NCBI RefSeq assembly: GCF_009690625.1
Contig: NZ_CP033878.1
Span: 2,108,001-2,172,000, forward strand
Reading direction: 5' to 3'
DNA from: Halorhabdus sp. CBA1104
GTDB lineage: Archaea > Halobacteriota > Halobacteria > Halobacteriales > Haloarculaceae
DNA length: 64,000 nucleotides
In this document: positions 1 through 64,000 of the stretch, one piece after another
Position numbering within the stretch: the first letter of the stretch is position 1
Layout of the letters: every line of letters begins with the position of its first letter
Translations under genes and position numbers: made by a program
The notes under the pieces: model-generated
What the model saw: the letters and a program-made list of their open reading frames with translations, nothing else
Database searches by the model: none
Told to the model about the DNA's origin: nothing

Positions 1-2438
1 GAGTGATACGGAACCGAGATACGCAGCGGTTTCGTCTCGTCGAGCAACTGGCGCAGTTCCTCGAATTCGAAATTGTGTTGGGCGTTCCGTATCGCTTCCG
101 CCCGCTCCCGTTCAGCAGGCGTGCGACTGACGACGATCTCTGCCGAAAGCTGTTCGTCGATGAGCGAAACGGTCCCGAGTTCTTTCGCTTTCGCGTCGTC
201 AACCCAGTCGGCGTACGTTTGCTTCCCGACATCCTTGTCCTCTCGTAACCGTTCGAAATACCGCTCGACGCCTCTTCGAGCCACGTCAGTCTCGGAAAGC
301 GACCCGGATTCGTCCCGGATCTGACGGAGCGTATCTGCGACGGTGGGAAGCAGCGTCGTCCCGCGATTGTAGACGGCTTCGGCCGGCGTCTTCGACTGCT
401 CGTCGGGCACGTCGAGCCACCAGACAGTGACGACTCCCTGTTCGCGCTCGAACGAACGGTTACACCGGCCGGCTGCCTGAACGATACTGTCGATCGGAGC
501 GAGGTCGCGAAACACGCGATCGAAGCTGATGTCGACGCCGGCCTCGACGAGTTGCGTCGAGATCGTAAGCGTTGGATGGCCCCGTTCGGTGAGCGCTTTC
601 GCCGTCTCGATCAACGTGAGGCGATCTGCTGGTCGAAGTCGAGTCGACAGGTGAAGGAGTGCATTGTCGTCGGTCGCTGCAACGTTTTTCGCGATCTCTA
701 CAGGATCAACATCCTCAACTGTCCCCTGGTTCTGTAGTTCGTCGTCGTAAAGGCGACCAACATCGACAAAGCCATCGTCGCCGACCTGCTCTGTGAGTTC
801 TCGCGCACTGTCGATGGTGTTGCAAACGGCGAGCGTAGTTTGTCCCGATTCGACGACTTCACGGAGTTCGTTGGCAGCTGCTGCGTAGGGTTTCGGCTCG
901 CTCTGAGACTCGATATACCGCTCGGTCGATTCGTCGAGAGCGTAGGAGACGCGACGAACGACTTCGAAATATCGGTCCGGGTCGTCCACGAGTTCGAATT
1001 CGTCCTCGAACAGTCGTGGCTGTGTGGCGGTCATCGCAATCACCGTCGCGTCGTACTGCTCGGTGAGGACATCCACGAGCCGTGGAACGAGTTTCCACCA
1101 GTCCAGCGGGAGGCTCTGTGGCTCGTCGAGGACGACGACGGCGTCCCGGAGTGCCGGGAGTTTCATCGACTGCCTGTTTTGCGGTCCGGCCAGACTCTCG
1201 AACAACTGGACGAACGTCGTGACAGTTAGGCCCGCCCGCCAGCTTTCACCGAGCATCCCTGCGATGTCGTCGTTCCGATCGGCATCGTCGGCGGACTGAT
1301 CGTCGATATCGCGAATCGTCGTCTCGGCGAGATGGTGATGGGCAGTGAAGAGTCGTCCTGCCGTGTCGGTCTCATAGATCTCTTCGATCTCGTCGACGAC
1401 CTGATCGATGATGCTCGTAAACGGAAGCGCATACACCACGCGATCGCCATCAAGGGCGTCCCTGAGTGCGAATGCGGCCGACAATCCGGTCAGCGTCTTG
1501 CCCATTCCTGTCGGGAGCGTGAGTGTCCCAATGCCCCCACCACTCTCGGCGAACGACGCCACGTTGTCGAGTACATCTTTCCGGGCTTCCGATCGATGGA
1601 AGTTCAGGCGCTCGGTTTTCGTCCCGTCCGTGTCGGCTGTAACGCCAGCCTCCAGATCCTCGATATACTCGGACAGCGTCTCGAATCCCGGTTGTCTGGG
1701 TGCGTACGTCTCCGATTCGTTCGCTGCACCGGCGGCACTGGTTTTGTCTGCGAGTACGAGTGCACTCCAGCACTGCAAGACGAGCCCGTAGCACGACGAG
1801 GAGAGTGTATCCGGGTCGACGCCGCGACCGGCCGTCTCCGTTCCCACCGTTTCTTCGATCTCACTCAGTAGCGACCCCGACTGATATTTTCGTACGAACG
1901 ATTCCCAGCCCTCGGCACTACCAGTCGCGCTCTCGAACACCTTCTTTGCGAGATCCGGGACATTGTCGTAGATGTCCTTGATCTGTTTGAGTACCACCGT
2001 TTGACGCTTTTCCACGCTGTTCTGTCTCGAAGCGCCGTCTCGTCGGTGTGTTCGATCGACGACGTACTCCGCAACGTTCGGGAGGTTGCCGTGGTGTTTT
2101 GCCACGGCGACGAAGCCCGCCAGACACGTTTCGGTGTCGAACCCCTGCGTGTCGAGGGCATGGTATGCCGCGAACGACCCGATCGGGGCGTGATGCCGAA
2201 GCATCGGCGGGTCAGCGTCGTGGTCTTTGAGGAGATACTCTTGGAAGTAGGTCGTCGCTTTCCCGAAGTCGTGAACCCAGGCCAGCGTTTCGACGACAGA
2301 TCGCAGTGATTCGTCGGTCGGGGTGGTCGCATCGTCAGGGACGACGTGTACCACGCGGTCGGCGACGTCGGAAAGATGGGCTTCGAGTGCGACCCCTTCA
2401 CGCCCGTCCTCGGGCGGATGGGAATACGGTTCTGCCAT
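1..2438 (-). CDS. cas3: CRISPR-associated helicase-nuclease Cas3 (type I-B), partial
   Basis: Cas3 unwinds and degrades foreign DNA after Cascade binds its target. The frame is open without a stop from the ATG at 2438 to base 1, so about 812 codons are visible and the C-terminus is outside the window. An N-terminal HD nuclease comes first: H21, H56-D57 in WVHDFGK, H82-H83, H115-H116 in AKHHG. The helicase follows: Walker A TLPTGMGKT at residues 307-315, motif II reading DEPQ (VVLDEPQSLP) instead of the usual DEAH, motif III-like TATQP, and AGRCNR near motif VI. The start codon follows the cas5 stop with no gap (TGAATG), so translation is probably coupled. It is the last visible gene of a five-gene minus-strand operon. 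Identity is firm; only the end is unseen. Confidence 0.95.
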   Translation of the reverse strand, partial: MAEPYSHPPEDGREGVALEAHLSDVADRVVHVVPDDATTPTDESLRSVVETLAWVHDFGKATTYFQEYLLKDHDADPPMLRHHAPIGSFAAYHALDTQGFDTETCLAGFVAVAKHHGNLPNVAEYVVDRTHRRDGASRQNSVEKRQTVVLKQIKDIYDNVPDLAKKVFESATGSAEGWESFVRKYQSGSLLSEIEETVGTETAGRGVDPDTLSSSCYGLVLQCWSALVLADKTSAAGAANESETYAPRQPGFETLSEYIEDLEAGVTADTDGTKTERLNFHRSEARKDVLDNVASFAESGGGIGTLTLPTGMGKTLTGLSAAFALRDALDGDRVVYALPFTSIIDQVVDEIEEIYETDTAGRLFTAHHHLAETTIRDIDDQSADDADRNDDIAGMLGESWRAGLTVTTFVQLFESLAGPQNRQSMKLPALRDAVVVLDEPQSLPLDWWKLVPRLVDVLTEQYDATVIAMTATQPRLFEDEFELVDDPDRYFEVVRRVSYALDESTERYIESQSEPKPYAAAANELREVVESGQTTLAVCNTIDSARELTEQVGDDGFVDVGRLYDDELQNQGTVEDVDPVEIAKNVAATDDNALLHLSTRLRPADRLTLIETAKALTERGHPTLTISTQLVEAGVDISFDRVFRDLAPIDSIVQAAGRCNRSFEREQGVVTVWWLDVPDEQSKTPAEAVYNRGTTLLPTVADTLRQIRDESGSLSETDVARRGVERYFERLREDKDVGKQTYADWVDDAKAKELGTVSLIDEQLSAEIVVSRTPAERERAEAIRNAQHNFEFEELRQLLDETKPLRISVPYH

Positions 2439-3248
2439 TCAGACGAACACCACGGTCCGGTCGTCCACTCGCGAGGTTTGTACGTCCCTGACCTGCAAGG
2501 GTTCTGCGTCGGGATTGTAAGTGTACGTAGTGTACTCAGTGGTCGTCCGTCCGCCCCCGTCGGACGTCATGAACGCCGGCGATTCCTCGATCTGGCAACG
2601 CGTTTCGGAATCGAGGACGACGTCGTCCATCGCGTCGGGCACAGCCGAGTCGACGCCGATGGTCCCGGAGGACGGGCCAGATTCGATATCGAACTCCCCG
2701 AGGTAGTCGATCTCGGCGAGATACTCGGAGAGACCGAGACTCGGGACGTAGTGGGACTTCCCGGCGGCCAGCGTTTCCCGAAACTGTTCGTACCACTCGT
2801 TGTCAGCGAGCGCAACGTCGATCCTGTAGGCAGGGTCGACGAGTACCTCGTAGTTGTGTTGCTGTCGGAGTTTCGTGGGATTGGGGAGTTTGATACTGAT
2901 CTTCCCACGTGGATTGAGTGAGGTGAGGTCACTGGCTGCCGTCGAGAGGGTGTTCATCGGCATGTTGACCGTCCGCAGTTCCTCGACGGGTTCGATGGCA
3001 ATCGCGGATACGTCCGGTCCGAACAGGTCGTAATACCCGTCCCGTTCGATGCCCAGCATCGCCGCGATCAACCCGGCGACCGTCGTTCGCGGTATGATTC
3101 GGTAGGTCTGTTTGACGATATTCCCCTCGACGCGTCGGAAGTGTCCCCACGGACCCCGAATCTCGAAGGACAGACAGCGATCCAAATCGCCGTCGCTCTC
3201 ACCGGGAATCCCGGCCCTCCGATTCGGCGATTCCTGATCCATGGTCAC
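2439..3248 (-). CDS. cas5: Cas5 (type I-B Cascade subunit)
   Basis: Cas5 caps the 5' handle of crRNA in the type I-B Cascade complex. The protein is about 269 residues. It carries the Cas5 N-terminal pattern: a glycine/aromatic strand (RGPWGHFRR), then PRTTVAGLIAAMLG, where the Pro-Arg-Thr-Thr plus Gly-Leu-Ile helix is typical of Cas5. The chosen GTG at 3248 overlaps the cas7 stop by four bases (GTGA). An ATG at 3242 (MDQES) is equally possible and would shorten it by two residues. It sits between cas7 and cas3, directly abutting cas3, as expected for haloarchaeal subtype I-B. Confidence 0.9.
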   Translation of the reverse strand: MTMDQESPNRRAGIPGESDGDLDRCLSFEIRGPWGHFRRVEGNIVKQTYRIIPRTTVAGLIAAMLGIERDGYYDLFGPDVSAIAIEPVEELRTVNMPMNTLSTAASDLTSLNPRGKISIKLPNPTKLRQQHNYEVLVDPAYRIDVALADNEWYEQFRETLAAGKSHYVPSLGLSEYLAEIDYLGEFDIESGPSSGTIGVDSAVPDAMDDVVLDSETRCQIEESPAFMTSDGGGRTTTEYTTYTYNPDAEPLQVRDVQTSRVDDRTVVFV

Positions 3249-4324
3249 TCGCCAGTGTTCTGTGGCAGCGTTTCAGGGTACTCGTCGTAGATATCGACGA
3301 CATCGACTCGGTCCGCTCCGACTGCCGTTCGAAGCGCGTCGTACAGGAGGTCCGGCCCACCGCTGTCGGTCCCGTGAGAAACCTTCAGGACATCGCTCGC
3401 CACGACTCGAATGCGTTCGATCTGGTTGCTGGCATTCGAGATCCGATCCACGAAATCATCGATGTCCAGCGTGAGATCGCGGATGTTTCGGAGTTCGTCG
3501 TGGTCCTTCGAGGCCTCGTCGTCGAGGGTGAGATCCTTGTCCAGGCCGCCGAGATGATAGCTCTCCTCCCCGTATTCGACCCGACAGTAGAGACGTGGCT
3601 CCTGGCCGACTTTGCTCCGACTGATGGTCTGGTTCTTGATCGCCCGCCAGCAGAGCGTATCGAGACGCTCTACGTCCGCTCGCGTGAGATTTGTATCGGC
3701 GGCCCCGTGTTCGTCGACGAGTCCGTGGAATCGGATGAGCCCGTACTGGATGCGGTGGTCGTCGAGGTCGAATCCACCCTGTTCTTTCCCTTCCTGAGTG
3801 GCGATAACGCTCGTGAGACTGTCGTATTCCTCGTTTTCGTTGACAGCGTGGATCGACTTGCCTGGCGAAAACTGGACTGGACCAGTGAAGTGGTCCGGGA
3901 GGTGTTTCGCGTAGGCGTTGTCCGTATCGACGGACATCGTCGCTCCGAAGTACCGCACGTCTGCACTCTCTTCGAGGTACTCTCCGAAGACATCGTCTCG
4001 GAACTGCGCCGCTTCCTCGTCGTCATCGAGGTCGTAATCGTCGGGATCGACGGCCTTCAGCCGGTCTTCGAGGAGTTCTGCGCGCGTGTACTGCTCGCCC
4101 TCGTCTTGCACGTTCCGGATGTAGACGCCGTGACCGTCGTCGTCCAACTGGTCGCGAAGATACCGCTTCAGCCGAACGTCCGTGACGATAGCCTGTTGGG
4201 TCTGGGGATCGATACGCGGCCTGTTCGATCCGCTCAGTGGATTGCCGTTTGGGTTTGCGTCGACGGCATCGTACAGAAACACGATCTCGGAACGGTTCTC
4301 GACGGTCTGTGTGGATTCGCTCAT
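3245..4324 (-). CDS. cas7: Cas7 (Csh2-type) Cascade backbone protein
   Basis: Cas7 polymerises along the crRNA spacer and forms the backbone of Cascade. The protein is 359 residues. The N-terminus has the Csh2 signature: a beta strand followed by YDAVDANPNGNP, then PRID and TDVRLKRYLRD, the RAMP-type RNA-binding core. The centre is acidic (residues about 95-115), typical of halophiles. It starts one base after the cas8b stop and its own stop overlaps the presumed cas5 GTG, so the operon is tightly packed. The length is usual for the family. Confidence 0.94.
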   Translation of the reverse strand: MSESTQTVENRSEIVFLYDAVDANPNGNPLSGSNRPRIDPQTQQAIVTDVRLKRYLRDQLDDDGHGVYIRNVQDEGEQYTRAELLEDRLKAVDPDDYDLDDDEEAAQFRDDVFGEYLEESADVRYFGATMSVDTDNAYAKHLPDHFTGPVQFSPGKSIHAVNENEEYDSLTSVIATQEGKEQGGFDLDDHRIQYGLIRFHGLVDEHGAADTNLTRADVERLDTLCWRAIKNQTISRSKVGQEPRLYCRVEYGEESYHLGGLDKDLTLDDEASKDHDELRNIRDLTLDIDDFVDRISNASNQIERIRVVASDVLKVSHGTDSGGPDLLYDALRTAVGADRVDVVDIYDEYPETLPQNTGE

Positions 4325-4325
4325 G

Positions 4326-6497
4326 TTAGATGTCCTCTTCGGTGTCGTCAGCTTGATTGTCCCATTCGGGATGGTCGTTCAATCCGTACGTCACGCCAAG
4401 GGCGTAGTAGAACCGGAGGTCCTCGGTATCGATGTCCCAGTCGTCTGGGTCGGGCTTGACGATCGTCTTCCGCAGTTCTTCGACCACGTGTTCGAATTTC
4501 GTGCCCGGGAAACTGCCGCCGCTTTTCTTCTCCTGACGGGTGTAGGTGAGCGTCTTGCCGATCGCTTCGCGTGTGACTTTCTTCACCCGGGATTGCGTGA
4601 TCGACTTCACCGGGAACTGATCGACGAGCGTCGTCGACCGATCTTCGCTGTACTCCTGATAGCTCCCGACCTCCCCGACGAGAGCACCGAGCATGAACGC
4701 GCCTCGACGCTGGTTTCTGACCGATTGGCGGTGCTCTGCGTCCGCCTCATCGAGCACTTCGTCAGCATTTGACGTTCGCGCGATCGCAGGCGTGTCTTCG
4801 ATGAACGATTCGAGTTTCGGTGCGGCGGGATGGCCGCCGTCTGGGATGATTTGAATGTCTTCGAGTGATTCCATTATGTCTACCTCGTAGTCTGGTTCGA
4901 TCGTGATCGGTCGCTTCCCTGGGTCGTCGGTCGTCAGGAGATCGAGTGTCTCGGTCGCCAGAGCGCACAGTTGGGCGAACTGTGAGGCGACTCGGAACGA
5001 CGGAAATCCCTCAAGGTCATCGTCGTCTTCGTCAGCGATGATCCGGTCGACGTACTCCGAGAGGAGCGTCTCGACGGCGATGGCATCCCCGCCGAGAACG
5101 CTGACGAGCGCCTCGATCCGTGGGTCGTCGGCGTCGGCTTCCTCGTCGTCACGCTCGGCAAACGTCTGGTAGAAGTACCACCCCGACGAGACGGAGTGGA
5201 GTGCTTCGTCGTCTGCTGTCAGCAGTCCCCAGTTCTCGTTGGTCGGAAGCGGCGCACTCCAGTCCGTGTCGGTGTTGAACGCCGAGGTGTCGCTGACGAT
5301 CCGATTGTGATGTCTGGCGAGATCCCGGGGATAGAGTAGCCGCCCGTTCAGTGTCTCACCGAAGACGTCGTAGCGAGACATCTGGTGTGGCATGACTGCC
5401 GAGACGTAGAATCGGAGCGCCGTGTCGTCTTGGTCCTGGAAGTCCTCGCAGGCCTTCTCGACTGGCGTCAGGTCGTCATCCTCTGTTGTGGCCTGGTACA
5501 GCAGATTGTACAACTCGTAGATCTCCTCGGTCGATGCCCGACCGAAGAAGTACGGCAGGTAGTACACCTTCGCTCCGAAGGTTGGGTATTTACAGGCCTC
5601 GACGAACGTCTCGGCGTTCATCACCGTCACTGCCGCGTCTTCGGAGATGGAATGGGTTCGCCAGGCTTCCTCGATATCGAGGCCAGGGAACTTCTCCAGT
5701 TGCTTGCCCAGGAAGTAGTTCTGCGGGTCTTCGGACGTGCCGACAGTCCGTGTTCGCTGTCCGGTGACGAGATCGGTCGCCTCGCCCGAGGAATCGTCGG
5801 CCTTGTTCTTCGTGACGAGTTTCGAGAGCTTGCGCTGGCGCATCGCCTCCTTGAACACGTCGAGATCACCGGGCCACTGGTATTCACCGTCGGGCTCGGT
5901 TTTGACCCGTACAGTGAGCAGTGCAGTCGTCGACTCGCCGCCGAGTTTGGTGGTGAGTTCGTCCTCGATACGGTCGAGTGCGTCATCGTCTTCGCCGAGT
6001 GTCGCTAGCGCCTCGACGATCCAGCCGTCCTCGTGGTCGCCTGAAGCCTCCTGGACGACCGGATCGGTCGCCCATTTCGTGAGGCGCTCTTTCGCGTAGC
6101 GGGCGAGTTTCTCGGGGTCGCTGTTCCGGCCCGCCTGGTGGGTGATACTGTGATCGATGCCCGCTGCAGCCGGATACTTGCAGTGGCCCACGCGTTCGAC
6201 CAGGTCGGCACTGTAGCGGGTGACCTCGATGGGACCGCTACCGTCCGTGGCGAGGACTGGTTGCTCACCGCTTAGATCCACGCGGACGACGATCAGGCTG
6301 TCGTCGGTGTCGATGAGATCGCCCGCTTCGTCCGGCGTGAGATAGGGGCCGTATGTCCCACCGCCCGCCGTCGCGAGCGTGTAAAGTTTTCCGTAGAGGT
6401 ACTGTATCGTCCGGAGCGACGTGATCGGCGTGTCCGGAAGCTCGTCGTCCAGTCGCTCCGGTGGGTACTCCTCGCGAAATTCATCAGGCGAAAGCAT
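4326..6497 (-). CDS. cas8b: Cas8b (Csh1-type) Cascade large subunit
   Basis: Cas8b is the large subunit of type I-B Cascade and helps PAM recognition and R-loop formation. At 723 residues it has the length expected of the Csh1 group. Recognition rests on position between cas6 and cas7, on the N-terminal helix pattern (TSLRTIQYLYGKLYTLA) and on overall resemblance to haloarchaeal Csh1. Cas8 proteins are poorly conserved, and I see no catalytic motif. The start overlaps the 3' end of cas6 by 14 bases. A long acidic stretch near residues 480-500 (IIADEDDDDLEG) fits a haloarchaeal host. Confidence 0.88.
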   Translation of the reverse strand: MLSPDEFREEYPPERLDDELPDTPITSLRTIQYLYGKLYTLATAGGGTYGPYLTPDEAGDLIDTDDSLIVVRVDLSGEQPVLATDGSGPIEVTRYSADLVERVGHCKYPAAAGIDHSITHQAGRNSDPEKLARYAKERLTKWATDPVVQEASGDHEDGWIVEALATLGEDDDALDRIEDELTTKLGGESTTALLTVRVKTEPDGEYQWPGDLDVFKEAMRQRKLSKLVTKNKADDSSGEATDLVTGQRTRTVGTSEDPQNYFLGKQLEKFPGLDIEEAWRTHSISEDAAVTVMNAETFVEACKYPTFGAKVYYLPYFFGRASTEEIYELYNLLYQATTEDDDLTPVEKACEDFQDQDDTALRFYVSAVMPHQMSRYDVFGETLNGRLLYPRDLARHHNRIVSDTSAFNTDTDWSAPLPTNENWGLLTADDEALHSVSSGWYFYQTFAERDDEEADADDPRIEALVSVLGGDAIAVETLLSEYVDRIIADEDDDDLEGFPSFRVASQFAQLCALATETLDLLTTDDPGKRPITIEPDYEVDIMESLEDIQIIPDGGHPAAPKLESFIEDTPAIARTSNADEVLDEADAEHRQSVRNQRRGAFMLGALVGEVGSYQEYSEDRSTTLVDQFPVKSITQSRVKKVTREAIGKTLTYTRQEKKSGGSFPGTKFEHVVEELRKTIVKPDPDDWDIDTEDLRFYYALGVTYGLNDHPEWDNQADDTEEDI

Positions 6498-7296
6498 TCT
6501 CGCCCTCCAGTTCCGTCTCGCCTGTTTCTGTCTTGTCGACGATGTTCACGAACCCGAACCCGAGCGAATTCCGTTCGCCGATCCCGACATCCAACAGCAG
6601 GTTCAAGTGCCGTCGATGGTCGTCGTCCCGAACAGTATACTCGAAGCGCCACTTGCTCAACACCCACGTCTCGGTCTCGCCAGTCGTCGGCGTCACCGGA
6701 ATGGCGAACGTCTTGATGAGTTCGTAGCCGTCGAACAACTCGCCGTCGACTTCGCTCGGTCCGGGCAGATAGTCCGGACAGAACAGATCGTGTTTCTTGT
6801 CCAGATTCGCCTCGATCTGGTTGCGGAACGGCTCCATCGAATGCTCGGGCCGCCAGAACTCAGCCTCGTCGTGCTCGGTGTCGATCCCGTACTCCGCGAA
6901 ACGCCAGGGCGGAATCCGAACCAACACGCCGGTTCCAGTCGAAATGGTCCCGTTCGTTCCGGGCTCGCCGACATCGGGCGAGAGTGGCGTAAGCTCCTCG
7001 ACGGTGAATGGCATCTCGCCGATATTCAACTCGGGGTCGTCCTTCAGATCGGCGGCGACGTGGGCGAGTAGCTCTTCCTCCGGCGAGGCGACGAGTAGCG
7101 TCCGTTCGTCACCTTCCTCCATGTCGCCCGGCGGAAACGGGTTCGAGTACGTAAACGCCTTCGGGCGGTTCTCGTCGTGACTGTCTTCGTACTCCGTCCC
7201 ATCGAGCGCTCCCCAGAGTCGCCCGCGGAGTTTGTGATGATACGCGTTGTCATAAGCCGCGTCGGCTCGTGCCCGCAAGCGGGCCAGAACACGCAT
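6484..7296 (-). CDS. cas6: Cas6 crRNA-processing endoribonuclease
   Basis: Cas6 cuts the pre-crRNA within repeats to give mature crRNAs. The protein is 270 residues. Two histidines at positions 20-21 (AYHHKLRG) lie where the Cas6 catalytic histidine is expected, and the C-terminus has the glycine-rich loop GIGERNSLGFG (residues about 238-248). It is the first gene of the operon and overlaps cas8b by 14 bases. Upstream 167 bases hold no gene; a weak TATA-like ttattac lies about 65 bases upstream of the start on the minus strand. I saw no CRISPR repeat next to it. Confidence 0.92.
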   Translation of the reverse strand: MRVLARLRARADAAYDNAYHHKLRGRLWGALDGTEYEDSHDENRPKAFTYSNPFPPGDMEEGDERTLLVASPEEELLAHVAADLKDDPELNIGEMPFTVEELTPLSPDVGEPGTNGTISTGTGVLVRIPPWRFAEYGIDTEHDEAEFWRPEHSMEPFRNQIEANLDKKHDLFCPDYLPGPSEVDGELFDGYELIKTFAIPVTPTTGETETWVLSKWRFEYTVRDDDHRRHLNLLLDVGIGERNSLGFGFVNIVDKTETGETELEGENAFA

Positions 7297-7463
7297 CCAG
7301 AGTCACCCTACCTCGCGTCGGTTAGTTGTCAGCATTGCGCCCTCGAAATCAGACGGCTCTGTAATAAGGTTCATTGTATCAAGGTGAAAGTGAAGCCCTT
7401 AAGAGACAAGGTTTCGCCCGTCACCGCGACCTTTAGGGCGATCCACGACCGAGACCAGTCATC

Positions 7464-8219
7464 GTGCGCGTCGAAGCAAGTTTCATCCCGGTCGAGGGCG
7501 TCGGCGAGCAGACCGAGCGATCGCTGTGGGAACAGGGGATCACCCATTGGGACGAGTTCGAACCGGACGCCGTCGGCGCAACCACCGCCGACCGCATCGA
7601 GGCGTTCATCGAGGACGCCCGCAAGCGCCTGGCCGAGCGTGACAGCCACTACTTCGGCCGGCAGTTCCCCAGCCAGGCCCAGTGGCGACTCTACGAGACC
7701 TTCGAAGAGTCGGCGGCCTTTTTCGACATCGAGACGACGGGGCTGGATCAACGCCACGACGCGGTAACGACCGTCAGCGTCCGCCAGGGCGGCGAGACGA
7801 CCACGTTCGTCCGCGATCGGGACCTCACGGCCCAGCGCCTCCGGAAAACCTTCACGGACGCCGACCTGCTGGTTTCGTTCAACGGCAAGCGCTTCGACGT
7901 GCCATTCTTAGAGCAGTCGTTCGACCTCGACGGTGTGCTCGATCGACCACATCTCGATCTCATGTATCCCTGTCGGCGACTCGACCTGACGGGCGGACTG
8001 AAACAGATCGAGAAAGACGTCGGTATCCAGCGCGACCGGCCGGACCTCTCGGGAAAGGACGCCGTTCGGCTGTGGAACGACTACCAGCGTGGTGACGAGG
8101 GCGCCTTGGAGACACTCGTCGGCTACAACCGCGAGGATGTCGATCATCTCCAGACCGTCGCCGATCGGGTCGTCACCAGACTTCACGAGCGAACGGTGCC
8201 CGACGGTTGTGGACTCTGA
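7464..8219 (+). CDS. Ribonuclease H-like (DEDD exonuclease, YprB-type) protein
   Basis: This is a predicted 3'-5' exonuclease of the RNase H-like fold, 251 residues. An N-terminal segment (about 1-50) resembles a helix-hairpin-helix, with the spacing of VEGVGEQTERSLWEQGI. The nuclease core follows: FFDIETTGL (about residue 88, supplying the first Asp and Glu), LVSFNGKRFDVPF (about 135-148), HLDLMYPCRR, and GYNREDVDHL near the C-terminus supplying the last Asp. This arrangement matches PF13482-type proteins. The GTG start at 7464 is chosen because the conserved start is there and no ATG lies upstream in frame. The rhomboid gene abuts its stop on the other strand. Substrate is unknown. Confidence 0.85.
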   Translation: MRVEASFIPVEGVGEQTERSLWEQGITHWDEFEPDAVGATTADRIEAFIEDARKRLAERDSHYFGRQFPSQAQWRLYETFEESAAFFDIETTGLDQRHDAVTTVSVRQGGETTTFVRDRDLTAQRLRKTFTDADLLVSFNGKRFDVPFLEQSFDLDGVLDRPHLDLMYPCRRLDLTGGLKQIEKDVGIQRDRPDLSGKDAVRLWNDYQRGDEGALETLVGYNREDVDHLQTVADRVVTRLHERTVPDGCGL

Positions 8220-8834
8220 TTAGACGCGACGACGGTCACCGTCACGCGCGGTCGTCGACCCAGGACGCCGGAGGACGTGTGCCCGGCCGGCGAGCAGTCC
8301 CAACACGAGGCCCGTGAAGTGGGCGATCAGTGCCACCCGACGGCCCCGCGTCAGCCACGTGATCGCGAGGGCGACGCCGAGCACGACGACGATCGCCACG
8401 CGGGGGCTGACGGCCACCCGGCTGGCGATGGCATCAGTGAGCCGGTTGCCAGCAAGTACGTACCCGAACAGCCCGAAGATCGCACCGCTGGCCCCCAACA
8501 CCGGGATCTCGTTGCCGAGAACGTGGCCAACAGCGACCTCTGTACCGCCGGCGATCGCTCCGACGACGAAGAAGAACACGTAAAACCGCCAGGGCTCCGT
8601 CCGGCGTTCGAGGACGAGCCCGATCACGAACAGTCCGATGGCGTTCGTCGCGAGGTGCAGTGGACCGCCGTGGGCGAGGACGCTCGTCAGGAGGGTCCAG
8701 GGGCGCTCGGTCAGCGGCCAGGCGAGGGCGAACGCATCGGGAGAGCCACCGAACAGTCCCACGACAACTTGCAGGAGGAAGACAACGACGAGCACGCCGA
8801 TCAACGTCGTGGTCGGACTCGTGGCTCTGTCCAT
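8220..8834 (-). CDS. Rhomboid family intramembrane serine protease
   Basis: Rhomboids cleave transmembrane substrates inside the lipid bilayer. The 204-residue protein has about six hydrophobic segments. The catalytic serine is S116 in GASGAIFG and the catalytic histidine is H172 in ALIAHFTGLVLG. The conserved HLATN (H60, N64), which supports the oxyanion hole, is present. All key residues are intact, so it should be active. It ends right against the stop of the convergent nuclease gene. The C-terminal tail is basic (RRPGSTTARDGDRRR). Its substrate cannot be told from context. Confidence 0.93.
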   Translation of the reverse strand: MDRATSPTTTLIGVLVVVFLLQVVVGLFGGSPDAFALAWPLTERPWTLLTSVLAHGGPLHLATNAIGLFVIGLVLERRTEPWRFYVFFFVVGAIAGGTEVAVGHVLGNEIPVLGASGAIFGLFGYVLAGNRLTDAIASRVAVSPRVAIVVVLGVALAITWLTRGRRVALIAHFTGLVLGLLAGRAHVLRRPGSTTARDGDRRRV

Positions 8835-8875
8835 ACGCGAGTGTGGAGCCGAGCGATGAAAAACGGTCGGTCGGG

Positions 8876-9088
8876 TCAGTCGTTGTCGGAGGCGACCGAA
8901 TCAGTTTGTTCGCCACCGTCCGCTTGCAGGCGATCTTTGCCTTTCTGGCGGAGCTGTTCGAGCAGTCCCGAACAGGCGTCACACTCCGCACAGGTGGCCG
9001 TCGAGCAACTGACCGATGCGCCACAGCGGGGACACTGCATCCCGACGGCGGCGGGATCGAACTCGTACTCGCAAGTCGGACACTGCAT
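8876..9088 (-). CDS. Small zinc-ribbon protein coupled to feoB
   Basis: A 70-residue protein with three cysteine pairs: MQCPTC, MQCPRC, and a cluster CSTATCAECDAC, followed by a short helix and a polar tail. It probably binds one or two zinc or iron ions. The ATG at 9088 overlaps the feoB stop by one base (TGATG), which implies coupled translation. A longer reading frame starting at 9160 would lie inside feoB and is rejected. Bacterial feo operons often end in a small FeoC-like protein; this one has no visible similarity to FeoC, so a role as a Feo accessory is only inference from position. Confidence 0.8.
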   Translation of the reverse strand: MQCPTCEYEFDPAAVGMQCPRCGASVSCSTATCAECDACSGLLEQLRQKGKDRLQADGGEQTDSVASDND

Positions 9089-10989
9089 CACCCGAACACC
9101 CCGAAGGCGGCCGCGAGCACGCCCCCGACGGTGAACGCCGTGACCCAGGAGCCGAGCCACATCAACGCGGCGCTCTTTGCGTCTCGTTCTTTGAGGATCA
9201 TCACCATCGAGAGGATACAGGGTACGAACAGCGTAATCACGACGAGGCCGATAAAGACCTGCGCGCTCGAAAGAGCCATATCGGTCATGCCCGCGGCAGC
9301 GAAGTCCCGGCGGATCAACCCGAGGACGAGGATCTGCCCGAAGTCCGCGGGCATTCCGACAAGCGCGGTCAGCGGCCGAAGTCCATCCTTGATCGCCGCC
9401 AGCCCGCCGACGTAATCCAGTACCGAGACGACCACCGCCGTCCCAGCGAACAAGGGGATGGCCTCACGGAGGAACATCTTCGCGCGGTTGTACGTTTTCC
9501 GGAGGATGTTTCCCGGTCGTGGCGCGCGCATTCGCGGCAGTTCGGTCACCAGGGACTCGCTTTGGCCCGGCAGGGTCCGGTCGAGGAAGACGCCGACGAC
9601 CCCCAGCACGACCAACAAGATACCGAGGTAGCCAAACCAGTAGATCAACCCGAGCCCGGCCATCAGCCCCATGATGACGCCCAGTTGGGCCGAACACGGG
9701 ACGGCCAGCCCGAGAAGCGCCGTCGAGATCGTCCGCTCGCGTTTCGAGCCGACCATCCGGGTGGTGATCACGGCCATGGTGACACAGCCGACACCGACGA
9801 TCATCGGGACGACGGCCCGTCCGTTCAGACCGATCCGGTTGAGGCCACGGTCGGTCAACACGGCGAGTCGGGGGAGAACGCCGGAGTCTTCGAGAACACT
9901 GATCGCCAGGTAGAAGGCGACGACGAGTGGCAAGAGGGTGCCGATAACGTATTGGACAGTGACCGTCAGCAGGCCGAGATTGTCGTTGATCAACAGGAAT
10001 TCGAGAGGTTCGAGCCAGGCCACGTCGGGCAACAGCCCGGCGACGAACGATTCGACGGCCGGGATGTAGTGGGGACCAAGCAGTTCCCCTTCGAGGGTAT
10101 CGACCAGGCGCTGAGCGACGAGATCACCGATAAAGTAATAGATCAACCCGAGGAGGGCAAGCGCGATCGGCGTCCCGGTCAGGGGGTTGATCATGAGATC
10201 GCTGACCCGCTCGGCGATCGAGTCGTCGGTGCGGGTTACCGTCTGGACCGAGTCAGCGATCGACTGGACGCGCGAGCGGCGCTGGCTGTAGATCTCTTCA
10301 CGCAGGCCCGACTCGACCAGTGCTGGCGAGCCACCGTCGGCCATGACGCCGCCGACGTCAAACGCCGTGGGGAGTTCCTCGTCACCCTCGACCAGCAAGG
10401 TCTTCTCCGGCCGATCGGCCTCTAGTTGTTCGGGGAGTTCGTCGTAGAACTCGTCGATGGCCGTCTGTTCGGGCGCGGTCGCTTCCGGGACCCGCTTGCG
10501 GAGTTCGTCGAACCCCTCGCCGTCGATGGCGACCGTCGTGACGACGGGGACGCCCAGGGCCGCTTCGAGGGCCTCGACGTCGATATCGATCCCGTCGGCC
10601 TCGGCCTCGTCCATCATGTTCAGCGCAACGACGGTGGGGATGCCCATATCGAGCAACTGCAGCGTCAAGAACAGATCACGGTCGAGGTGCGTCGCGTCGA
10701 CGACGTTGATGACGGCATCGGTCTCTAAAACGATGTCGCGGGTGACGCGCTCTTCCTCGGAAAACGAGGAGATGCCGTAGACACCCGGCGTGTCGGTCAG
10801 CGTGTAGTCGCCGAATTCAGCCAGCGTCGTGTCGACGGTCGTCCCCGGGTAGTTCGAGACGTCGACGTACTGCTCGGCGAGTTCGCCAAAGACGACGCTC
10901 TTGCCGACGTTCGGACAGCCAACCAGCGCCAGCGTGTCCTCGGCATCGATCTCGCTCGGGTCACAGCCGGCGTCGTGACACCCCTCCAT
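9088..10989 (-). CDS. feoB: Ferrous iron transporter FeoB
   Basis: FeoB is the GTPase-linked Fe(II) permease of the cytoplasmic membrane, 633 residues here. The N-terminal G domain shows G1 GCPNVGKS, G3 DTPGVYG and G4 NMMD. The C-terminal half has the transmembrane gate domains, with a conserved Cys-containing helix (VGVGCVTMAVITTR) and GLAVPCSAQLG. The ATG at 10989 begins two bases after the feoA stop. A TTG six bases further upstream is possible but less likely. The operon order is feoA-feoB-zinc ribbon. Control by a metal-dependent repressor is suggested by the dyad in front of feoA. Confidence 0.96.
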   Translation of the reverse strand: MEGCHDAGCDPSEIDAEDTLALVGCPNVGKSVVFGELAEQYVDVSNYPGTTVDTTLAEFGDYTLTDTPGVYGISSFSEEERVTRDIVLETDAVINVVDATHLDRDLFLTLQLLDMGIPTVVALNMMDEAEADGIDIDVEALEAALGVPVVTTVAIDGEGFDELRKRVPEATAPEQTAIDEFYDELPEQLEADRPEKTLLVEGDEELPTAFDVGGVMADGGSPALVESGLREEIYSQRRSRVQSIADSVQTVTRTDDSIAERVSDLMINPLTGTPIALALLGLIYYFIGDLVAQRLVDTLEGELLGPHYIPAVESFVAGLLPDVAWLEPLEFLLINDNLGLLTVTVQYVIGTLLPLVVAFYLAISVLEDSGVLPRLAVLTDRGLNRIGLNGRAVVPMIVGVGCVTMAVITTRMVGSKRERTISTALLGLAVPCSAQLGVIMGLMAGLGLIYWFGYLGILLVVLGVVGVFLDRTLPGQSESLVTELPRMRAPRPGNILRKTYNRAKMFLREAIPLFAGTAVVVSVLDYVGGLAAIKDGLRPLTALVGMPADFGQILVLGLIRRDFAAAGMTDMALSSAQVFIGLVVITLFVPCILSMVMILKERDAKSAALMWLGSWVTAFTVGGVLAAAFGVFG

Positions 10990-10991
10990 GA

Positions 10992-11231
10992 TCAATCACT
11001 GGCCTCCGGGCGTGGCCGCTCGATTTCGATCGAGTCGGCGAGATCCGCACCGAGCGCAAGTTCCGTCCCGTTTCGCCGGACGATAACCGGCCCCTTGCGG
11101 ATGTGGTGGCGACACTCCACGGTCCCGTCTAAAAACCCCAACCGCAACAGCCGCGCCCGAGTGTCTCCATCCGGGACATCGGCCAGCCGGACGAACTCAC
11201 CCGAGTCCACGTCGCCGAGTACCTCAGCCAT
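10992..11231 (-). CDS. feoA: FeoA domain protein
   Basis: FeoA is a small SH3-like cytosolic protein needed for FeoB transport. The 79-residue sequence has the family pattern: RLADVPDGD, LLRLGFLDGT, and a C-terminal strand pair with GPVIVRRNGTELALG. The stop lies two bases before the feoB start, so the genes are co-transcribed. The start codon sits directly against a TTAG/CTAA dyad, and a TATA-like cttatg lies about 25 bases upstream, suggesting a leaderless metal-regulated transcript. Confidence 0.93.
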   Translation of the reverse strand: MAEVLGDVDSGEFVRLADVPDGDTRARLLRLGFLDGTVECRHHIRKGPVIVRRNGTELALGADLADSIEIERPRPEASD

Positions 11232-11245
11232 TTAGTCTCACCTAA
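11232..11245. promoter_or_regulatory. Candidate DtxR-family operator of feoAB
   Basis: On the minus strand the site reads TTAGGTGAGACTAA, with TTAG/CTAA arms. The left half TTAGGT equals the half-site of the palindrome at 24774-24791. It lies between the TATA-like cttatg (about 11253-11258) and the feoA start at 11231, a position where a bound repressor would block transcription. DtxR/SirR/Idr-type iron regulators of haloarchaea bind sites of this kind. Function is inferred. Confidence 0.55.
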
Positions 11246-11355
11246 GTCGGCATAAGCTAGGCCAACCAAAAAGAAAAGGGGGGTGTTCCCGACTTCTGAA
11301 AACAGATGTGGACAAACGTGATGGTTTAGGTCGCCCTATCTTTTTCACTGTGCGG

Positions 11356-11856
11356 ATGCCCGCCCCGCCAGCCGATCGGGGTGGAATCGGTGTACGTTTC
11401 GGGACTGACAGCGAAGGGTGGACCGTGACTGCCGATCAGGGAACGTATACGCTGGTCCTCGACCTTGCGACGGCGACGACGATCACGTTTGGCGCGGCGG
11501 GCGAGCGCGACCTCCCGGCGGGCGGGTATGCCTACACCGGGAGCGCGTTCGGTACGGGCGGATTCAGTCGGATCGACCGCCATCGCGAACTCGCCGCCGG
11601 CGAGCGCGAGACGCGCCACTGGCACGTCGATTACCTGCTTTGCCACCCAGAGAGTCACGTTGAAGCTGTCGTGACGACGGCCGGGCAAGACGTCGAATGT
11701 GCCGTCGCCAGCACGCTCACAGCCGAGGCGACGCCGGTCGACGGGATCGGGGCGTCGGACTGTGACTGTGGGACACATCTCGTGTACGCGCCCGACGTGG
11801 CGGCGTTGGTCGATGTGATCGAACGTGCCCACGGGCAGGCTCGGTCTGGGGAGTGA
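11356..11856 (+). CDS. DUF123 (GIY-YIG-like) protein
   Basis: A 166-residue protein with the DUF123 pattern: GTYTLVLDL, then AGGYAYTGSAFG, RIDRH, a HWHVDYLL segment with two invariant-looking histidines, and a cysteine-containing CDCGTHLVY near the C-terminus. DUF123 is a GIY-YIG-related domain seen alone or fused to endonuclease III in archaea, so a role in DNA repair is possible but unproven. The start is uncertain: ATG at 11356 is chosen, while a GTG at 11425 would begin just before the conserved domain, and a GTG at 11308 also exists. It stands divergent from feoA. Confidence 0.75.
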   Translation: MPAPPADRGGIGVRFGTDSEGWTVTADQGTYTLVLDLATATTITFGAAGERDLPAGGYAYTGSAFGTGGFSRIDRHRELAAGERETRHWHVDYLLCHPESHVEAVVTTAGQDVECAVASTLTAEATPVDGIGASDCDCGTHLVYAPDVAALVDVIERAHGQARSGE

Positions 11857-11895
11857 ACCGCAATACACACCACCGAGCCGGTCACACCTTCGGCC

Positions 11896-12531
11896 ATGAC
11901 TGACTGGGACGTCTATCTCGTCACGCAGGAATCGCTCTCGGGCGAGCAGTCGACGCCCGCGGTCGTGGCGGCGGCGATCGAGGGCGGCGTCGACGTGGTG
12001 CAACTCCGGGAGAAAGACGTCAGTGCCCGCAAGCGATACGAAATCGGGCGTGAAGTGCGGGCACTGACACGCGAAGCCGGCGTGCCGTTGCTCGTCAACG
12101 ATCGCGTCGACCTGGCGCTGGCTCTCGATGCCGACGGCGTCCACCTCGGCGACGCGGATCTGCCGGTCCCCGTGGCCCGTGAGTTACTCGGCGAGGAGGC
12201 GACCATTGGCCGCTCGGTCTCGTTCGTCGAAGACGCCAAAGACGCCCAAGCCGCCGGCGCTGACTACCTCGGCGTCGGGGCGATCTACGCCACTGGTTCG
12301 AAAGACGACATCGACGACGAGGAGTACGCCATCGGGACCGACCGACTGGCCGATATCGTCGCGGCCGTGGACATCCCAGTCGTCGGGATCGGCGGTGTCA
12401 CCAGCGAAAACGCCGCCGAAGTGATCGAGGCAGGTGCCGAGGGCGTCGCTGTCATCACCGAGATCACGGACGGGGCCGAGCCGGCAGTCCCGACCCGCGA
12501 GTTGGGCGCGATCGTTGCTGAGGCACGGTAA
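11896..12531 (+). CDS. thiE: Thiamine-phosphate synthase
   Basis: ThiE joins the pyrimidine and thiazole phosphates to give thiamine phosphate in the cytosol. The 211-residue TIM-barrel carries the family motifs: VQLREKDVS (residues about 35-43), LLVNDRVDLALALDADGVHLG, GRSVS, DYLGVGAIYATGSK, and VVGIGGV near the phosphate site. Length is normal. It stands alone, with no other thi gene nearby. Confidence 0.95.
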   Translation: MTDWDVYLVTQESLSGEQSTPAVVAAAIEGGVDVVQLREKDVSARKRYEIGREVRALTREAGVPLLVNDRVDLALALDADGVHLGDADLPVPVARELLGEEATIGRSVSFVEDAKDAQAAGADYLGVGAIYATGSKDDIDDEEYAIGTDRLADIVAAVDIPVVGIGGVTSENAAEVIEAGAEGVAVITEITDGAEPAVPTRELGAIVAEAR

Positions 12532-12595
12532 CCGAGCTGGCCGTCGATTGCCCGTGCCCGAGGAATTAATGACGGGCCGGGTGTCAATAGTGAAC

Positions 12596-14239
12596 ATGGG
12601 AACGCCACGGCGGATGCTGGCCCTGGCCGCCGGGCTCGGCATCGGCGTGTGGGTGCTCGATGCGGTGCTCGATGCACTCCTGTTCTACAGCGAGATGTCG
12701 TTTCTCGCAGTGCTCGTGACCGATGTTCCTGCCCACGAGTTGTACATTCGAGTGCTCATCCTGGCTGTCTTCGTGGCCTTCGGGCTCGTCACGGCAGTAC
12801 AAGCCAGTCGGATGCAAGAACGTGAACGGGAGGCGACGCTGTTTCGACGCCTGGTCGATGAAGCAACCGATAGCGTCTACGTCATCGACCCGGAGACGGG
12901 ACGGATTACAGACGTCAACGATCGAGCCTGTGAGACACTCGGGTACGATCGCTCGGCGCTACTGGGCCGCTCGGTCGCCGAGATCAACCCGGAATTCGAA
13001 GACCCGCAAGCGTTCGCGGCATTGATCGACTCGGCCGGAGGGGACTTAGAGTACTACGAGACCACACACGTGCGGGCCGACGGGACCACGTTCCCCGTCG
13101 AGATATCGGCCGCGACGGTCGATATCGACGGCCGCGCCTACCGAATCGCGATCGCCCGCGACGTCACCGAACGCAAAGCGATCGTCGCGGAACTCAAGCA
13201 AAGCGAGCAACGCTATGAGTCACTGTTCGACAGCATCCGAGACGCCATCCTGGTCGCCGATACCGACCGCCACATTGTCGACTGTAACCCGGCGTTTACC
13301 GAGCTGTTCGGGTACACACTCGAGGAGATCGAAGGGGAGTCGACCGCGTTGCTCTACGAGAGTGAGGCGGAATTCGAGGCGATCGGCGAGACGCTCGACA
13401 GGCAGGCTGCCGATCCCACGTTCGTCGAGACGGTCCGCTACGAGAAACAGTCTGGCCAGGTGTTTCCAGGCGAGACGAACATCTTCTATCGCCGGACTGT
13501 AGACGGAGAGATAACGGGCTACATCGGTCTCGTCAGGGACGTCTCCAATCGGCAGGCACGGATGACCCAGATCCGGACGATCGATCGCGTGCTCCGGCAC
13601 AACCTCAACAATGCGCTGACGGTCATCCTGGGTAACGCGGAGTCGATCGCCGACAAAGAGGTCGAGGACCCGCGGTGGAGTGCCCAACGCATCATCCGGA
13701 CGGGTGAGCGACTCCAGGCCACCACCAGAAAGGAGCGCGAGATTACCACGTTCTTGTCCGAATCACGACCGACAGTCGAGCACGATGGCGTCACGATCGT
13801 CGAGAGTGCCGTCACGGACGTTCGAGAAGAATATCCACACGCCGACCTGACGGTCGAGCGACCCGCCTCACAGCCGGTCGTTGCCGTCACGTACATCGAT
13901 CGGGCGATCGAAGAACTGCTCGAAAACGCGGTCACCCACTCCGATCGGGCGACCCCATCGGTGCAGGTCTCCCTGGCGACGACCGACGGCGTCGTCGAGA
14001 TCAGCGTCGAGGACGACGGGCCAGGGATGCCCGAGATGGAGCGAGACGTCCTGACCGGGGATCGGGACATCGAGCCGCTGTATCACGGCCGTGGCATCGG
14101 TCTGTGGTTGGTACACCTGATCGTCCAGTATTCGGACGGGACGGTGACCTTCGAGGAGAACGAGCCCCGCGGCAGCGTCGTCACCATCCGACTGCCGACG
14201 CCGAGTGCGTGGCACGCCGACGAGCAGATGACTGAGTGA
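12596..14239 (+). CDS. Membrane PAS-sensor histidine kinase
   Basis: A 547-residue sensor kinase. Two membrane helices lie at about residues 6-28 and 42-66. Two PAS domains follow (about 80-195 and 205-325), each with the typical start (VYVIDPETGRI and ILVADTDRHIV). The phosphoacceptor helix contains RVLRHNLNNALTVILGN, a haloarchaeal variant of the H-box, and the ATPase has VEDDGPGMP and GRGIGLWLV. The ATG at 12596 is chosen because a TATA-like gaattaat lies about 30 bases upstream, giving a leaderless transcript; an in-frame ATG at 12569 is the alternative. No response regulator is adjacent. A TrkA-type channel gene follows 102 bases downstream. Confidence 0.9.
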   Translation: MGTPRRMLALAAGLGIGVWVLDAVLDALLFYSEMSFLAVLVTDVPAHELYIRVLILAVFVAFGLVTAVQASRMQEREREATLFRRLVDEATDSVYVIDPETGRITDVNDRACETLGYDRSALLGRSVAEINPEFEDPQAFAALIDSAGGDLEYYETTHVRADGTTFPVEISAATVDIDGRAYRIAIARDVTERKAIVAELKQSEQRYESLFDSIRDAILVADTDRHIVDCNPAFTELFGYTLEEIEGESTALLYESEAEFEAIGETLDRQAADPTFVETVRYEKQSGQVFPGETNIFYRRTVDGEITGYIGLVRDVSNRQARMTQIRTIDRVLRHNLNNALTVILGNAESIADKEVEDPRWSAQRIIRTGERLQATTRKEREITTFLSESRPTVEHDGVTIVESAVTDVREEYPHADLTVERPASQPVVAVTYIDRAIEELLENAVTHSDRATPSVQVSLATTDGVVEISVEDDGPGMPEMERDVLTGDRDIEPLYHGRGIGLWLVHLIVQYSDGTVTFEENEPRGSVVTIRLPTPSAWHADEQMTE

Positions 14240-14341
14240 AGCGGCGTCGTGAGGGGTGTCTCGACAAGCTCGGCGGCCATCCAGGTCACTGCCCAGATAT
14301 CGCACGGTGGTTTCTTGGGCCTGCAATGGATTTCCCACAGC

Positions 14342-15976
14342 ATGAAGACCTGGCAGCGCCGGACCGTCGGGTACGCAGCCATCCTGGCGGTGGTTATCCT
14401 CGTCTTTGCCGTGCTCTATCAGCAGGGGATGGCCGTGTACGACGGGCGACCCCGGACGTTTCTGGAGTCCGTACAGTTCGTCGTCGAGACGTTCACCACG
14501 ACCGGGTACGGGGCCGACTCCCCGTGGAACAGCGCGGTGATGACCGTCTATGTCATTTTCATGGACCTTGCAGGCGTCGTTCTCATTGTCACGGCCCTGC
14601 CGGTGCTTGCGATCCCGCTGCTCGAAGAACTACTGGAGACGACCGTTCCCGAACGTGCCCCGGATGGGGTCACCGATCACGTCATCATTTGTACGTACAC
14701 GTCCCGCGCTGAGGCGCTGATCGACGAACTGAGCTCGTGGGACGTCCCCTACCTCATTCTGGAACCGGACCGTCAGCAGGCTACCGCACTCTCGGATGCG
14801 GGGTATCGGGTCGTCAACGCGGACCCGGAGACGGCAGCCGGCCTCGAAGCAGCGAATCTGGCGGGGGCGCGAGCGCTCGTCGCGGACGTCTCCGATGCGG
14901 TAGATGCGAGCATCGTCCTCGCGGCAGGTGAAGTCGACGCCGACGTGCCGGTCATCAGCGTCCTCGAAGAGCCCGGGAGCCGACCGTATCACCGCCTTGC
15001 CGGGGCCGACGAGGTACTCTCGCCGCGGCCGTTGCTCGGACAGAGCCTGGCCGCGAAGGTGACGACCAGTCTCGACGCCGATCTGGGGGATGCCGTCGAG
15101 ATCGGCGAGGATTTCGAGCTCGTCGAGTTGCCCCTCCAGCGTGGCAGCCCGCTGGTCGGCTCGACGCTTGCCGACAGCGGGATCCGTGAAGACGCCGGAG
15201 GCAACGTGATCGGCGCGTGGTTCGACGGGGAGTTCCAAGCTCCACCGGATCCCGGGGCGACACTGACCAACGGCACAGTACTGCTCGTTGCGGGCCACGA
15301 ACGCGATATCGAGCGGCTACGGGAGCACACACTCGCAGACGTTCGCCGGTTCGGAGACGGGGAAACGATCGTGGTTGGGTACGGCGAAGTCGGCCAGACG
15401 ATCGTCGGCGCACTCGATGCCGCGGGCTTGCCGTTCACGGTCGTCGACCAGGAAGCGATGGATGGCGTCGACGTGGTCGGTGACGCGGTCGATCCAGAGA
15501 CCCTCCGGGCGGCAGGCATCGACGACGCCCGGTCGGTCATCCTCGCCCTGCCCGACGACACGACGACCCAGTTTGCCACACTCGTCGTTCGAGATCTGAG
15601 CCCGACGACGGAGGTTATCGCTCGCGTCGAAGAACCACGCAACGTCAAGCAGATGTACCGCGCCGGTGCCGACTACGTGTTGGCGCTTGCGACCGTCAGC
15701 GGCCGGATGATCGCTTCGGCGATCCTCGACGACGAGGCCGTCCTCTCGGTGGAAGCCCAGATCCAAGTCGTCCGGACGGCCGCCCCCGGACTCGTCGGGA
15801 CTCGGCTGGGCGAGGCCCGCGTCCGCTCGAAGACGGGCTGTACCGTGGTCGGCGTCGGACGCGAGAATGAGATTCTGACGGACGTGGGGCCGGACGTACG
15901 GATCGAGGACGGCGACGAACTCGTCATCGCGGGCACCGACGAGGGGATTCGAGCGTTCAACGAACGATTCGGATAA
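14342..15976 (+). CDS. TrkA-domain potassium channel
   Basis: A 544-residue protein built as a two-helix K+ channel fused to two regulatory units. Helix one is near residues 10-27; the pore loop holds the selectivity filter TTTGYG (about residue 58), and the second helix is near 70-95. Two RCK/TrkA-N domains follow (starting VIICTYTSRAEA and IVVGYGEVGQTI, each a Rossmann turn), each with a TrkA-C domain (EDFELVELPL and VVRTAAPGLVG). This design senses NAD(H) or nucleotides and gates K+ flow. The second Rossmann motif is the better match, GYGEVG. High internal K+ makes such channels common in haloarchaea. The ATG at 14342 directly precedes the first helix. Confidence 0.92.
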   Translation: MKTWQRRTVGYAAILAVVILVFAVLYQQGMAVYDGRPRTFLESVQFVVETFTTTGYGADSPWNSAVMTVYVIFMDLAGVVLIVTALPVLAIPLLEELLETTVPERAPDGVTDHVIICTYTSRAEALIDELSSWDVPYLILEPDRQQATALSDAGYRVVNADPETAAGLEAANLAGARALVADVSDAVDASIVLAAGEVDADVPVISVLEEPGSRPYHRLAGADEVLSPRPLLGQSLAAKVTTSLDADLGDAVEIGEDFELVELPLQRGSPLVGSTLADSGIREDAGGNVIGAWFDGEFQAPPDPGATLTNGTVLLVAGHERDIERLREHTLADVRRFGDGETIVVGYGEVGQTIVGALDAAGLPFTVVDQEAMDGVDVVGDAVDPETLRAAGIDDARSVILALPDDTTTQFATLVVRDLSPTTEVIARVEEPRNVKQMYRAGADYVLALATVSGRMIASAILDDEAVLSVEAQIQVVRTAAPGLVGTRLGEARVRSKTGCTVVGVGRENEILTDVGPDVRIEDGDELVIAGTDEGIRAFNERFG

Positions 15977-15979
15977 GCG

Positions 15980-18433
15980 TCACTCGACGGTCGGATCCGG
16001 CGTCTCGTCGGTGCCGGGTGCCGCCGTCGCCTGGTTGCGTTCGACACCGGTACCGTGATCGGGAGAGAGTCGAGCCAGACGCATCGCGTTGCCGGTGACG
16101 CCCAGACTCATCCCCATGTCGCCGACGACGACCGCGATCGCGACGCTGACGTAGCCCAGCGGCACGCCGACCGCGAGCAGGGCCTTCACGCCGAGACTGG
16201 TCCAGATGTTCTGTCTGATTACGCCGTTTGCCGCGTGCGACAGCGAATAGAGGTAGGGTAACTTCCCGATATCGTCACCCAACAAGGCGATATCGGCCGT
16301 CTCTAAGGCAGTGTCCGTGCCGGCGGCCCCCATCGCCACGCTGACGTCCGCGGTCGCCAGCGCCGGCGCGTCGTTGATACCGTCCCCGACCATCGCTACG
16401 CCGCCGTACGTCTCCTGTAACTCCTCGACGGCAGCGACCTTCTGCTCGGGGAGCAGTTCCGCACGATACTCGTCGACGCCGACTGCCTCGGCGATCGCCC
16501 GGGCAGTGCCCTCGTTGTCCCCGGTCAACATGACGACCGTCTCGACACCGAGTTCGTGGAGGCGCTCGACCGCCCGACTGGCACCGGGTCGCACCTCGTC
16601 GGCGATCGCGAGGATCCCCCATACCTCGCGTTCGGTGCCGACGAGGACGATCGTCTTCCCCTCGGTTTCGAGCGTCTCGACGTGCTCTTTGATGGACGCT
16701 ACCGCCGGTCGCGCGTGGAGGGTCCCGCCGTCGGGGTGTGGCGAGTCGTCACTGTCGCCACCGCCGACCGCCGCGAGGTCGTGGCCCAGTTGCGTGAACA
16801 GGGCCGGCGTCCCCGCGTAAGCGCTTTCGCCCTCGATCTCGGCACGGACGCCTTTCCCCGTCAAACTCTCGAAGGCGGCAGGGTCGGGCACATCGTCGAG
16901 TCCTGTACGGCCCGCACGGTCGCGGATCGCGGCGGCGATCGGGTGTTCACTCCGGCGTTCCAGGGCGGCCGCCCGCCGAAGGACATCGCGCTCGTCGCGT
17001 TCGCCCAACGGGATGACGTCGGTCACGGTGAGTTCACCGCGGGTGAGGGTCCCGGTCTTGTCCAGGGCGACGGCATCGACCGCACCCATCGCTTCGAGGT
17101 GGTTGCCGCCCTTGATGAGAACGCCGTTCTTGGCGGCGCTCGTGATCCCCGAGACGACCGAGACGGGCGTCGAGATGACAAAGGCACACGGGCACGCGAT
17201 CACCAGCAGCGTCAACCCGCGGACGAACCAGGGTCGCCAACCCCCGGGCAAGACGAGTTCGTACCCCGCGACCGCAAACGTCGCGCTGTCGGCGATCAGC
17301 AGCGGGGAGATGGCCGCAGTCAGGATCGCCACCACGACGACGGCGGGCGTATAGTAGCCCGCAAAGCGGTCGACGAACTGCTCTTTGTCGGTGCGGTTTT
17401 CCTCGGCACTCTGGACCAGTTCGATGATCCGGGCGAGCGTCGAGTCTCCCGCCGTCGAGGTGACTTCGACTTCGAGATACCCCTCTGCGGTGATCGAACC
17501 TGCGAACACCGCATCGCCCTCGCTCTTTTCGACGGGCATGCTCTCGCCGGTGATCGGCGACTCGTCGACCGCGCTCTCGCCTTCGATGACTTCGCCGTCC
17601 AGCGGGATCTTCTCGCCGGGACGGACGAGGACGGTTTCACCGACCTCGACAGCCTCGGCCGGGACAGTCAGTTCTTCACCGTCCCTGCGAACCGTCGCCT
17701 CGTCGGGCGAAAGTTCCAGCAACTCACGCAGAGAGTCTCGTGCCCGGTCCATCGCATAGTCTTCGAGCAGTTCGGCGATGGAAAACAGGACCGCAAGCGT
17801 CGCCGCCTCGGCGACGTAGCCGATCCCCGTCGCCGCGATGATGGCCACACCCATCAGGAGGTCGATGTCAAGACTCCGGTTGCGCGCCGAATAGATCCCA
17901 CTGCGGACGACGGGCACACCGCTGACGACTATGGCAACGAGAAAGAGGCCGTCAGCGACGGTAATCGGAGACGCCAGGACGGCAGCGATGTCGACGTTGG
18001 CGCCCGTGAAGACGAACTCGATGGCCAGTCCGAGCGTCAGGAAGACGGCCCCGACCCAGGTCTTGATCGCCCGCGGACTCGTCCAGACTGCCGTCGGTGG
18101 GGCAACGTCAGGGCCGCCGGTGGCGGCTCCGTCGGCCCCGCTATCGTCGTCGATGACCTCGTACCCTGCGCCCTCGATCGCCGCGATCACGTCGGCTTCG
18201 GTCGTCTGTGTGGGATCGAACGTCACTGCCGCGGTGCCCTTCGTAGGCGAGAGGGACACGTCGGTGACCCCCGCGACGCGTTCGAGGCTCCCGTCGACTT
18301 TGCTCGCACACGACGGACAGTCCATCTCCGGGACGGCAAGCCGGGCCGTGACCGTATCGGCTGGCTCGCGATCAGCCGCCGGCCCGGTGGCCTCGCGATC
18401 GATCGATCGCCCCGCAGTCTCGTCATCGCTCAT
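15980..18433 (-). CDS. Heavy-metal P1B-type ATPase (probably Zn2+/Cd2+ exporter)
   Basis: This is a metal-pumping ATPase of about 817 residues. An N-terminal heavy-metal-associated domain carries MDCPSC. The membrane motif is CPCAF followed by ISTPVSVVS, the phosphorylation site is DKTGTLT, and the hinge is GDGINDAPALA. The last helices include a conserved Asp in GDMGMSLGVTGNAMRL, which in ZntA-like pumps points to Zn/Cd/Pb rather than Cu. The start is placed at 18433 (MSDDETAG); the frame stays open to 18826, but that extension looks non-coding and would cover the promoter. A perfect TTGGAATATTCCAA dyad lies 38-51 bases upstream. It ends three bases from the K+ channel stop, convergently. 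Confidence 0.93.
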   Translation of the reverse strand: MSDDETAGRSIDREATGPAADREPADTVTARLAVPEMDCPSCASKVDGSLERVAGVTDVSLSPTKGTAAVTFDPTQTTEADVIAAIEGAGYEVIDDDSGADGAATGGPDVAPPTAVWTSPRAIKTWVGAVFLTLGLAIEFVFTGANVDIAAVLASPITVADGLFLVAIVVSGVPVVRSGIYSARNRSLDIDLLMGVAIIAATGIGYVAEAATLAVLFSIAELLEDYAMDRARDSLRELLELSPDEATVRRDGEELTVPAEAVEVGETVLVRPGEKIPLDGEVIEGESAVDESPITGESMPVEKSEGDAVFAGSITAEGYLEVEVTSTAGDSTLARIIELVQSAEENRTDKEQFVDRFAGYYTPAVVVVAILTAAISPLLIADSATFAVAGYELVLPGGWRPWFVRGLTLLVIACPCAFVISTPVSVVSGITSAAKNGVLIKGGNHLEAMGAVDAVALDKTGTLTRGELTVTDVIPLGERDERDVLRRAAALERRSEHPIAAAIRDRAGRTGLDDVPDPAAFESLTGKGVRAEIEGESAYAGTPALFTQLGHDLAAVGGGDSDDSPHPDGGTLHARPAVASIKEHVETLETEGKTIVLVGTEREVWGILAIADEVRPGASRAVERLHELGVETVVMLTGDNEGTARAIAEAVGVDEYRAELLPEQKVAAVEELQETYGGVAMVGDGINDAPALATADVSVAMGAAGTDTALETADIALLGDDIGKLPYLYSLSHAANGVIRQNIWTSLGVKALLAVGVPLGYVSVAIAVVVGDMGMSLGVTGNAMRLARLSPDHGTGVERNQATAAPGTDETPDPTVE

Positions 18434-18470
18434 TACCGCCTCGTAAGGGAGACAGCTCGATAAGCCTTCG

Positions 18471-18484
18471 TTGGAATATTCCAA
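18471..18484. promoter_or_regulatory. Perfect palindrome upstream of the P1B-ATPase
   Basis: TTGGAATATTCCAA is a perfect 14-bp palindrome located 38-51 bases before the ATPase start codon. ArsR/SmtB-family repressors bind short dyads of this kind in metal-efflux promoters. Its TTGGA/TCCAA arms match those of the dyad in front of arsR at 18833, so one regulator may see both. Confidence 0.6.
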
Positions 18485-18832
18485 TGTGCCGCTGGCTCGT
18501 CGAAACGGGGAGGGATGGACGAGAATGAGACAAAGAAGACAGACAAGACACGCGAGACCACGAGTTGTGGCCGCTTGCCCGAGGATCGGTTGGGCAGTAG
18601 GTAGCCAAACAGCGCGTTGCTGAGGCCGAGGCGAGCAGCAGGTGACCGCGGTGGGAGCACTTTTTGTTGAATAGATTTTCAAGTAAATGGCTGTGGCCGC
18701 AAAACGGCATTTTGTCACGCTCGACGCAGAGAGGAGCCACACACGAGACTCCCATACTTGGGTACAGCGCCACGACGGGAAACTAAAGATCAGTAATCTA
18801 AGATGAAATTTATACCTACCCGACAACTTTAA

Positions 18833-18848
18833 TTGGATTTTTATCCAA
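18833..18848. promoter_or_regulatory. ArsR-like dyad and TATA region of the arsR-acr3 unit
   Basis: TTGGAT-TTTT-ATCCAA has perfect six-base arms. It begins at the TATA-like TTTAAT (about 18828-18833), about 28 bases before the arsR ATG at 18859, and ends 11 bases before it. That is the usual place for an autoregulatory repressor on a leaderless archaeal transcript. Confidence 0.6.
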
Positions 18849-18858
18849 CCATTTGGCG

Positions 18859-19268
18859 ATGAGTTACGCGACAGATCGACTTCGGCGATATATGGAAGAG
18901 GAGCTGGGGAGTGCCGAGACGAAGACGTCCAGGCGCGCCTCGAAGAATTGGGAACCGTAGAGCGAGCGATCGGTGACTAGCTGGCAGCCGAACTCGACAT
19001 ACTGTCGGCGCTGGCGAGTGATACCCGATACACGCTCGTTCGGGTGCTGGTCGCTGCGGCGGATGAATTGTGCGTGTGTGAGCTCCAGCCGCTGGTCGAC
19101 GTCAGCGAGAGCGGGCTGAGTCACGCTCTCACAGAGCTCGTCGAGGCCGGACTGGTCGAAGGCCGGAAAGACGGTCGCTGGAAGAAATACCGGGCCACCA
19201 ACCGCGCGGTCGCGATCGTGACGGTCCTCGAAGGGAGCGTGGGAGCCAGCACGGAGCAAGATCAATGA
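18859..19268 (+). pseudogene. arsR: ArsR-family regulator with a frameshift and an in-frame stop
   Basis: The original protein was an ArsR-type winged-helix repressor of about 136 residues. Frame 1 gives MSYATDRLRRYMEEELG from 18859; homologous coding then continues in another frame as ECRDEDVQARLEELGT from 18909. One G appears to be missing from the run at 18906-18909. A second lesion, TAG at 18978-18980, interrupts the restored frame (IGD*LAAELDIL). After that the DNA-binding part is intact: ALASDTRYTLVRVL, the metal-site pair CVCEL, and the recognition helix SESGLSHALTELVEAGLV. The 3' end overlaps acr3 by ATGA. A short product restarting at GTG 19044 is conceivable. Two independent lesions make genuine loss of function likely. 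Confidence 0.8.
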
Positions 19269-20452
19269 GTGCCGTCGATCACGAGCACGGGCCGGAGTGT
19301 GACTGTCCGGACTGTGGGGATCCGCGGTCGATGGATTTCCTCGATAAGTACCTGACCGTCTGGATCTTCGGCGCGATGGCGATCGGCGTCGGCCTCGGAT
19401 ACATCGCACCGAGTGTCACCCAACCGATCGACGACTTCCATCTCGTCGAGATCGGCCTGATCCTGATGATGTACCCGCCACTGGCGAAGGTCAACTACGG
19501 CCAGTTGCCACGGGTGTTCGCCCAGTGGCGCGTATTGAGCCTGAGTCTGATCCAAAACTGGGTGATCGGTCCGACGTTGATGTTCGGACTGGCGCTCGTC
19601 TTCTTCGGTGGGGTCGTCCCGGGCCTGCCCGCGCGCCCCGAATTCTTCCTCGGGTTGGTGTTCATTGGAATGGCCCGCTGCATTGCGATGGTGCTGGTCT
19701 GGAACGACCTTGCCGACGGATCCAGTGAGTACGCCGCCGGGTTGGTCGCGTTCAACAGCGTCTTTCAGATCCTGACCTACGGGATCTACGTCACCGTCTT
19801 CGCGCTGTTCCTGCCCGAGGTACTCGGGTTGGAGACACTGACCGCCGGGATCGCCGCGTTCGAGGTCACTGCCGGCGAGGTGTTCAAAGCGATCGCGATC
19901 TTCCTCGGGGTCCCCTTCGCCGCTGGGATTGTCTCGCGGTACGTCGGCACTCGAAGCAAGGGCGTCGAGTGGTACGATCAGAAGTTCGTCCCGACGGTCG
20001 ATCCACTGACGTTGATCGCACTGCTGTTTACTGTGATCGTGATGTTCGCGATGCAAGGCGAGCGGATCGTCGCTCAGCCGACCGACGTATTGTTGATCGC
20101 CGTTCCGTTGACGATCTACTTCGTCGTGATGTTCGTCGTCAGTTTCGCGATGGGCCACCGGATCGGCGCGGACTACTCGACGACCACGGCGATCGGATTT
20201 ACAGCGGCCTCGAACAACTTCGAACTCGCGATCGCCGTCGCAGTCGCGGTCTTCGGTGTCGGCTCTGAGGTGGCTTTCACGACCGTTATCGGCCCGCTGA
20301 TCGAGGTGCCCGTGTTGCTCTCGCTGGTGTCTGTCGCGCTGTGGCTCCAGCGCAATGTCGACTGGCGTGGCCACACCACCGGGCAACTCGACAGTACGAA
20401 ACCACCGAGTGCCCCAGAGAGCGGCACGGACCCACTCACCGAAGACGAGTAG
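19265..20452 (+). CDS. acr3: ACR3-family arsenite efflux permease
   Basis: ACR3 exports arsenite, As(III), through about ten membrane helices using the proton gradient. The 395-residue protein has the family hallmarks: MYPPLAKVNYG, the essential cysteine C139 in GMARCIAMVLVWNDLA, and GFTAASNNFELAIAV late in the protein. The N-terminal tail is unusual in holding three close cysteines (ECDCPDC, residues 11-17), possibly a metalloid-binding site. Its ATG overlaps the arsR stop by four bases (ATGA), so in the ancestral operon translation was coupled. The gene itself is intact despite decay of its neighbours. Confidence 0.94.
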   Translation: MSAVDHEHGPECDCPDCGDPRSMDFLDKYLTVWIFGAMAIGVGLGYIAPSVTQPIDDFHLVEIGLILMMYPPLAKVNYGQLPRVFAQWRVLSLSLIQNWVIGPTLMFGLALVFFGGVVPGLPARPEFFLGLVFIGMARCIAMVLVWNDLADGSSEYAAGLVAFNSVFQILTYGIYVTVFALFLPEVLGLETLTAGIAAFEVTAGEVFKAIAIFLGVPFAAGIVSRYVGTRSKGVEWYDQKFVPTVDPLTLIALLFTVIVMFAMQGERIVAQPTDVLLIAVPLTIYFVVMFVVSFAMGHRIGADYSTTTAIGFTAASNNFELAIAVAVAVFGVGSEVAFTTVIGPLIEVPVLLSLVSVALWLQRNVDWRGHTTGQLDSTKPPSAPESGTDPLTEDE

Positions 20453-20496
20453 GCCCTGCCTGACCCATCGGCTCAAAGACTCGTTTCGTATGCAGG

Positions 20497-20706
20497 TGTG
20501 CTCAGGACGCCGGCCGCTCCCAGATGTCCACAGCCGTCGCCGAACGCGGACTCGACGGCCGACTGGCGGTTCTCACCGGCGACACCGATCCCGCGGAGGC
20601 GGTCCACGATACAGTGATCGAGACGATGGCCGACGTCGGCGTCGACCGCACCGAACAGAGCAGTCGCCGTCGGCTGGCTGACCGACCGCATTTCAATACT
20701 ATTTGA
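20497..20706 (+). pseudogene. arsC: Truncated arsenate reductase (LMW-phosphatase type) remnant
   Basis: Translation from 20497 gives the active-site loop CAQDAGRS, a CX5R(S/T) signature, followed by QMSTAVAERGL, then AVLTGDTDPAEAVHDTV and IETMADVGVD. This is the internal order of the low-molecular-weight phosphatase-type arsenate reductase. No start codon lies in this frame just upstream, the beta strand before the Cys is missing, and the frame ends at 20706, less than half the usual 130 or so residues, without the catalytic Asp loop. It is therefore a broken arsC left behind after acr3. An ATG at 20524 could still make a 60-residue peptide lacking the catalytic Cys. Confidence 0.7.
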
Positions 20707-20708
20707 AA
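20691..20708. promoter_or_regulatory. ArsR-like dyad 1 upstream of the permease
   Basis: TTTCAA-TACTAT-TTGAAA has perfect six-base arms. It lies at the very end of the arsC remnant, 56-73 bases before the permease GTG. The TTCAA/TTGAA arms resemble classical ArsR operators and match the second dyad just downstream. Confidence 0.6.
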
Positions 20709-20732
20709 CCGGTGCGTATTTGTGCGACGCTG

Positions 20733-20749
20733 TTCAAATCTAATTTGAA
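20733..20749. promoter_or_regulatory. ArsR-like dyad 2 upstream of the permease
   Basis: TTCAAAT-CTA-ATTTGAA is a perfect inverted repeat with seven-base arms. It ends 14 bases before the permease start. Together with dyad 1 it makes a tandem operator. Its core sequence differs from the TTGGA-type dyads of the ATPase and arsR, so a second regulator may be involved. Confidence 0.62.
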
Positions 20750-20763
20750 ATGGTGGTGAGCCA

Positions 20764-21924
20764 GTGACACCAGTCGAACTCCTCGTCCAGATACTCCGGG
20801 CAGGGATCGACGAGACGCTATCGTATTTGACGTTGCACGTCATCACCTGCCTGGTACCCGCCTTTTTCATCGCCGGCGGGATCTCGGCCGTATTGTCGGA
20901 TCACTTCGTCAAAAAGTACCTGAGTGCCGAGGCCCCGAAACTCCAGGCCTACTCGATCGCCTCGGTGTCGGGCATCGCGCTGGCGGTGTGTAGCTGTACG
21001 ATCTTGCCGATGTTCGCGGGCCTGTACAAGAAGGGCGCGGGGATCGGCCCCGCGACGGCCTTCCTGTTCTCCGGGCCGGCGATCAACGTCCTGGCCGTGG
21101 TGTTCACCGCGAGTGCGCTCAGCCTCCCGTTGGGGGGCGCACGAGCGTTTTTCGCGGTCACGATGGCTGGGGCGATCGGCCTGACGATGGCGTTCGTCTT
21201 CGGGAGTAGTGAGGCCGAGAGCACCGAGGCACAACCCGCCATGACTGACGGCGGAGAGGTCGTCACCGAACGCCAGCGCCCCCTGTGGGTGACGGGCGGC
21301 TTCTTCGGCACGCAGGTTGCAATCCTGCTGATCGCCGCCACTGGCCTGCTGACCTGGGCGGTCAAAGCGCCGCTACTCGCGCCGCTGTTCGCCCTGCTTG
21401 GCTACCTGCTGTGGGCCAAATTCGATCGCGGGACGATCGACGAGTGGCTCCAGGAGACGTGGTTCTTCACGCGGACGATCTTCCCGCTGTTGATCGCCGG
21501 GACGTTCGTCATTGGCCTCATCGGCGCGATCGCAGCCATCGCCCAGAATATGGGGCCTCTAGAGATGATCACGCGGGGCGGGGAGACGTTCGTCGCGCAC
21601 AAAGTCGCACCTGGCCTGCTCACGCAGAACATCTTCGGCGAGACGACCGTGCTCTCGACCGGCCTCGGATCGGTTATCGGCGCGATCCTCTACATGCCGA
21701 CGCTACTGGAAGTGCCGATCATCGGCTCGTTGTTCGGCTACACCAACGGCCTGATGGCTGAGGGGCCGGCGCTGGCGTTGTTACTTGCCGGGCCGTCGCT
21801 GTCGCTGCCGAACATGCTCGTCATCTGGAAGACCATGGGCGCAAAGCGAACCGCGCTGTACGTCAGCCTCGTCGCCGTCGCAGCCACCATCGCGGGCCTG
21901 CTCTGGGGCCTGGTGCTCGTCTGA
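20764..21924 (+). CDS. Permease of the DUF318/ArsP-like family
   Basis: A 386-residue membrane protein with about ten helices. The family marker is the cysteine pair in AVCSCTILPMFAGLYKKGAG (about residues 77-96), followed by PATAFLFSGPAINVLA. Relatives include ArsP, which exports organoarsenicals, and permeases found next to small thioredoxins. GTG at 20764 is chosen; a GGTGGTGAG Shine-Dalgarno-like stretch ends three bases before it, and an ATG at 20750 runs into a stop. Two ArsR-type dyads lie upstream. A mini-thioredoxin gene follows 42 bases downstream. The metalloid substrate is inferred from context. Confidence 0.88.
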   Translation: MTPVELLVQILRAGIDETLSYLTLHVITCLVPAFFIAGGISAVLSDHFVKKYLSAEAPKLQAYSIASVSGIALAVCSCTILPMFAGLYKKGAGIGPATAFLFSGPAINVLAVVFTASALSLPLGGARAFFAVTMAGAIGLTMAFVFGSSEAESTEAQPAMTDGGEVVTERQRPLWVTGGFFGTQVAILLIAATGLLTWAVKAPLLAPLFALLGYLLWAKFDRGTIDEWLQETWFFTRTIFPLLIAGTFVIGLIGAIAAIAQNMGPLEMITRGGETFVAHKVAPGLLTQNIFGETTVLSTGLGSVIGAILYMPTLLEVPIIGSLFGYTNGLMAEGPALALLLAGPSLSLPNMLVIWKTMGAKRTALYVSLVAVAATIAGLLWGLVLV

Positions 21925-21966
21925 CGTATCGATCTCGAACGACCACGACAAAACACCACACAATCC

Positions 21967-22209
21967 ATGAAAATCGAAGTCATCGGCCCTGGCTGTGCCA
22001 GGTGCCAAAAAACAGAACAGCACGTCAAGCAAGCACTCGAAGCACTCGACGACGAGTTCGATGCGACCGTCGAGAAAGTCCAAGCACAGATGGAGATCAT
22101 CGACCGCGGCGTGATGCACACGCCCGCCGTCGCCGTCGACGGTGACGTCCAGACCGAGGGCGACATTCCAGACGTCGACCAGCTCGTCGAAATATTCGAA
22201 TCCGCGTAA
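21967..22209 (+). CDS. Thioredoxin-like mini-protein (CARC redox motif)
   Basis: An 80-residue thioredoxin-fold protein of the small archaeal/bacterial type (thioredoxin_3). It has the redox motif C10-A-R-C13 directly after the first strand, and the cis-proline region HTPAVAVDG (about residues 50-58). Such proteins are commonly paired with DUF318/ArsP permeases, as here. It may keep the permease cysteines or an arsenical substrate reduced; this role is inference. It is the last gene of the metal island. Confidence 0.88.
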   Translation: MKIEVIGPGCARCQKTEQHVKQALEALDDEFDATVEKVQAQMEIIDRGVMHTPAVAVDGDVQTEGDIPDVDQLVEIFESA

Positions 22210-22394
22210 TCCGCCCGGGCGAGTCGGGGCTACCCGGTCGCACAGAGCGACGGCGCGGGAAAACAACGCGAGTGAGCGGAGCAAGTAGCGACAGACCGAC
22301 GCGAACGGGCAAGTGGTCGGTGGTCCTGTCTCGGTGTCTCCGTCGGGAGCGTCCCGGCGCGTGAGTCGTCGTTGCTGTTGAAATATGGCATAGG

Positions 22395-22400
22395 TATAAG
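22395..22400 (+). promoter_or_regulatory. TATA box of the small hypothetical gene at 22425
   Basis: TATAAG within aggtataagttg lies 25-30 bases before the ATG at 22425. This spacing implies a leaderless transcript, the common haloarchaeal form. Confidence 0.5.
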
Positions 22401-22424
22401 TTGACAGGACCATAACGAAAAACC

Positions 22425-22649
22425 ATGAGTGAATCTGGCGAAGAATCCGACGCCCACATCGGCGAGACAACCAATTGGCCGGAACTGGCAGTCGGGTTGT
22501 ACGATAGGTTGACCGGCCGAGGGGCAGAGATCGTCTACGAGTTCGAGGACATGGACGTGGCCGTTCCGAGCAAGGTCGGGGAAGACGCCGATCACGCTCA
22601 CTGGCACGTCGATGGAACAGTTCGGATCACGACCGACGAGAGGGACTGA
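22425..22649 (+). CDS. Small haloarchaeal hypothetical protein
   Basis: A 74-residue acidic protein with an ordered middle (WPELAVGLYDRLTGRGAEIVYEFEDMDV) and a C-terminal strand pair containing HAHWHVDGTVRI. I do not recognise a characterised family. The regular strand pattern and the TATA box 25-30 bases upstream argue that it is real. The next gene begins two bases after its stop, so the two form an operon. Confidence 0.7.
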   Translation: MSESGEESDAHIGETTNWPELAVGLYDRLTGRGAEIVYEFEDMDVAVPSKVGEDADHAHWHVDGTVRITTDERD

Positions 22650-22651
22650 AC

Positions 22652-23029
22652 GTGGCAGCGAGCGACGACGTGGTCGGACCCATCGAGAGTCTCGCTCGCA
22701 GCAGGCCAGCCCTCAGCGTCACAGCTAATCTCTCAGTGTGCATCGACGATGTCGACCTCGCGATCAGCACGGTCGAAGATCGCATCCGCGTACAGGTGCC
22801 CTCAGTCGAGGCTGGCGTTCGTCTGCTGCGGGGCCAACGGGAGCGCCTTCCACGGCTCTCGCGAGTGCTTTCGGCGGCCGCTCTGACCGCCGAGATACGG
22901 GTCGGAAGTGCGGTGGTCGCCCTCGCCGGAGCGGAGGCAACGCCCGGTCGGCTAGGGCGAGCCCTGTCGCTGGGGCCACTCGAAGTACGCCCCCAGGCAC
23001 TGGTTGGCGCAGTGCTGCGAGTTCGATGA
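22652..23029 (+). CDS. Haloarchaeal hypothetical protein
   Basis: A 125-residue protein starting at GTG 22652, two bases after the preceding stop. It contains VTANLSVCIDDVDLAIS and IRVQVPSVEAGVRLLRGQRERLPRLSRVLSAAALTAEIRVG, an alternation of strands and an amphipathic helix. It is unusually basic for this genome toward the C-terminus. No known domain is recognised, and function is unknown. The operon link to the 74-residue protein suggests the two act together. Confidence 0.6.
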   Translation: MAASDDVVGPIESLARSRPALSVTANLSVCIDDVDLAISTVEDRIRVQVPSVEAGVRLLRGQRERLPRLSRVLSAAALTAEIRVGSAVVALAGAEATPGRLGRALSLGPLEVRPQALVGAVLRVR

Positions 23030-23160
23030 GAGAGGCGCGTTCGGCCCGTCCTCGGCCGGGCAGTGACAGCTAAGAGCGGGTACTCGGGACACCGCCTTCG
23101 CCGTTCTTTCGGCGGCATAGTCAACCCGGCCGGTCAATGGGGACTGCGGACATCTGGGGC

Positions 23161-23913
23161 TCACGGTCGCCCGGTGTGTGAAGCATCGGGACGCGTCTCG
23201 TCGGCAACGTATGCCTTCGCCAGAGAGTCTTCGGCGCGTCGCAATCGATACGTCAGCGTCGACCGTGGGACGTCTAGGTGGTCGGCGAGTTCGCTGACGT
23301 CGAGTTCTCGCGGCGTCTCGTAGTAGCCGTGTTCGACAGCGGCCCGAAGCGCGGCCTCCTGTTCGCCCGAGAGGCCCGTTGATTCGTCGTCCACTCCCCT
23401 CCCGGGCTCGGCCGTCGCGCCCGTCCGGAGCATCTCCATCTCGGCACAGTCACCGACAGCGGCCTCCAATGCGTCGAAAAAAGCCGCCACGTCGCCGGTC
23501 CCCGAGTGGATGAGCCGCCAGGTGTAGTGGCGGCCCTCGTGGCGGGTGTCAAAGAGCAATCCGTCGCCGAGGTGATCCAATGCTAGATGCGGGACGGACA
23601 CGCAGACGGGCGTCCGCTCCCAATACGAATAGAGCACGAGCGTCTCGGCCGACCGGTCGAGGACGTCCATCGTCTGGCTCGCCCCGCAGTCGTCAGTCGC
23701 CAAGCAGTCGGCGTAGTAGTCCGTCGATTTGAAGGTATCTTCGATGGCATCGAGGGCGTCGGGCGAGCCGCTTGCGTGGTCGACCCGCCAGAGACGCTCG
23801 TCGGTGGCGTGTAGCGACAGCGAGCGGATGTGTGCGTCGGGGAACTCCGCAAGCGTATCCGCGACGGCGTTGCACCCTGGATCGTATTCCAGGGCGAAGA
23901 CGAGTTCGCGCAT
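23161..23913 (-). CDS. Bat-type HTH_10 transcriptional regulator
   Basis: A 250-residue regulator of the bacterioopsin-activator family. An N-terminal sensor-like domain (about 1-170) has no clear ligand motif. The C-terminal HTH_10 module starts at LSGEQEAALRAAVEHGYYETPREL and continues with VSELADHLDVPRSTLTYRLRRAE, the usual recognition helix. Bat itself controls bacteriorhodopsin genes. This gene lies about 0.9 kb from the heliorhodopsin gene, with one gene between, but a regulatory link is only speculation. Confidence 0.88.
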   Translation of the reverse strand: MRELVFALEYDPGCNAVADTLAEFPDAHIRSLSLHATDERLWRVDHASGSPDALDAIEDTFKSTDYYADCLATDDCGASQTMDVLDRSAETLVLYSYWERTPVCVSVPHLALDHLGDGLLFDTRHEGRHYTWRLIHSGTGDVAAFFDALEAAVGDCAEMEMLRTGATAEPGRGVDDESTGLSGEQEAALRAAVEHGYYETPRELDVSELADHLDVPRSTLTYRLRRAEDSLAKAYVADETRPDASHTGRP

Positions 23914-23992
23914 TGGCGATCGTTACCGCTCGCTGAATATACGCTCTCGGGCGGAGGTCGGGGCTAGTTCCGGTCTGACTCCACGAGTGTCG

Positions 23993-24742
23993 TCACTCCG
24001 TTGCCCGATCGATCCCTGGGCGATCGCTCGCCGACTGGCGGCCAAATCGCTCGAGAAGCGATACTTTGCAGATCGACTTCGCGATGGCCGCCCCACCGGT
24101 AAATGGGTTCAGCGTCGTCTCTCCTAGCCGCTCGCGATACGCGATCGGGATTTCCGTCACGCGGTAGCCCCGACACAGCGGCCGGACTATCAGTTCCGCC
24201 GACAGTCCGGTGTTCTCGGTCCACTCGATGGCTTCGATCACCTCACGGCGATAGGCTCGCATCCCCGTGGTCGTGTCGTGGACGCGCTGACCGATCAATG
24301 CGCTGGCCAACCACGCGAAGGCGTGGTTTCCGAGGCGATTGAATCGCGGCATCGTCTGTACACCCTTCGAGAGCCGATCACCGCTGACGACATCGTAGCC
24401 ATCGTTGATGGCGTCCAGAAAGTCCGGCAATCGCTCCATCGGGTAGGTGTCGTCACAGTCAGTCGTGACGATCACCGGTCTGTCGGGCGTCGTGATCGCC
24501 TCGTGGACGGCCACACCGTAGCCCTGTGGCTCTTGCTCGATCACTGTCGCCCCATGTTCGCGGGCGACCTCGGCGGTCCCATCGCTCGAACTGTCGACAC
24601 AAACGACTTCGGCCTGCCCGTCGGTCACTCGATCGATGTCTGTGAGAACAGTGGTGATCGCCTCACGCTCGTTGTACGTCCCCATCACGACACTGACGTC
24701 TGCGAACGTGTAGACGTCCTCGCCGGTCCCGTCGTCACTCAT
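23993..24742 (-). CDS. Family 2 glycosyltransferase (DPM1-like)
   Basis: A 249-residue GT-A fold enzyme that probably transfers a sugar from a nucleotide donor to a polyprenyl phosphate or glycan at the inner membrane face. Motifs: VVMGTYNERE near the N-terminus, VCVDSSSDGT, the metal-binding TTDCDDTYP, GDRLSKG, and TTGMRAYRREVIE. There is no membrane helix, so it is a soluble dolichol-phosphate-sugar-synthase type. A near-perfect DtxR-like palindrome lies 32-49 bases upstream, which is unexpected for such an enzyme. The heliorhodopsin gene ends 54 bases upstream on the same strand. Confidence 0.9.
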   Translation of the reverse strand: MSDDGTGEDVYTFADVSVVMGTYNEREAITTVLTDIDRVTDGQAEVVCVDSSSDGTAEVAREHGATVIEQEPQGYGVAVHEAITTPDRPVIVTTDCDDTYPMERLPDFLDAINDGYDVVSGDRLSKGVQTMPRFNRLGNHAFAWLASALIGQRVHDTTTGMRAYRREVIEAIEWTENTGLSAELIVRPLCRGYRVTEIPIAYRERLGETTLNPFTGGAAIAKSICKVSLLERFGRQSASDRPGIDRATE

Positions 24743-24773
24743 TACTCGCCCGTTCGTCCACGCACACTTGAGG

Positions 24774-24791
24774 CTTTAGGTTGACCTAAAG
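24774..24791. promoter_or_regulatory. DtxR/SirR-like palindrome upstream of the glycosyltransferase
   Basis: CTTTAGGT-TG-ACCTAAAG has perfect eight-base arms around a two-base centre. It lies between the heliorhodopsin stop (24797) and the glycosyltransferase start (24742). The TTAGGT half-site recurs in the feoA operator. The match is closer to a DtxR/SirR/Idr consensus than the feoA site itself. Confidence 0.6.
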
Positions 24792-24796
24792 GAGAG

Positions 24797-25573
24797 CTAC
24801 ACCGGGGAGTTCAGCGCCCCGAAGTAGACCTGCCAGGCCAGCAGCGACTTCGCGACCAGACTCAAGACGATGTACGCGACTTCGCCATAGAGGTAGTCTT
24901 TCCACTTCCAGACGCCCTTGTACTGGAGGAGCATGTTGATCGCAAAGAGGTTGAACAGGACGAAAAGTGAGACGTAGATCGCGATCACGAAGTCCGGGGG
25001 GCTCCCCTCGCCGAAGGTGTAGGTGCCCGCGATCGTGACAGCGATCGCGATCCAGGGGACGAGGCCGGCAAGCGAGCCGACGAGGAAGGCACTCCAGTCG
25101 GTCTCCTCGGTCAAGCGATTGTGCCGTTCCATCACGAGTCCACAGAGGTTCATCACGGCGACGAGACCGAACAGCGCGATCAGGGTACCCAGATCCCAGA
25201 CGCCGGCGAGCATCGCGATCAGGACGATCATCAGCGAGGCGCTGACAGCGTACTCGTACCAGCGATACGGGTTCATGCCCTGATCGAGATACGTGACGTA
25301 CCGGTCGTACAGCACCGTCGCAATCAGTGCGTGAGCGATCGCGGAGACGAACAAGAAGCCAGCAGCCAGGGAGGCGAGTTCGATCGCCCCGATCGCGGTC
25401 AAAACGGGTGTCAGTACTTCAGCCTCGGTATCGAATGCGAGGTATGTCGCATTGATCGTCCACTCCCGGGAGGAGCTCAGGTAAACCATCAACGCACCCT
25501 GGAGGAAGTGAACGACAGCCATCACCGCGTTGAACCGGCGGAGATGCCAGTCACTGGGAGTTGCACTCGACAT
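24797..25573 (-). CDS. Heliorhodopsin
   Basis: Heliorhodopsins are seven-helix retinal proteins with inverted membrane topology and unknown cellular role. The 258-residue protein has seven hydrophobic segments. The retinal lysine is K242 in LVAKSLLAWQV on helix seven, and the counterion glutamate is E107 in NPYRWYEYAVSASLM on helix three, the numbering known for heliorhodopsin 48C12. Histidines H22 and H81 match the internal His pair of that family. It is not a type 1 rhodopsin, since the Asp/Thr/Asp helix C motif is absent. No retinal synthesis gene is in the window. The glycosyltransferase follows on the same strand. Confidence 0.95.
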   Translation of the reverse strand: MSSATPSDWHLRRFNAVMAVVHFLQGALMVYLSSSREWTINATYLAFDTEAEVLTPVLTAIGAIELASLAAGFLFVSAIAHALIATVLYDRYVTYLDQGMNPYRWYEYAVSASLMIVLIAMLAGVWDLGTLIALFGLVAVMNLCGLVMERHNRLTEETDWSAFLVGSLAGLVPWIAIAVTIAGTYTFGEGSPPDFVIAIYVSLFVLFNLFAINMLLQYKGVWKWKDYLYGEVAYIVLSLVAKSLLAWQVYFGALNSPV

Positions 25574-25676
25574 ACTCGCTGTTCACAGGGACCCATGAAG
25601 ATTCTTTGCCCGAGCTGGGACGCTGACGGACCGACTGGACTCGGACGGTCGCGAGCCGCCAGAGGTCCCAGGCCGT

Positions 25677-26699
25677 CTAAAGCGTCCGATCGAGGAACGT
25701 CTCGATCGCGTCCGGACCGGCAAACGGATGGGCCGGGAGGAGTCGGTCGTCGCTGGCCCCCGGATCGCTGCTGGCGCTGGCCGTCACGGTCTGGGTTGGC
25801 CGCTCCTCGCCCGTGAGTTGTGCCATCGCCGTTCGTTCGGAGTCCGCCCCGAAGACGTGGCCCATCCCGTGGAGTTCGTAGCTCGTGACCGAGAGGTCGA
25901 CGCCTCGGAGGGCCGAAACCAGCGAGCGAGTCTGCTCGATCGACACGACATCGTCGGCCCGTCCGTGCATGACGAGGACAGGCGGGCTATCCGCATCCAC
26001 GTAGGTGAGCGGGCTGGCTCGGCGCGCACGATCACGGTGCTGTGAAATCGAGCCACCGACCAGCAACGACGCGACGCCAGCAGGCGCGACGGGCACGGCA
26101 GTCAGATCGGTGACACCGTACCAGTCGACGACAGCCTGGACGGCCCCGGATTGCTCGGGCGCAACTGTCTTTTCGACGCGCTCGGGCGCATACACGTTGC
26201 CAGCGACGTCCGAGACATCGTCGACGAAGCCCGCAAGCAACGCGAGGTGCCCGCCAGCCGAGGCCCCCCACGTCGCGATACGGTCGGGATCGAAGCCGTA
26301 CGCCTCAGCCCGGGCCTGGAGCCACCTGATCGCGGCTTTGACGTCGAGGATCTGGTCGGGGAAGACGCCCCGCGGCGTCGGGTTCTCGGGATCGATATCG
26401 AACGGAATCGCCACGCCATCCGGGATTTCGGCCAGTCGGTAACTGACGCTGGCGATCGCGACCCCCCACTCGGCCGCATACCGCTGTAGAGCCGGTGCGT
26501 TCTTTCGGGTCTCGAACACCCAGCCGCCGCCGTGGACGTAGACGACCAACGGCGGCCGTCCCGCAGTCTCGGGCACGAACAGGTCCAGCCGAAGATCGCC
26601 GCTGTCCCGGCTGGCGTAAGTCACGTCCTCGTGGACGGCGACGGCCGGCCCGTCGGCACCCGATGGGTCGTCTTCGGTTCCCGCCGGGGACTCGCTCAT
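25677..26699 (-). CDS. Alpha/beta hydrolase (esterase/lipase, BD-FAE-like)
   Basis: A 340-residue cytosolic esterase-type hydrolase. The oxyanion hole motif HGGGW is at residues 56-60 and the nucleophile elbow GASAGG has Ser147. The catalytic Asp is in HGRADD (249 or 250), and the His is H281 in HGMGHVF. All three catalytic residues are present. The N-terminal 20 residues are acidic and disordered. The carboxy end (after about 295) also looks flexible. The substrate is unknown. Confidence 0.9.
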   Translation of the reverse strand: MSESPAGTEDDPSGADGPAVAVHEDVTYASRDSGDLRLDLFVPETAGRPPLVVYVHGGGWVFETRKNAPALQRYAAEWGVAIASVSYRLAEIPDGVAIPFDIDPENPTPRGVFPDQILDVKAAIRWLQARAEAYGFDPDRIATWGASAGGHLALLAGFVDDVSDVAGNVYAPERVEKTVAPEQSGAVQAVVDWYGVTDLTAVPVAPAGVASLLVGGSISQHRDRARRASPLTYVDADSPPVLVMHGRADDVVSIEQTRSLVSALRGVDLSVTSYELHGMGHVFGADSERTAMAQLTGEERPTQTVTASASSDPGASDDRLLPAHPFAGPDAIETFLDRTL

Positions 26700-26746
26700 C
26701 TATCGAGTCGTTTGCGTCCCATCCCCTTAGGCGCTGTCGACCGCTA

Positions 26747-27379
26747 TCAGAGTACGCCGTCGTCTTCGAGAAGCGCCTGCAGTTCGGGCATCGACTCGAC
26801 GACCACATCACAGGCCGGCTCGACGGCCGATTTCGGCTCGAAACCGACGGCAAGCCCCGCGACTTCCAGCATCGGCAGGTCGTTGGCGCCGTCACCGACG
26901 GCGACTGTCTCGTCCATATCGACACCGCACTCGCTGGCCAGTGCTGCCAAGGCGTCGTCCTTGGTACCTTCGATCAGGGGTCCCTCGACCTCCCCCGTGA
27001 GCTGGTCGTCTTCGACGGGCAATCGGTTGGCGACGATCCGGTCGACGGAAACGGCGGCCGTTTCGAGTGCCGCCGCGACCCCGCGCTCGAAGCCGCCAGT
27101 CAGGATCGCGGTGGTGACGCCGGCGTCGTTCAGCGCCTCGATCACGTCGGCTGCGCCGGGTCGCAAGTGGACCTCTTGGAAGGCCTCGACGGCCTCGCTG
27201 TCGTCCAAGCCCTCCAAGAGCCCACACCGTTCGCGAAGGCTCTGGGCGTACTCGATCTCGCCGGCCATTGCGCGCTCGGTAATCGAATCCATCTGCTCGA
27301 CGACGCCACAGCGCTCGGCCAGGAACGTCGTCATCTCGTCCCCGGAGAGGGTGCCATCGAAGTCGAAGGCGACTATCAT
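26747..27379 (-). CDS. serB: Phosphoserine phosphatase
   Basis: SerB removes phosphate from O-phosphoserine in the last step of serine synthesis. The 210-residue HAD protein has the nucleophile motif FDFDGTLS (Asp6, Asp8), motif II ILTGGF, the Lys in GTKDDAL, and VAVGDGANDLPML for metal binding. Haloarchaeal SerB has this length and lacks the ACT domain of bacterial forms. Confidence 0.9.
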   Translation of the reverse strand: MIVAFDFDGTLSGDEMTTFLAERCGVVEQMDSITERAMAGEIEYAQSLRERCGLLEGLDDSEAVEAFQEVHLRPGAADVIEALNDAGVTTAILTGGFERGVAAALETAAVSVDRIVANRLPVEDDQLTGEVEGPLIEGTKDDALAALASECGVDMDETVAVGDGANDLPMLEVAGLAVGFEPKSAVEPACDVVVESMPELQALLEDDGVL

Positions 27380-27483
27380 GGCTTCGGGTTTGCGACGCTC
27401 CTTTTCAAAGGGTGCGATTCGCGTCCGGACGGCACAGTCCGCAACACCAGGCTATCCGGGCTGTCAGCACGGGACGATTCCAT

Positions 27484-27615
27484 TCACCAGGGGGCAAACG
27501 CACCGCGGCCATATTGATAGGTCAACGCCGCGAGGAACGAGCCGACTCCGGTCAACGCGGCGACACCACCGAGGAAGAACACCCACTCGATCCGAGGCCG
27601 TCTCGTTCCCGACAG
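27484..27615 (-). CDS. Possible 43-residue single-helix membrane protein
   Basis: On the minus strand an open frame from 27615 to 27484 encodes a basic N-terminus (RRPRIEW), one strong hydrophobic helix (VFFLGGVAALTGVGSFLAAL), and a short tail YQYGRGAFAPW. The frame has no ATG; it would start at CTG 27615 or GTG 27582. AATATT at 27639-27644 lies 26 bases before the CTG, a suitable TATA distance, though it may serve fabG on the other strand. It is listed for its clear membrane-protein character. Confidence 0.35.
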   Translation of the reverse strand: MSGTRRPRIEWVFFLGGVAALTGVGSFLAALTYQYGRGAFAPW

Positions 27616-27688
27616 TCACTCGTCGGCCTCGCGTGGCCAATATTGCGCCACAACCAACCCCTATCACTCCGACGGACGACCGCCGCGT

Positions 27689-28426
27689 ATGGACGCGAAA
27701 ACGTGTGTCGTGACGGGTGGGTCTCGTGGGATCGGACGCGGAATCGCCGAACGCTTCGGCGAAGACGGCTGTTCGGTCGCCGTCAACTACCACAGTTCGG
27801 AGGCGGCCGCCGCCGAGGTCGTCGAAGCCATCGAGGCGGCCGGTGGCGAGGCGGTCGCCGTCCAGGCCGACGTCACCGACCCCGAAGCAGTCGGACGCAT
27901 GGCCGCGGACGTCCGGGAGGCGTTCGGATCGATCGACGTGCTCGTCAACAACGCCGGGATCAACCAGGACGTCTTCTTCGAGGAGATGACCCACGAGCAG
28001 TGGGAGGCCGTCCTGGACGTCCACCTCGACGGAGCCTTCCACTGCACCCAGACGTTCTACGACGATATCGTCGAGGCCCCGGACGGCCGCCTCATCAACA
28101 TCTCCAGTATCGTCGCCAAGGGCGGCAACCTCGGGCAGGCCAACTACGCGACGGCGAAAGCCGGGATATTCGGGTTCACGCGGACGCTCGCTCTCGAACT
28201 CGCCAGGGAGGGCTCGACGGCCAACTGTGTCGCGCCGGGCTTTATCGACACCAGCATGGTGTCTGACCTCCCCGAGGCGATCGTCGAACAAGTGGAGGAA
28301 GACACGCCGCTTGGCCGCATCGGCGACGTCGCGGAAATCGCCGACGTGGTCGCCTTCCTCGCCAGTGCGCGCTCGTCGTTCATCACCGGCGAGGTGATCG
28401 ACGTCAACGGCGGGATGGACCTGTAG
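27689..28426 (+). CDS. Short-chain dehydrogenase (FabG/PhaB-like 3-oxoacyl reductase)
   Basis: A 245-residue classical SDR that reduces 3-oxoacyl-ACP or acetoacetyl-CoA with NADPH. The cofactor motif GGSRGIG is at 10-16, NNAG at 87-90, and the catalytic S140, Y153 and K157 are all present. The C-terminal GEVIDVNGGM is the FabG-type ending. Because archaeal lipids are not fatty-acid based, a role in polyhydroxyalkanoate synthesis (PhaB) is plausible for a haloarchaeon, but no phaC or phaE lies here. Confidence 0.85.
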   Translation: MDAKTCVVTGGSRGIGRGIAERFGEDGCSVAVNYHSSEAAAAEVVEAIEAAGGEAVAVQADVTDPEAVGRMAADVREAFGSIDVLVNNAGINQDVFFEEMTHEQWEAVLDVHLDGAFHCTQTFYDDIVEAPDGRLINISSIVAKGGNLGQANYATAKAGIFGFTRTLALELAREGSTANCVAPGFIDTSMVSDLPEAIVEQVEEDTPLGRIGDVAEIADVVAFLASARSSFITGEVIDVNGGMDL

Positions 28427-28482
28427 CTCGACTCGAAACGGAGACCGACCCATTGATCGGCCAGGGTAGTGATCTCTCGCCC

Positions 28483-28971
28483 ATGACGGACAGTCCCATC
28501 ACCATCGAACCGATTGGAACGATCCACACCCCCTTTGATAGTCCCGAAGGGATGCCGATTCAACCCGCCGGGGCCGACACGGAGGGGGCAGTCGAACTGC
28601 AGCCGGCGTACGCTCCGGGTCTGGCTGATCTGGCTGGGTTCTCTCACTGCATCCTCGTCTATCACTTCCACGAATCGCACGGGGACGCATCACTCCGGGT
28701 CGAACCGTTCCTCGATGACGTCGAACGCGGGCTCTTTGCGACGCGAGCCCCGCAGCGACCGAACGGGATCGGCCTCTCTGTCGTCACGATCGAGTCGGTC
28801 GACGAGGAAACGATACACGTCCAGGGAATCGACGTCGTGGACGGCACGCCGCTACTCGACGTCAAACCGTTCGTGCCGGCGTTTGACGTGCCCGACGACA
28901 CCGAGACAGGGTGGATGGACGCCTCGCAGGCAGACGTACACACAGCGCGTGCCGACGATCGATTCCAGTAA
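28483..28971 (+). CDS. trmO: tRNA (N6-threonylcarbamoyladenosine) methyltransferase-like TsaA/TrmO
   Basis: A 162-residue beta-barrel SAM-dependent enzyme of the TsaA/TrmO family, which methylates t6A37 in tRNA. Family motifs: IGTIHTPFDSPEGMPIQP at the N-terminus, LAGFSHCILVYHFHES, LFATRAPQRPNGIGLSVV (the SAM-binding RxPxRPNxIG), and LDVKPFVPAFD. ATG at 28483 is chosen; a TTG ten codons upstream is in frame but not needed. Confidence 0.9.
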   Translation: MTDSPITIEPIGTIHTPFDSPEGMPIQPAGADTEGAVELQPAYAPGLADLAGFSHCILVYHFHESHGDASLRVEPFLDDVERGLFATRAPQRPNGIGLSVVTIESVDEETIHVQGIDVVDGTPLLDVKPFVPAFDVPDDTETGWMDASQADVHTARADDRFQ

Positions 28972-29019
28972 CTATCGTCTCCGTTGGAGTTCGGTCGGTC
29001 GACTCCGACGGCCACGCAA

Positions 29020-30057
29020 TCAGGCGTGCTCGGCGGGAAACAGGTGGATCTGCTCGGGGGCGAGTACGAACGAACAGCGCTGTCCGGGAGTGAGAGCTGC
29101 TGCCGTGGATTCGTCGACCGTCGCTCGGAGCGGGCCAACGTCGTCGCTCGTGGCGACCACGATGGCAGCCGCGTGCTGAGAGAAAACGCGCTCGACACGA
29201 ACGGAGAGGGCATTCGGCTGGGCCGTCTGCTGCTGGACGGTGATCGCATCTGGACGAACCCCAACAGTCACGTGAAGTGGCTCGCCATCGTCTGCGATCG
29301 GGACGGAGAGTGTCGTGGGGCCGATATCGACCGTCGTCCGCCCGTCCGTCCGCTCGATGACCGTCCCTTCGATGAGGTTCGCCACACCGAGAAAGCGAGC
29401 CACCGCAGGCGTCGCCGGGGCGTCGAAGACAGCCTCGATGGCCCCCTCCTGGCGAATCTCGCCGTCGATGATGACAGCCAGCCGATCGCCGACGATAGCG
29501 GCTTCGTCTTGATCGTGAGTCACGTAGACGACCGGGATATCCAGGCCAGCCAGTACGTCACGCAAGTCGAGTCGAAGGCGGCGTCGAATCGGTGCATCGA
29601 GACTGGAGAGGGGCTCATCGAGCAACAGGGCGTCGGGATCGGTCACCAGCGTCCGGGCCAGGGCGACGCGCTGGCGCTCCCCGCCCGAGAGCGTCGTCGG
29701 ATCGCGGGACAGCAAGTCACCGACGGCGAGTGTGCTGACTGTCTCGTCGATATCGGCTCCGGCTGGCGCGCCGAATCGAAGGTTTGCTTCGACGGAGAGG
29801 TGTGGGAACAACGCTGCATCCTGAAACACCATGCCCACGTCCCGATTCTCGGGCGGAACCTGGTCGATCCGCGCTCCGTTCAGGGTGATCGTCCCCATAG
29901 CGGGGCTCTCGAAGCCGGCGATCAGTTCGAGCACGGTCGACTTGCCCGCCCCAGAGGGGCCAAGGACGGCCGTGACGCCGTCGGGGACAGTGAGCGAGAG
30001 GGGGCCGAGCGCGAACCCCTCGTAAGCGGTTTCGAGGCCGGCCAGTTCGAGCGTCAC
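29020..30057 (-). CDS. Molybdate/tungstate ABC transporter ATP-binding protein
   Basis: A 345-residue ATPase driving oxyanion import. Walker A GPSGAGKST is at 33-41, the Q-loop is in MVFQDAALFPHL, the signature LSGGERQRVALA follows, and Walker B is ALLLDEPLSSLD. A C-terminal TOBE/MOP region (after about 240) fits ModC/WtpC-type regulation. The start is GTG 30057, which overlaps the permease stop by four bases (GTGA). A much longer frame upstream reads through the permease in a non-coding phase and is ignored. It is the last gene of the three-gene transporter operon. Confidence 0.92.
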   Translation of the reverse strand: MTLELAGLETAYEGFALGPLSLTVPDGVTAVLGPSGAGKSTVLELIAGFESPAMGTITLNGARIDQVPPENRDVGMVFQDAALFPHLSVEANLRFGAPAGADIDETVSTLAVGDLLSRDPTTLSGGERQRVALARTLVTDPDALLLDEPLSSLDAPIRRRLRLDLRDVLAGLDIPVVYVTHDQDEAAIVGDRLAVIIDGEIRQEGAIEAVFDAPATPAVARFLGVANLIEGTVIERTDGRTTVDIGPTTLSVPIADDGEPLHVTVGVRPDAITVQQQTAQPNALSVRVERVFSQHAAAIVVATSDDVGPLRATVDESTAAALTPGQRCSFVLAPEQIHLFPAEHA

Positions 30058-30887
30058 GGCGAAACCTCCAGGGATTCCCCAAGCAGTTGCAAGACGAACA
30101 CGACCGTCAAGCCGGCAGCAAGCAGTGCCACGACCAGTGGCACCGTCGCCTCGGTCCCGCCACTGACGAACTCGACCCAGATGCGCGTCGGCATTGTCTC
30201 GGGCGGATGGCCAAGCAACATCGTCGCACCGAACTCCCCCAGTGCGCGGGCAAACGTCAAGACGATCCCGGCGACGATGCTGCCCCTGGCCAGCGGAAGC
30301 GAGACTCGAAAGAACGTCGCCAGTGGCCCGTTCCCGAGGTTCCGGGCAGCCCGTTCGAGATCGCGATCGACCGCGGCAAAGCCCGAGCGAGCAGTCACGA
30401 CGAGAAACGGGGCGGCGACGAACGTCTGTGCGAGGATCACACCGAGATACCCCTCGGTCAGGGGCACCCCGATCGCGGCTGCCAGACCGCCGACCGCAGA
30501 GAGGCGTCCGAACGCACTCAACAGGACGACGCCACCGACGACCGGCGGCATCGCGAGGGGCAACACGACCAGCGCATCGAGCAGTCGCTTCCCCCGGAAG
30601 CTGTACCGCGCGAGGACGTACGCCAGTGGGACGCCAAAGACCGTCGCCAGCAGCGTCGCTACCGGTGCCGTCACCACCGAGGCCGTGATCGCCGCCCCCA
30701 CTGCCGGCTCGGCGAACGCCGACGGGGCCGGGAGTCCGTTCTCGAGTAAGAACGCGAGGAACGGACCGACCAGGTATAGCGCCAGCACGGCACCCAACAG
30801 CGCGAGGACCGTCCACTGGCTGGTCGCTCCGAGTGTCGGCACTGGTCGATCGGTGAGCGTCTCCTCGGCACGGGTGTCCTCACTCAT
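30054..30887 (-). CDS. Molybdate/tungstate ABC transporter permease
   Basis: A 277-residue membrane permease with about six helices. The binding-protein-dependent permease loop is present as AARNLGNGPLATFFRVSLPLA (about 188-208), containing the conserved Gly that docks the ATPase. FARALGEFGATMLLGHPPE is typical of ModB/WtpB. The ATG at 30887 overlaps the substrate-binding gene stop by eight bases. The long open frame extending to 32693 is an artefact of high G+C. Confidence 0.92.
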   Translation of the reverse strand: MSEDTRAEETLTDRPVPTLGATSQWTVLALLGAVLALYLVGPFLAFLLENGLPAPSAFAEPAVGAAITASVVTAPVATLLATVFGVPLAYVLARYSFRGKRLLDALVVLPLAMPPVVGGVVLLSAFGRLSAVGGLAAAIGVPLTEGYLGVILAQTFVAAPFLVVTARSGFAAVDRDLERAARNLGNGPLATFFRVSLPLARGSIVAGIVLTFARALGEFGATMLLGHPPETMPTRIWVEFVSGGTEATVPLVVALLAAGLTVVFVLQLLGESLEVSP

Positions 30888-31905
30888 CGTGGTCCCCCTC
30901 GTGGTCGCTCGCTCCGGGCTCGCCAGACCGTGGGGTCGACGGGCGGACCGCCTCCGGAACGGCACCGTGGGCACTCGGAACGCTGTCGGGGACGACCAGT
31001 CCCGTCTGTTCGAGCAGGTCCGGGTGCTCGGTGAGATAGCGGACGAACCGTCGGCCTGCGTCTGGGTTCGTCGCACTGTCCGGGACACTCGCGTTGTACC
31101 TGATCGGCCGTCCAGGGAGTGACGTGCCGTCCGCACCCGTGTAGGTCGCCGTCGCGTAGTGATCGGCCAGTCGAGGGGCCGAAAAATCGAGTTTCGGCGG
31201 CAGATCGACGGCTGGCAGCCCCCAGTCGTGAGCCATGTTCCGGTAGGCGATGGCCGCCGCACGTTGGCCACTCTCGACGGCCGCCAGCAGTTGCGGTTCT
31301 TCGGGCTCGATGGTCGTGTTGTCTCGGAGCGTCGCGGCCAGCCCCGGGTGGTCGTAGTACGATTCGGCGAGCTCGAACAGCTGGATTGCCCGGTAGCCAA
31401 GCGGGTCCAGGGCCGGATCAGTCCTGGCGATGTCGGCCCCAGGGGAGGCCAGCACTTCGTGCCAGGGGTCGCCAGCCCCGAGCCGACGCCCCACGTCAGT
31501 CGCCGGGTTGTACACGATGGCCAGGGCGTTCGTCGCGAAGACGACATCCCACTCAGTGATGGCGGGCTGGAGGCGATCACGGAGGAGGGTGGCATCGGCG
31601 CTGACCACCACGTCCGGCTGTCGCTGTTCGTCCACGAGCAGTCGCATGACTGCCCGCGAGCCGTAGTAGGTCCCCTGGAACGCGAAACTGGTCGCGTCGG
31701 CAAAAGCCGGGCCGACCTGCTCCTCGAATGCCGCTGCGAGGCTGCCGGCCGAGAGGACCGACACCGTTGTCTCAACACCGCCCAGGCACCCACCCAGAGC
31801 ACCCACACCGAGACTCGCAGCTCCGGCGAGGAATCGTCGACGGGTACGGTGGCCCGGCACCCGCTGTCGGACGGTGCTGTCGGGAGCCGTCGGTCGATGG
31901 ACCAT
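30880..31905 (-). CDS. Molybdate/tungstate-binding lipoprotein (Tat-exported)
   Basis: A 341-residue substrate-binding protein. The signal has twin arginines (TRRRFLAGAA) and a lipobox LGGC with Cys about residue 40, so it is exported folded by Tat and lipid-anchored outside. VSVLSAGSLAAAFEEQ opens the mature domain; this Ser-rich strand binds the oxyanion in ModA/WtpA. GTYYGSRAVMRLL and the DPLGYRAIQLFELAE segment fit WtpA. The tail is acidic. It heads the operon with permease and ATPase. Whether Mo or W is preferred cannot be told. Confidence 0.9.
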   Translation of the reverse strand: MVHRPTAPDSTVRQRVPGHRTRRRFLAGAASLGVGALGGCLGGVETTVSVLSAGSLAAAFEEQVGPAFADATSFAFQGTYYGSRAVMRLLVDEQRQPDVVVSADATLLRDRLQPAITEWDVVFATNALAIVYNPATDVGRRLGAGDPWHEVLASPGADIARTDPALDPLGYRAIQLFELAESYYDHPGLAATLRDNTTIEPEEPQLLAAVESGQRAAAIAYRNMAHDWGLPAVDLPPKLDFSAPRLADHYATATYTGADGTSLPGRPIRYNASVPDSATNPDAGRRFVRYLTEHPDLLEQTGLVVPDSVPSAHGAVPEAVRPSTPRSGEPGASDHEGDHDE

Positions 31906-31922
31906 CGAAGACGTGCGTTCGA

Positions 31923-31940
31923 TATGTCCCAGCAGACATA
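31923..31940. promoter_or_regulatory. Candidate ModE operator between the transporter and its regulator
   Basis: TATGTC-CCAGCA-GACATA has perfect six-base arms and lies 18-35 bases before the binding-protein start and 65-82 before the regulator start. Its flanks (CGA-TATGTC and GACATA-ACG) resemble the bacterial ModE site, which has a TAT..N..ATA core and ends in ACATAACG. The position between the divergent genes supports control of both. Confidence 0.5.
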
Positions 31941-32004
31941 ACGGTTGTGTCGAACACGGTCGTGGTGGTAACGTCTATGAACGGGCCGGTCGAACGATGA
32001 GCAC

Positions 32005-32685
32005 ATGAATGCGGGCTTTTCGGCCCATCTCGTGATCGACGGCTGCACGTTCGATGCTGCGGACGCAGCCCTATTGCGGGCGATCGACGCCCACCGCTCG
32101 CTTTCGGCCGCGGCCGACGCACTCGGGCGGTCGTATTCACGCGCCCACGATCGTGTGACCGAGCTCGAAGCGGCCGTTGGCCCGTTAGTCGAACGCCGCC
32201 GGGGTGGGGCCGACGGCGGTGGCAGTGAACTCACCGACAACGCCGAGGAGCTGCTGGCGCGATTCGCCCGCCTGCAGGCTACTCTGGAAGGGACTGCCCG
32301 GACCGAGGAAGTCGTCCTCGAGGGAACCGTTCGCGATCGGGAGGGCGAACTCGCGACGATCGAGACGAAGGCGGGCACGATCCGTGCCCTGCTGTTCGAG
32401 GCTGCCACGGACGTCGAAGTCCTGTTCCGGGCCGATGCGATCACGCTCCACCACCCTGAGACAGCCCCGCCAGCCGCCGACACGAGCGCGCGCAATCGCT
32501 TTCGTGGGACCGTCACCGACATCGAACGTGGCGCAGCGATCGCCCACGTCACCGTCGCGGTCGCCGACGACCGACTGGTCGACGTACTCGTCACACTCGC
32601 GAGCGTCGAGACACTCGACCTGACGGTCGGTAGTTCCGTCGTTGCGACGTTCAAGGCCACGGCGACGCGGGCACTGGCGCGTTGA
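32005..32685 (+). CDS. ModE-like molybdate-responsive regulator (wHTH + TOBE)
   Basis: A 226-residue regulator. The winged helix (about 20-85) has LLRAIDAHRSLSAAADALG and RSYSRAHDRVTELEA, the ModE form of LysR-like HTH. The C-terminal part (about 105-225) holds two strand-rich repeats fitting TOBE/MOP molybdate-binding domains (GTVTDIERGAAIAHVTVAV). It is divergent from the transporter operon, the normal arrangement for a repressor that shuts uptake when oxyanion is plentiful. Confidence 0.88.
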   Translation: MNAGFSAHLVIDGCTFDAADAALLRAIDAHRSLSAAADALGRSYSRAHDRVTELEAAVGPLVERRRGGADGGGSELTDNAEELLARFARLQATLEGTARTEEVVLEGTVRDREGELATIETKAGTIRALLFEAATDVEVLFRADAITLHHPETAPPAADTSARNRFRGTVTDIERGAAIAHVTVAVADDRLVDVLVTLASVETLDLTVGSSVVATFKATATRALAR

Positions 32686-32703
32686 CCGGACACCAGCGCC
32701 GGA

Positions 32704-34682
32704 CTACTCGAACTTTCCGAGCAGCGTCGTGTAGAAGCCGTCGGTGTCGTCGGCAGCCAGTTTCTCGACGATCAGTTCGGGCGTCGAGCGCGCCAATGTG
32801 TCTTTTCGTGGGGTCCGATCGACCTGTAGCTCGCCGTCTTCGAGCCCGAGGGCCTGGATACCGTCGACGCCGAGTTCGCAGTCGGCAGTCTCACGGATTT
32901 CCCGAGCGAGATGGGAGACGAACACGGCAGTCTGGTCGCGCTCGCCCAGTGCTTCGAGGATGCCGGCCATGATCTTCGCGCTGGCCCCCGGCTCGGTGAT
33001 GCTCTCTAACTCGTCGACCAACACGAGCGTCTCGGCTTCGCTTGCGGCCTCGACGACCAGCTCGCCAAACGAGCGAAGCGTACTCTCGAAGGCCCCGGCG
33101 TCTAAGGTCCCTGAGTCTTTGCGTGGTAGTGCAGCGCATCGATCCGGCCGAGACGAGCCCGCTCGGCCGGCACTGGCAGCCCCATGTGAGCGAGGATGAC
33201 CACCAGTGCGAGCAGGTCCAGCGTCGAGGTCTTCCCACCACTGTTGACCCCCGAGAGGAGGCGAACGCCGGAAACCTCGTAATCGACAGGTTCGACTTCC
33301 TCGTGGGGAACGTCCAGCAACGGCGACCGGCCGCCCTCGATCGCAACCCCCTCGCCACCCAGTTCGGGCAACGTCGCGTCGAAATCCGCGGCAAAGCGGG
33401 CGATCGCGAGTTCGACGTCCAGTTCGAGGGCGGCCTCGACCAGGGTCTCGCTCTGCTCGCGCATCGCCGCCAGGTCGTCGGCCAGGTCTGCTTTCAGCGC
33501 CTCGGCGCGCCGATCGCGGGCAGTCGTCAGTTCCTCACGAGCCCGTGAAACGATACTGTCCTCACGCTCGACGGGAAACGTGGGTTCGTCCGAGAACGCC
33601 CGCCGGGCGATATCGGCAGTCTCCCGGAGATCCAAGGTGTCGACGACGTGCTCGCGAGCCGCCGCGACGGCATCGGCGTACTCGGCGGCCAGTTCCCGAG
33701 AGAGCACTTCGTCGACGCCGGCACCGCGTTCGACCAGCGACAGCAGATCCGCGCCTTCGATCGTGACGTCCTGTTGCTCGATTGCCGCCCGGAGACGGTC
33801 GTTCGCGACGGACTCGGCTTCGCTCATCGCCGGGTCGAGATCGTCGACGGCCCGGGTGAGTCGCTGTAGTTCCTCGTCACCGGTCGGGGTGCCATCCTCG
33901 TCGAGTCGATCGAGGGCTGCTTCGAGGGCATCCAGATCACAGGGGGGTTCCAGGTCGGCGTGCCGGTGGACCGCGATCGCAGCGAGCAGGCGGTCACGAT
34001 TGTGCGCAAAGAACGAAAGGGGCCGTTCGGGGACGACTGCGGCCGGGTCCTCGACGGCGTTGGGTTCGACTCGCACGTCACCATCGACGTCGACACCGGC
34101 AAAGGCCTCATCGAGGGCGATCACCGTCGCGTACCCGCGGGCGAGTTCCGCCAGGTCCCGGGTATCCTCGACGACTTCGACGCTGACCTCGGGGATTGCC
34201 TCCCGCGCCGTCGCGTAGGTCTCGCCGTCCGTCGTCGCCAGACAGCGGTCCCGAACCCGGACGTCGCCCGGTTCGTCGAGCGGCTCGACGCCGCTCAGTG
34301 CCGACAGCGTCGCCTCGTCAGGATCCCGTTCCATGGCCCGCTCGGCCAGGTGACGGACGTCGGTAATGCGGCTCTGGCTGGCGCTGGGATAGAGAGTCCG
34401 GAGTCGTGCGGCCGCGTAGTCGGTGACGGTCCGGTCTTCCAGCAGTGCGAGGGCGTCCTGATAGACGTCCTGGGCGCGGGGCGTCGCGAGGAACGTCGCC
34501 GTGTCGTCGTGGCGTTGCTGGATCGCCGCCCGGACGATTCGGGCGGCCCGCCCCTCACCGATCCCCGGTGCACGGGCGACCCGTGCGACGTCGCCGGCTT
34601 CGATCGCCGCCGCCGGGTCGTCCAGTTCGGCCAGCCGGTCGGCGGTCTTCTCGCCGACGCCCGGGATCGCCGTCAGTTCCAT
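32704..34682 (-). pseudogene. MutS-related ATPase with helix-hairpin-helix start, frameshifted
   Basis: The intact protein would be about 658 residues. The N-terminus is a helix-hairpin-helix (IPGVGEKTADRLAELDDP, with APGIGEGRAARIV). Walker A is SGVNSGGKTSTLDLL near residue 487. The frame ends at TAG 33102 after HYHAKTQGP, but protein-like coding continues in a second frame as TLDAGAFESTLRSFGE and the Walker B region LVLVDELESITEPGASAK to 32704. One G/C pair is missing in the run at 33109-33111. The family is MutS2/MutS5-like, not the mismatch-repair MutS proper. Whether the shift is real or a sequence error is open; no other lesion is seen. Confidence 0.78.
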
Positions 34683-34729
34683 CTATCGGTGTCTTGCAGC
34701 CCCACGAGAAAAACTTCCCGGCCGCCCGC

Positions 34730-36514
34730 TCACTCGACAATCTCGACGCCTTCGAAGACGAACCGCGCGCCGCCGGACGAACTGTCGGTCACGCTCACCG
34801 TCCAGCCGTGTGCATCCGCGATCTGGCGCACGATCGAGAGCCCGAAGCCAGTCCCGTGTTCCTGTGTCGTGACTCCTGGCTCGAAGACACGCTCTCTGTC
34901 AGCAACCGGAATGCCAGGCCCGTCGTCCTCGACGTAGAAACCGGTGTCCTCGAGCCGGCCGATCCGGACGGTGAGGGCGTCGTCGGGGTGGCCGTCCCGG
35001 TCGGCCCGAGAGTCCGAGCGTGTCTGGCCGTGTTCGATGGCATTCCGCAAGAGGTTCTCGAAGACGTGTTGGAGCCGGTCGCGGTCGGCCCGGACGGTAA
35101 AGTCGGCGTCGCGTTCGAGGGTCGCCGCCTCCGTCAACACCCCGTCCCAGCACTGCTCGACCACGTTCGCGATGGCGACCAGTTCGGTCTCTCCGACGGT
35201 TTGGCCCTGGCGGGCGAGCGTGAGCGTATCCTCGATGATCGCCTCCATCCGGTCGAGAGCGGTCTCGATGGGCTCGATGTGCGTGTGTTCGGTCGAACAC
35301 TCCTCATCGAGCAGTGTGATCCGTCCCTGGGCGACGTTCAGCGGATTGCGCAGGTCGTGAGAGATGACGCCCGCAAACTCCTCTAGGCGGTCGATTTCCC
35401 GACGGAGCTTTCGTTCCCGTTCTTTCCGCTCGGAAATGTCTCTGGCGACGCTCAAGATTGCGTCCTCACCGAAGTACGTCACGAGGCTAGACGTGATTTC
35501 GACCGGAATTTCCGTGCCAGTGGTCGTGAGGTGGGCCGTCTCGAAGGTCAAGGTACCAGCCTCCTGGATCGTCTCGATCCGGTCGTCGATTTTCGCCCCC
35601 GCGTCGTTGGCTTCGATGTCCCACGGCGTCATCCCGAGCAATTCGCTCTCTTCGTACCCGAGGCGCGTGTGAGCCGTGTTGTTTACGGCGAGAAAGCGGC
35701 CGTCCAGATCGTGGACGAATATGGCGTCGTTGATGCCATGAAACAGTGCTTCGAACGTATCCAATGTCTCTTTGCGCCTCCGCTCGCGCTCGCGACGTTG
35801 GGTGACGTCTCGCAGCGACGCCATGGCACCCTGAACGGAGCCGTCGGCCGCTTCCAGCGGAAAATACCGGACGGCAAAGACGTGTTCGTCACCGTCCGGG
35901 CCGGTACGTGCTATCTCGTACTCGACGGACTCGCCACTGAGGGCACTGTCGATATGCGTTTTGACGTCCTCGAATCCATCCGTCCCCAGCACGTCCGGCA
36001 CTGTCACTCCCTCCCCCGAGCCTTCGATCCCATGGAACGTTCGATACCGGCTGTTGGTCAGGATGTAGGTGTATCCACAGTCGACAGCCGCAAGCAAGTT
36101 CGTCGAGCTTTCGACGGCCTGTTCGTACCGGCGGAGGCGGCGTTCTGTCTCGACGCGCTCGGTCACGTCCGATCCCGAGACGAGCAGTGACGTGATCGCC
36201 CCGGTGTCGTCCCGGACGCCCGTGACGTGCCACTTGATACAGCGGATCTCCCCGTCGTCGGTCCGGATCGTGTTCTCGTGGACGTCGAACCCGTCTTCGT
36301 CTCGAAGCGCCCGCAGCACGTCCGCCAAGCCAATGTCGCTGTCCGCGGGGACGACCGTCTCGAACCAGTCGGCCCCGTCGAGCGTGGATCGATCGTACCC
36401 CAGTATCCGGCAGCCCCGATCGTTGATGCGCCGGATCGTCCCGTCGGCTCCGAGGATGACCATGATCGTCGCCGCCTCCTCGAAAGCCTGCTGGGCGAGG
36501 GCATCCGAATCCAT
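34730..36514 (-). CDS. Soluble three-PAS histidine kinase
   Basis: A 594-residue sensor kinase without membrane helices, so it senses an internal cue. Three PAS domains lie at about 8-118, 125-240 and 245-365 (starts ATIMVILGADGTI, LLAAVDCGYTYIL, AIFVHDLDGRFLAV). A coiled linker (RERKLRREIDRLEEF) leads to the H-box ISHDLRNPL, and the ATPase has N-box LLRNAIEHG, VEDDGPGIP and GTGFGLSIV. No partner response regulator is adjacent. Confidence 0.92.
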   Translation of the reverse strand: MDSDALAQQAFEEAATIMVILGADGTIRRINDRGCRILGYDRSTLDGADWFETVVPADSDIGLADVLRALRDEDGFDVHENTIRTDDGEIRCIKWHVTGVRDDTGAITSLLVSGSDVTERVETERRLRRYEQAVESSTNLLAAVDCGYTYILTNSRYRTFHGIEGSGEGVTVPDVLGTDGFEDVKTHIDSALSGESVEYEIARTGPDGDEHVFAVRYFPLEAADGSVQGAMASLRDVTQRRERERRRKETLDTFEALFHGINDAIFVHDLDGRFLAVNNTAHTRLGYEESELLGMTPWDIEANDAGAKIDDRIETIQEAGTLTFETAHLTTTGTEIPVEITSSLVTYFGEDAILSVARDISERKERERKLRREIDRLEEFAGVISHDLRNPLNVAQGRITLLDEECSTEHTHIEPIETALDRMEAIIEDTLTLARQGQTVGETELVAIANVVEQCWDGVLTEAATLERDADFTVRADRDRLQHVFENLLRNAIEHGQTRSDSRADRDGHPDDALTVRIGRLEDTGFYVEDDGPGIPVADRERVFEPGVTTQEHGTGFGLSIVRQIADAHGWTVSVTDSSSGGARFVFEGVEIVE

Positions 36515-36616
36515 TACCGGTTATTGGGCAACAATACCTTTAAGCGTGTCTTCGGCGGCGGCATTGCTATCTCGGCGAATCAGCCCCTGGCCGGCCCGGC
36601 AGGCGATCGGCTGGGA

Positions 36617-37645
36617 TCACGTTGGCTCGATGCCGACACCTTCGGCCAGCAGTTCGTGTGACCGGAGCGCATCGTCGTGGTCGGCGACGACCTGCTGGAG
36701 CATGACTTCCTCGACACCCACCCGGTCGGCGAGCTGGTCGAGCAATCCAGCGAGGGTGTCCGGACTGCCCGAGATGGCCCGCGGCCACTCGCCCGGATCG
36801 AGTGTCGCCGGCGTCGGCTCGGGAACGCCCCCGAGTTCGTCGATCGCCGTCTCCACGGAGGGCGTCGAGCCGACGACCCCGCGAGCCATGCGCTGGAACG
36901 ATGCCTCGGCGACCGCGCGCTTGCGGGCTGCCGCCGCGTCGGTCTCGGCGGCGATGGCATTGACCGCGACCATTCCCGTAGGTTCGTCGAGTCCCGTACC
37001 GCTGTCCGAGGCCTCGAAGTGCTCGCGGTAGGCGTCGAACGCCTGTGTCGCGAACCCCGGGCGGATGAACGCCGCAAAACAGTACCGGAGGCCGAGTTCA
37101 CCAGCGATCGCCGCACTCGACGGACTCGACCCGAGTACCCACGGGACGGGCGGGGCCGCGCCCGAGCGCGGGATTTCCAGGTCACTGTAGGGGTGGTCGT
37201 CGGGATACTCGTCGTAGAGATGGGCGATCACGGCCTCGATGTTCTCTTTGTGGTCCTCGTCGGGATCGTCGACACGGCGGTCGGTGCCCAAAGCGCGGTC
37301 GGCGGCCGGCGACCCGTTGGCTCGGCCGAGGCCGGCGTCGATCCGGCCCGGCGCGAGCCCGTCGAGTGTGCCGAAACTCTCAGCGACCTTGTAGGGACTG
37401 TAGTGGTTGAGCAGGACGGCCCCCGATCCGAGCCGGATCGAGTCGGTTGCGGCCGCGAGATGGCCGAGTAGCACTTCCGGGGTCGTGCCCGCGAGGGTGT
37501 CACCCATCGCGTGGTGTTCGGCGACCCAGAACCGCGAGTAGCCCAGCTCCTCGGCCTGCTGTGCGGCAGTGACGGTATTTGCGTAGGCGTCGGTTGCGGT
37601 CCCGCCGTCGGGGACCGCCGAGAGGTCGACAATCGAGAGATCCAT
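36617..37645 (-). CDS. Luciferase-like (LLM class) flavin-dependent oxidoreductase
   Basis: A 342-residue TIM-barrel monooxygenase-type enzyme using FMN or F420. It has VDLSAVPDG at the N-terminus, GYSRFWVAEHHAM (about 35-47), IRLGSGAVLLNHYSPYKVAE and LAPGRIDAGLGR, all typical of the YhbW/MsnO8-like LLM group. The substrate is unknown. It ends with a stop well separated from the upstream kinase and is transcribed alone. Confidence 0.9.
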   Translation of the reverse strand: MDLSIVDLSAVPDGGTATDAYANTVTAAQQAEELGYSRFWVAEHHAMGDTLAGTTPEVLLGHLAAATDSIRLGSGAVLLNHYSPYKVAESFGTLDGLAPGRIDAGLGRANGSPAADRALGTDRRVDDPDEDHKENIEAVIAHLYDEYPDDHPYSDLEIPRSGAAPPVPWVLGSSPSSAAIAGELGLRYCFAAFIRPGFATQAFDAYREHFEASDSGTGLDEPTGMVAVNAIAAETDAAAARKRAVAEASFQRMARGVVGSTPSVETAIDELGGVPEPTPATLDPGEWPRAISGSPDTLAGLLDQLADRVGVEEVMLQQVVADHDDALRSHELLAEGVGIEPT

Positions 37646-37756
37646 GCCGACATTCGAGCGTCGCCAGGGGTAATCGTTCGGTAACCAGCAACGCTGAGTC
37701 GGTCGGTTCCTCGCTCGTTCATTCGGTCGCTCCGGCTGGGTGGGTACAATACCAAA

Positions 37757-38121
37757 ATGTTTGTTTTGAAGGATGTGATCTCTTCACGCATACCCCTGTC
37801 GCGGCGGTCTGCCCTCCAGAGTGTAGCGCTCACGCTGTCCGGACTCGCCGGGTGTATCGCTCGGCAATCGATACCCTCGAAACTGCGAGCGACCAACTGT
37901 CGTATCCGTTGCTTTCCCGTCCCGTGCTCGCCGATATGGCAGCCGCAGTCGCGCTTGCAGACGAACGGATCGCCGATCGGATTGCAGACGATGATGGTTG
38001 GATCGCACAGGAAGACAGTGTGTTCGACCAAATCGATCGATACGTTGGCTGGTACAGCTACGCAACGGCCGTCTCGACAGTGCTTCCGACAGTGAGCGAG
38101 ACCGTCGGGGCGAAACGCTGA
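37757..38121 (+). pseudogene. Tat-lipoprotein gene, apparently frameshifted
   Basis: From ATG 37757 one frame encodes a lipoprotein signal: SRRSALQSVALTLSGLAGC, with twin arginine and lipobox Cys at 37853-37855. Just after the Cys, a different frame looks coding: RSAIDTLETASDQLSYPLLS through IADDDGWIAQEDSVFDQIDRYVGWYSYA to TGA 38121. One base appears missing between 37856 and about 37875. The mature part would be about 85 residues, acidic and helical, with no known domain. It could be a sequence error, a real mutation, or two unrelated reading frames. Confidence 0.45.
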
Positions 38122-38211
38122 GTCGCCCGGCGCGCGTCGAGGCCGGACGCTGGTCGGGACCGCTTGGATCGGACAACGGGCTTTTCGGCGTCGGAACCGT
38201 ACCGCGGTCAA

Positions 38212-39105
38212 ATGGAATCCAGCCAGCGGTCCGTCACGGAAAAACTCGCGGCGGCCCGTGCCGATCTGGCCGAGCGCGATGGGGTCTTGGTCGCGTTCTC
38301 CGGCGGGGTCGACTCCAGTGTCGTCGCCGCGATCGCCGCCGAGGCATTGGGCGAAGACGCCCTCGCCTGTACGGCCAGAAGTGAGACGTTACCCGAGGCC
38401 GAACTCGGTGAGGCCAAACGTGTCGCCGAGGAGGTCGGCATTCGGCACGACGTCGTTGAGTTCTCGGAACTCGACAGCGAGGCGTTCGCCGCAAACGACG
38501 GCGATCGGTGCTATCACTGCCGATCGATGCGTCTCTCGGCGATGTTCGACCACGCGGCGGACCTCGGCATCGAAACCGTCTGTGACGGCACCAACGCCTC
38601 TGATCCCGGCGAGGGCCATCGCCCCGGCTTGCAGGCTGTCGACGAACTGGATGCCTACTCGCCGCTGCTCGAACACGACATCACCAAGGCAGAAGTCAGG
38701 GAGATCGCCCGCCACTACGACCTTTCAGTCGCCGAGAAACCCTCGATGGCCTGTCTGTCCTCCCGTATTCCGACTGGTCTGGAAGTCACCGAGGAGAAAC
38801 TGACGCGCATCGAGAAAGCCGAGCGCGTCCTCCGGACGTGGGGCTTCGAGCAATTTCGGGTGCGCGATCACGATGGGATCGCCCGTATCGAAGTCGGTGC
38901 CGAGGAACTCGAAGCCGCACTCGATCCCGAGTTCGTCGCCGCGGCCCGCGAGCATATCGGCGATTTGGGTTTCGAGCACGTCACGCTGGATCTTGAGGGG
39001 TATCGGACGGGCAGTGTTAGTCCCGCCGAAGCGGACGAAACGGCTGACGACCAGCAGGAAGCGAACGTCTTTTCGGCCGAGTATCCGACGGCCGGCGATC
39101 AGTAG
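38212..39105 (+). CDS. larE: ATP-dependent sulfur transferase LarE
   Basis: LarE adds sulfur to the nickel-pincer cofactor precursor used by lactate racemase and related enzymes. The 297-residue protein has the PP-loop SGGVDSS (30-36), DRCYHCR (about 98-104), CDGTNASD, and MACLSSRIP with C181, matching Cys176, the sacrificial sulfur donor of the Lactiplantibacillus enzyme. LarB and LarC are not in the window. The ATG at 38212 is chosen over an in-frame upstream codon at 38164. Its last codons lie in the left 36-bp repeat (39097-39132). Confidence 0.9.
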   Translation: MESSQRSVTEKLAAARADLAERDGVLVAFSGGVDSSVVAAIAAEALGEDALACTARSETLPEAELGEAKRVAEEVGIRHDVVEFSELDSEAFAANDGDRCYHCRSMRLSAMFDHAADLGIETVCDGTNASDPGEGHRPGLQAVDELDAYSPLLEHDITKAEVREIARHYDLSVAEKPSMACLSSRIPTGLEVTEEKLTRIEKAERVLRTWGFEQFRVRDHDGIARIEVGAEELEAALDPEFVAAAREHIGDLGFEHVTLDLEGYRTGSVSPAEADETADDQQEANVFSAEYPTAGDQ

Positions 39106-39132
39106 CTTATTGCTCGATCGGGAGTCGTTCGC
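39097..39132. repeat. Left 36-bp direct repeat (larE 3' end)
   Basis: GATCAGTAG followed by CTTATTGCTCGA and a further 15 bases. It matches 32 of 36 positions of 40233-40268. It contains the larE stop codon and, on the minus strand, would encode RLPIEQ and a stop, nearly the same as the tatC C-terminus RLPLEQ. Confidence 0.75.
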
Positions 39133-39263
39133 GCGTTACGGTATGGCGTACGCCCTCGACTTAGGCGTGGCGTGATTTCTCCGCTCGACCAAGACGACTC
39201 GGTGTACGACAGTAGTACCAACAGTTAATAACGCTCGATAACAAGAACTAACATAGAATATCA

Positions 39264-39692
39264 ATGCCGATGCAGATCGCCGATCTCAAAGCGCAGGCCG
39301 AAGCGGGACTCTCGATCACCCCGGGGACCCAGAAGGCGGCCGCACTTGCCGTGCTCGTGAGCAACCCCGAGATGGCCTTCACACCGATGGAGATCGCCAC
39401 TCGCGCGGATATCCCGGCCGACAACGCCCCAACCGTGTGTAAACGTCTCGCCGAAATGGGCGCGGCGGACAGCGAGAACGGCCACTACTACCTGCCACAG
39501 GACGACGCGACTGCCGCCGCCGCGCGTCGCGCCCTCGGGAGCGCCCACCAGCAAGACATGGCCCAGAAGACTGCTGCCGCTGACGAAGTGGACCTCGACG
39601 ATGGATCGGCCGACAGTAACTCGGACTCGCTCTCTAATGCTGCTGTTGATGACGAAATATCGGAGATAGACGACGAACTACCCGACGCCTAA
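39264..39692 (+). CDS. Winged-helix protein, candidate antitoxin
   Basis: A 142-residue protein. The first 85 residues form a MarR/ArsR-like winged helix (TPGTQKAAALAVLVSNPEMAFTPMEIA, DIPADNAPTVCKRLAEMG, NGHYYL as the wing). The tail (about 95-142) is very acidic and probably disordered, with runs such as DEVDLDDGSADSN, a form common in antitoxins that fold on their toxin. The next gene is a PemK/MazF-like protein. The start could also be the ATG at 39270 (MQIADL). Antitoxin function is inferred from pairing. Confidence 0.7.
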   Translation: MPMQIADLKAQAEAGLSITPGTQKAAALAVLVSNPEMAFTPMEIATRADIPADNAPTVCKRLAEMGAADSENGHYYLPQDDATAAAARRALGSAHQQDMAQKTAAADEVDLDDGSADSNSDSLSNAAVDDEISEIDDELPDA

Positions 39693-39730
39693 CGATGGCG
39701 TTTCGCTTGCGGACCCAGCAAGTGCTCGCG

Positions 39731-39738
39731 TTTTTATT
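39731..39738 (+). promoter_or_regulatory. TATA box of the MazF-like gene
   Basis: TTTTTATT, centred about 26 bases before the ATG at 39761, suggests a separate leaderless transcript for the toxin, independent of the winged-helix gene 68 bases upstream. Confidence 0.5.
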
Positions 39739-39760
39739 CTAGAGCGGACCTCTGTATTGT

Positions 39761-40141
39761 ATGTTTGCGCTGCAACAGCGCGATGTGGTTAATCTCTCCT
39801 ATGACCCATACAGGGCGTCTGGAACCCGGTCAGCAGTCGTTATCGACGGTATGAAAACACCAAACCACCCCAACATCGGACGCATCTACTCACTTGTCAC
39901 AATCACGAAAGACTCGAGTGGCCAGTATGCACAACACGATTGGACCGTCCCATTGCCGAAAGACCGGACGCAAGAGGGTAAACCATCCCTCAAGAACGAC
40001 TCAGTGATCACGCCTTGGGGAACGTTCAACGTTGCACCAGCGGACATCGACGGGCAGTATACCCGACTCAGCGACAACGGGATGAAACGAATTCTGCTTG
40101 CCTTTAAGCGAATGCTCCTTGACGACGTGAACACGGAGTAG
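39761..40141 (+). CDS. PemK/MazF-like protein, candidate toxin
   Basis: A 126-residue protein with the order of the PemK/MazF fold: LQQRDVVNLSYDP (first strand and basic loop), SGTRSAVVIDG (the conserved Arg before a hydrophobic strand), IYSLVTITKD, HDWTVPL, and KPSLKNDSVITPWGTFNVA, like the MazF KPS..DQIRT region, ending in a helix MKRILLAFKRML. MazF toxins are mRNA endoribonucleases. Codon use and base composition are less G+C rich than neighbours, which fits transfer. The family match is by pattern only; a non-toxic relative is possible. Confidence 0.65.
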   Translation: MFALQQRDVVNLSYDPYRASGTRSAVVIDGMKTPNHPNIGRIYSLVTITKDSSGQYAQHDWTVPLPKDRTQEGKPSLKNDSVITPWGTFNVAPADIDGQYTRLSDNGMKRILLAFKRMLLDDVNTE

Positions 40142-40232
40142 CTCTCGACAGTCTTTCTATACATGGCCTCCATTGTCGCACTCTGTGTTCACTGCTTGTA
40201 ACGGACAGCTCAAACACCCTCATCCAATCGTT

Positions 40233-40268
40233 GATCAATAACTTATTGCTCGAGCGGGAGTCGCTCGC
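40233..40268. repeat. Right 36-bp direct repeat (tatC 3' end)
   Basis: GATCAATAA followed by CTTATTGCTCGA and a further 15 bases; 32 of 36 positions match 39097-39132. It contains the stop codon and last eight codons of tatC on the minus strand. Confidence 0.75.
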
Positions 40269-42327
40269 CTTTCTCGGGCCGCAGGTATCGCCACAGCACT
40301 AGCAGTGCTTCGAAGGCGACGATCAGCCCGACGGTCAGCCCGGTGGCCTCGATCGGGGCAAGCGCCACCTCGGCGGCCCGATCCAGCAGGAACGGATTCG
40401 GGCTCGTGAGATAGCCCACCACCAGCGAGAGCAGCCACACCGGCGACCGAAGCCGGAAGAGCGACACTCGGCCGGTGAACAGTTTCCGACGCCACTTGCC
40501 GATCGGCAGGTACCGTCGGAGCAGGACCATCGCAATTTCGTAGCCGGCGATGATCGCCCCACCGACGACCAGCGGCGTCACGCCCAGCAGGTCGTTGCTC
40601 TCGATGAACCCACGGACCAGGGCCGGGAGCGCATCGTAGTACCCCTCCGGTAACGGGGCGCTACTGGCGAGATAGCCCGTCAGCCCGGCCACAACCCAGG
40701 CGTAAGGTCGGCGCGCAGCCACCGCGTCCGGAGCGGGCAACAGTCCCTCACTGCCCGTCCAAGACAGGAGGAGGAGCGTCCCCTCGAACAGCACGATCAT
40801 GGTCGCGGCGACGATGAACGGCGCCATCCCGGTTGGGTCCGGGTTGAAGATGAACGCGATCCCGGCGAAGGCCGCCCAGAACAGCAGGCGCCGGTCGGCC
40901 AACCACTGCCGGGAGGTGACACCCATCATGATCGCCAGCATGATAAAGAGTGGAATCTGGAAGATCGCGGCGAAAAAGCCCATCATCAGGACCATCAGGT
41001 CGAACGTCTGGGTCAGCCCGAAGGCGATGTCCGCGGCCCCCTCGGAGTAGTACAGGAAGTACGTGAAAATCGCCGGGAGGACGAGCAGATACGCGAAGGC
41101 GACACCGACCGCCGCCAGGACGAGACTCGTCGGAACGGCCGCGAGATAGTAGCGCCGTTCACGCGGGAACAGACCGGGGCGCATGAACAGGTACGTCTGG
41201 TAGACGAAAGCAGGCAGCGCGATGACGAAGCCAGCCAGTGTCGAGACTTTGAGTCGGGCAAAAATCGTCGCCAGCGGTGTATAGACCCGCGGACAAGCCG
41301 GCTTGATCGTCGCAGCATCGGCCATCGCCACGCCCGGCCCGGCACCAACGTCTCCCATCACGCCCGTGACGATAGTCGCCGGCTGCCGAGGAACGGCACT
41401 CGTCGTCGGACACAATTCGAACGATCCCGGCAGGAACGCGTACCAGATCGTGTTGATGATCTGTTCACCAAACGGAAACACGACGGCGCTGACGCCGGCC
41501 ATCAACACGATCACGAAGCCCAACCGCTTGACCATCTCTTCGACGTGTACCGCCAGGGGCATCTCCTCGTCGTCGGGAGCGTGATCGGGCGCGACATCGC
41601 CTGCGGGTTCGCCGCCTCGATAGGCGTCGCCTTCTGGGGTGTCGCCCGCTGCTGGGTGGCCATCGTCGTCGACACGCTCGGCGTGGTCCTGTCGAGGAGA
41701 CGGTGGCTGTCCCGCCGCTCGGTCGCCACGTTGCTCTTGGGGCCCGTCGGGGACTCCTTCGGACTCGTCGGCGCTATCGTCGCCATCGCCACCCTCGGTC
41801 GGGACCCCAGCGTCGCCGTGGGCTGCCGGATCGGGATCTTCGTCGTCTTCGGGCTCCCATTCGACGGTGCTGAACTCGTCTTCGCTGGTGATCTTTCCAT
41901 CGACAGGATCCGGCTCCATCGTCTCCATGTCGGTGACGCTGTCCTCGTCGATGAGTTCTCTGGCCAGTTCTTCGCTGGGCTCGATACCGTCGTCATCGGA
42001 CGCGTCACCGTTCCCATCGCCGGACTCGTGGCCGCTCTCGGTAGCGGGTCCGTCATCGTCTTCGGTGCTTGGGTCCGCCTCGGCTCGGTCGTCACCCTCT
42101 TGGCCACCCACACCGGCCGCTTTGTCGCCCGCAGCAGCCGTCGAAGGATCGGGGCTGTCGTCGTCCGCGTCGGCCGTCGCGGCCTTCTCGCGGCGATCGT
42201 CCCCGTTGGTCTCGGTAGAAGCCGCCGAGTGATCGCTCTGGTCGTCTGGGCCGTTCGATCGCTCGGGGGCGGGTTCGTCCGCGGTGGCGTCATCGTCGTC
42301 GCCATCGGGGACGTCGCCGTCGGTCAT
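40243..42327 (-). CDS. tatC: Twin-arginine translocase TatC with long acidic N-terminus
   Basis: TatC binds twin-arginine signal peptides at the membrane. The 694-residue protein begins with about 240 residues of acidic, low-complexity sequence rich in Asp, Glu, Ser and Ala, which should be disordered. The TatC core follows: LAVHVEEMVKRLGF, FARLKVSTLAGFVIALPAFVYQ, MRPGLFPRERRYYL, and six helices. A C-terminal membrane extension with about four more helices is unusual. Haloarchaea export most secreted proteins by Tat and have two TatC types; this is the single-core type (TatCo-like). It is divergent from the double TatC. Its 3' end is duplicated at the left of the TA cassette. Confidence 0.9.
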   Translation of the reverse strand: MTDGDVPDGDDDDATADEPAPERSNGPDDQSDHSAASTETNGDDRREKAATADADDDSPDPSTAAAGDKAAGVGGQEGDDRAEADPSTEDDDGPATESGHESGDGNGDASDDDGIEPSEELARELIDEDSVTDMETMEPDPVDGKITSEDEFSTVEWEPEDDEDPDPAAHGDAGVPTEGGDGDDSADESEGVPDGPQEQRGDRAAGQPPSPRQDHAERVDDDGHPAAGDTPEGDAYRGGEPAGDVAPDHAPDDEEMPLAVHVEEMVKRLGFVIVLMAGVSAVVFPFGEQIINTIWYAFLPGSFELCPTTSAVPRQPATIVTGVMGDVGAGPGVAMADAATIKPACPRVYTPLATIFARLKVSTLAGFVIALPAFVYQTYLFMRPGLFPRERRYYLAAVPTSLVLAAVGVAFAYLLVLPAIFTYFLYYSEGAADIAFGLTQTFDLMVLMMGFFAAIFQIPLFIMLAIMMGVTSRQWLADRRLLFWAAFAGIAFIFNPDPTGMAPFIVAATMIVLFEGTLLLLSWTGSEGLLPAPDAVAARRPYAWVVAGLTGYLASSAPLPEGYYDALPALVRGFIESNDLLGVTPLVVGGAIIAGYEIAMVLLRRYLPIGKWRRKLFTGRVSLFRLRSPVWLLSLVVGYLTSPNPFLLDRAAEVALAPIEATGLTVGLIVAFEALLVLWRYLRPEKGERLPLEQ

Positions 42328-42432
42328 CGTTTCGCCGGGTTAGCCCCCGGCTATTGTAAGCCTTCTTTTCGCTTCCGGGAGAGCCGATGAACAAATTGAT
42401 AACACAGAGTTCGTTACCACAACCGAACGGCT

Positions 42433-44613
42433 ATGTCCGGCGCGCTCGACGACGACACCCGTCGCACCCTCGCCAGCGGCCGGGAGACGGTCGGTGCAGT
42501 GATGCGATCGGCCCAAAAGGACTTACAGAAGATCTTCATCGCGTTCGTCCTCGGTCTCGTGGGCTCGATCTGGTTCCTACGCACCTACGCTTGGGAACGG
42601 TTGAAGGTCGATCTCTTCGCCCAGATGCCCCCGGAGATTCGCGAGGCGACACGCGTCGTCGCCGTCACGCCCTTCGACGTGATCCTCCTGCAGGTGAAAA
42701 TCGGCCTCATCGTCGGTGGACTGCTCGCAGTCCCGCTGTTGCTTTACTTCTCCCGTGACGCGCTTCGCCGTCGGGGCTGGTGGCCACAGGCACCGGTCGC
42801 CCGCTGGAAGCTCGTCTTGCTGGCGACGGCGTTGGTCGTCCTGTTCGTCGGCGGGATCTTCTATGCCTACACCGTCTTCTTCCCGATCATGTTCTCGTTC
42901 CTGGCGACGAACGCGATCAACGCCGGGTTTACCCCGACCTATCACATCGTCAAGTGGGCTCAGTTCGTCGCCTTGCTTGCACTCTCCTTTGGTCTCGCGG
43001 CCGAACTCCCGCTGATGATGAGTACGCTCGCCTACAGCGAGATCGTTCCCTACGAGACGTTCCGCGACAAGTGGAAATACGCCGTCCTGGGCCTGTACGC
43101 CGGCGGTGCCGTGTTCACGCCGCCGGATCCGTTGACCCAGCTCATGTGGGCAACGCCGCTGGTCGGCCTCTATGCCGTCAGTCTCCGGATCACACGGCTT
43201 GTCGTCGTGGCCAAACGCTCCAGTGATCGCATCGACGTGATGGCCGCGTTACGCGAGCGCTGGAACGTCCTCGCCGGCAGTGCCGTGGTTGCCTTCGGTG
43301 CCGTCTGGGCGTTTTTCGCCCGCGGCGGAATCGCGGCCATCAACCGTGGCTTAGACGCCGTGCCATACGACATCGGAGGCGTGCCAACACTCGGTGAGGC
43401 GCTGGGCGTCTCGAACGCTCTCGCGTCGGCGCTGGTCGCGAGTATCGTCGCGTTGCTGGTCGTCGGTTGGGTCGCCTACCGGACCGTCTCGGCACGGCTG
43501 GACGAACAAGCCGGCCTCGCGGCCCAGACACTCGGTGATCCCAGCGCGATCGACCTGGACAACCTCGACGCGGCCGGCGTCGAGGCAGCACCCCCGGAAG
43601 CGTTCGAATCGCTCGCCGAAGAAGAGGCACTCGCTCACGCCCAGCGCGCGATGGACGACGACGACCCCGAGAAGGCTGAACTCATCATCGAACGCTTCGA
43701 CGAGGCGGCCGAACGGGCCGACCAGGACGGCACGGAAAGCCAAGACAGCGAGGCAGCCAAGGAGGGCGGTGTCGTCTCCGAGACGACGACCAACGTCGTC
43801 GATGCCTTCACCGAGGAGGAGACCACCGAGGAAGACATCGGCGGGTACTACTACGACCTCGCCTTCATCTTCGACTCGCTCACGTCCAAGGCCTTCCGGG
43901 TAGTCGCGGTGTTCGGTACCGTTCTGGCGGCGGCGTTCATGTATCTGTACACCGGTGGGATCGACGACATCCGTGGAGACTTCGTCTCGCGACTCCCGGC
44001 GGAGATGGCTGCAGACGTCGATATCGTCAACCTCCACCCCGTCGAGCACCTCATCTTCGAGATCAAGTTCTCGACGCTGCTGGCGCTGGTCGTCGTCCTC
44101 CCGCTGATCCTCTATTACATCTGGCCAGCGCTAAAAGAGCGAGGCTATGCGACCGGCGACCGCCGTGTGTTGCTCGTCTGGGGCGGTTCGATCGTCGCCG
44201 GCCTCACGCTCGGGAGCTATATCGGCTACACGTTTTTGGCCCCGTCTGTCATCTCCTGGCTGGCTGCCGACGCCCTGGAGGCACACATGGTCGTCGCCTA
44301 CCGGATCAACAGCTTCGGCTGGCTGGTCGTGTTCACGACGGTCGGGATCGGGCTGCTCGCCGAAATCCCGATGTCGATGGTGCTGTTCGATCGGGGCGGC
44401 ATCGTCTCCTATCAGACGATGCGCGAGTACTGGCGTGGGGTCGTGATCGCCATCTTCGTGGTCGCAGCACTGCTGACCCCGAGTGGCATGTTCTCGATGC
44501 TACTGCTCGCTCTGCCTGCCGCGCTGGCGTACCTGTTCGGGCTGGGACTCCTGTGGGTCGTCACGCTTGGCGGACGCCGTGGCAGTGGCCGGCAGCCAGA
44601 GGTCGTTGGCTAA
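42433..44613 (+). CDS. tatC: Double-domain TatC (TatCt-type, about 14 helices)
   Basis: A 726-residue fusion of two TatC domains, a form known only from haloarchaea (TatCt). Domain one (about 1-270) contains PLLLYFSRDALRRRGWWP and EIVPYETFRDKWKYAVLGLYAGGAVFTPPDPL. An extra helical linker and an acidic stretch (about 385-460, rich in Glu and Asp) separate it from domain two (about 475-720), which has LPLILYYIWPALKERGY, AEIPMSMVLFDRGGI and LLTPSGMFSMLLL. Both domains have about six helices. It is divergent from the other tatC with 105 bases between; the shared promoter region should co-control them. Confidence 0.92.
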   Translation: MSGALDDDTRRTLASGRETVGAVMRSAQKDLQKIFIAFVLGLVGSIWFLRTYAWERLKVDLFAQMPPEIREATRVVAVTPFDVILLQVKIGLIVGGLLAVPLLLYFSRDALRRRGWWPQAPVARWKLVLLATALVVLFVGGIFYAYTVFFPIMFSFLATNAINAGFTPTYHIVKWAQFVALLALSFGLAAELPLMMSTLAYSEIVPYETFRDKWKYAVLGLYAGGAVFTPPDPLTQLMWATPLVGLYAVSLRITRLVVVAKRSSDRIDVMAALRERWNVLAGSAVVAFGAVWAFFARGGIAAINRGLDAVPYDIGGVPTLGEALGVSNALASALVASIVALLVVGWVAYRTVSARLDEQAGLAAQTLGDPSAIDLDNLDAAGVEAAPPEAFESLAEEEALAHAQRAMDDDDPEKAELIIERFDEAAERADQDGTESQDSEAAKEGGVVSETTTNVVDAFTEEETTEEDIGGYYYDLAFIFDSLTSKAFRVVAVFGTVLAAAFMYLYTGGIDDIRGDFVSRLPAEMAADVDIVNLHPVEHLIFEIKFSTLLALVVVLPLILYYIWPALKERGYATGDRRVLLVWGGSIVAGLTLGSYIGYTFLAPSVISWLAADALEAHMVVAYRINSFGWLVVFTTVGIGLLAEIPMSMVLFDRGGIVSYQTMREYWRGVVIAIFVVAALLTPSGMFSMLLLALPAALAYLFGLGLLWVVTLGGRRGSGRQPEVVG

Positions 44614-44680
44614 CACCCCGAGGAATCGGCGGCCATCCGTCTGAGCCTCGATCGGGCAACGGACTCTCGACAGCGTTCGG

Positions 44681-45892
44681 TCACAGCGCAAACGCGATCT
44701 CGAAGGTGACCGCAGAGGCGACCGTGGCGAGCACCGGCACCACGTTCTGCATGAAGAGGACGCGACCGGTCGTGGCGGGATCGAAGAGGTCAGCCGCGTT
44801 CGGGATCCTCTCGGGTTCACCCGCTTCGATCGGTTCCGGTTCCGGTTGCTCGGGGGCCTCGATATCCGGGTCGCCGACGGTCGCCTCGTCGTCGTCTGCC
44901 GCCAGGGCACCGACCGACATTCGGGGCGACTCCTGACCAGTAACCGCCTCCTCGAAGGCAACGGCGCGGGTTGCACGCCCCCATCCCAGACCGACGATGC
45001 AGGTCGTGGCGATCACGACGAAACTCGCGGGAATCGTGGCCGCCGACAGCCCGATGACGATCGAGGATGCCACGATTGCGACGACGATCGCCGCGGTCAG
45101 TGGCAGGTCCGTGATGTCGTTGCCGAGTGTCTCCATCGTCCGGCGGGCAATAGTAAAGGTCCCGACAGCGACGGCGACCGACCCGACGACGATAGCGACG
45201 TTCATATCCAATTCGCCCGAGCCCACGAGCGGCGCGATGGCGTTGGCGATGTTACTCGTCCCGGAACTGAAGGCCATCAGACAGCCGATCGCGACCAGGA
45301 CGACCGTTCCGATCAACTCCCGACGGCTCGTCTCCGGTCCGGGGACGGGACGCGGGACGAACCCCTCCCGGTCGAGTACCACGAGCGGGCCAGCCGACTG
45401 GTCGATCGCGATCAACCGTCGGAGTCGGGGGTAGAAGTACCGGCCGATCACCGCCGAAACCCAGAACCCGAGGATCGGCGAGGCCAGCCACCAGGAGACG
45501 ATGCCGCCGACGACTCCCCAATCGAGGTTCCCGGTCGCGATGCCGAGGCCGGCGATCGCCCCGACAGCCGTCATCGACGTCGAAGCGGGAACGCCTGAGA
45601 CGTTGCCGAGCAAGAGCGCTCCGCCGATGAAAAACAGGACGACGATGCTGACCGGCAGCGAGAAGACACCGGGATCGGTCAAGAGGTCCCGGCCCAAAGT
45701 GTCGACGACGCGGCGGCCGATCGTGAACGCCCCCAGGAAGAAAAACACCGACATGAGCCCCGCCGCAGCGACCTTCCCGATCGCGCCTGCACCCACGGCC
45801 GGCCCGAAGGCCGGCCCCGTCGTGGCACCGCCGACGTTGTACGCGACGAAACACGCGATCAGAACACCGACGACCAGTAGCGTCTCGACCAT
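44681..45892 (-). CDS. PiT-family inorganic phosphate transporter
   Basis: A 403-residue low-affinity phosphate carrier. The inverted-repeat family motifs are both present: FVAYNVGGATTGPAFGPAVG (a variant of GANDVANA-type) in the first half and FSSGTSNIANAIAPLVG in the second. About ten helices are seen. Between the last helices is an acidic loop (about 320-370) rich in Glu and Pro. The start is MVETLLVVG at 45892; the frame extends upstream but only by non-coding sequence. Confidence 0.9.
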   Translation of the reverse strand: MVETLLVVGVLIACFVAYNVGGATTGPAFGPAVGAGAIGKVAAAGLMSVFFFLGAFTIGRRVVDTLGRDLLTDPGVFSLPVSIVVLFFIGGALLLGNVSGVPASTSMTAVGAIAGLGIATGNLDWGVVGGIVSWWLASPILGFWVSAVIGRYFYPRLRRLIAIDQSAGPLVVLDREGFVPRPVPGPETSRRELIGTVVLVAIGCLMAFSSGTSNIANAIAPLVGSGELDMNVAIVVGSVAVAVGTFTIARRTMETLGNDITDLPLTAAIVVAIVASSIVIGLSAATIPASFVVIATTCIVGLGWGRATRAVAFEEAVTGQESPRMSVGALAADDDEATVGDPDIEAPEQPEPEPIEAGEPERIPNAADLFDPATTGRVLFMQNVVPVLATVASAVTFEIAFAL

Positions 45893-46157
45893 TTGATCAC
45901 CCCGAGTGTGTCGTCGGTGGCTACTGCCGTGCCCACTATCAATCGCACGGTCAGGGCAGAGCCGACGGGACTGCCCGAAAGGGATCACGATGGGACAGGC
46001 GACTCGGGGATGTCTCGGTCTGTGCCTCGCTGGTCTCAGACCACGCAGGAAGGCGGCTATCTTGGCACAGCTTTCGGGTGAGAAAAACGTAACGCGAGTG
46101 AAAGCACCGGCCGCTGCGGATCGCGATGCTCAAGTATTCCCGAACGAATCGCTGAAT

Positions 46158-46334
46158 ATGCCCAAGATAAGCGTCGAGGTGCCCGCGGAGTTACTCACCG
46201 ACCTCGACGATCACGTCGGCGAAGACGGAAAGTTCGTCAACCGTAGCGAGGCGATCCGGGCGTCGGTCCGGAAGACGCTGGATCTCTTAGACGAAATCGA
46301 CCAGCGACACGGGAGGGCAGAGGATGAACACTAA
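46158..46334 (+). CDS. Ribbon-helix-helix (CopG-type) regulator
   Basis: A 58-residue protein with the RHH pattern: strand MPKISVEVPAELL, helix LTDLDDHVGEDG and second helix NRSEAIRASVRKTLDLLDEI. It probably forms a DNA-binding dimer. The ATG at 46158 is chosen because the conserved MPKISVEV starts there; the open frame extends further upstream without protein character. Its 3' end overlaps the transporter gene by 11 bases, so the two are coupled, suggesting that it controls that transporter. Confidence 0.85.
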   Translation: MPKISVEVPAELLTDLDDHVGEDGKFVNRSEAIRASVRKTLDLLDEIDQRHGRAEDEH

Positions 46335-47028
46335 CCAGGAGAGTGTCTCGATCCCGCTGCCACAACTCGGCCTGATTGCGGTGTTCGTCACCGCGTTAGT
46401 GACCTCCCAGGTCACCGCGAGCAAAGTCATCGGGATCGAATTGCCGGTCTCGTTGCCCTTCGTCGAGTCGATGATACTCGTTCCCGCCGCAGCCTTCGCC
46501 TACGCAGTGACGTTCTTTGCTTCCGATTGTTACGCCGAGCTGTACGGCCGAGAAGACGCGACGCGGCTGGTCAACGTCGCCTTCGCGATGAACTTCGTCC
46601 TGCTTGGGCTGGTCTGGCTGGCCATCGAAGCACCCATCTTCGCGAACTCGCCGGTCGGCCAGTCGGCGTTTTCGGACGTGCTGGGCTCCAGTACGGGTAT
46701 CGTGGTCGGGAGTATGCTCGCCTATCTCGTCAGCCAAAATCTGGATGTCGTCACCTTCCATTGGCTTCGCGACCGCACGGATGGCCGCCTGTTGTGGGTG
46801 CGCAACCTCGGCTCGACGCTGACTAGCCAGGCGATCGACACGGTGATCTTCATCACCGTCGCGTTCATCGTCTTTCAAGGGATGCCCCTTGGCGACGCCC
46901 TGGGATTGATCGTCGGCCAGTACCTGATCAAACTCGGCGTCGCACTGTTCGACACGCCATTCGTCTACGCCGTCGTCGGGTTCGTCCGGCGTCGCGGCCG
47001 CTCGCCGTCGCCCGCAGTCGGAGACTAA
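46324..47028 (+). CDS. Queuosine-precursor-type transporter (YhhQ/DUF165)
   Basis: A 234-residue membrane protein with about six helices. The family pattern is ASKVIGIELPVSLPFVESMILVPAAAFAYAVTFFASDCYAELYG at residues about 33-77, with the conserved D68-C-Y, and the RNLGSTLTSQAIDTVIFI segment. Bacterial members import preQ0/preQ1; archaea use preQ0 for archaeosine in tRNA, so salvage of preQ0 is the likely role. It follows an RHH regulator with an 11-base overlap. Confidence 0.88.
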   Translation: MNTNQESVSIPLPQLGLIAVFVTALVTSQVTASKVIGIELPVSLPFVESMILVPAAAFAYAVTFFASDCYAELYGREDATRLVNVAFAMNFVLLGLVWLAIEAPIFANSPVGQSAFSDVLGSSTGIVVGSMLAYLVSQNLDVVTFHWLRDRTDGRLLWVRNLGSTLTSQAIDTVIFITVAFIVFQGMPLGDALGLIVGQYLIKLGVALFDTPFVYAVVGFVRRRGRSPSPAVGD

Positions 47029-47070
47029 TCGGTCGATACGTTCCCAGGCGAGTGATCGCCTGACACCCGC

Positions 47071-47841
47071 TTACTCTACTGGCTGTGCGAACGCGTAGCG
47101 CGGTTTCACGTCGTCGACCCGGACCGTCACCGTCTCGCCCTCCCTGGCCCCCGAGACGAACAGCGTGAAGTCCTCGACCTTGGCGATACCGTCTCCCTCC
47201 TCACCTTCGTCGACGATCTCGACTTCGACCGTGTCGCCCTCCCTGACGGGTGCCGTCAAGCGACTCTTGCCGACCAGGTAGAGTTCCGAGGAGGAATCAC
47301 GCGAGGCGTCCGGGCGCACCTCACGGACGTACTCGAACTCCGCCTCGATGTCGGCTTTCAGGTCGTCAAGATCGCGGCCGTCGAAGACCTTCACCGCGAG
47401 ATCACCGCCGGCAGCGAGGAGTTCGAGGCCCACCTCCAGGGCCTGTCGGGCCAAGTGTACCGACCGGGCGTGGTCGAGGTCGTACTCGCCGGTGACGTTC
47501 GGCGCCATGTCCGAGAGGACGAGGTTGGCTTCCCCGACCGAATCGGTGATCGCCTCGATGGTCGCCTCGTCGGTGATATCGCCACGAATCGTCTCGACGA
47601 GGGCCGCAGGCTCCTCGAGTGAATCGATACGCTGGCGGTCGACGCCGACGACGCGGCCGCCTTCCCCGACGCGTTCGGCAGCCACCTGCAGCCAGCCGCC
47701 GGGCGCAGCCCCGAGGTCGACGACCGTACGGTCCTCACCGAGCAAATCGGCGGTCTCGTCGAGTTGCTGGAGTTTGTAGGCCGAGCGGGCGCGATAGCCC
47801 TCTTGTTTGGCGCGGTTGTAATACTCGTCTTTGCCGCTCAT
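47071..47841 (-). CDS. rlmE: 23S rRNA 2'-O-ribose methyltransferase RlmE with TRAM domain
   Basis: A 256-residue enzyme methylating the 2'-OH of a uridine in 23S rRNA. The Rossmann SAM motif is VVDLGAAPGGWLQVA (about 40-54), followed by VVGVDRQRI and SDMAPN with the catalytic Asp; the catalytic Lys is in LAVKVFDG. A C-terminal TRAM domain (about 195-256, APVREGDTVEVEIVDEGEEG) is typical of haloarchaeal members and helps RNA binding. All catalytic residues are present. Confidence 0.93.
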   Translation of the reverse strand: MSGKDEYYNRAKQEGYRARSAYKLQQLDETADLLGEDRTVVDLGAAPGGWLQVAAERVGEGGRVVGVDRQRIDSLEEPAALVETIRGDITDEATIEAITDSVGEANLVLSDMAPNVTGEYDLDHARSVHLARQALEVGLELLAAGGDLAVKVFDGRDLDDLKADIEAEFEYVREVRPDASRDSSSELYLVGKSRLTAPVREGDTVEVEIVDEGEEGDGIAKVEDFTLFVSGAREGETVTVRVDDVKPRYAFAQPVE

Positions 47842-48048
47842 GGATTTCTCACCGTGAGGTCGCCGTCGGTCGCTGGCGAATGCGCGTTCATAGACGGCTA
47901 GACGCCACCGAGGGGGAAATACACGTCGGATAGATGCTGGTGGCCACGAAGCAGGCCCAGCCTCCCAGGACGACGGGATTCCGGGAGACGCTCAGGGGAC
48001 TGGAAACGACAGCGAAACCACCGCCGTTCGCCGCCGGAACATGAAGTC

Positions 48049-48056
48049 TTTTTAAA
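48049..48056 (+). promoter_or_regulatory. TATA box of pcn
   Basis: CTTTTTAAATG (48048-48058) is an excellent haloarchaeal TATA box about 29 bases before the pcn ATG at 48082. The expected transcription start is at or a few bases before the start codon. Confidence 0.65.
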
Positions 48057-48081
48057 TGATGCGATCGTATTCGATTTCAAG

Positions 48082-48825
48082 ATGTTCAACGCCATCGTGA
48101 GCGCGGATACGTTGCGGACGGCGCTGGATTCGGTCAGCGTGCTGGTCGAGGAATGCAAGCTCCGGCTGGAGGAAGATGGGCTAGAAATCAGGGCCGTCGA
48201 CCCGGCCAACGTAGGGATGGTCGATCTCTCGCTGTCGGCGGCAGCCTTCGAGTCCTACGAGACCGACGGCGGCGTCATCGGCGTGAACCTCTCGCGACTC
48301 GAAGACATCGCCGGGATGGCCGAGGCAGGCCAATTGGTGCACCTCGAACTCGACGAGGAGACCCGCAAACTCGAAATCGCCATCGACGGATTGGAGTACA
48401 CCCTGGCGCTGATCGACCCCGACTCGATCCGCCAGGAACCCGATCTCCCCGATCTGGATCTGTCTGCCGATATCGTCCTCGAAGGCCGGGACGTCAACCG
48501 GGCCGTCAAGGCATCTGATATGGTATCAGATCACATCGCCCTGGGGGTCGACGAGGCCGAAGACATGTTCTACGTCGACGCGGAGGGCGACACCGACGAC
48601 GTCCACTTCGAACTCGGTCGCGAGGAGCTGATCGATCTCACCGCCGGCCCGGCCCGATCGCTGTTCTCGTTGGACTATCTGAAGGACATGAACAAGGCGA
48701 TCCCGAGCGACGCCGAGGTGCGCATGGAACTTGGCGAGGAATTCCCCGTCAAGATGCACTTCGACATCGCCGAGGGACAGGGGTCGGTCACGTACATGCT
48801 CGCCCCACGCGTCCAGAGCGACTGA
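48082..48825 (+). CDS. pcn: DNA polymerase sliding clamp (PCNA)
   Basis: PCNA encircles DNA and tethers polymerases, ligase and Fen1. The 247-residue protein has the family N-terminus [40 protein letters not shown], the interdomain connector [22 protein letters not shown], and [32 protein letters not shown] near the end. It is acidic, as in Haloferax. Length is normal. Confidence 0.96.
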
Positions 48826-48955
48826 TCGAGTGGCGGTCTGTCCGTTCGACAGGACCGCTCGGCCGGCCCGCGCTCACACGACCCGTGGATTGGTCCCCAG
48901 GCGTCGGACGCGCGTCTGACGCATCGTTTTGTGTGCGAAGCCCGAACACCCGCGT

Positions 48956-49561
48956 ATGCCGAGTCTCGGCGACGCCTACGGCGATTCCCGGTGGGGCGAC
49001 CGCGACCCCAGACAGGTCTGGGCGGGGATTGCCGTCTTCGCTGCCGGGGCAATCGCGATCGTGGCTGCGATCGGGCTCGTAACGACACCGCTTTCGGCCG
49101 TGTTCGGTCTCGGTGAAATGGAAACCTATCGCGTCGCCGGGATCGTCGCCGGCCTGGGCGTGCCCGCTGCATTCCTGGGTGTCGTCGCCGTCCTGCCGAC
49201 CTCGCGTCGCCAGCGCATCGGGGTCGTCGTCGGGGCAGCCATCGCCGTGGGCGGCGTCGCATTGTTTGCCTACGCCTATCCCAGTCGCTGGACGGCAAGC
49301 CCACAGAGTCTGGCGTTCCCGACGGCCGTCGTCTACTTTCTCGGGGGCTGTTTGGCGCTGTGGTTCGTCTTTGCGGCGATGGCCGGCGCGCACGTCCGGA
49401 ACAACCCCCACGGGACGGTTCGCCTGCGCGTCACTCGCCAGGGGAAGACCAGAACCGTCGAGGTGAGCCGCGAGGACTACCAGCGGTACGCTCGTGCGAT
49501 CAGCGACGGCGGCGAGGAGTCGCAGGTAATCCGGGAGATCGAGTCGAAATACGACGACTGA
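48956..49561 (+). CDS. Haloarchaeal membrane protein of unknown function
   Basis: A 201-residue protein with five hydrophobic segments (about 20-45, 60-78, 82-100, 112-132 and 140-160). An acidic N-terminus comes first, then the helices, then a soluble C-terminal domain with RLRVTRQGKTRTVEVSREDYQRYARAI. I do not recognise a characterised family, though it resembles conserved haloarchaeal permease-like proteins. It lies between pcn and priL, which may be a conserved replication-gene neighbourhood. The start is the ATG at 48956. Confidence 0.75.
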   Translation: MPSLGDAYGDSRWGDRDPRQVWAGIAVFAAGAIAIVAAIGLVTTPLSAVFGLGEMETYRVAGIVAGLGVPAAFLGVVAVLPTSRRQRIGVVVGAAIAVGGVALFAYAYPSRWTASPQSLAFPTAVVYFLGGCLALWFVFAAMAGAHVRNNPHGTVRLRVTRQGKTRTVEVSREDYQRYARAISDGGEESQVIREIESKYDD

Positions 49562-49648
49562 GGCCCCCTCTCCTCGCCGGTTCGACCGATCGCGTCGTCG
49601 GGAGCGCTCCCGAGGGTTTATTCGCCCGCAGTGGCAACCCTGCCGTCG

Positions 49649-50730
49649 ATGGAGCCACGCCACGCGCGGTATCCGTTTCTGGGCTCGGCCAGGGAGGCCG
49701 TCGAAGCGGCCGACGTCGATCTCGTGACTGTTGCCCGCGAAGGCGGACCGGCCGTCGATCGCGGTCGCGAGCGAATCCTCTCGGGGCTGTTCGAGGGGAC
49801 AGTCGGTCAGACCCATCGCCGACCCCGCGTGGAACTGCTCTCCTATCCGGTGGCCCGAGTCCTCGTCTCGCTGGTCGACCAGCCGGCCCTGACCCACCGG
49901 TATGCCCGTGCCGAGGCCGCAACAGCCCACGAGCGCTTTCAGGAGGACTTGACGGCAACGTCGTTCCGTTCGACGGACGGACAGCAGCTAACCCTCGGAA
50001 CGTTGCTTGCCGAGTTCGATCTGCGCGGGGCTGTCGAGCCGGTCGGGACCACCGGTCTGGACGATGCCGATCGGTTTTCGGTGGCCGTCGGGACCTACCT
50101 GGAACTGGCGGCCGGGGAGTACAGCGACGACTGGCGGCTCGTCAACCGGTCGCTTGCCGACGGTCGGGTGCCGATCGACCGCGAGGAATTGCTCGAATTG
50201 CTTCGGGCGGCCGTCGAAGAACGAGTACTAGAGGGGTTGCCCCTGAACGTCCCCGAGCCGATCGCCGAGGGGCTCACCGAGGACGTCGAGACCATCAGCG
50301 AGCGACTCGACGAACTCGATTTGACCCGGGAGATCGATACCGTCGTGCCCGAACTGTTTCCCCCTGTATGACCGCCTTGCTCGATCAGATACAAAAGGGC
50401 GAACACCTCGCCCATCACTCGCGGTTCGCGATCACCTCGTTTCTGACTTCGATCGGAATGACGACCGACGATATCGTCGACCTCTACGAGATGAATCCTG
50501 GCTTCGGCGAGGAGATGACGCGCTATCAGACCGACCACATCCGGGGCGAAACGTCACCGACCGAATACTCCCCGCCCGCCTGTGCGACCATGCAGTCTTA
50601 CGGTGACTGCGTGAACATGGACGATCTCTGTGAGGAGATCTCCCATCCGCTGTCCTACTACGAGGCCAAGTTAGAGGATACCGACGAAGATGAAGTGGTC
50701 GATTGGCGAGAGCGCGAGGCCGCCGAGTGA
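49649..50730 (+). CDS. priL: DNA primase large subunit PriL, frameshifted at a C-run
   Basis: PriL is the Fe-S regulatory subunit of the primase that makes primers for replication. Together the two frames give about 360 residues. Frame one runs from ATG 49649 (MEPRHARYPFL) to TGA 50371 and ends IDTVVPELFPPV. The expected text is FPPC followed by MTALLDQIQKGEHLAHHSRFA, which is in the next frame from 50365 and runs to TGA 50730. A single C is missing in 50360-50364. The frame-two part has three Cys (PPACATM, GDCVN, DLCEE); the fourth 4Fe-4S Cys is exactly the one lost at the break. ATG 50368 overlaps TGA (ATGA), so a split translation is possible. Because priL is normally essential, a sequencing error is plausible. 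Confidence 0.88.
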
Positions 50731-50835
50731 GTCGAAGGAACGAGGCGGCTTCGGAATAAGCGAGCGAGCAGCGAAGTGACCCGCGAGCCACGATAGCGAC
50801 GAGTGATCGGCCACCGACAGAACGGTTTGACGGAG

Positions 50836-51054
50836 TTAGTTCGCGTCGCTATCGTCGAAGCGGCTGGAAATCCACAAGCCAGCGCCCGAAAGGACGAAGA
50901 CGAACCCGAGCAGTGCGGCGACCAACGCGTACCCACCGTTTTCGGTCATCCCAGCGTTCGTCGAGAGGGACGTACTCAGGACCGCCAGCACACCGATGAA
51001 CGCCAACACGACGCCGATAGAGACTCCGATCTGTAATTGCGTTTTTCGGTCCAT
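50836..51054 (-). CDS. Small two-helix membrane protein
   Basis: A 72-residue protein (MDRKTQLQIGVSIGV) with two hydrophobic helices at about 7-27 and 42-64 and a polar C-terminus WISSRFDDSDAN. It faces priL convergently. No known function. The ATG at 51054 is preferred over the longer frame extending to 51426, which is not protein-like. Confidence 0.65.
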   Translation of the reverse strand: MDRKTQLQIGVSIGVVLAFIGVLAVLSTSLSTNAGMTENGGYALVAALLGFVFVLSGAGLWISSRFDDSDAN

Positions 51055-51280
51055 TCTGTGCTGAGCGTTCCGCGGGACGCCCGAAAAGCGCTTCGAAGCA
51101 CTGTTGACAGCCACCGCTCGCCGTACGATGACGGCCCCTGGACCCCCTCGTTTCGTGTGGACGTATACCAGAAACGAGCCGTGTCCGACCGTAGATGACC
51201 GATAGCCACCACCCACGGGAGCCACACGCGTTCCACTCGCAGTTGACCTGCGGCCGCTGGACGACCACGCGGCACGGGCC

Positions 51281-51484
51281 ATGCTCGAACTGATGGCCGA
51301 TCGCACACGCCGTGCGGGCCAGTACGGCGTCGACAGTGCCAGCTGGACAGATACCGTCGTCGCCGAGGACGCGCGTTCCCACGCTCGCGAGGAGCTCGTC
51401 ACCGGAGCGGGACCGTCCGAGACCAACGCTCACACGACGACGAGCGAACTAGCAATGAGTGGCGATATCGACGAGAGGTACTGA
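51281..51484 (+). CDS. Possible small hypothetical protein
   Basis: A 67-residue frame from ATG 51281 encodes MLELMADRTRRAGQYGVD and an acidic-polar tail. The coding character seems to start upstream (VPLAVDLRPLDDHAARA from 51230), where the frame has no ATG or GTG, while a neighbouring frame starts at ATG 51195 (MTDSHHPREPHAF). This could be a frameshifted gene of about 95 residues or chance. Function is unknown. Confidence 0.35.
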   Translation: MLELMADRTRRAGQYGVDSASWTDTVVAEDARSHAREELVTGAGPSETNAHTTTSELAMSGDIDERY

Positions 51485-51503
51485 ATCGTCCTCGGGAGAG
51501 CGG

Positions 51504-51944
51504 TCAGGCCTCGTCGCCGTCGAATTCCGTCAGGTTCGTCCGTTCGCTCTCGCCGGTCAGCTCTGTGAAGTCGGTCCCATCCGCGAGTGCGGTCTCCTTT
51601 TTGACCCGATAGCTTCCGGCGTCGGTGGTGTAGAGATCGGCCGGGTGGAAGAAATACCAGTCTTCGCGGTCGAAACGGACACCGATGCGTGGTTTCGCGC
51701 CGAAGTTCTGCGCGAAGTAGACGAGATTTTCGACCTCCTCGCCGTCGAGATAGATGGGGTCGCCAGCACTGGATTTGGCCTCGATGGCGTAGAAGTCCTC
51801 CCCGTCACCGGCGAGTACGTCGGGCAGCTCCCGTTCGGTGGCCGACCCACTGGCGGGCGCTCGCATCACCGCAAAGCCCGCCTCGTCGAGTTCGTTGACG
51901 AGTTCGCGCTCGCGGCGGTCACCTTTCGCATTCGAGTTTGCCAT
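51504..51944 (-). CDS. hjc: Archaeal Holliday junction resolvase Hjc
   Basis: Hjc cuts four-way DNA junctions during recombination. The 146-residue protein begins [19 protein letters not shown], with the conserved Glu of the ERELV helix, then MRAPASGS, the catalytic Asp of PDVLAGDG and AIEAKSS (Glu and Lys). All motifs of the nuclease fold are present. The ATG at 51944 is chosen because the conserved KGDRRERE begins there; the upstream 15 residues of the open frame look spurious. Confidence 0.94.
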
Positions 51945-52000
51945 TGTCCGCACCTGGCCGGCCGCGGTCTTGAACGCGTCGGCTGCCATCCCGCGGTCGA

Positions 52001-52885
52001 CTACTGCCCGTCGTCACCCTGGTCTGCGTGCCGGACGGTCACGACTGGTACTGGTGCCGTGCGGACTGTTTTCTCGGCGACGCTACCCAGCAAGATCCGG
52101 TCGACGCCCCGACGGCCGGTCGTCCCCATCACGACGGCATCACAGTCCTGGGCCTCGATCGCCGCCAGGATTTCCTCGTCGGCCGAACCATTCTGGACGT
52201 GGGTCGCTACGTCGACGCCCTGCTCGTCGGCCATGCCGGCGATCTCGTCGACTGCCTCGCGTGCGCCCTGGTCGAACGTACCCATTGTCACGTCTGAACG
52301 GACGTCCGGCCCGAGTGCGGCCGTCTCGACCACCGAGAGCGCATGGACGGTCGCATCCTCGGTCGCCGCGAGGGCGATGCCATGGTTGGCGGCCTGTCTG
52401 GCGCCCGCACTGCCGTCGGTCGGAAGCAAAATGTCCTCGTAGGGGACCGTGAATTCGTCGTCTTCCTGCATTCGAGCCGTGAGGACGGGCACGTCCGAGA
52501 GTCGGACCACTTTCTCAGTGACGCTGCCAAGCAGGTACCGGGCGAGTCCCTGGCGAGCGTGGGTCGGCATCACGATCAGGTCGTAGTCGTATTCGGCGGC
52601 GTACGCGACGATCGTCTCGGCCGGACTCCCCTGGACGACGTCGGTCGAATACGCGACGTTCAGCGTCTCCAGCGTCTCGCCCGCGTCGGCGACGATCTGT
52701 TCACCCTGCCGGACGAGGCCGTCGACGACACCTTCCTCGGTGAGGGTGACGCTGTGTTGTTCGGTATCGGCGACATGTAACAGTCGGATCTCGCTGTCGA
52801 GATAGTGGGCCATTTCGCCGGCGTGATGCAGCACTTCCGCCGGGCCGGTAGTGTCGTCGACCGGGAGGAGGATCTCGTCGTACAT
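52001..52885 (-). CDS. Two-domain universal stress protein
   Basis: A 294-residue tandem UspA protein. Each half starts with the strand ILLPVDDT or [14 protein letters not shown] and ends with the nucleotide-binding motif [20 protein letters not shown] or [21 protein letters not shown]. These GxxGx9G(S/T) motifs indicate ATP-binding Usp. The start at ATG 52885 is preferred over a TTG two codons upstream. Precise role unknown. Confidence 0.9.
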
Positions 52886-52979
52886 GCTCAAATCAGACGT
52901 TGTGACGGCGAAGTGAAAATAGTTCGCCGCCCGCGACAGAAACGCCTATGGCCGCCCCAGCCCTGTCGTTGATGTACGC

Positions 52980-55376
52980 GTGGCAGAGCCAGTCGAGACC
53001 AGCGAGATACCCGTCGCCGATGTCCTGCCCGAGTTCGCGCCGGCGTTTCCCTTCGAGCGCTTCAACCCAATGCAGGCCGAGACGCTGCCGGCCTTACTGG
53101 AGACCGAAGAGAACGTCGTCGTCAGCGCACCGACCGCAAGCGGCAAGACCGCCGTCGCCGAGGTCGCCATCTCGAAGGTCCTCGATCGGGGCGGGACGGC
53201 CCTCTTTTTGGCCCCTCTCAGAGCGCTCACCAACGAGAAAGAGAGCGAGTGGGAGCGCTTCGAGGAGCTGGGCTATTCCGTCTACGTCGTCACGGGCGAG
53301 CGCGATCTGAACTCCCGCCGGGCCGAGCGGGCCGACGTACTCGTCATGACCCCCGAGAAGGCCGACTCGGCGACCCGCAAGCACGACTCTCGCCGGTACG
53401 GGTTCGTCACCGACGTCGACTGTGTGGTCATCGACGAAGTGCATTTGCTTGACGCCGATCGGCGCGGGAGCGTCCTCGAAGTCACCATTTCGCGGCTCCG
53501 ACGGCTCTGTGACCCCCGGATCGTCGCCCTCTCGGCGACGATGACCAACATCGAAGACGTCGCCGAGTGGCTCGATGCCCCGCCCGATGCCACCTTCGCC
53601 TTCGGCGAGAAGTACCGTCCCGTCCCGCTCAACGCCGACGTCAAGACCTACAGCCACGGCGAGAACGCCTTCGCCGATAAGTACCGCCGACTGTATCGAG
53701 CACTGGATCTGGCTGAACCCCATCTGCGGGAGGACGGCCAGGCGCTCGTGTTCGTCTCCTCCCGCCAGGACACCGTCCAGGCCGCAAAGAAGACCCGTGA
53801 CGAACTCGCCGAGCGAGACATTCCCGTCGGCGCTCGCGGCGATTACGACTTCCACAACGAGGCGTCGGATTTGAACAACAACACGCTGCGGCAGTCGGTG
53901 CTGGACGGGGTCGGCTTCCACCATGCCGGCCTCTCCCGGGAAGACAAGAACCGCGTCGAGGCCTGGTTCCGGGAGGGGAAACTGGCGATCCTCTTTTCGA
54001 CCTCGACGCTCGCCTGGGGTGTCAATCTCCCCGCCCGCTGTGTCGTCATTCGGGATACAAAACTCCACGATCCCCTGGAAGGGGAGGTGGACATGAGTCC
54101 GCTGGACGTTCTCCAGATGCTGGGGCGGGCGGGCCGGCCAGGCTACGACGACCAGGGCTATGCGTGGGTCATCGCCGATCGGAGTGACGCCGACAAGTAC
54201 CGGCGCTTGCTCCGTGACGGCAAAGAGATCGAGTCCCGGCTGGCCGAGAGCCTGGATGCCCACCTCAACGCCGAGATTGCGATGGGGACGTTGCGGGATC
54301 TGGATGACGTCCTGGACTGGCTTGAGACCACCTTCTACTACGTCCGGGCACAGGCCGCCCCGGACCGCTACGAGGCGGCCGGATCGCTCCGGGAGCAAGC
54401 CTCCAGTGCCCTCCGCGGGCTGGTCGATCGCGGGTTCGTCGAGATGGACGAGGACCTCCGTGTCTCGGCGACACCGCTGGGTCGGCTCGCCTCCCGGTTC
54501 TACCTCCGGCTGGATACCGCCCGGCACTTCGCCGATCTGGCCGAGGCGGCCAGCGACGTGGACCTCACCGAGCGAGACGTGCTGACGGCGGTCGCTGGGG
54601 CCGGCGAGTTCGACAGCGTCAACGCTCGGACGGACGAACGCGATGCCGTCCGTGCGGTCCTGGGTGAGGCCAACGAGCCTGCCACCATCCTCGACGTGGA
54701 TCTCGATGCCGGCCAGCGGAAGGTCCTGGCGATCCTGGAGGCGAGCATGCGCGGGACGACGCCCGCGGAACTGCAGAGTGACGCCTGGGTCATCCGCCAG
54801 AACGCGATGCGCTTGCTTGCGGCCCTGCAGGCCTTTCTCGACGAATTCGACGGGTCACGTGGAGCCAATCTCGCCCGTCGAGTCGAGGCCCGCGTCGAGC
54901 ACGGGATCAGCGCCAGCGCTGTCGGACTGACGGCCGTCGACGGCGTCGGCTCGGGACGCGCGAGCAAACTCGCCGCCGAGGGCTTTGCGACGCCAGGCGA
55001 CCTGATCGACGCGGGCGTCGACGGACTCGTCGATGCGGGCCTGAGCGAAGGGGTGGCAGAACGCGTTCGCGATAGCGCGGCCGAGTTGCCGGCCATCGAC
55101 GTCGAGTGGGGCGAGTTCCCCGAGACGATCGCCCACGGCGACAACGAGATGTGTGAAGTGACCGTCCACAACAGTGCCGGCGGCACACGGGCCGGCGTCC
55201 GCGTCACCGTCAACGATGTCGAGATGTCGAGTACCGACAGCTACCTCGGCGAAGAGACGCTTCCGGTGGGTGTCTTCGGTGGCGACGCCGAGGAGTTGGA
55301 GTTCGCGATCGAAGTGACGTTCCCGGAGTTGCCCCTCCAGCCCGTGGTGGCGACCAGATCGGTCGCCGTCGTGTGA
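52980..55376 (+). CDS. Ski2-family helicase with Brr2/Sec63-like C-terminus
   Basis: A 798-residue DNA/RNA helicase. Walker A APTASGKT is at 50-57, motif Ia LFLAPLRALTNEK, motif II DEVH at 152-155, motif III SATMTN, and motifs V-VI FSTSTLAWGVNLPAR and QMLGRAGRPGYD. A winged-helix and helical bundle follows, then helix-hairpin-helix motifs (GLTAVDGVGSGRASKLAAEGF) and a C-terminal Ig/Sec63-like domain (EMCEVTVHNSAGGTRAGVRVTV). It belongs to the archaeal Ski2/Brr2-like group next to Hel308. The GTG start at 52980 has no better in-frame alternative close by. Confidence 0.9.
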   Translation: MAEPVETSEIPVADVLPEFAPAFPFERFNPMQAETLPALLETEENVVVSAPTASGKTAVAEVAISKVLDRGGTALFLAPLRALTNEKESEWERFEELGYSVYVVTGERDLNSRRAERADVLVMTPEKADSATRKHDSRRYGFVTDVDCVVIDEVHLLDADRRGSVLEVTISRLRRLCDPRIVALSATMTNIEDVAEWLDAPPDATFAFGEKYRPVPLNADVKTYSHGENAFADKYRRLYRALDLAEPHLREDGQALVFVSSRQDTVQAAKKTRDELAERDIPVGARGDYDFHNEASDLNNNTLRQSVLDGVGFHHAGLSREDKNRVEAWFREGKLAILFSTSTLAWGVNLPARCVVIRDTKLHDPLEGEVDMSPLDVLQMLGRAGRPGYDDQGYAWVIADRSDADKYRRLLRDGKEIESRLAESLDAHLNAEIAMGTLRDLDDVLDWLETTFYYVRAQAAPDRYEAAGSLREQASSALRGLVDRGFVEMDEDLRVSATPLGRLASRFYLRLDTARHFADLAEAASDVDLTERDVLTAVAGAGEFDSVNARTDERDAVRAVLGEANEPATILDVDLDAGQRKVLAILEASMRGTTPAELQSDAWVIRQNAMRLLAALQAFLDEFDGSRGANLARRVEARVEHGISASAVGLTAVDGVGSGRASKLAAEGFATPGDLIDAGVDGLVDAGLSEGVAERVRDSAAELPAIDVEWGEFPETIAHGDNEMCEVTVHNSAGGTRAGVRVTVNDVEMSSTDSYLGEETLPVGVFGGDAEELEFAIEVTFPELPLQPVVATRSVAVV

Positions 55377-55488
55377 TATCGTCACCGCTCGAAGAGCCCT
55401 GCTATCGGTACCAAGAGGCGTGGTTTGTCGCCGTCATCCCAAACAGCGGGCTTTTTGATAGTCGTATGTCATAGCTCCGAGACACACC

Positions 55489-55659
55489 ATGGAGGCAGAG
55501 ACAGCACGTTCCGAGGGGGACGGAGTGCCGCCACGGGACGTCATCGGACTAGTCTTGTTCGTGGGGTTGTACGCAGGCCACGGACTCAGTTTGGTGACCT
55601 TCGAGACGACAGTCATTGGGCTGCTGTCGGTACTCTTGCTCTACCAGATCTTCTCGTAG
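55489..55659 (+). CDS. Small two-helix membrane protein
   Basis: A 56-residue protein too short for most ORF calls. It starts MEAETARSEGDGVPPRD, then has two hydrophobic segments (VIGLVLFVGLYAGHGLSLV and TTVIGLLSVLLLYQIF) and stops at 55657. A TATA-like tttttgata lies about 30 bases before the ATG. The clean membrane profile supports it as real. Function unknown. Confidence 0.6.
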   Translation: MEAETARSEGDGVPPRDVIGLVLFVGLYAGHGLSLVTFETTVIGLLSVLLLYQIFS

Positions 55660-55845
55660 GAGTCGGGTAGCTATCGTCGCTGGCGAGGCGTTGCAGGCAG
55701 AGCCATCGCTCGGCGACGAGACACGTCAGTGGGCGACCGTCCCGGCAGCAACGGCCTCGCTAGGTGGCTCTTCCCGGCCAACGCAAGCCGATGAGGCAAT
55801 TGCCGCTCACGACGTGCCAGCAGTGACGCGCCGGGGAAAACAGGA

Positions 55846-56487
55846 TTAGACCCGTTCGAGCAGCAGCTCGCGCAGTTCGTCGACGTCTTCGGCGACGACA
55901 TCCGGGATCGAGCGGTCGATGCCGTCGTGGACACCGGTAAATCCGATCGTGAACGCACCGGCGGCCTTCGCCGCCGACGCCCCGTTCGTCGAGTCCTCGA
56001 TCGCGATACAGTCACTCGGATCCTCGCCGGCCAGCCGGGCGGCCCGCTGATAGACGTCGGGGGCGGGCTTGCCTGCCTCGACATCGGCCGCACTGACGAT
56101 CGCGTCGAAGTCATCTTCCAGCCCGAAGCGGTCCAAGACGACGTCGATCCAGTGGTGGGGCGAGGAGGTCACCAGCGAGACACTGTCCCCCTCCGCGCGA
56201 ACGTCCCGAAGGAGTTCGGGGACGCCCGCGACGATCTCGGCTTCCTCACCGTAGATCTGCCGGCCGGCAGCCTCGAACAGTTCGAGGAATTGCTCGCGGG
56301 AGATGGCCGCGCCGTAATTATCGTCGAGGTAGTCGTAGATCTCCCGATAGTACATCCCCGTCGTCTCCTCGGGCGGGACATCCTCCTCGGGCACGACTTC
56401 GGGATAGATGTCTTGGCTCTCGTGGCGCTTCCAGTGGGCCTCGGAGCTGACGATCACGCCGTCCATGTCACAGAGGACTGCAGTCAT
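55846..56487 (-). CDS. HAD-superfamily hydrolase (phosphoglycolate phosphatase-like)
   Basis: A 213-residue HAD hydrolase. Motif I CDMDGVIVSSEAHW is at residues 6-19, with Asp7 and Asp9. A helical cap follows (about 20-85). Motif II is LVTSSPHHW and motif III GKPAPDVYQRAA, with IAIEDSTNGASAAKAAG as motif IV. The family acts on small phosphorylated sugars, such as beta-phosphoglucomutase-like substrates. The ATG at 56487 is chosen; the longer open frame is spurious. Confidence 0.88.
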   Translation of the reverse strand: MTAVLCDMDGVIVSSEAHWKRHESQDIYPEVVPEEDVPPEETTGMYYREIYDYLDDNYGAAISREQFLELFEAAGRQIYGEEAEIVAGVPELLRDVRAEGDSVSLVTSSPHHWIDVVLDRFGLEDDFDAIVSAADVEAGKPAPDVYQRAARLAGEDPSDCIAIEDSTNGASAAKAAGAFTIGFTGVHDGIDRSIPDVVAEDVDELRELLLERV

Positions 56488-56637
56488 ACCTCGATGTTTG
56501 GCAGGCGGGACAAAGCCATGGCGATTCAGCTTCCGGACCGAAACGGCCCGTCTGGCCCCGGACACCGAGGCCACCGGCCTGGAAACCCTCGCCAGGAGCC
56601 ACACAATTGAACTGGATCGATCCAGAAGGAGCCAGAT

Positions 56638-57807
56638 ATGCACACGCCCTCCATCTCTCGCATGTATCTGCTCCTGGTAGTGACGCTTGCAGTGAGCGGA
56701 TTGCTTGCCGGCTGTGTCTCACTGGGGAGCCAACAGACAACCTTACCGACGGAGGAAGCGGTCGAACAGACTGTCGATGAACTCGATACAGTCGAAGCGA
56801 CGATCGTATCCTCGCTCGACGGCACAGCGATATCCAAACACCGAACAGTGTTCGAGTTCGGAACGGAGCGGCGACGGGCGAGGACCCAAGCAAGCGGGTC
56901 CGAAACGCTGGTCGTGGCAAACGAGTCGGTGACCTGGCGATACGATCGGGCAGCGAATACCGTTCGTCTGACCCATCACGGTGCAGACAGCGGCGGGCGC
57001 AATACCACCGAATATGCGAAAGTGCTGCAGTCGATGTTCGGGCGGTTGAGCGCGAACGGCGACGACGCCAACGCGGACGGCGTGTTGAATCCGCTTATTC
57101 TCCCGTCTACTGGTAGCAGCGGCCAACCGTACGCGGGAGTGCTCGAACAGTTCACAGACGCCTCGCTGAGCTACGCGGGGACGGAGGCCGTCGACGGTCG
57201 GGAGACGTTCGTGGTAGAAATCGTACCGGGCGGGGACACACAGGCGAGCAACATGACGATGTGGCTCGACCAAGAGTGGTACCATCCGATCCAGTGGCAG
57301 GCGACGATTTCGGGCGAGAACGGGCCACAGACCGTGACGACGACCCTCCGAAACGTCACGTTCAACCCCGAAATCCCGGCCGGGACGTTCACGTTCGAAC
57401 CGCCCGCGAACGCGACGATCGTCGAACGGACCGTCACCAGCCAGTCGTTCGATTCCAGAGCCGATCTAGCCGCGGCCAGCGAGATGACGATTCCGGAGCC
57501 GTCGGTGCCCGACTCCCTGGCGTTCGATTCCGGACGGCGGTTCAACGACAACGGGACCGTCAGGACGTCACTCCAGTACACAAACGAGACGGCGACGCTC
57601 CGAGTGACGAAGGCAGACCCGAGAGGAGACATCGAGACGCTCACAGAGGGCGAGCGCCTCGAGATCAACGGCCAGCAGGCCATCAGACAGACCTTCGATA
57701 GTGGGACGTCGCTCCGGTGGTCCTGTGGCGGGTATCGGTACAGTGTCTTTGGCGATATCTCAGTGGAGACAGCCCGCGCTGTCGGCGAATCGATCGACTG
57801 CGGGTGA
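56638..57807 (+). CDS. Secreted lipoprotein with LolA-like domain
   Basis: A 389-residue Sec-type lipoprotein. The signal is MYLLLVVTLAVSGLLAGC with lipobox Cys at about residue 26; no twin arginine is present, so it uses Sec rather than Tat. The mature part begins with DELDTVEATIVSSLDG and has repeated beta strands with ESVTWRYDRAANTVRL and VTFNPEIPAGTFTFEPPANA, as in LolA/DUF2092-type lipid-binding barrels. A C-terminal region has SLRWSCGGYRYSVFG, with a Cys pair possibly forming a disulfide (second Cys near the end). Function unknown. Confidence 0.8.
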   Translation: MHTPSISRMYLLLVVTLAVSGLLAGCVSLGSQQTTLPTEEAVEQTVDELDTVEATIVSSLDGTAISKHRTVFEFGTERRRARTQASGSETLVVANESVTWRYDRAANTVRLTHHGADSGGRNTTEYAKVLQSMFGRLSANGDDANADGVLNPLILPSTGSSGQPYAGVLEQFTDASLSYAGTEAVDGRETFVVEIVPGGDTQASNMTMWLDQEWYHPIQWQATISGENGPQTVTTTLRNVTFNPEIPAGTFTFEPPANATIVERTVTSQSFDSRADLAAASEMTIPEPSVPDSLAFDSGRRFNDNGTVRTSLQYTNETATLRVTKADPRGDIETLTEGERLEINGQQAIRQTFDSGTSLRWSCGGYRYSVFGDISVETARAVGESIDCG

Positions 57808-57884
57808 AAAACGCGATCGCGACCAGCGGCAGAATGGGTGAGGACAAGGAACCGACGCGGACTGGCCAGCGACCGCGGTCGGGC

Positions 57885-57983
57885 TCACGCTGATCTATCG
57901 GGGCCGCGACGGAGTTTGAGCGCGGCGACGAAGGCGATCACGAGCAGTACAACACCGGCGATGCGTGTTGCGGTCGAACGCAT
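57885..57983 (-). CDS. Possible 32-residue single-helix protein
   Basis: On the minus strand ATG 57983 opens MRSTATRIAGVVLLVIAFVA followed by a basic ALKLRRGPDRSA and TGA at 57885. One strong helix with positive ends. It lies in a 277-base gap and has no other feature around it. Small haloarchaeal membrane peptides of this type exist, but evidence is only the sequence profile. Confidence 0.35.
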   Translation of the reverse strand: MRSTATRIAGVVLLVIAFVAALKLRRGPDRSA

Positions 57984-58084
57984 AGCCCAACCGACGCCTG
58001 AGAGACACCTAAAGTACGAGTCAGTGTCTCAGAGTTAGAAACAGCGCGTGCCCACCTTTGCTGTCCCGGTAGAATCGGGGCTGT

Positions 58085-59062
58085 ATGGTCGTTGGTCCAG
58101 ACAGTTCGAGACGAAACCGACTCGTTCTGGTCGCGATCCTCGCGATCGGAGCCGGTGTGATACTCACACCACAGGTGTACAGTGCAGTGACCGGGCCGGA
58201 TGGAACCGTGGCCGTCGTCGAACTCTCCGGGACGATCGACGAGCCCACGGCCCAGTTCGTCGAGGCACAGCTCCGGGACGCCCGGCACAACGATTCGATC
58301 AAGGGAGTCGTCCTCGACGTCGAGAGCGGGGGTGGGCTCCCGGGCCAGAGCGAACGGATCTACGCGGCAGTCGAGCGGACGAGCGAGCGGATGCCCGTGA
58401 TCGCAACGGTCGATACGCTTGGGGCCTCGGGCGCGTATCTCTCGATGGTCCCGGCCGACGAGATCTACGTCGCCCCGTCGGCCCAGGCGATCGGGAGCGT
58501 CGGCGTGACTGGAGCCGCCCCACAGCCCCTGTCGCCGTCGGCCGGTGACACCGGGCCGAACAAGGGTGGCCTCCACCCCGACGAGGCCAGAGAGGATCGG
58601 GAAGTCCTCGCCGAGCTGTTCGTCGAAAGTGTGTTGACCCAGCGCGGCGACGAGATCGAGCTGAACCGGACGGAAATTTCCAGAGCGAAGATTTATCTGG
58701 GTACAGAGGCCGTCGATAACGGCTTCGCCGACAAGCTGGGCTTCGTCGACGACGCGATCGCCGACGTTGCCGACCGGGCCGGCCTGGATACCTACGCGGT
58801 CGAGACCCACGAGATGGAACAACAGGGAAGCCTCCTCGGTAGCTTGCCGATCGGTGACGCCGACAGCGACGCCGTCGTGACCGTCCGGACGGACGATGGA
58901 CTCGACCGACAGCTCGTTTTGGCCGTTGCCCCACAGTTCCTCGATCGCGCTGTCGAGGACGACGTCGAGATCGTCTCCCATTCCGGCACGACCGCCACAG
59001 CCGACGAGCGGCGTCGACCGGCCGGCGAGCGGGCCTCAGACACTGGAGGTGACGCCGAATGA
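58085..59062 (+). CDS. Signal peptide peptidase SppA-like (S49) protease
   Basis: A 325-residue membrane-anchored serine protease. A signal-anchor helix (about 12-35) precedes the ClpP-like fold. The nucleophile is S115 in LGASGAYLSM and the partner lysine is probably K160 in TGPNKGG, 45 residues later, as in S49 enzymes with a Ser-Lys dyad. GVVLDVESGGGLPGQSE is the conserved strand and Gly loop. A long C-terminal extension (after about 220) is acidic and rich in Asp. Its stop overlaps the next gene by four bases (ATGA). Confidence 0.85.
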   Translation: MVVGPDSSRRNRLVLVAILAIGAGVILTPQVYSAVTGPDGTVAVVELSGTIDEPTAQFVEAQLRDARHNDSIKGVVLDVESGGGLPGQSERIYAAVERTSERMPVIATVDTLGASGAYLSMVPADEIYVAPSAQAIGSVGVTGAAPQPLSPSAGDTGPNKGGLHPDEAREDREVLAELFVESVLTQRGDEIELNRTEISRAKIYLGTEAVDNGFADKLGFVDDAIADVADRAGLDTYAVETHEMEQQGSLLGSLPIGDADSDAVVTVRTDDGLDRQLVLAVAPQFLDRAVEDDVEIVSHSGTTATADERRRPAGERASDTGGDAE

Positions 59063-60087
59063 ACCGATACGTGACCGCACTCGGGGTGTTCCTCGCAGTG
59101 TTGGTGGTGACCGTCGGGACCGCCACCGTCGGTGGGGTCGTCCTCACCGAAGAGACGCCCGACCAGCCCGGACTCGAGACGAGTCAGTGGCAACTAGACA
59201 ACGTCCAGCCAGACAGCGCCAGCGAGGCTGGGGCGATCGAGATGGCAAGCACCGAGGCGACGAACACTGTGGTCGTCCACGTCGGGACGGCCCAGGGCAG
59301 TGGCGGGTCGGTGCTGGACGGGATCCCACTCCAGGGAGCAGAGAAAGCGATCACGACTGGCTCGGCTGCCGGCCGTGAACGAGCTGTCACGACGCTGCTG
59401 TCGACGCTCGTGGACAACGGGCACGACGTGACGTTGTACACTGGGTCGACGAGCACCAACTCGTTCGGTGAGTCGCCGACGCTCGCCGACGAACTGGCAG
59501 ACGCCGACGCCTTCCTCACGACTGCCCCGAGCGCGCTCTCGGCGGCAGACCGGGAGACGGTGACCGACTTCGCCGACGCGGGCGGGCGGGTCTTCGTCGG
59601 GGCCGACCCCGGCGAGGCACGCGGCGTCACCGACATCGGTGCTGCCATCGGCATCTACCAGGAGACGGGCTACCTGTACAACGTCGCCGAGAACGATCAG
59701 AACTACCTCAGCATCTTCGCCGAGCCGACGGGCGCATCTGGCCTAACTGATGGCGTCGAGCAGGTCGTCTTCCGTGGCGCGGCCTCGATCGGCCACGCCG
59801 AGAGGACACCCGCACTGGTCGTCGAACCGAACGCCGAACGCTCGACGACACAGCGAACCGCTACCTACGGGGTCGCGGCCGTGTCCGAGAACGTCGCGAT
59901 CGTGGGCGATACGAGCTTCCTGCAACCGGAGAACGCCTACCGCGCGGACAACAACGTACTGATCGGCAACGTCGCGGACTACCTGGTCACCGGGACAGTC
60001 AACGAGAGTGCACGCGAGCAACTGGGCGAATCGAGCGATCGGGCAGTCCCGGGAAACGGGGGAGTGCAGTCGCCGAGGGACCCGTGA
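59059..60087 (+). CDS. DUF4350-type exported protein
   Basis: A 342-residue protein with an N-terminal signal or anchor helix (about 5-28) and an extracellular domain. The middle has VTLYTGSTSTNSF, LADELADADAFLTTAPSALSAADRETVTDFADAGGRVFVGADPGEA, a pattern of DUF4350/GATase-like proteins that bind but may not hydrolyse substrate. Its ATG overlaps the SppA stop by ATGA, so the two are made together. It may be a substrate or a partner of the protease. Confidence 0.78.
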   Translation: MNRYVTALGVFLAVLVVTVGTATVGGVVLTEETPDQPGLETSQWQLDNVQPDSASEAGAIEMASTEATNTVVVHVGTAQGSGGSVLDGIPLQGAEKAITTGSAAGRERAVTTLLSTLVDNGHDVTLYTGSTSTNSFGESPTLADELADADAFLTTAPSALSAADRETVTDFADAGGRVFVGADPGEARGVTDIGAAIGIYQETGYLYNVAENDQNYLSIFAEPTGASGLTDGVEQVVFRGAASIGHAERTPALVVEPNAERSTTQRTATYGVAAVSENVAIVGDTSFLQPENAYRADNNVLIGNVADYLVTGTVNESAREQLGESSDRAVPGNGGVQSPRDP

Positions 60088-60495
60088 GACGGCCGTCGTG
60101 ACCGGTCGGACAGAGAGGAACGCTCTGGCCGACCCTCCTCTCGAGTCGAAGCGGATGGCTCACAACACAGATCCAGTTAGTACTGTGACGGCTGGTTGAA
60201 CAGCGGATACGACCGATATTTTCGCGGAACGGTCCAGCGAGCCACAGCAACAGCCACAGGGCGTTCCGATCGATGGCAACGATGGGACATCGTGCCGACA
60301 AAGAGCCCGACCCTCATCCCAAGCCGGTCCCCGTGCCAAGCGACGGCGAACGCACAGACGCCGACGCCAGCACGCTCGGATCCGACACGACGTGGGGGAG
60401 CAACACACGTACGCGCCAGCAGTCTCACCGGGGCAAACTGTGTCGAATCGCTCCAGTCTCGGGCCGTCGAAAGGGGACGAGGGAGTGCTGACAGC
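60088..60495. other. 408-bp region without a firm gene
   Basis: Between the DUF4350 gene and the small membrane protein. A 72-residue frame at 60273-60491 on the plus strand (MATMGHRADKEPDPHPKPV) is polar and proline-rich; I give it little weight. An A+T-rich spot, cgatattttcg near 60210-60220, could hold a promoter. No repeat or RNA gene was seen. Confidence 0.55.
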
Positions 60496-60684
60496 CTATT
60501 CGGATTCGATGAACCGCGCGAGAAGTGCTGAGAGAATCAGGACCGGGAGGAAGTACATGAGCAGAATCGCGAGGATGCCGACTGCGGTGATCAGGGCCCC
60601 GTCGGCATTCCCCGGGTTCGTCTGGATGAAAACCAGGATCACGAACCACAGCGTCGTGAGTTGCACGAAATTGGGTTCACTCAT
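60496..60684 (-). CDS. Small two-helix membrane protein
   Basis: A 62-residue protein from ATG 60684 (MSEPNFVQLTTLWFVILVFI) with helices at about 9-21 and 31-55 and a charged tail LARFIESE. The two helices are separated by the polar turn TNPGNADGA. No family recognised. It could share a promoter region with the secreted-protein gene that ends at 60765 on the same strand. Confidence 0.6.
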   Translation of the reverse strand: MSEPNFVQLTTLWFVILVFIQTNPGNADGALITAVGILAILLMYFLPVLILSALLARFIESE

Positions 60685-60764
60685 ACGCGGGGTGTGTACT
60701 GTCGGCCGGCGGATATGCCGTTCGATATTGCGGACGGGCCACAAGCGAGGTGCAACACGGCAAA

Positions 60765-61775
60765 TCACTCATCGAGAAGGCCGCCGTGGCGGTTCCAGAC
60801 CGCATCTGTCGGCATCGAGACGTGGGCACTGACGGTACGGGCGGTGACGGTACGGTCGAGGAGTTGTGTCCGCTCGTCGGCCGAGAGCGCCGCCAGCAGC
60901 CCCCGGAATGCCTCGCTGGCCCGGTCGCCCTCGGAAAGCAAAGCCCCATACTGGAGAGCAGTCGTCTCCGGCCCTGCGTCGATCGCGACGCTCGCTTCCC
61001 GAATCGACCGGACGAACCGGTTGAGTTGCCGGGCACTGGCGGGGACGATATCGAGGAGGCGGCCTCGCATCGAGGTGCCGAGATCGACGTGGGCGAGCAG
61101 GTCACGCTGGTGGACAGAGATAGGGTCGACAGTCCGGGAGGCACAGTCGTCGGCGGTTGCCAAGCGGCGTCGCCGCCTCGCAAGTCGCGCGCTCACATCG
61201 GGACGGCTGGTGTCGACGGCCACGTCGATCCGGGTCGGCGCGATGCGCGCGACCGAAGCGGGAGCGCTCTGGACGAGGGTCTCACTGCGCGCGTCCGTCG
61301 TGCTGCACCGACGGTCTGGCTGGGATGGGGCGGACGAGTCACCGACACGGGACACGTCTGGGCTCACACCGGAAGTGGATCCAGACGACCGGTCGAGCCG
61401 GCTGAAGGCGGTGTGGCGCTTAAGGTCGGTGGCGATCGTGTTCGGATCGAACGCACCCACAGCCGTGCCCGATCCGGCGTCGAGTGCCCCGTCCCGGGTC
61501 TGGACGGTCCCGGAGACCCAAGAGACGTCACTCGAGGAGAGGATTGTGGCGTAGGGGCCGATCGCTCCGAGGGACCCACTGGCCGCCGCCGGGAAGCCGA
61601 GGTGGCCGAAGACGGTCGGATCGCCCGAAACAGAGACAGTCGTGACGTCCTGTCGAGGGGACGGAGACGTGTCGTCTTCGGCGGGCGGACTCGCTGCAGT
61701 CGCTTCGACACCCAGCAGTGAGGAGCCGAGCGTGATGGCGGCAACCTGTGAGAGGAGCGTTCGTCTGGTCGGCAT
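60765..61775 (-). CDS. Tat-signal exported protein of unknown function
   Basis: A 336-residue protein. The signal has twin arginine (PTRRTLLSQVAAITLGSSLLG) and a cleavage site near ATAASPPAE. The first mature half is Ser/Thr/Gly rich with little charge (GDPTVFGHLGFPAAASGSLGAIGPYATIL). The second half is unusually basic for a haloarchaeon (ARLARRRRRLATADD) and ends in helical SADERTQLLDRTVTARTV. No known domain. A winged-helix regulator is encoded upstream on the same strand. Confidence 0.75.
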   Translation of the reverse strand: MPTRRTLLSQVAAITLGSSLLGVEATAASPPAEDDTSPSPRQDVTTVSVSGDPTVFGHLGFPAAASGSLGAIGPYATILSSSDVSWVSGTVQTRDGALDAGSGTAVGAFDPNTIATDLKRHTAFSRLDRSSGSTSGVSPDVSRVGDSSAPSQPDRRCSTTDARSETLVQSAPASVARIAPTRIDVAVDTSRPDVSARLARRRRRLATADDCASRTVDPISVHQRDLLAHVDLGTSMRGRLLDIVPASARQLNRFVRSIREASVAIDAGPETTALQYGALLSEGDRASEAFRGLLAALSADERTQLLDRTVTARTVSAHVSMPTDAVWNRHGGLLDE

Positions 61776-61880
61776 GTATCGAGGGACGGCGACGGCGACC
61801 TTACGAATGGGTGCGCTGTTTCTAAACGAGAAAGGCGTGCTCGTCCAGCCCGTGGGTGGCGGCCGCCAACGCCCTCGCGT

Positions 61881-62288
61881 TCACTGATGGTCGTCGGGGA
61901 GGTCGGCATCCGGACGCCGAGCCTGAGAGTCGATCCCGTCCTCGCCGAGCGAGAACTCGAAGCCGTCGACGGTAGCGTGAAATTGCTTCCGGTGGTGGCC
62001 ATCCGGATCGAACTGCATCTCCGTCCGGACGAGGCCGTGTTCGACCAATCGTTCGAGCCGTCGATAGATCGTCGGTCGGGACATCTCCGTGGCCGCGCCG
62101 AGTTCCTGGCCCGTCCGTGGCTGTTCGACGAGCAACGCCAGAATCTGGCGGGCGTAGGTATCCCCGAGCAACGAGAGAAGCGCCCCACTCGAGGCGCTGT
62201 CCGGGGAAGATTGCTCGCAGTGCTGGTGGCCGGGCGCGTCGGTCGCTGCTCCAGCCCCGCTACGGCCGCGTGAGTGTCGTCCGGTCAT
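61881..62288 (-). CDS. Winged-helix transcriptional regulator (ArsR/TrmB-like)
   Basis: A 135-residue protein. After a polar, His/Cys-containing N-terminus (GHQHCEQSS), the winged helix has LLSLLGDTYARQILALLVEQPRTGQELGAATEMSRPTIYRRLERLVEHGLV, the wing being QFDPDGHHRKQFHATVDG. A polar acidic tail follows. It stands 105 bases upstream of the secreted-protein gene on the same strand, so it may regulate it. The start is ATG 62288. Confidence 0.82.
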   Translation of the reverse strand: MTGRHSRGRSGAGAATDAPGHQHCEQSSPDSASSGALLSLLGDTYARQILALLVEQPRTGQELGAATEMSRPTIYRRLERLVEHGLVRTEMQFDPDGHHRKQFHATVDGFEFSLGEDGIDSQARRPDADLPDDHQ

Positions 62289-62500
62289 AGGGGGAGACAC
62301 ATCCGACGGCCGCCTGAATTCGCTGGCTAGGCACACTGAGTCGGGAACTGGACCGGGCCAGGCCGGTGCTGTCTATATGCCTAGCCTTCAGGACTTTAGC
62401 CGGACGGGGCGAACGACGATCATCGCTCCCGAAAGATGAGAGCCGCACGACTGTGCCCGATCGGCACACCACAGAAGTCACAGACAGGGACACACGAGTG

Positions 62501-63496
62501 ATGACCGAGACACAGACGACGGGACCGTTCGCCGCCGAGCAGTGGCCCGATCCGCTCTGTCAGTACGCCGATGCCGATGGCACCCCAGTCGTCGAATCGG
62601 TGAACGACGCCTTCGAGCATACATTCGGACCCGTATCGGCGGGCGAACCGGTACGAGCGCTGTTCGAGACGGGTGACGTCTCGATCGTACAGGGCCAAGC
62701 CGATCCGGGTGCCATCGGGAGGACCGACGATCGGCTCGTCGTCGAAACTGAAACACAGCCATCCACCTCGGGAACACCCTCGCGTGACCGGTTTCTCCTT
62801 CGCGTCGTGACCGCAGAGGCAGACGGCGGCGTCCTCCTCTTTACACCCCTCCCGACGGCGGCCCAGGAGGCCGGCGAAATTGGGCTCGACCACGTGGCCA
62901 GCGCGATCAGTCACGACCTCCGCAACCCCCTCGACGTCGCGAAAGCCCGCTTGCACGCAGCCCGGGAAACCGGCGAGACCGAACACTTCGAACACGTCGC
63001 GACGGCCCACGAGCGGATGGAACGGATCGTCGAAGACGTACTGACGCTGGCCAGGGGCACCGCAGTCGTCCAGCCCGACGATCGAGTCGAGCTCGCCGCC
63101 GCCGCGAACGCAGCGTGGGAAACCGTCGAGACCGACGACGCGACAGTCGTCCTCGACAGGTCGTTGCCGACGATCGTCGCCGACGCCGATCGCCTCCGGC
63201 GGCTCTTCGAAAATCTCTTCAGAAATTCGGTCGAGCACGGGGGGACAGACGTGACGGTAACGGTCGGCCCACTCGCCGACGCGGCGGGATTCTACGTCAC
63301 CGACGACGGCCGGGGCATCCCACCGGAGCGACGCCAACGCGTCTTCGATCCCGGGTTCAGTACCGACGACCACGGGACCGGGTTGGGGCTGTCGATCGTC
63401 AGCCGCATCGTCGACCTCCACGGGTGGTCGATCGCCGTCACCGACGCCGCGACCGGCGGCGCTCGCTTCGAGATTGCCGGTCTCGAACGCCCGTGA
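62501..63496 (+). CDS. Histidine kinase with short N-terminal sensor
   Basis: A 331-residue soluble kinase. The N-terminal 115 residues contain a degenerate PAS-like part (LCQYADADGTPVVESVNDAFEHTFG). The H-box is AISHDLRNPLDVAKARLHAA, then N-box LFRNSVEHGG, VTDDGRGIPPERRQRVFDPG and GTGLGLSIVSRIV. Its C-terminal half resembles the kinase at 34730-36514 in length and motifs. ATG 62501 is chosen; the frame is open upstream but non-coding in character. Confidence 0.88.
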   Translation: MTETQTTGPFAAEQWPDPLCQYADADGTPVVESVNDAFEHTFGPVSAGEPVRALFETGDVSIVQGQADPGAIGRTDDRLVVETETQPSTSGTPSRDRFLLRVVTAEADGGVLLFTPLPTAAQEAGEIGLDHVASAISHDLRNPLDVAKARLHAARETGETEHFEHVATAHERMERIVEDVLTLARGTAVVQPDDRVELAAAANAAWETVETDDATVVLDRSLPTIVADADRLRRLFENLFRNSVEHGGTDVTVTVGPLADAAGFYVTDDGRGIPPERRQRVFDPGFSTDDHGTGLGLSIVSRIVDLHGWSIAVTDAATGGARFEIAGLERP

Positions 63497-63600
63497 GCGA
63501 CAGGTCGAACGGATTTCGCAGACAGAAACCCTGTGCTACCGTTCATGGCCGTATCCCTTCGATGGGAACCCGGAGGAAAGTTGCACGACTCCCGAAACCC

Positions 63601-64000
63601 ATGAACGTAGAAGATTTCACCGCGCAACACGCGCCAACAGACGCCGCCGAGACGTTCAGCCTCGAAAACACATACACACTCGACGTCGCCGTCGACGGGT
63701 CGGTACTGGCCAAAGCCGGTTCGATGGTCGCCTACACGGGAGACCTCGCGTTTACGGGCCAGGCAACCCCTGAAGGCGGCATCACTGGCTTTCTGAAGGA
63801 AGCCGCCACCGGCGAGGGGACACCGATCATGCGCGTCGAGGGTACCGGGACGCTCATGCTCGCCGATCGTGAGAAGAAAGTTCAGATCCTCACACTGGAC
63901 GACAGCGAGTCGATCACGATCAACGGCGAGGACGTACTCGCCTTCGAGTCGGGACTGTCCTACGAGATCACCACGATGGACAGCCTCGCAGGCTCGTTTG
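63601..64000 (+). CDS. AIM24 (TIGR00266) family protein, partial
   Basis: The first 133 residues of a gene running off the right edge. The sequence begins MNVEDFTAQHAPTDAAETFSLEN and shows the AIM24 strand repeats: VDGSVLAKAGSMVAYTGDLAF, GEGTPIMRVEGTGTLMLADREKKVQI and GLSYEITTM. Bacterial and archaeal members are soluble beta proteins of unknown function, named for the yeast mitochondrial AIM24. The ATG at 63601 is the clear start. Confidence 0.85.
   Translation, partial: MNVEDFTAQHAPTDAAETFSLENTYTLDVAVDGSVLAKAGSMVAYTGDLAFTGQATPEGGITGFLKEAATGEGTPIMRVEGTGTLMLADREKKVQILTLDDSESITINGEDVLAFESGLSYEITTMDSLAGSF

Follow-up and report, generated by a model that had tools for sequence, protein, structure and literature searches.

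Does Halorhabdus sp. CBA1104 divide the large subunit of its primase (PriL) between two polypeptides, or has a base been lost from the sequence record? In the window (the whole stretch of DNA analysed, 64,000 nucleotides), the reading frame of priL, encoded on the plus strand, shifts at a run of five C's at 50360-50364, which lies within TTTCCCCCTGTATGA (50357-50371). The upstream frame starts at the ATG at 49649 and ends ...VVPELFPPV* at a TGA (50369-50371) made by the frame change; this first part (49649-50371) comprises the N-terminal domain up to FPP. The downstream frame starts at the ATG at 50368, reads MTALLDQIQKGEH... and runs to a stop at 50728-50730; this second part (50368-50730) comprises the C-terminal Fe-S domain with cysteines two to four. 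The start of the second part and the stop of the first overlap as ATGA. A sequence-only reading had described a frame switch inside the motif FPPC, and had proposed either a one-base error or two coupled polypeptides with an altered Fe-S cluster. The switch itself is borne out by the sequence.

The two parts match consecutive portions of the NCBIfam model for PriL (NF002590, 358 positions): positions 3-233 for the first part (335 bits) and 235-353 for the second (238 bits). Neither part alone attains the model cut-off of 459 bits, whereas the intact PriL of H. salina scores 602 bits. The continuity of the matches across the two parts indicates a single priL gene in which the frame shifts by one base. 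A Pfam scan of the first part gave no match, although NCBIfam did match it, and a phmmer search of solved structures with the second part as query also gave none. The genome is a single contig of 2.63 Mb and contains one priL match and no second copy; one PriS is encoded elsewhere. In its consecutive model matches, single copy number and separately located PriS, as well as in three of its four invariant cysteines, the locus resembles other haloarchaeal PriL (NF002590, PF04104). It differs in its shift of frame, which lies between model positions 233 and 235 and puts the first cysteine out of frame.

Comparison with H. salina, counted without gaps, gave 21, 5 and 71 differences at the first, second and third codon positions upstream of the break and 3, 2 and 38 downstream. 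Third positions are in excess on both sides, and thus both frames carry what is, by these counts, the signature of one conserved protein that was under purifying selection until very recently. Conservation of both frames until so recently is to be expected if the record is in error.

The [4Fe-4S] cluster of archaeal and eukaryotic PriL is coordinated by four conserved cysteines (PMC2852410), and each of these is present without exception in the 68 distinct relatives compared. In priL as written, the first is absent from both frames and the other three are in the second frame, as the sequence-only reading had stated, and no single chain contains the four. A single long open frame runs through FPPCM at 74 of 74 relative loci that were fetched, where the stretch has one base more than it does in the window. 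The earlier expectation of six C's is correct as to length. Which base is missing is less secure: it need not be a C, because the first proline codon at the break site is mostly CCG in the relatives.

A search with PF04104 of 109 same-family genomes that are at least 90% complete, this one included, placed the start of the match at profile position 1-4 in 108 of the 108 others and at position 106 only in CBA1104. The sequence-only reading had suggested, among other checks, looking for a split priL in close relatives; none was found among the 74 fetched loci or the 108 other same-family genomes, and priL is intact in all six congeners examined. As far as these genomes extend, no assembly other than this one has the split. 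In one genus of the family (G009, G028, G089-G093) PF04104 scores are markedly weaker (E values of 1e-7 to 1e-13), and some of the matches span only about 150 of the 266 positions.

These comparisons bear directly on the proposal that a real, recent one-base deletion has left the cell with a primase of two translationally coupled polypeptides, with a [4Fe-4S] cluster that has three cysteine ligands or is assembled in another way. The ATGA overlap on which coupling would depend is indeed present in the sequence as given. However, its ATG is the conserved methionine codon of FPPCM, where the loss of one base creates the overlap automatically; the overlap is a by-product of that loss and provides no evidence for coupling. 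The break coincides with the beginning of the Fe-S domain, which folds independently in yeast primase, but the cysteine that would be lost is the invariant one, and primase activity is reported to need the integrity of the cluster (PMC2852410). No relative shares the split, and pheT, another single-copy gene of the same genome, has two breaks of this kind (see below). We therefore consider a functional split very improbable, and the coupled-polypeptide option of the sequence-only reading is not upheld.

Frame breaks were sought elsewhere in the assembly by comparing 884 kb, in two separate stretches that make up about a third of the genome, with proteins of H. salina and other Halorhabdus genomes; each candidate was then read by eye. 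This census, which counts breaks in conserved coding sequence only, confirmed seven breaks, distributed over six conserved genes. In addition to the C5 run of priL, two breaks (genome near 2339091 and 2339550, at C5 and G4 runs) divide pheT, the only match in the genome, into three pieces. A gene for a MutS/MutS2-like ATPase on the minus strand of the window (32707-34682) is broken near 33114 at a GGG run, and the gene for a haloarchaeal RNase HI is broken at a G5 run (genome near 1904853). Two genes for conserved proteins that have no NCBIfam match, of 314 and 275 aa in genome G004, are each broken at a C5 run (genome near 174650 and 1998935, respectively). The RNase HI, 314-aa and 275-aa genes were each judged against a single reference genome. 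The MutS/MutS2-like gene encodes an N-terminal helix-hairpin-helix-like part, and is unbroken in H. salina and G004.

Several other candidates were rejected. The apparent breaks at genome positions 2207661 and 211960 reflect over-extended starts of the reference ORFs, and at 2194424 it is the H. salina reference that is likely frameshifted. Several in-frame "stops" proved to be start over-calls, misaligned regions or antisense ORFs. The reverse comparison, of 250 CBA1104 proteins against the DNA of relatives, and the comparison of H. salina and G004 in both directions (about 80 proteins each) together revealed no convincing break in relatives other than a likely one in a histidine kinase of H. 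salina. The histidine-kinase gene is likely frameshifted in H. salina (C12 near 293283-294416); in CBA1104 it has an open frame and an intact H-box.

All seven breaks fit the loss of one base from a G or C run, and the runs left behind are four of C5 and one each of G5, G4 and G3. G/C runs of at least three bases make up 9.6% of the bases in 204 confirmed full-length genes of this genome, so the probability that seven of seven randomly placed deletions would fall in such runs is about 1e-7 (independence assumed). The placement points to a slippage-like process. Alone, it does not separate the cell from the sequencer, because true slippage mutations favour runs too. G/C runs of five and six bases showed no clear depletion relative to those of relatives, a comparison of homopolymer-length spectra that carries little weight either way. 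Given that such runs are not grossly depleted, under-calling would be sporadic rather than systematic. Judged from the assembly alone, a genuine recent slippage mutation at the priL site retains a small probability.

Slippage could also take place during expression. In one version, ribosomes would slip by -1 at the C5 run, in a programmed or efficient manner, with the proline tRNA moving from CCU to CCC to give FPPC and a full-length PriL. The codon context permits such single-tRNA slippage with restoration of FPPCM, and some of the other breaks likewise fall at CCC CCT. However, breaks also occur at G runs, which are three to five bases long, and the mechanism would have had to originate separately in each of six unrelated genes within a single lineage. 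Moreover, in intact genes of this genome the frame does not change at any of 98 C5 runs, 14 of which share the phase of the run in priL. Nor is the frame change conserved, as priL is a single open frame at all 74 relative loci. Recoding of this kind at priL seems highly unlikely to us. The broader version, in which the five-C sequence is real and the lineage makes full-length PriL, PheT and the other proteins through slippage of the ribosome or of transcription at short G/C runs, has in our estimate an equally slight chance of being correct.

Both priL and pheT are essential. The breaks affect single copies of these genes in cells that must nevertheless have replicated and translated, which favours an error in the record over one in the cell. 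A cell that lacks both PriL and PheT is not plausible, and residual homopolymer indels explain the breaks far better than the alternatives. Thus, we infer that the cell has the base and the sequence record lacks it, and we regard it as nearly certain that an ordinary priL has acquired a residual indel during sequencing or assembly. The one-base-error option of the sequence-only reading is strongly supported in this respect, given the similar breaks in five other genes, including pheT, and the intact gene in all the relatives examined. In the living cell, priL would be one intact, ordinary gene. The assembly would have dropped a base from the C run within the FPPC codons, or from right next to it, and so split the reading frame, and the loss would be a residual homopolymer indel, most likely from long-read sequencing.

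Errors in long reads are predominantly homopolymer indels, which fragment genes (PMC12007338). The breaks in the CBA1104 assembly are similar in being one-base homopolymer losses, in runs of three to five bases as assembled, that affect unrelated conserved genes, including essential ones. They differ from the published example, in which more of the losses are in A/T runs, in that all are in G/C runs. PacBio sequencing is described for one Halorhabdus strain, which may or may not be the present one (PMC11001535); papers on Halorhabdus sequencing yielded no platform for the CBA1104 assembly.

If the split were true, CBA1104 would have the sole primase large subunit among those examined that is without the first cluster cysteine, and nothing supports such a split. 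By rough extrapolation, residual homopolymer indels in this assembly may number several dozen genome-wide. Single frameshifts in this assembly should therefore not be taken as biology without recourse to the reads.
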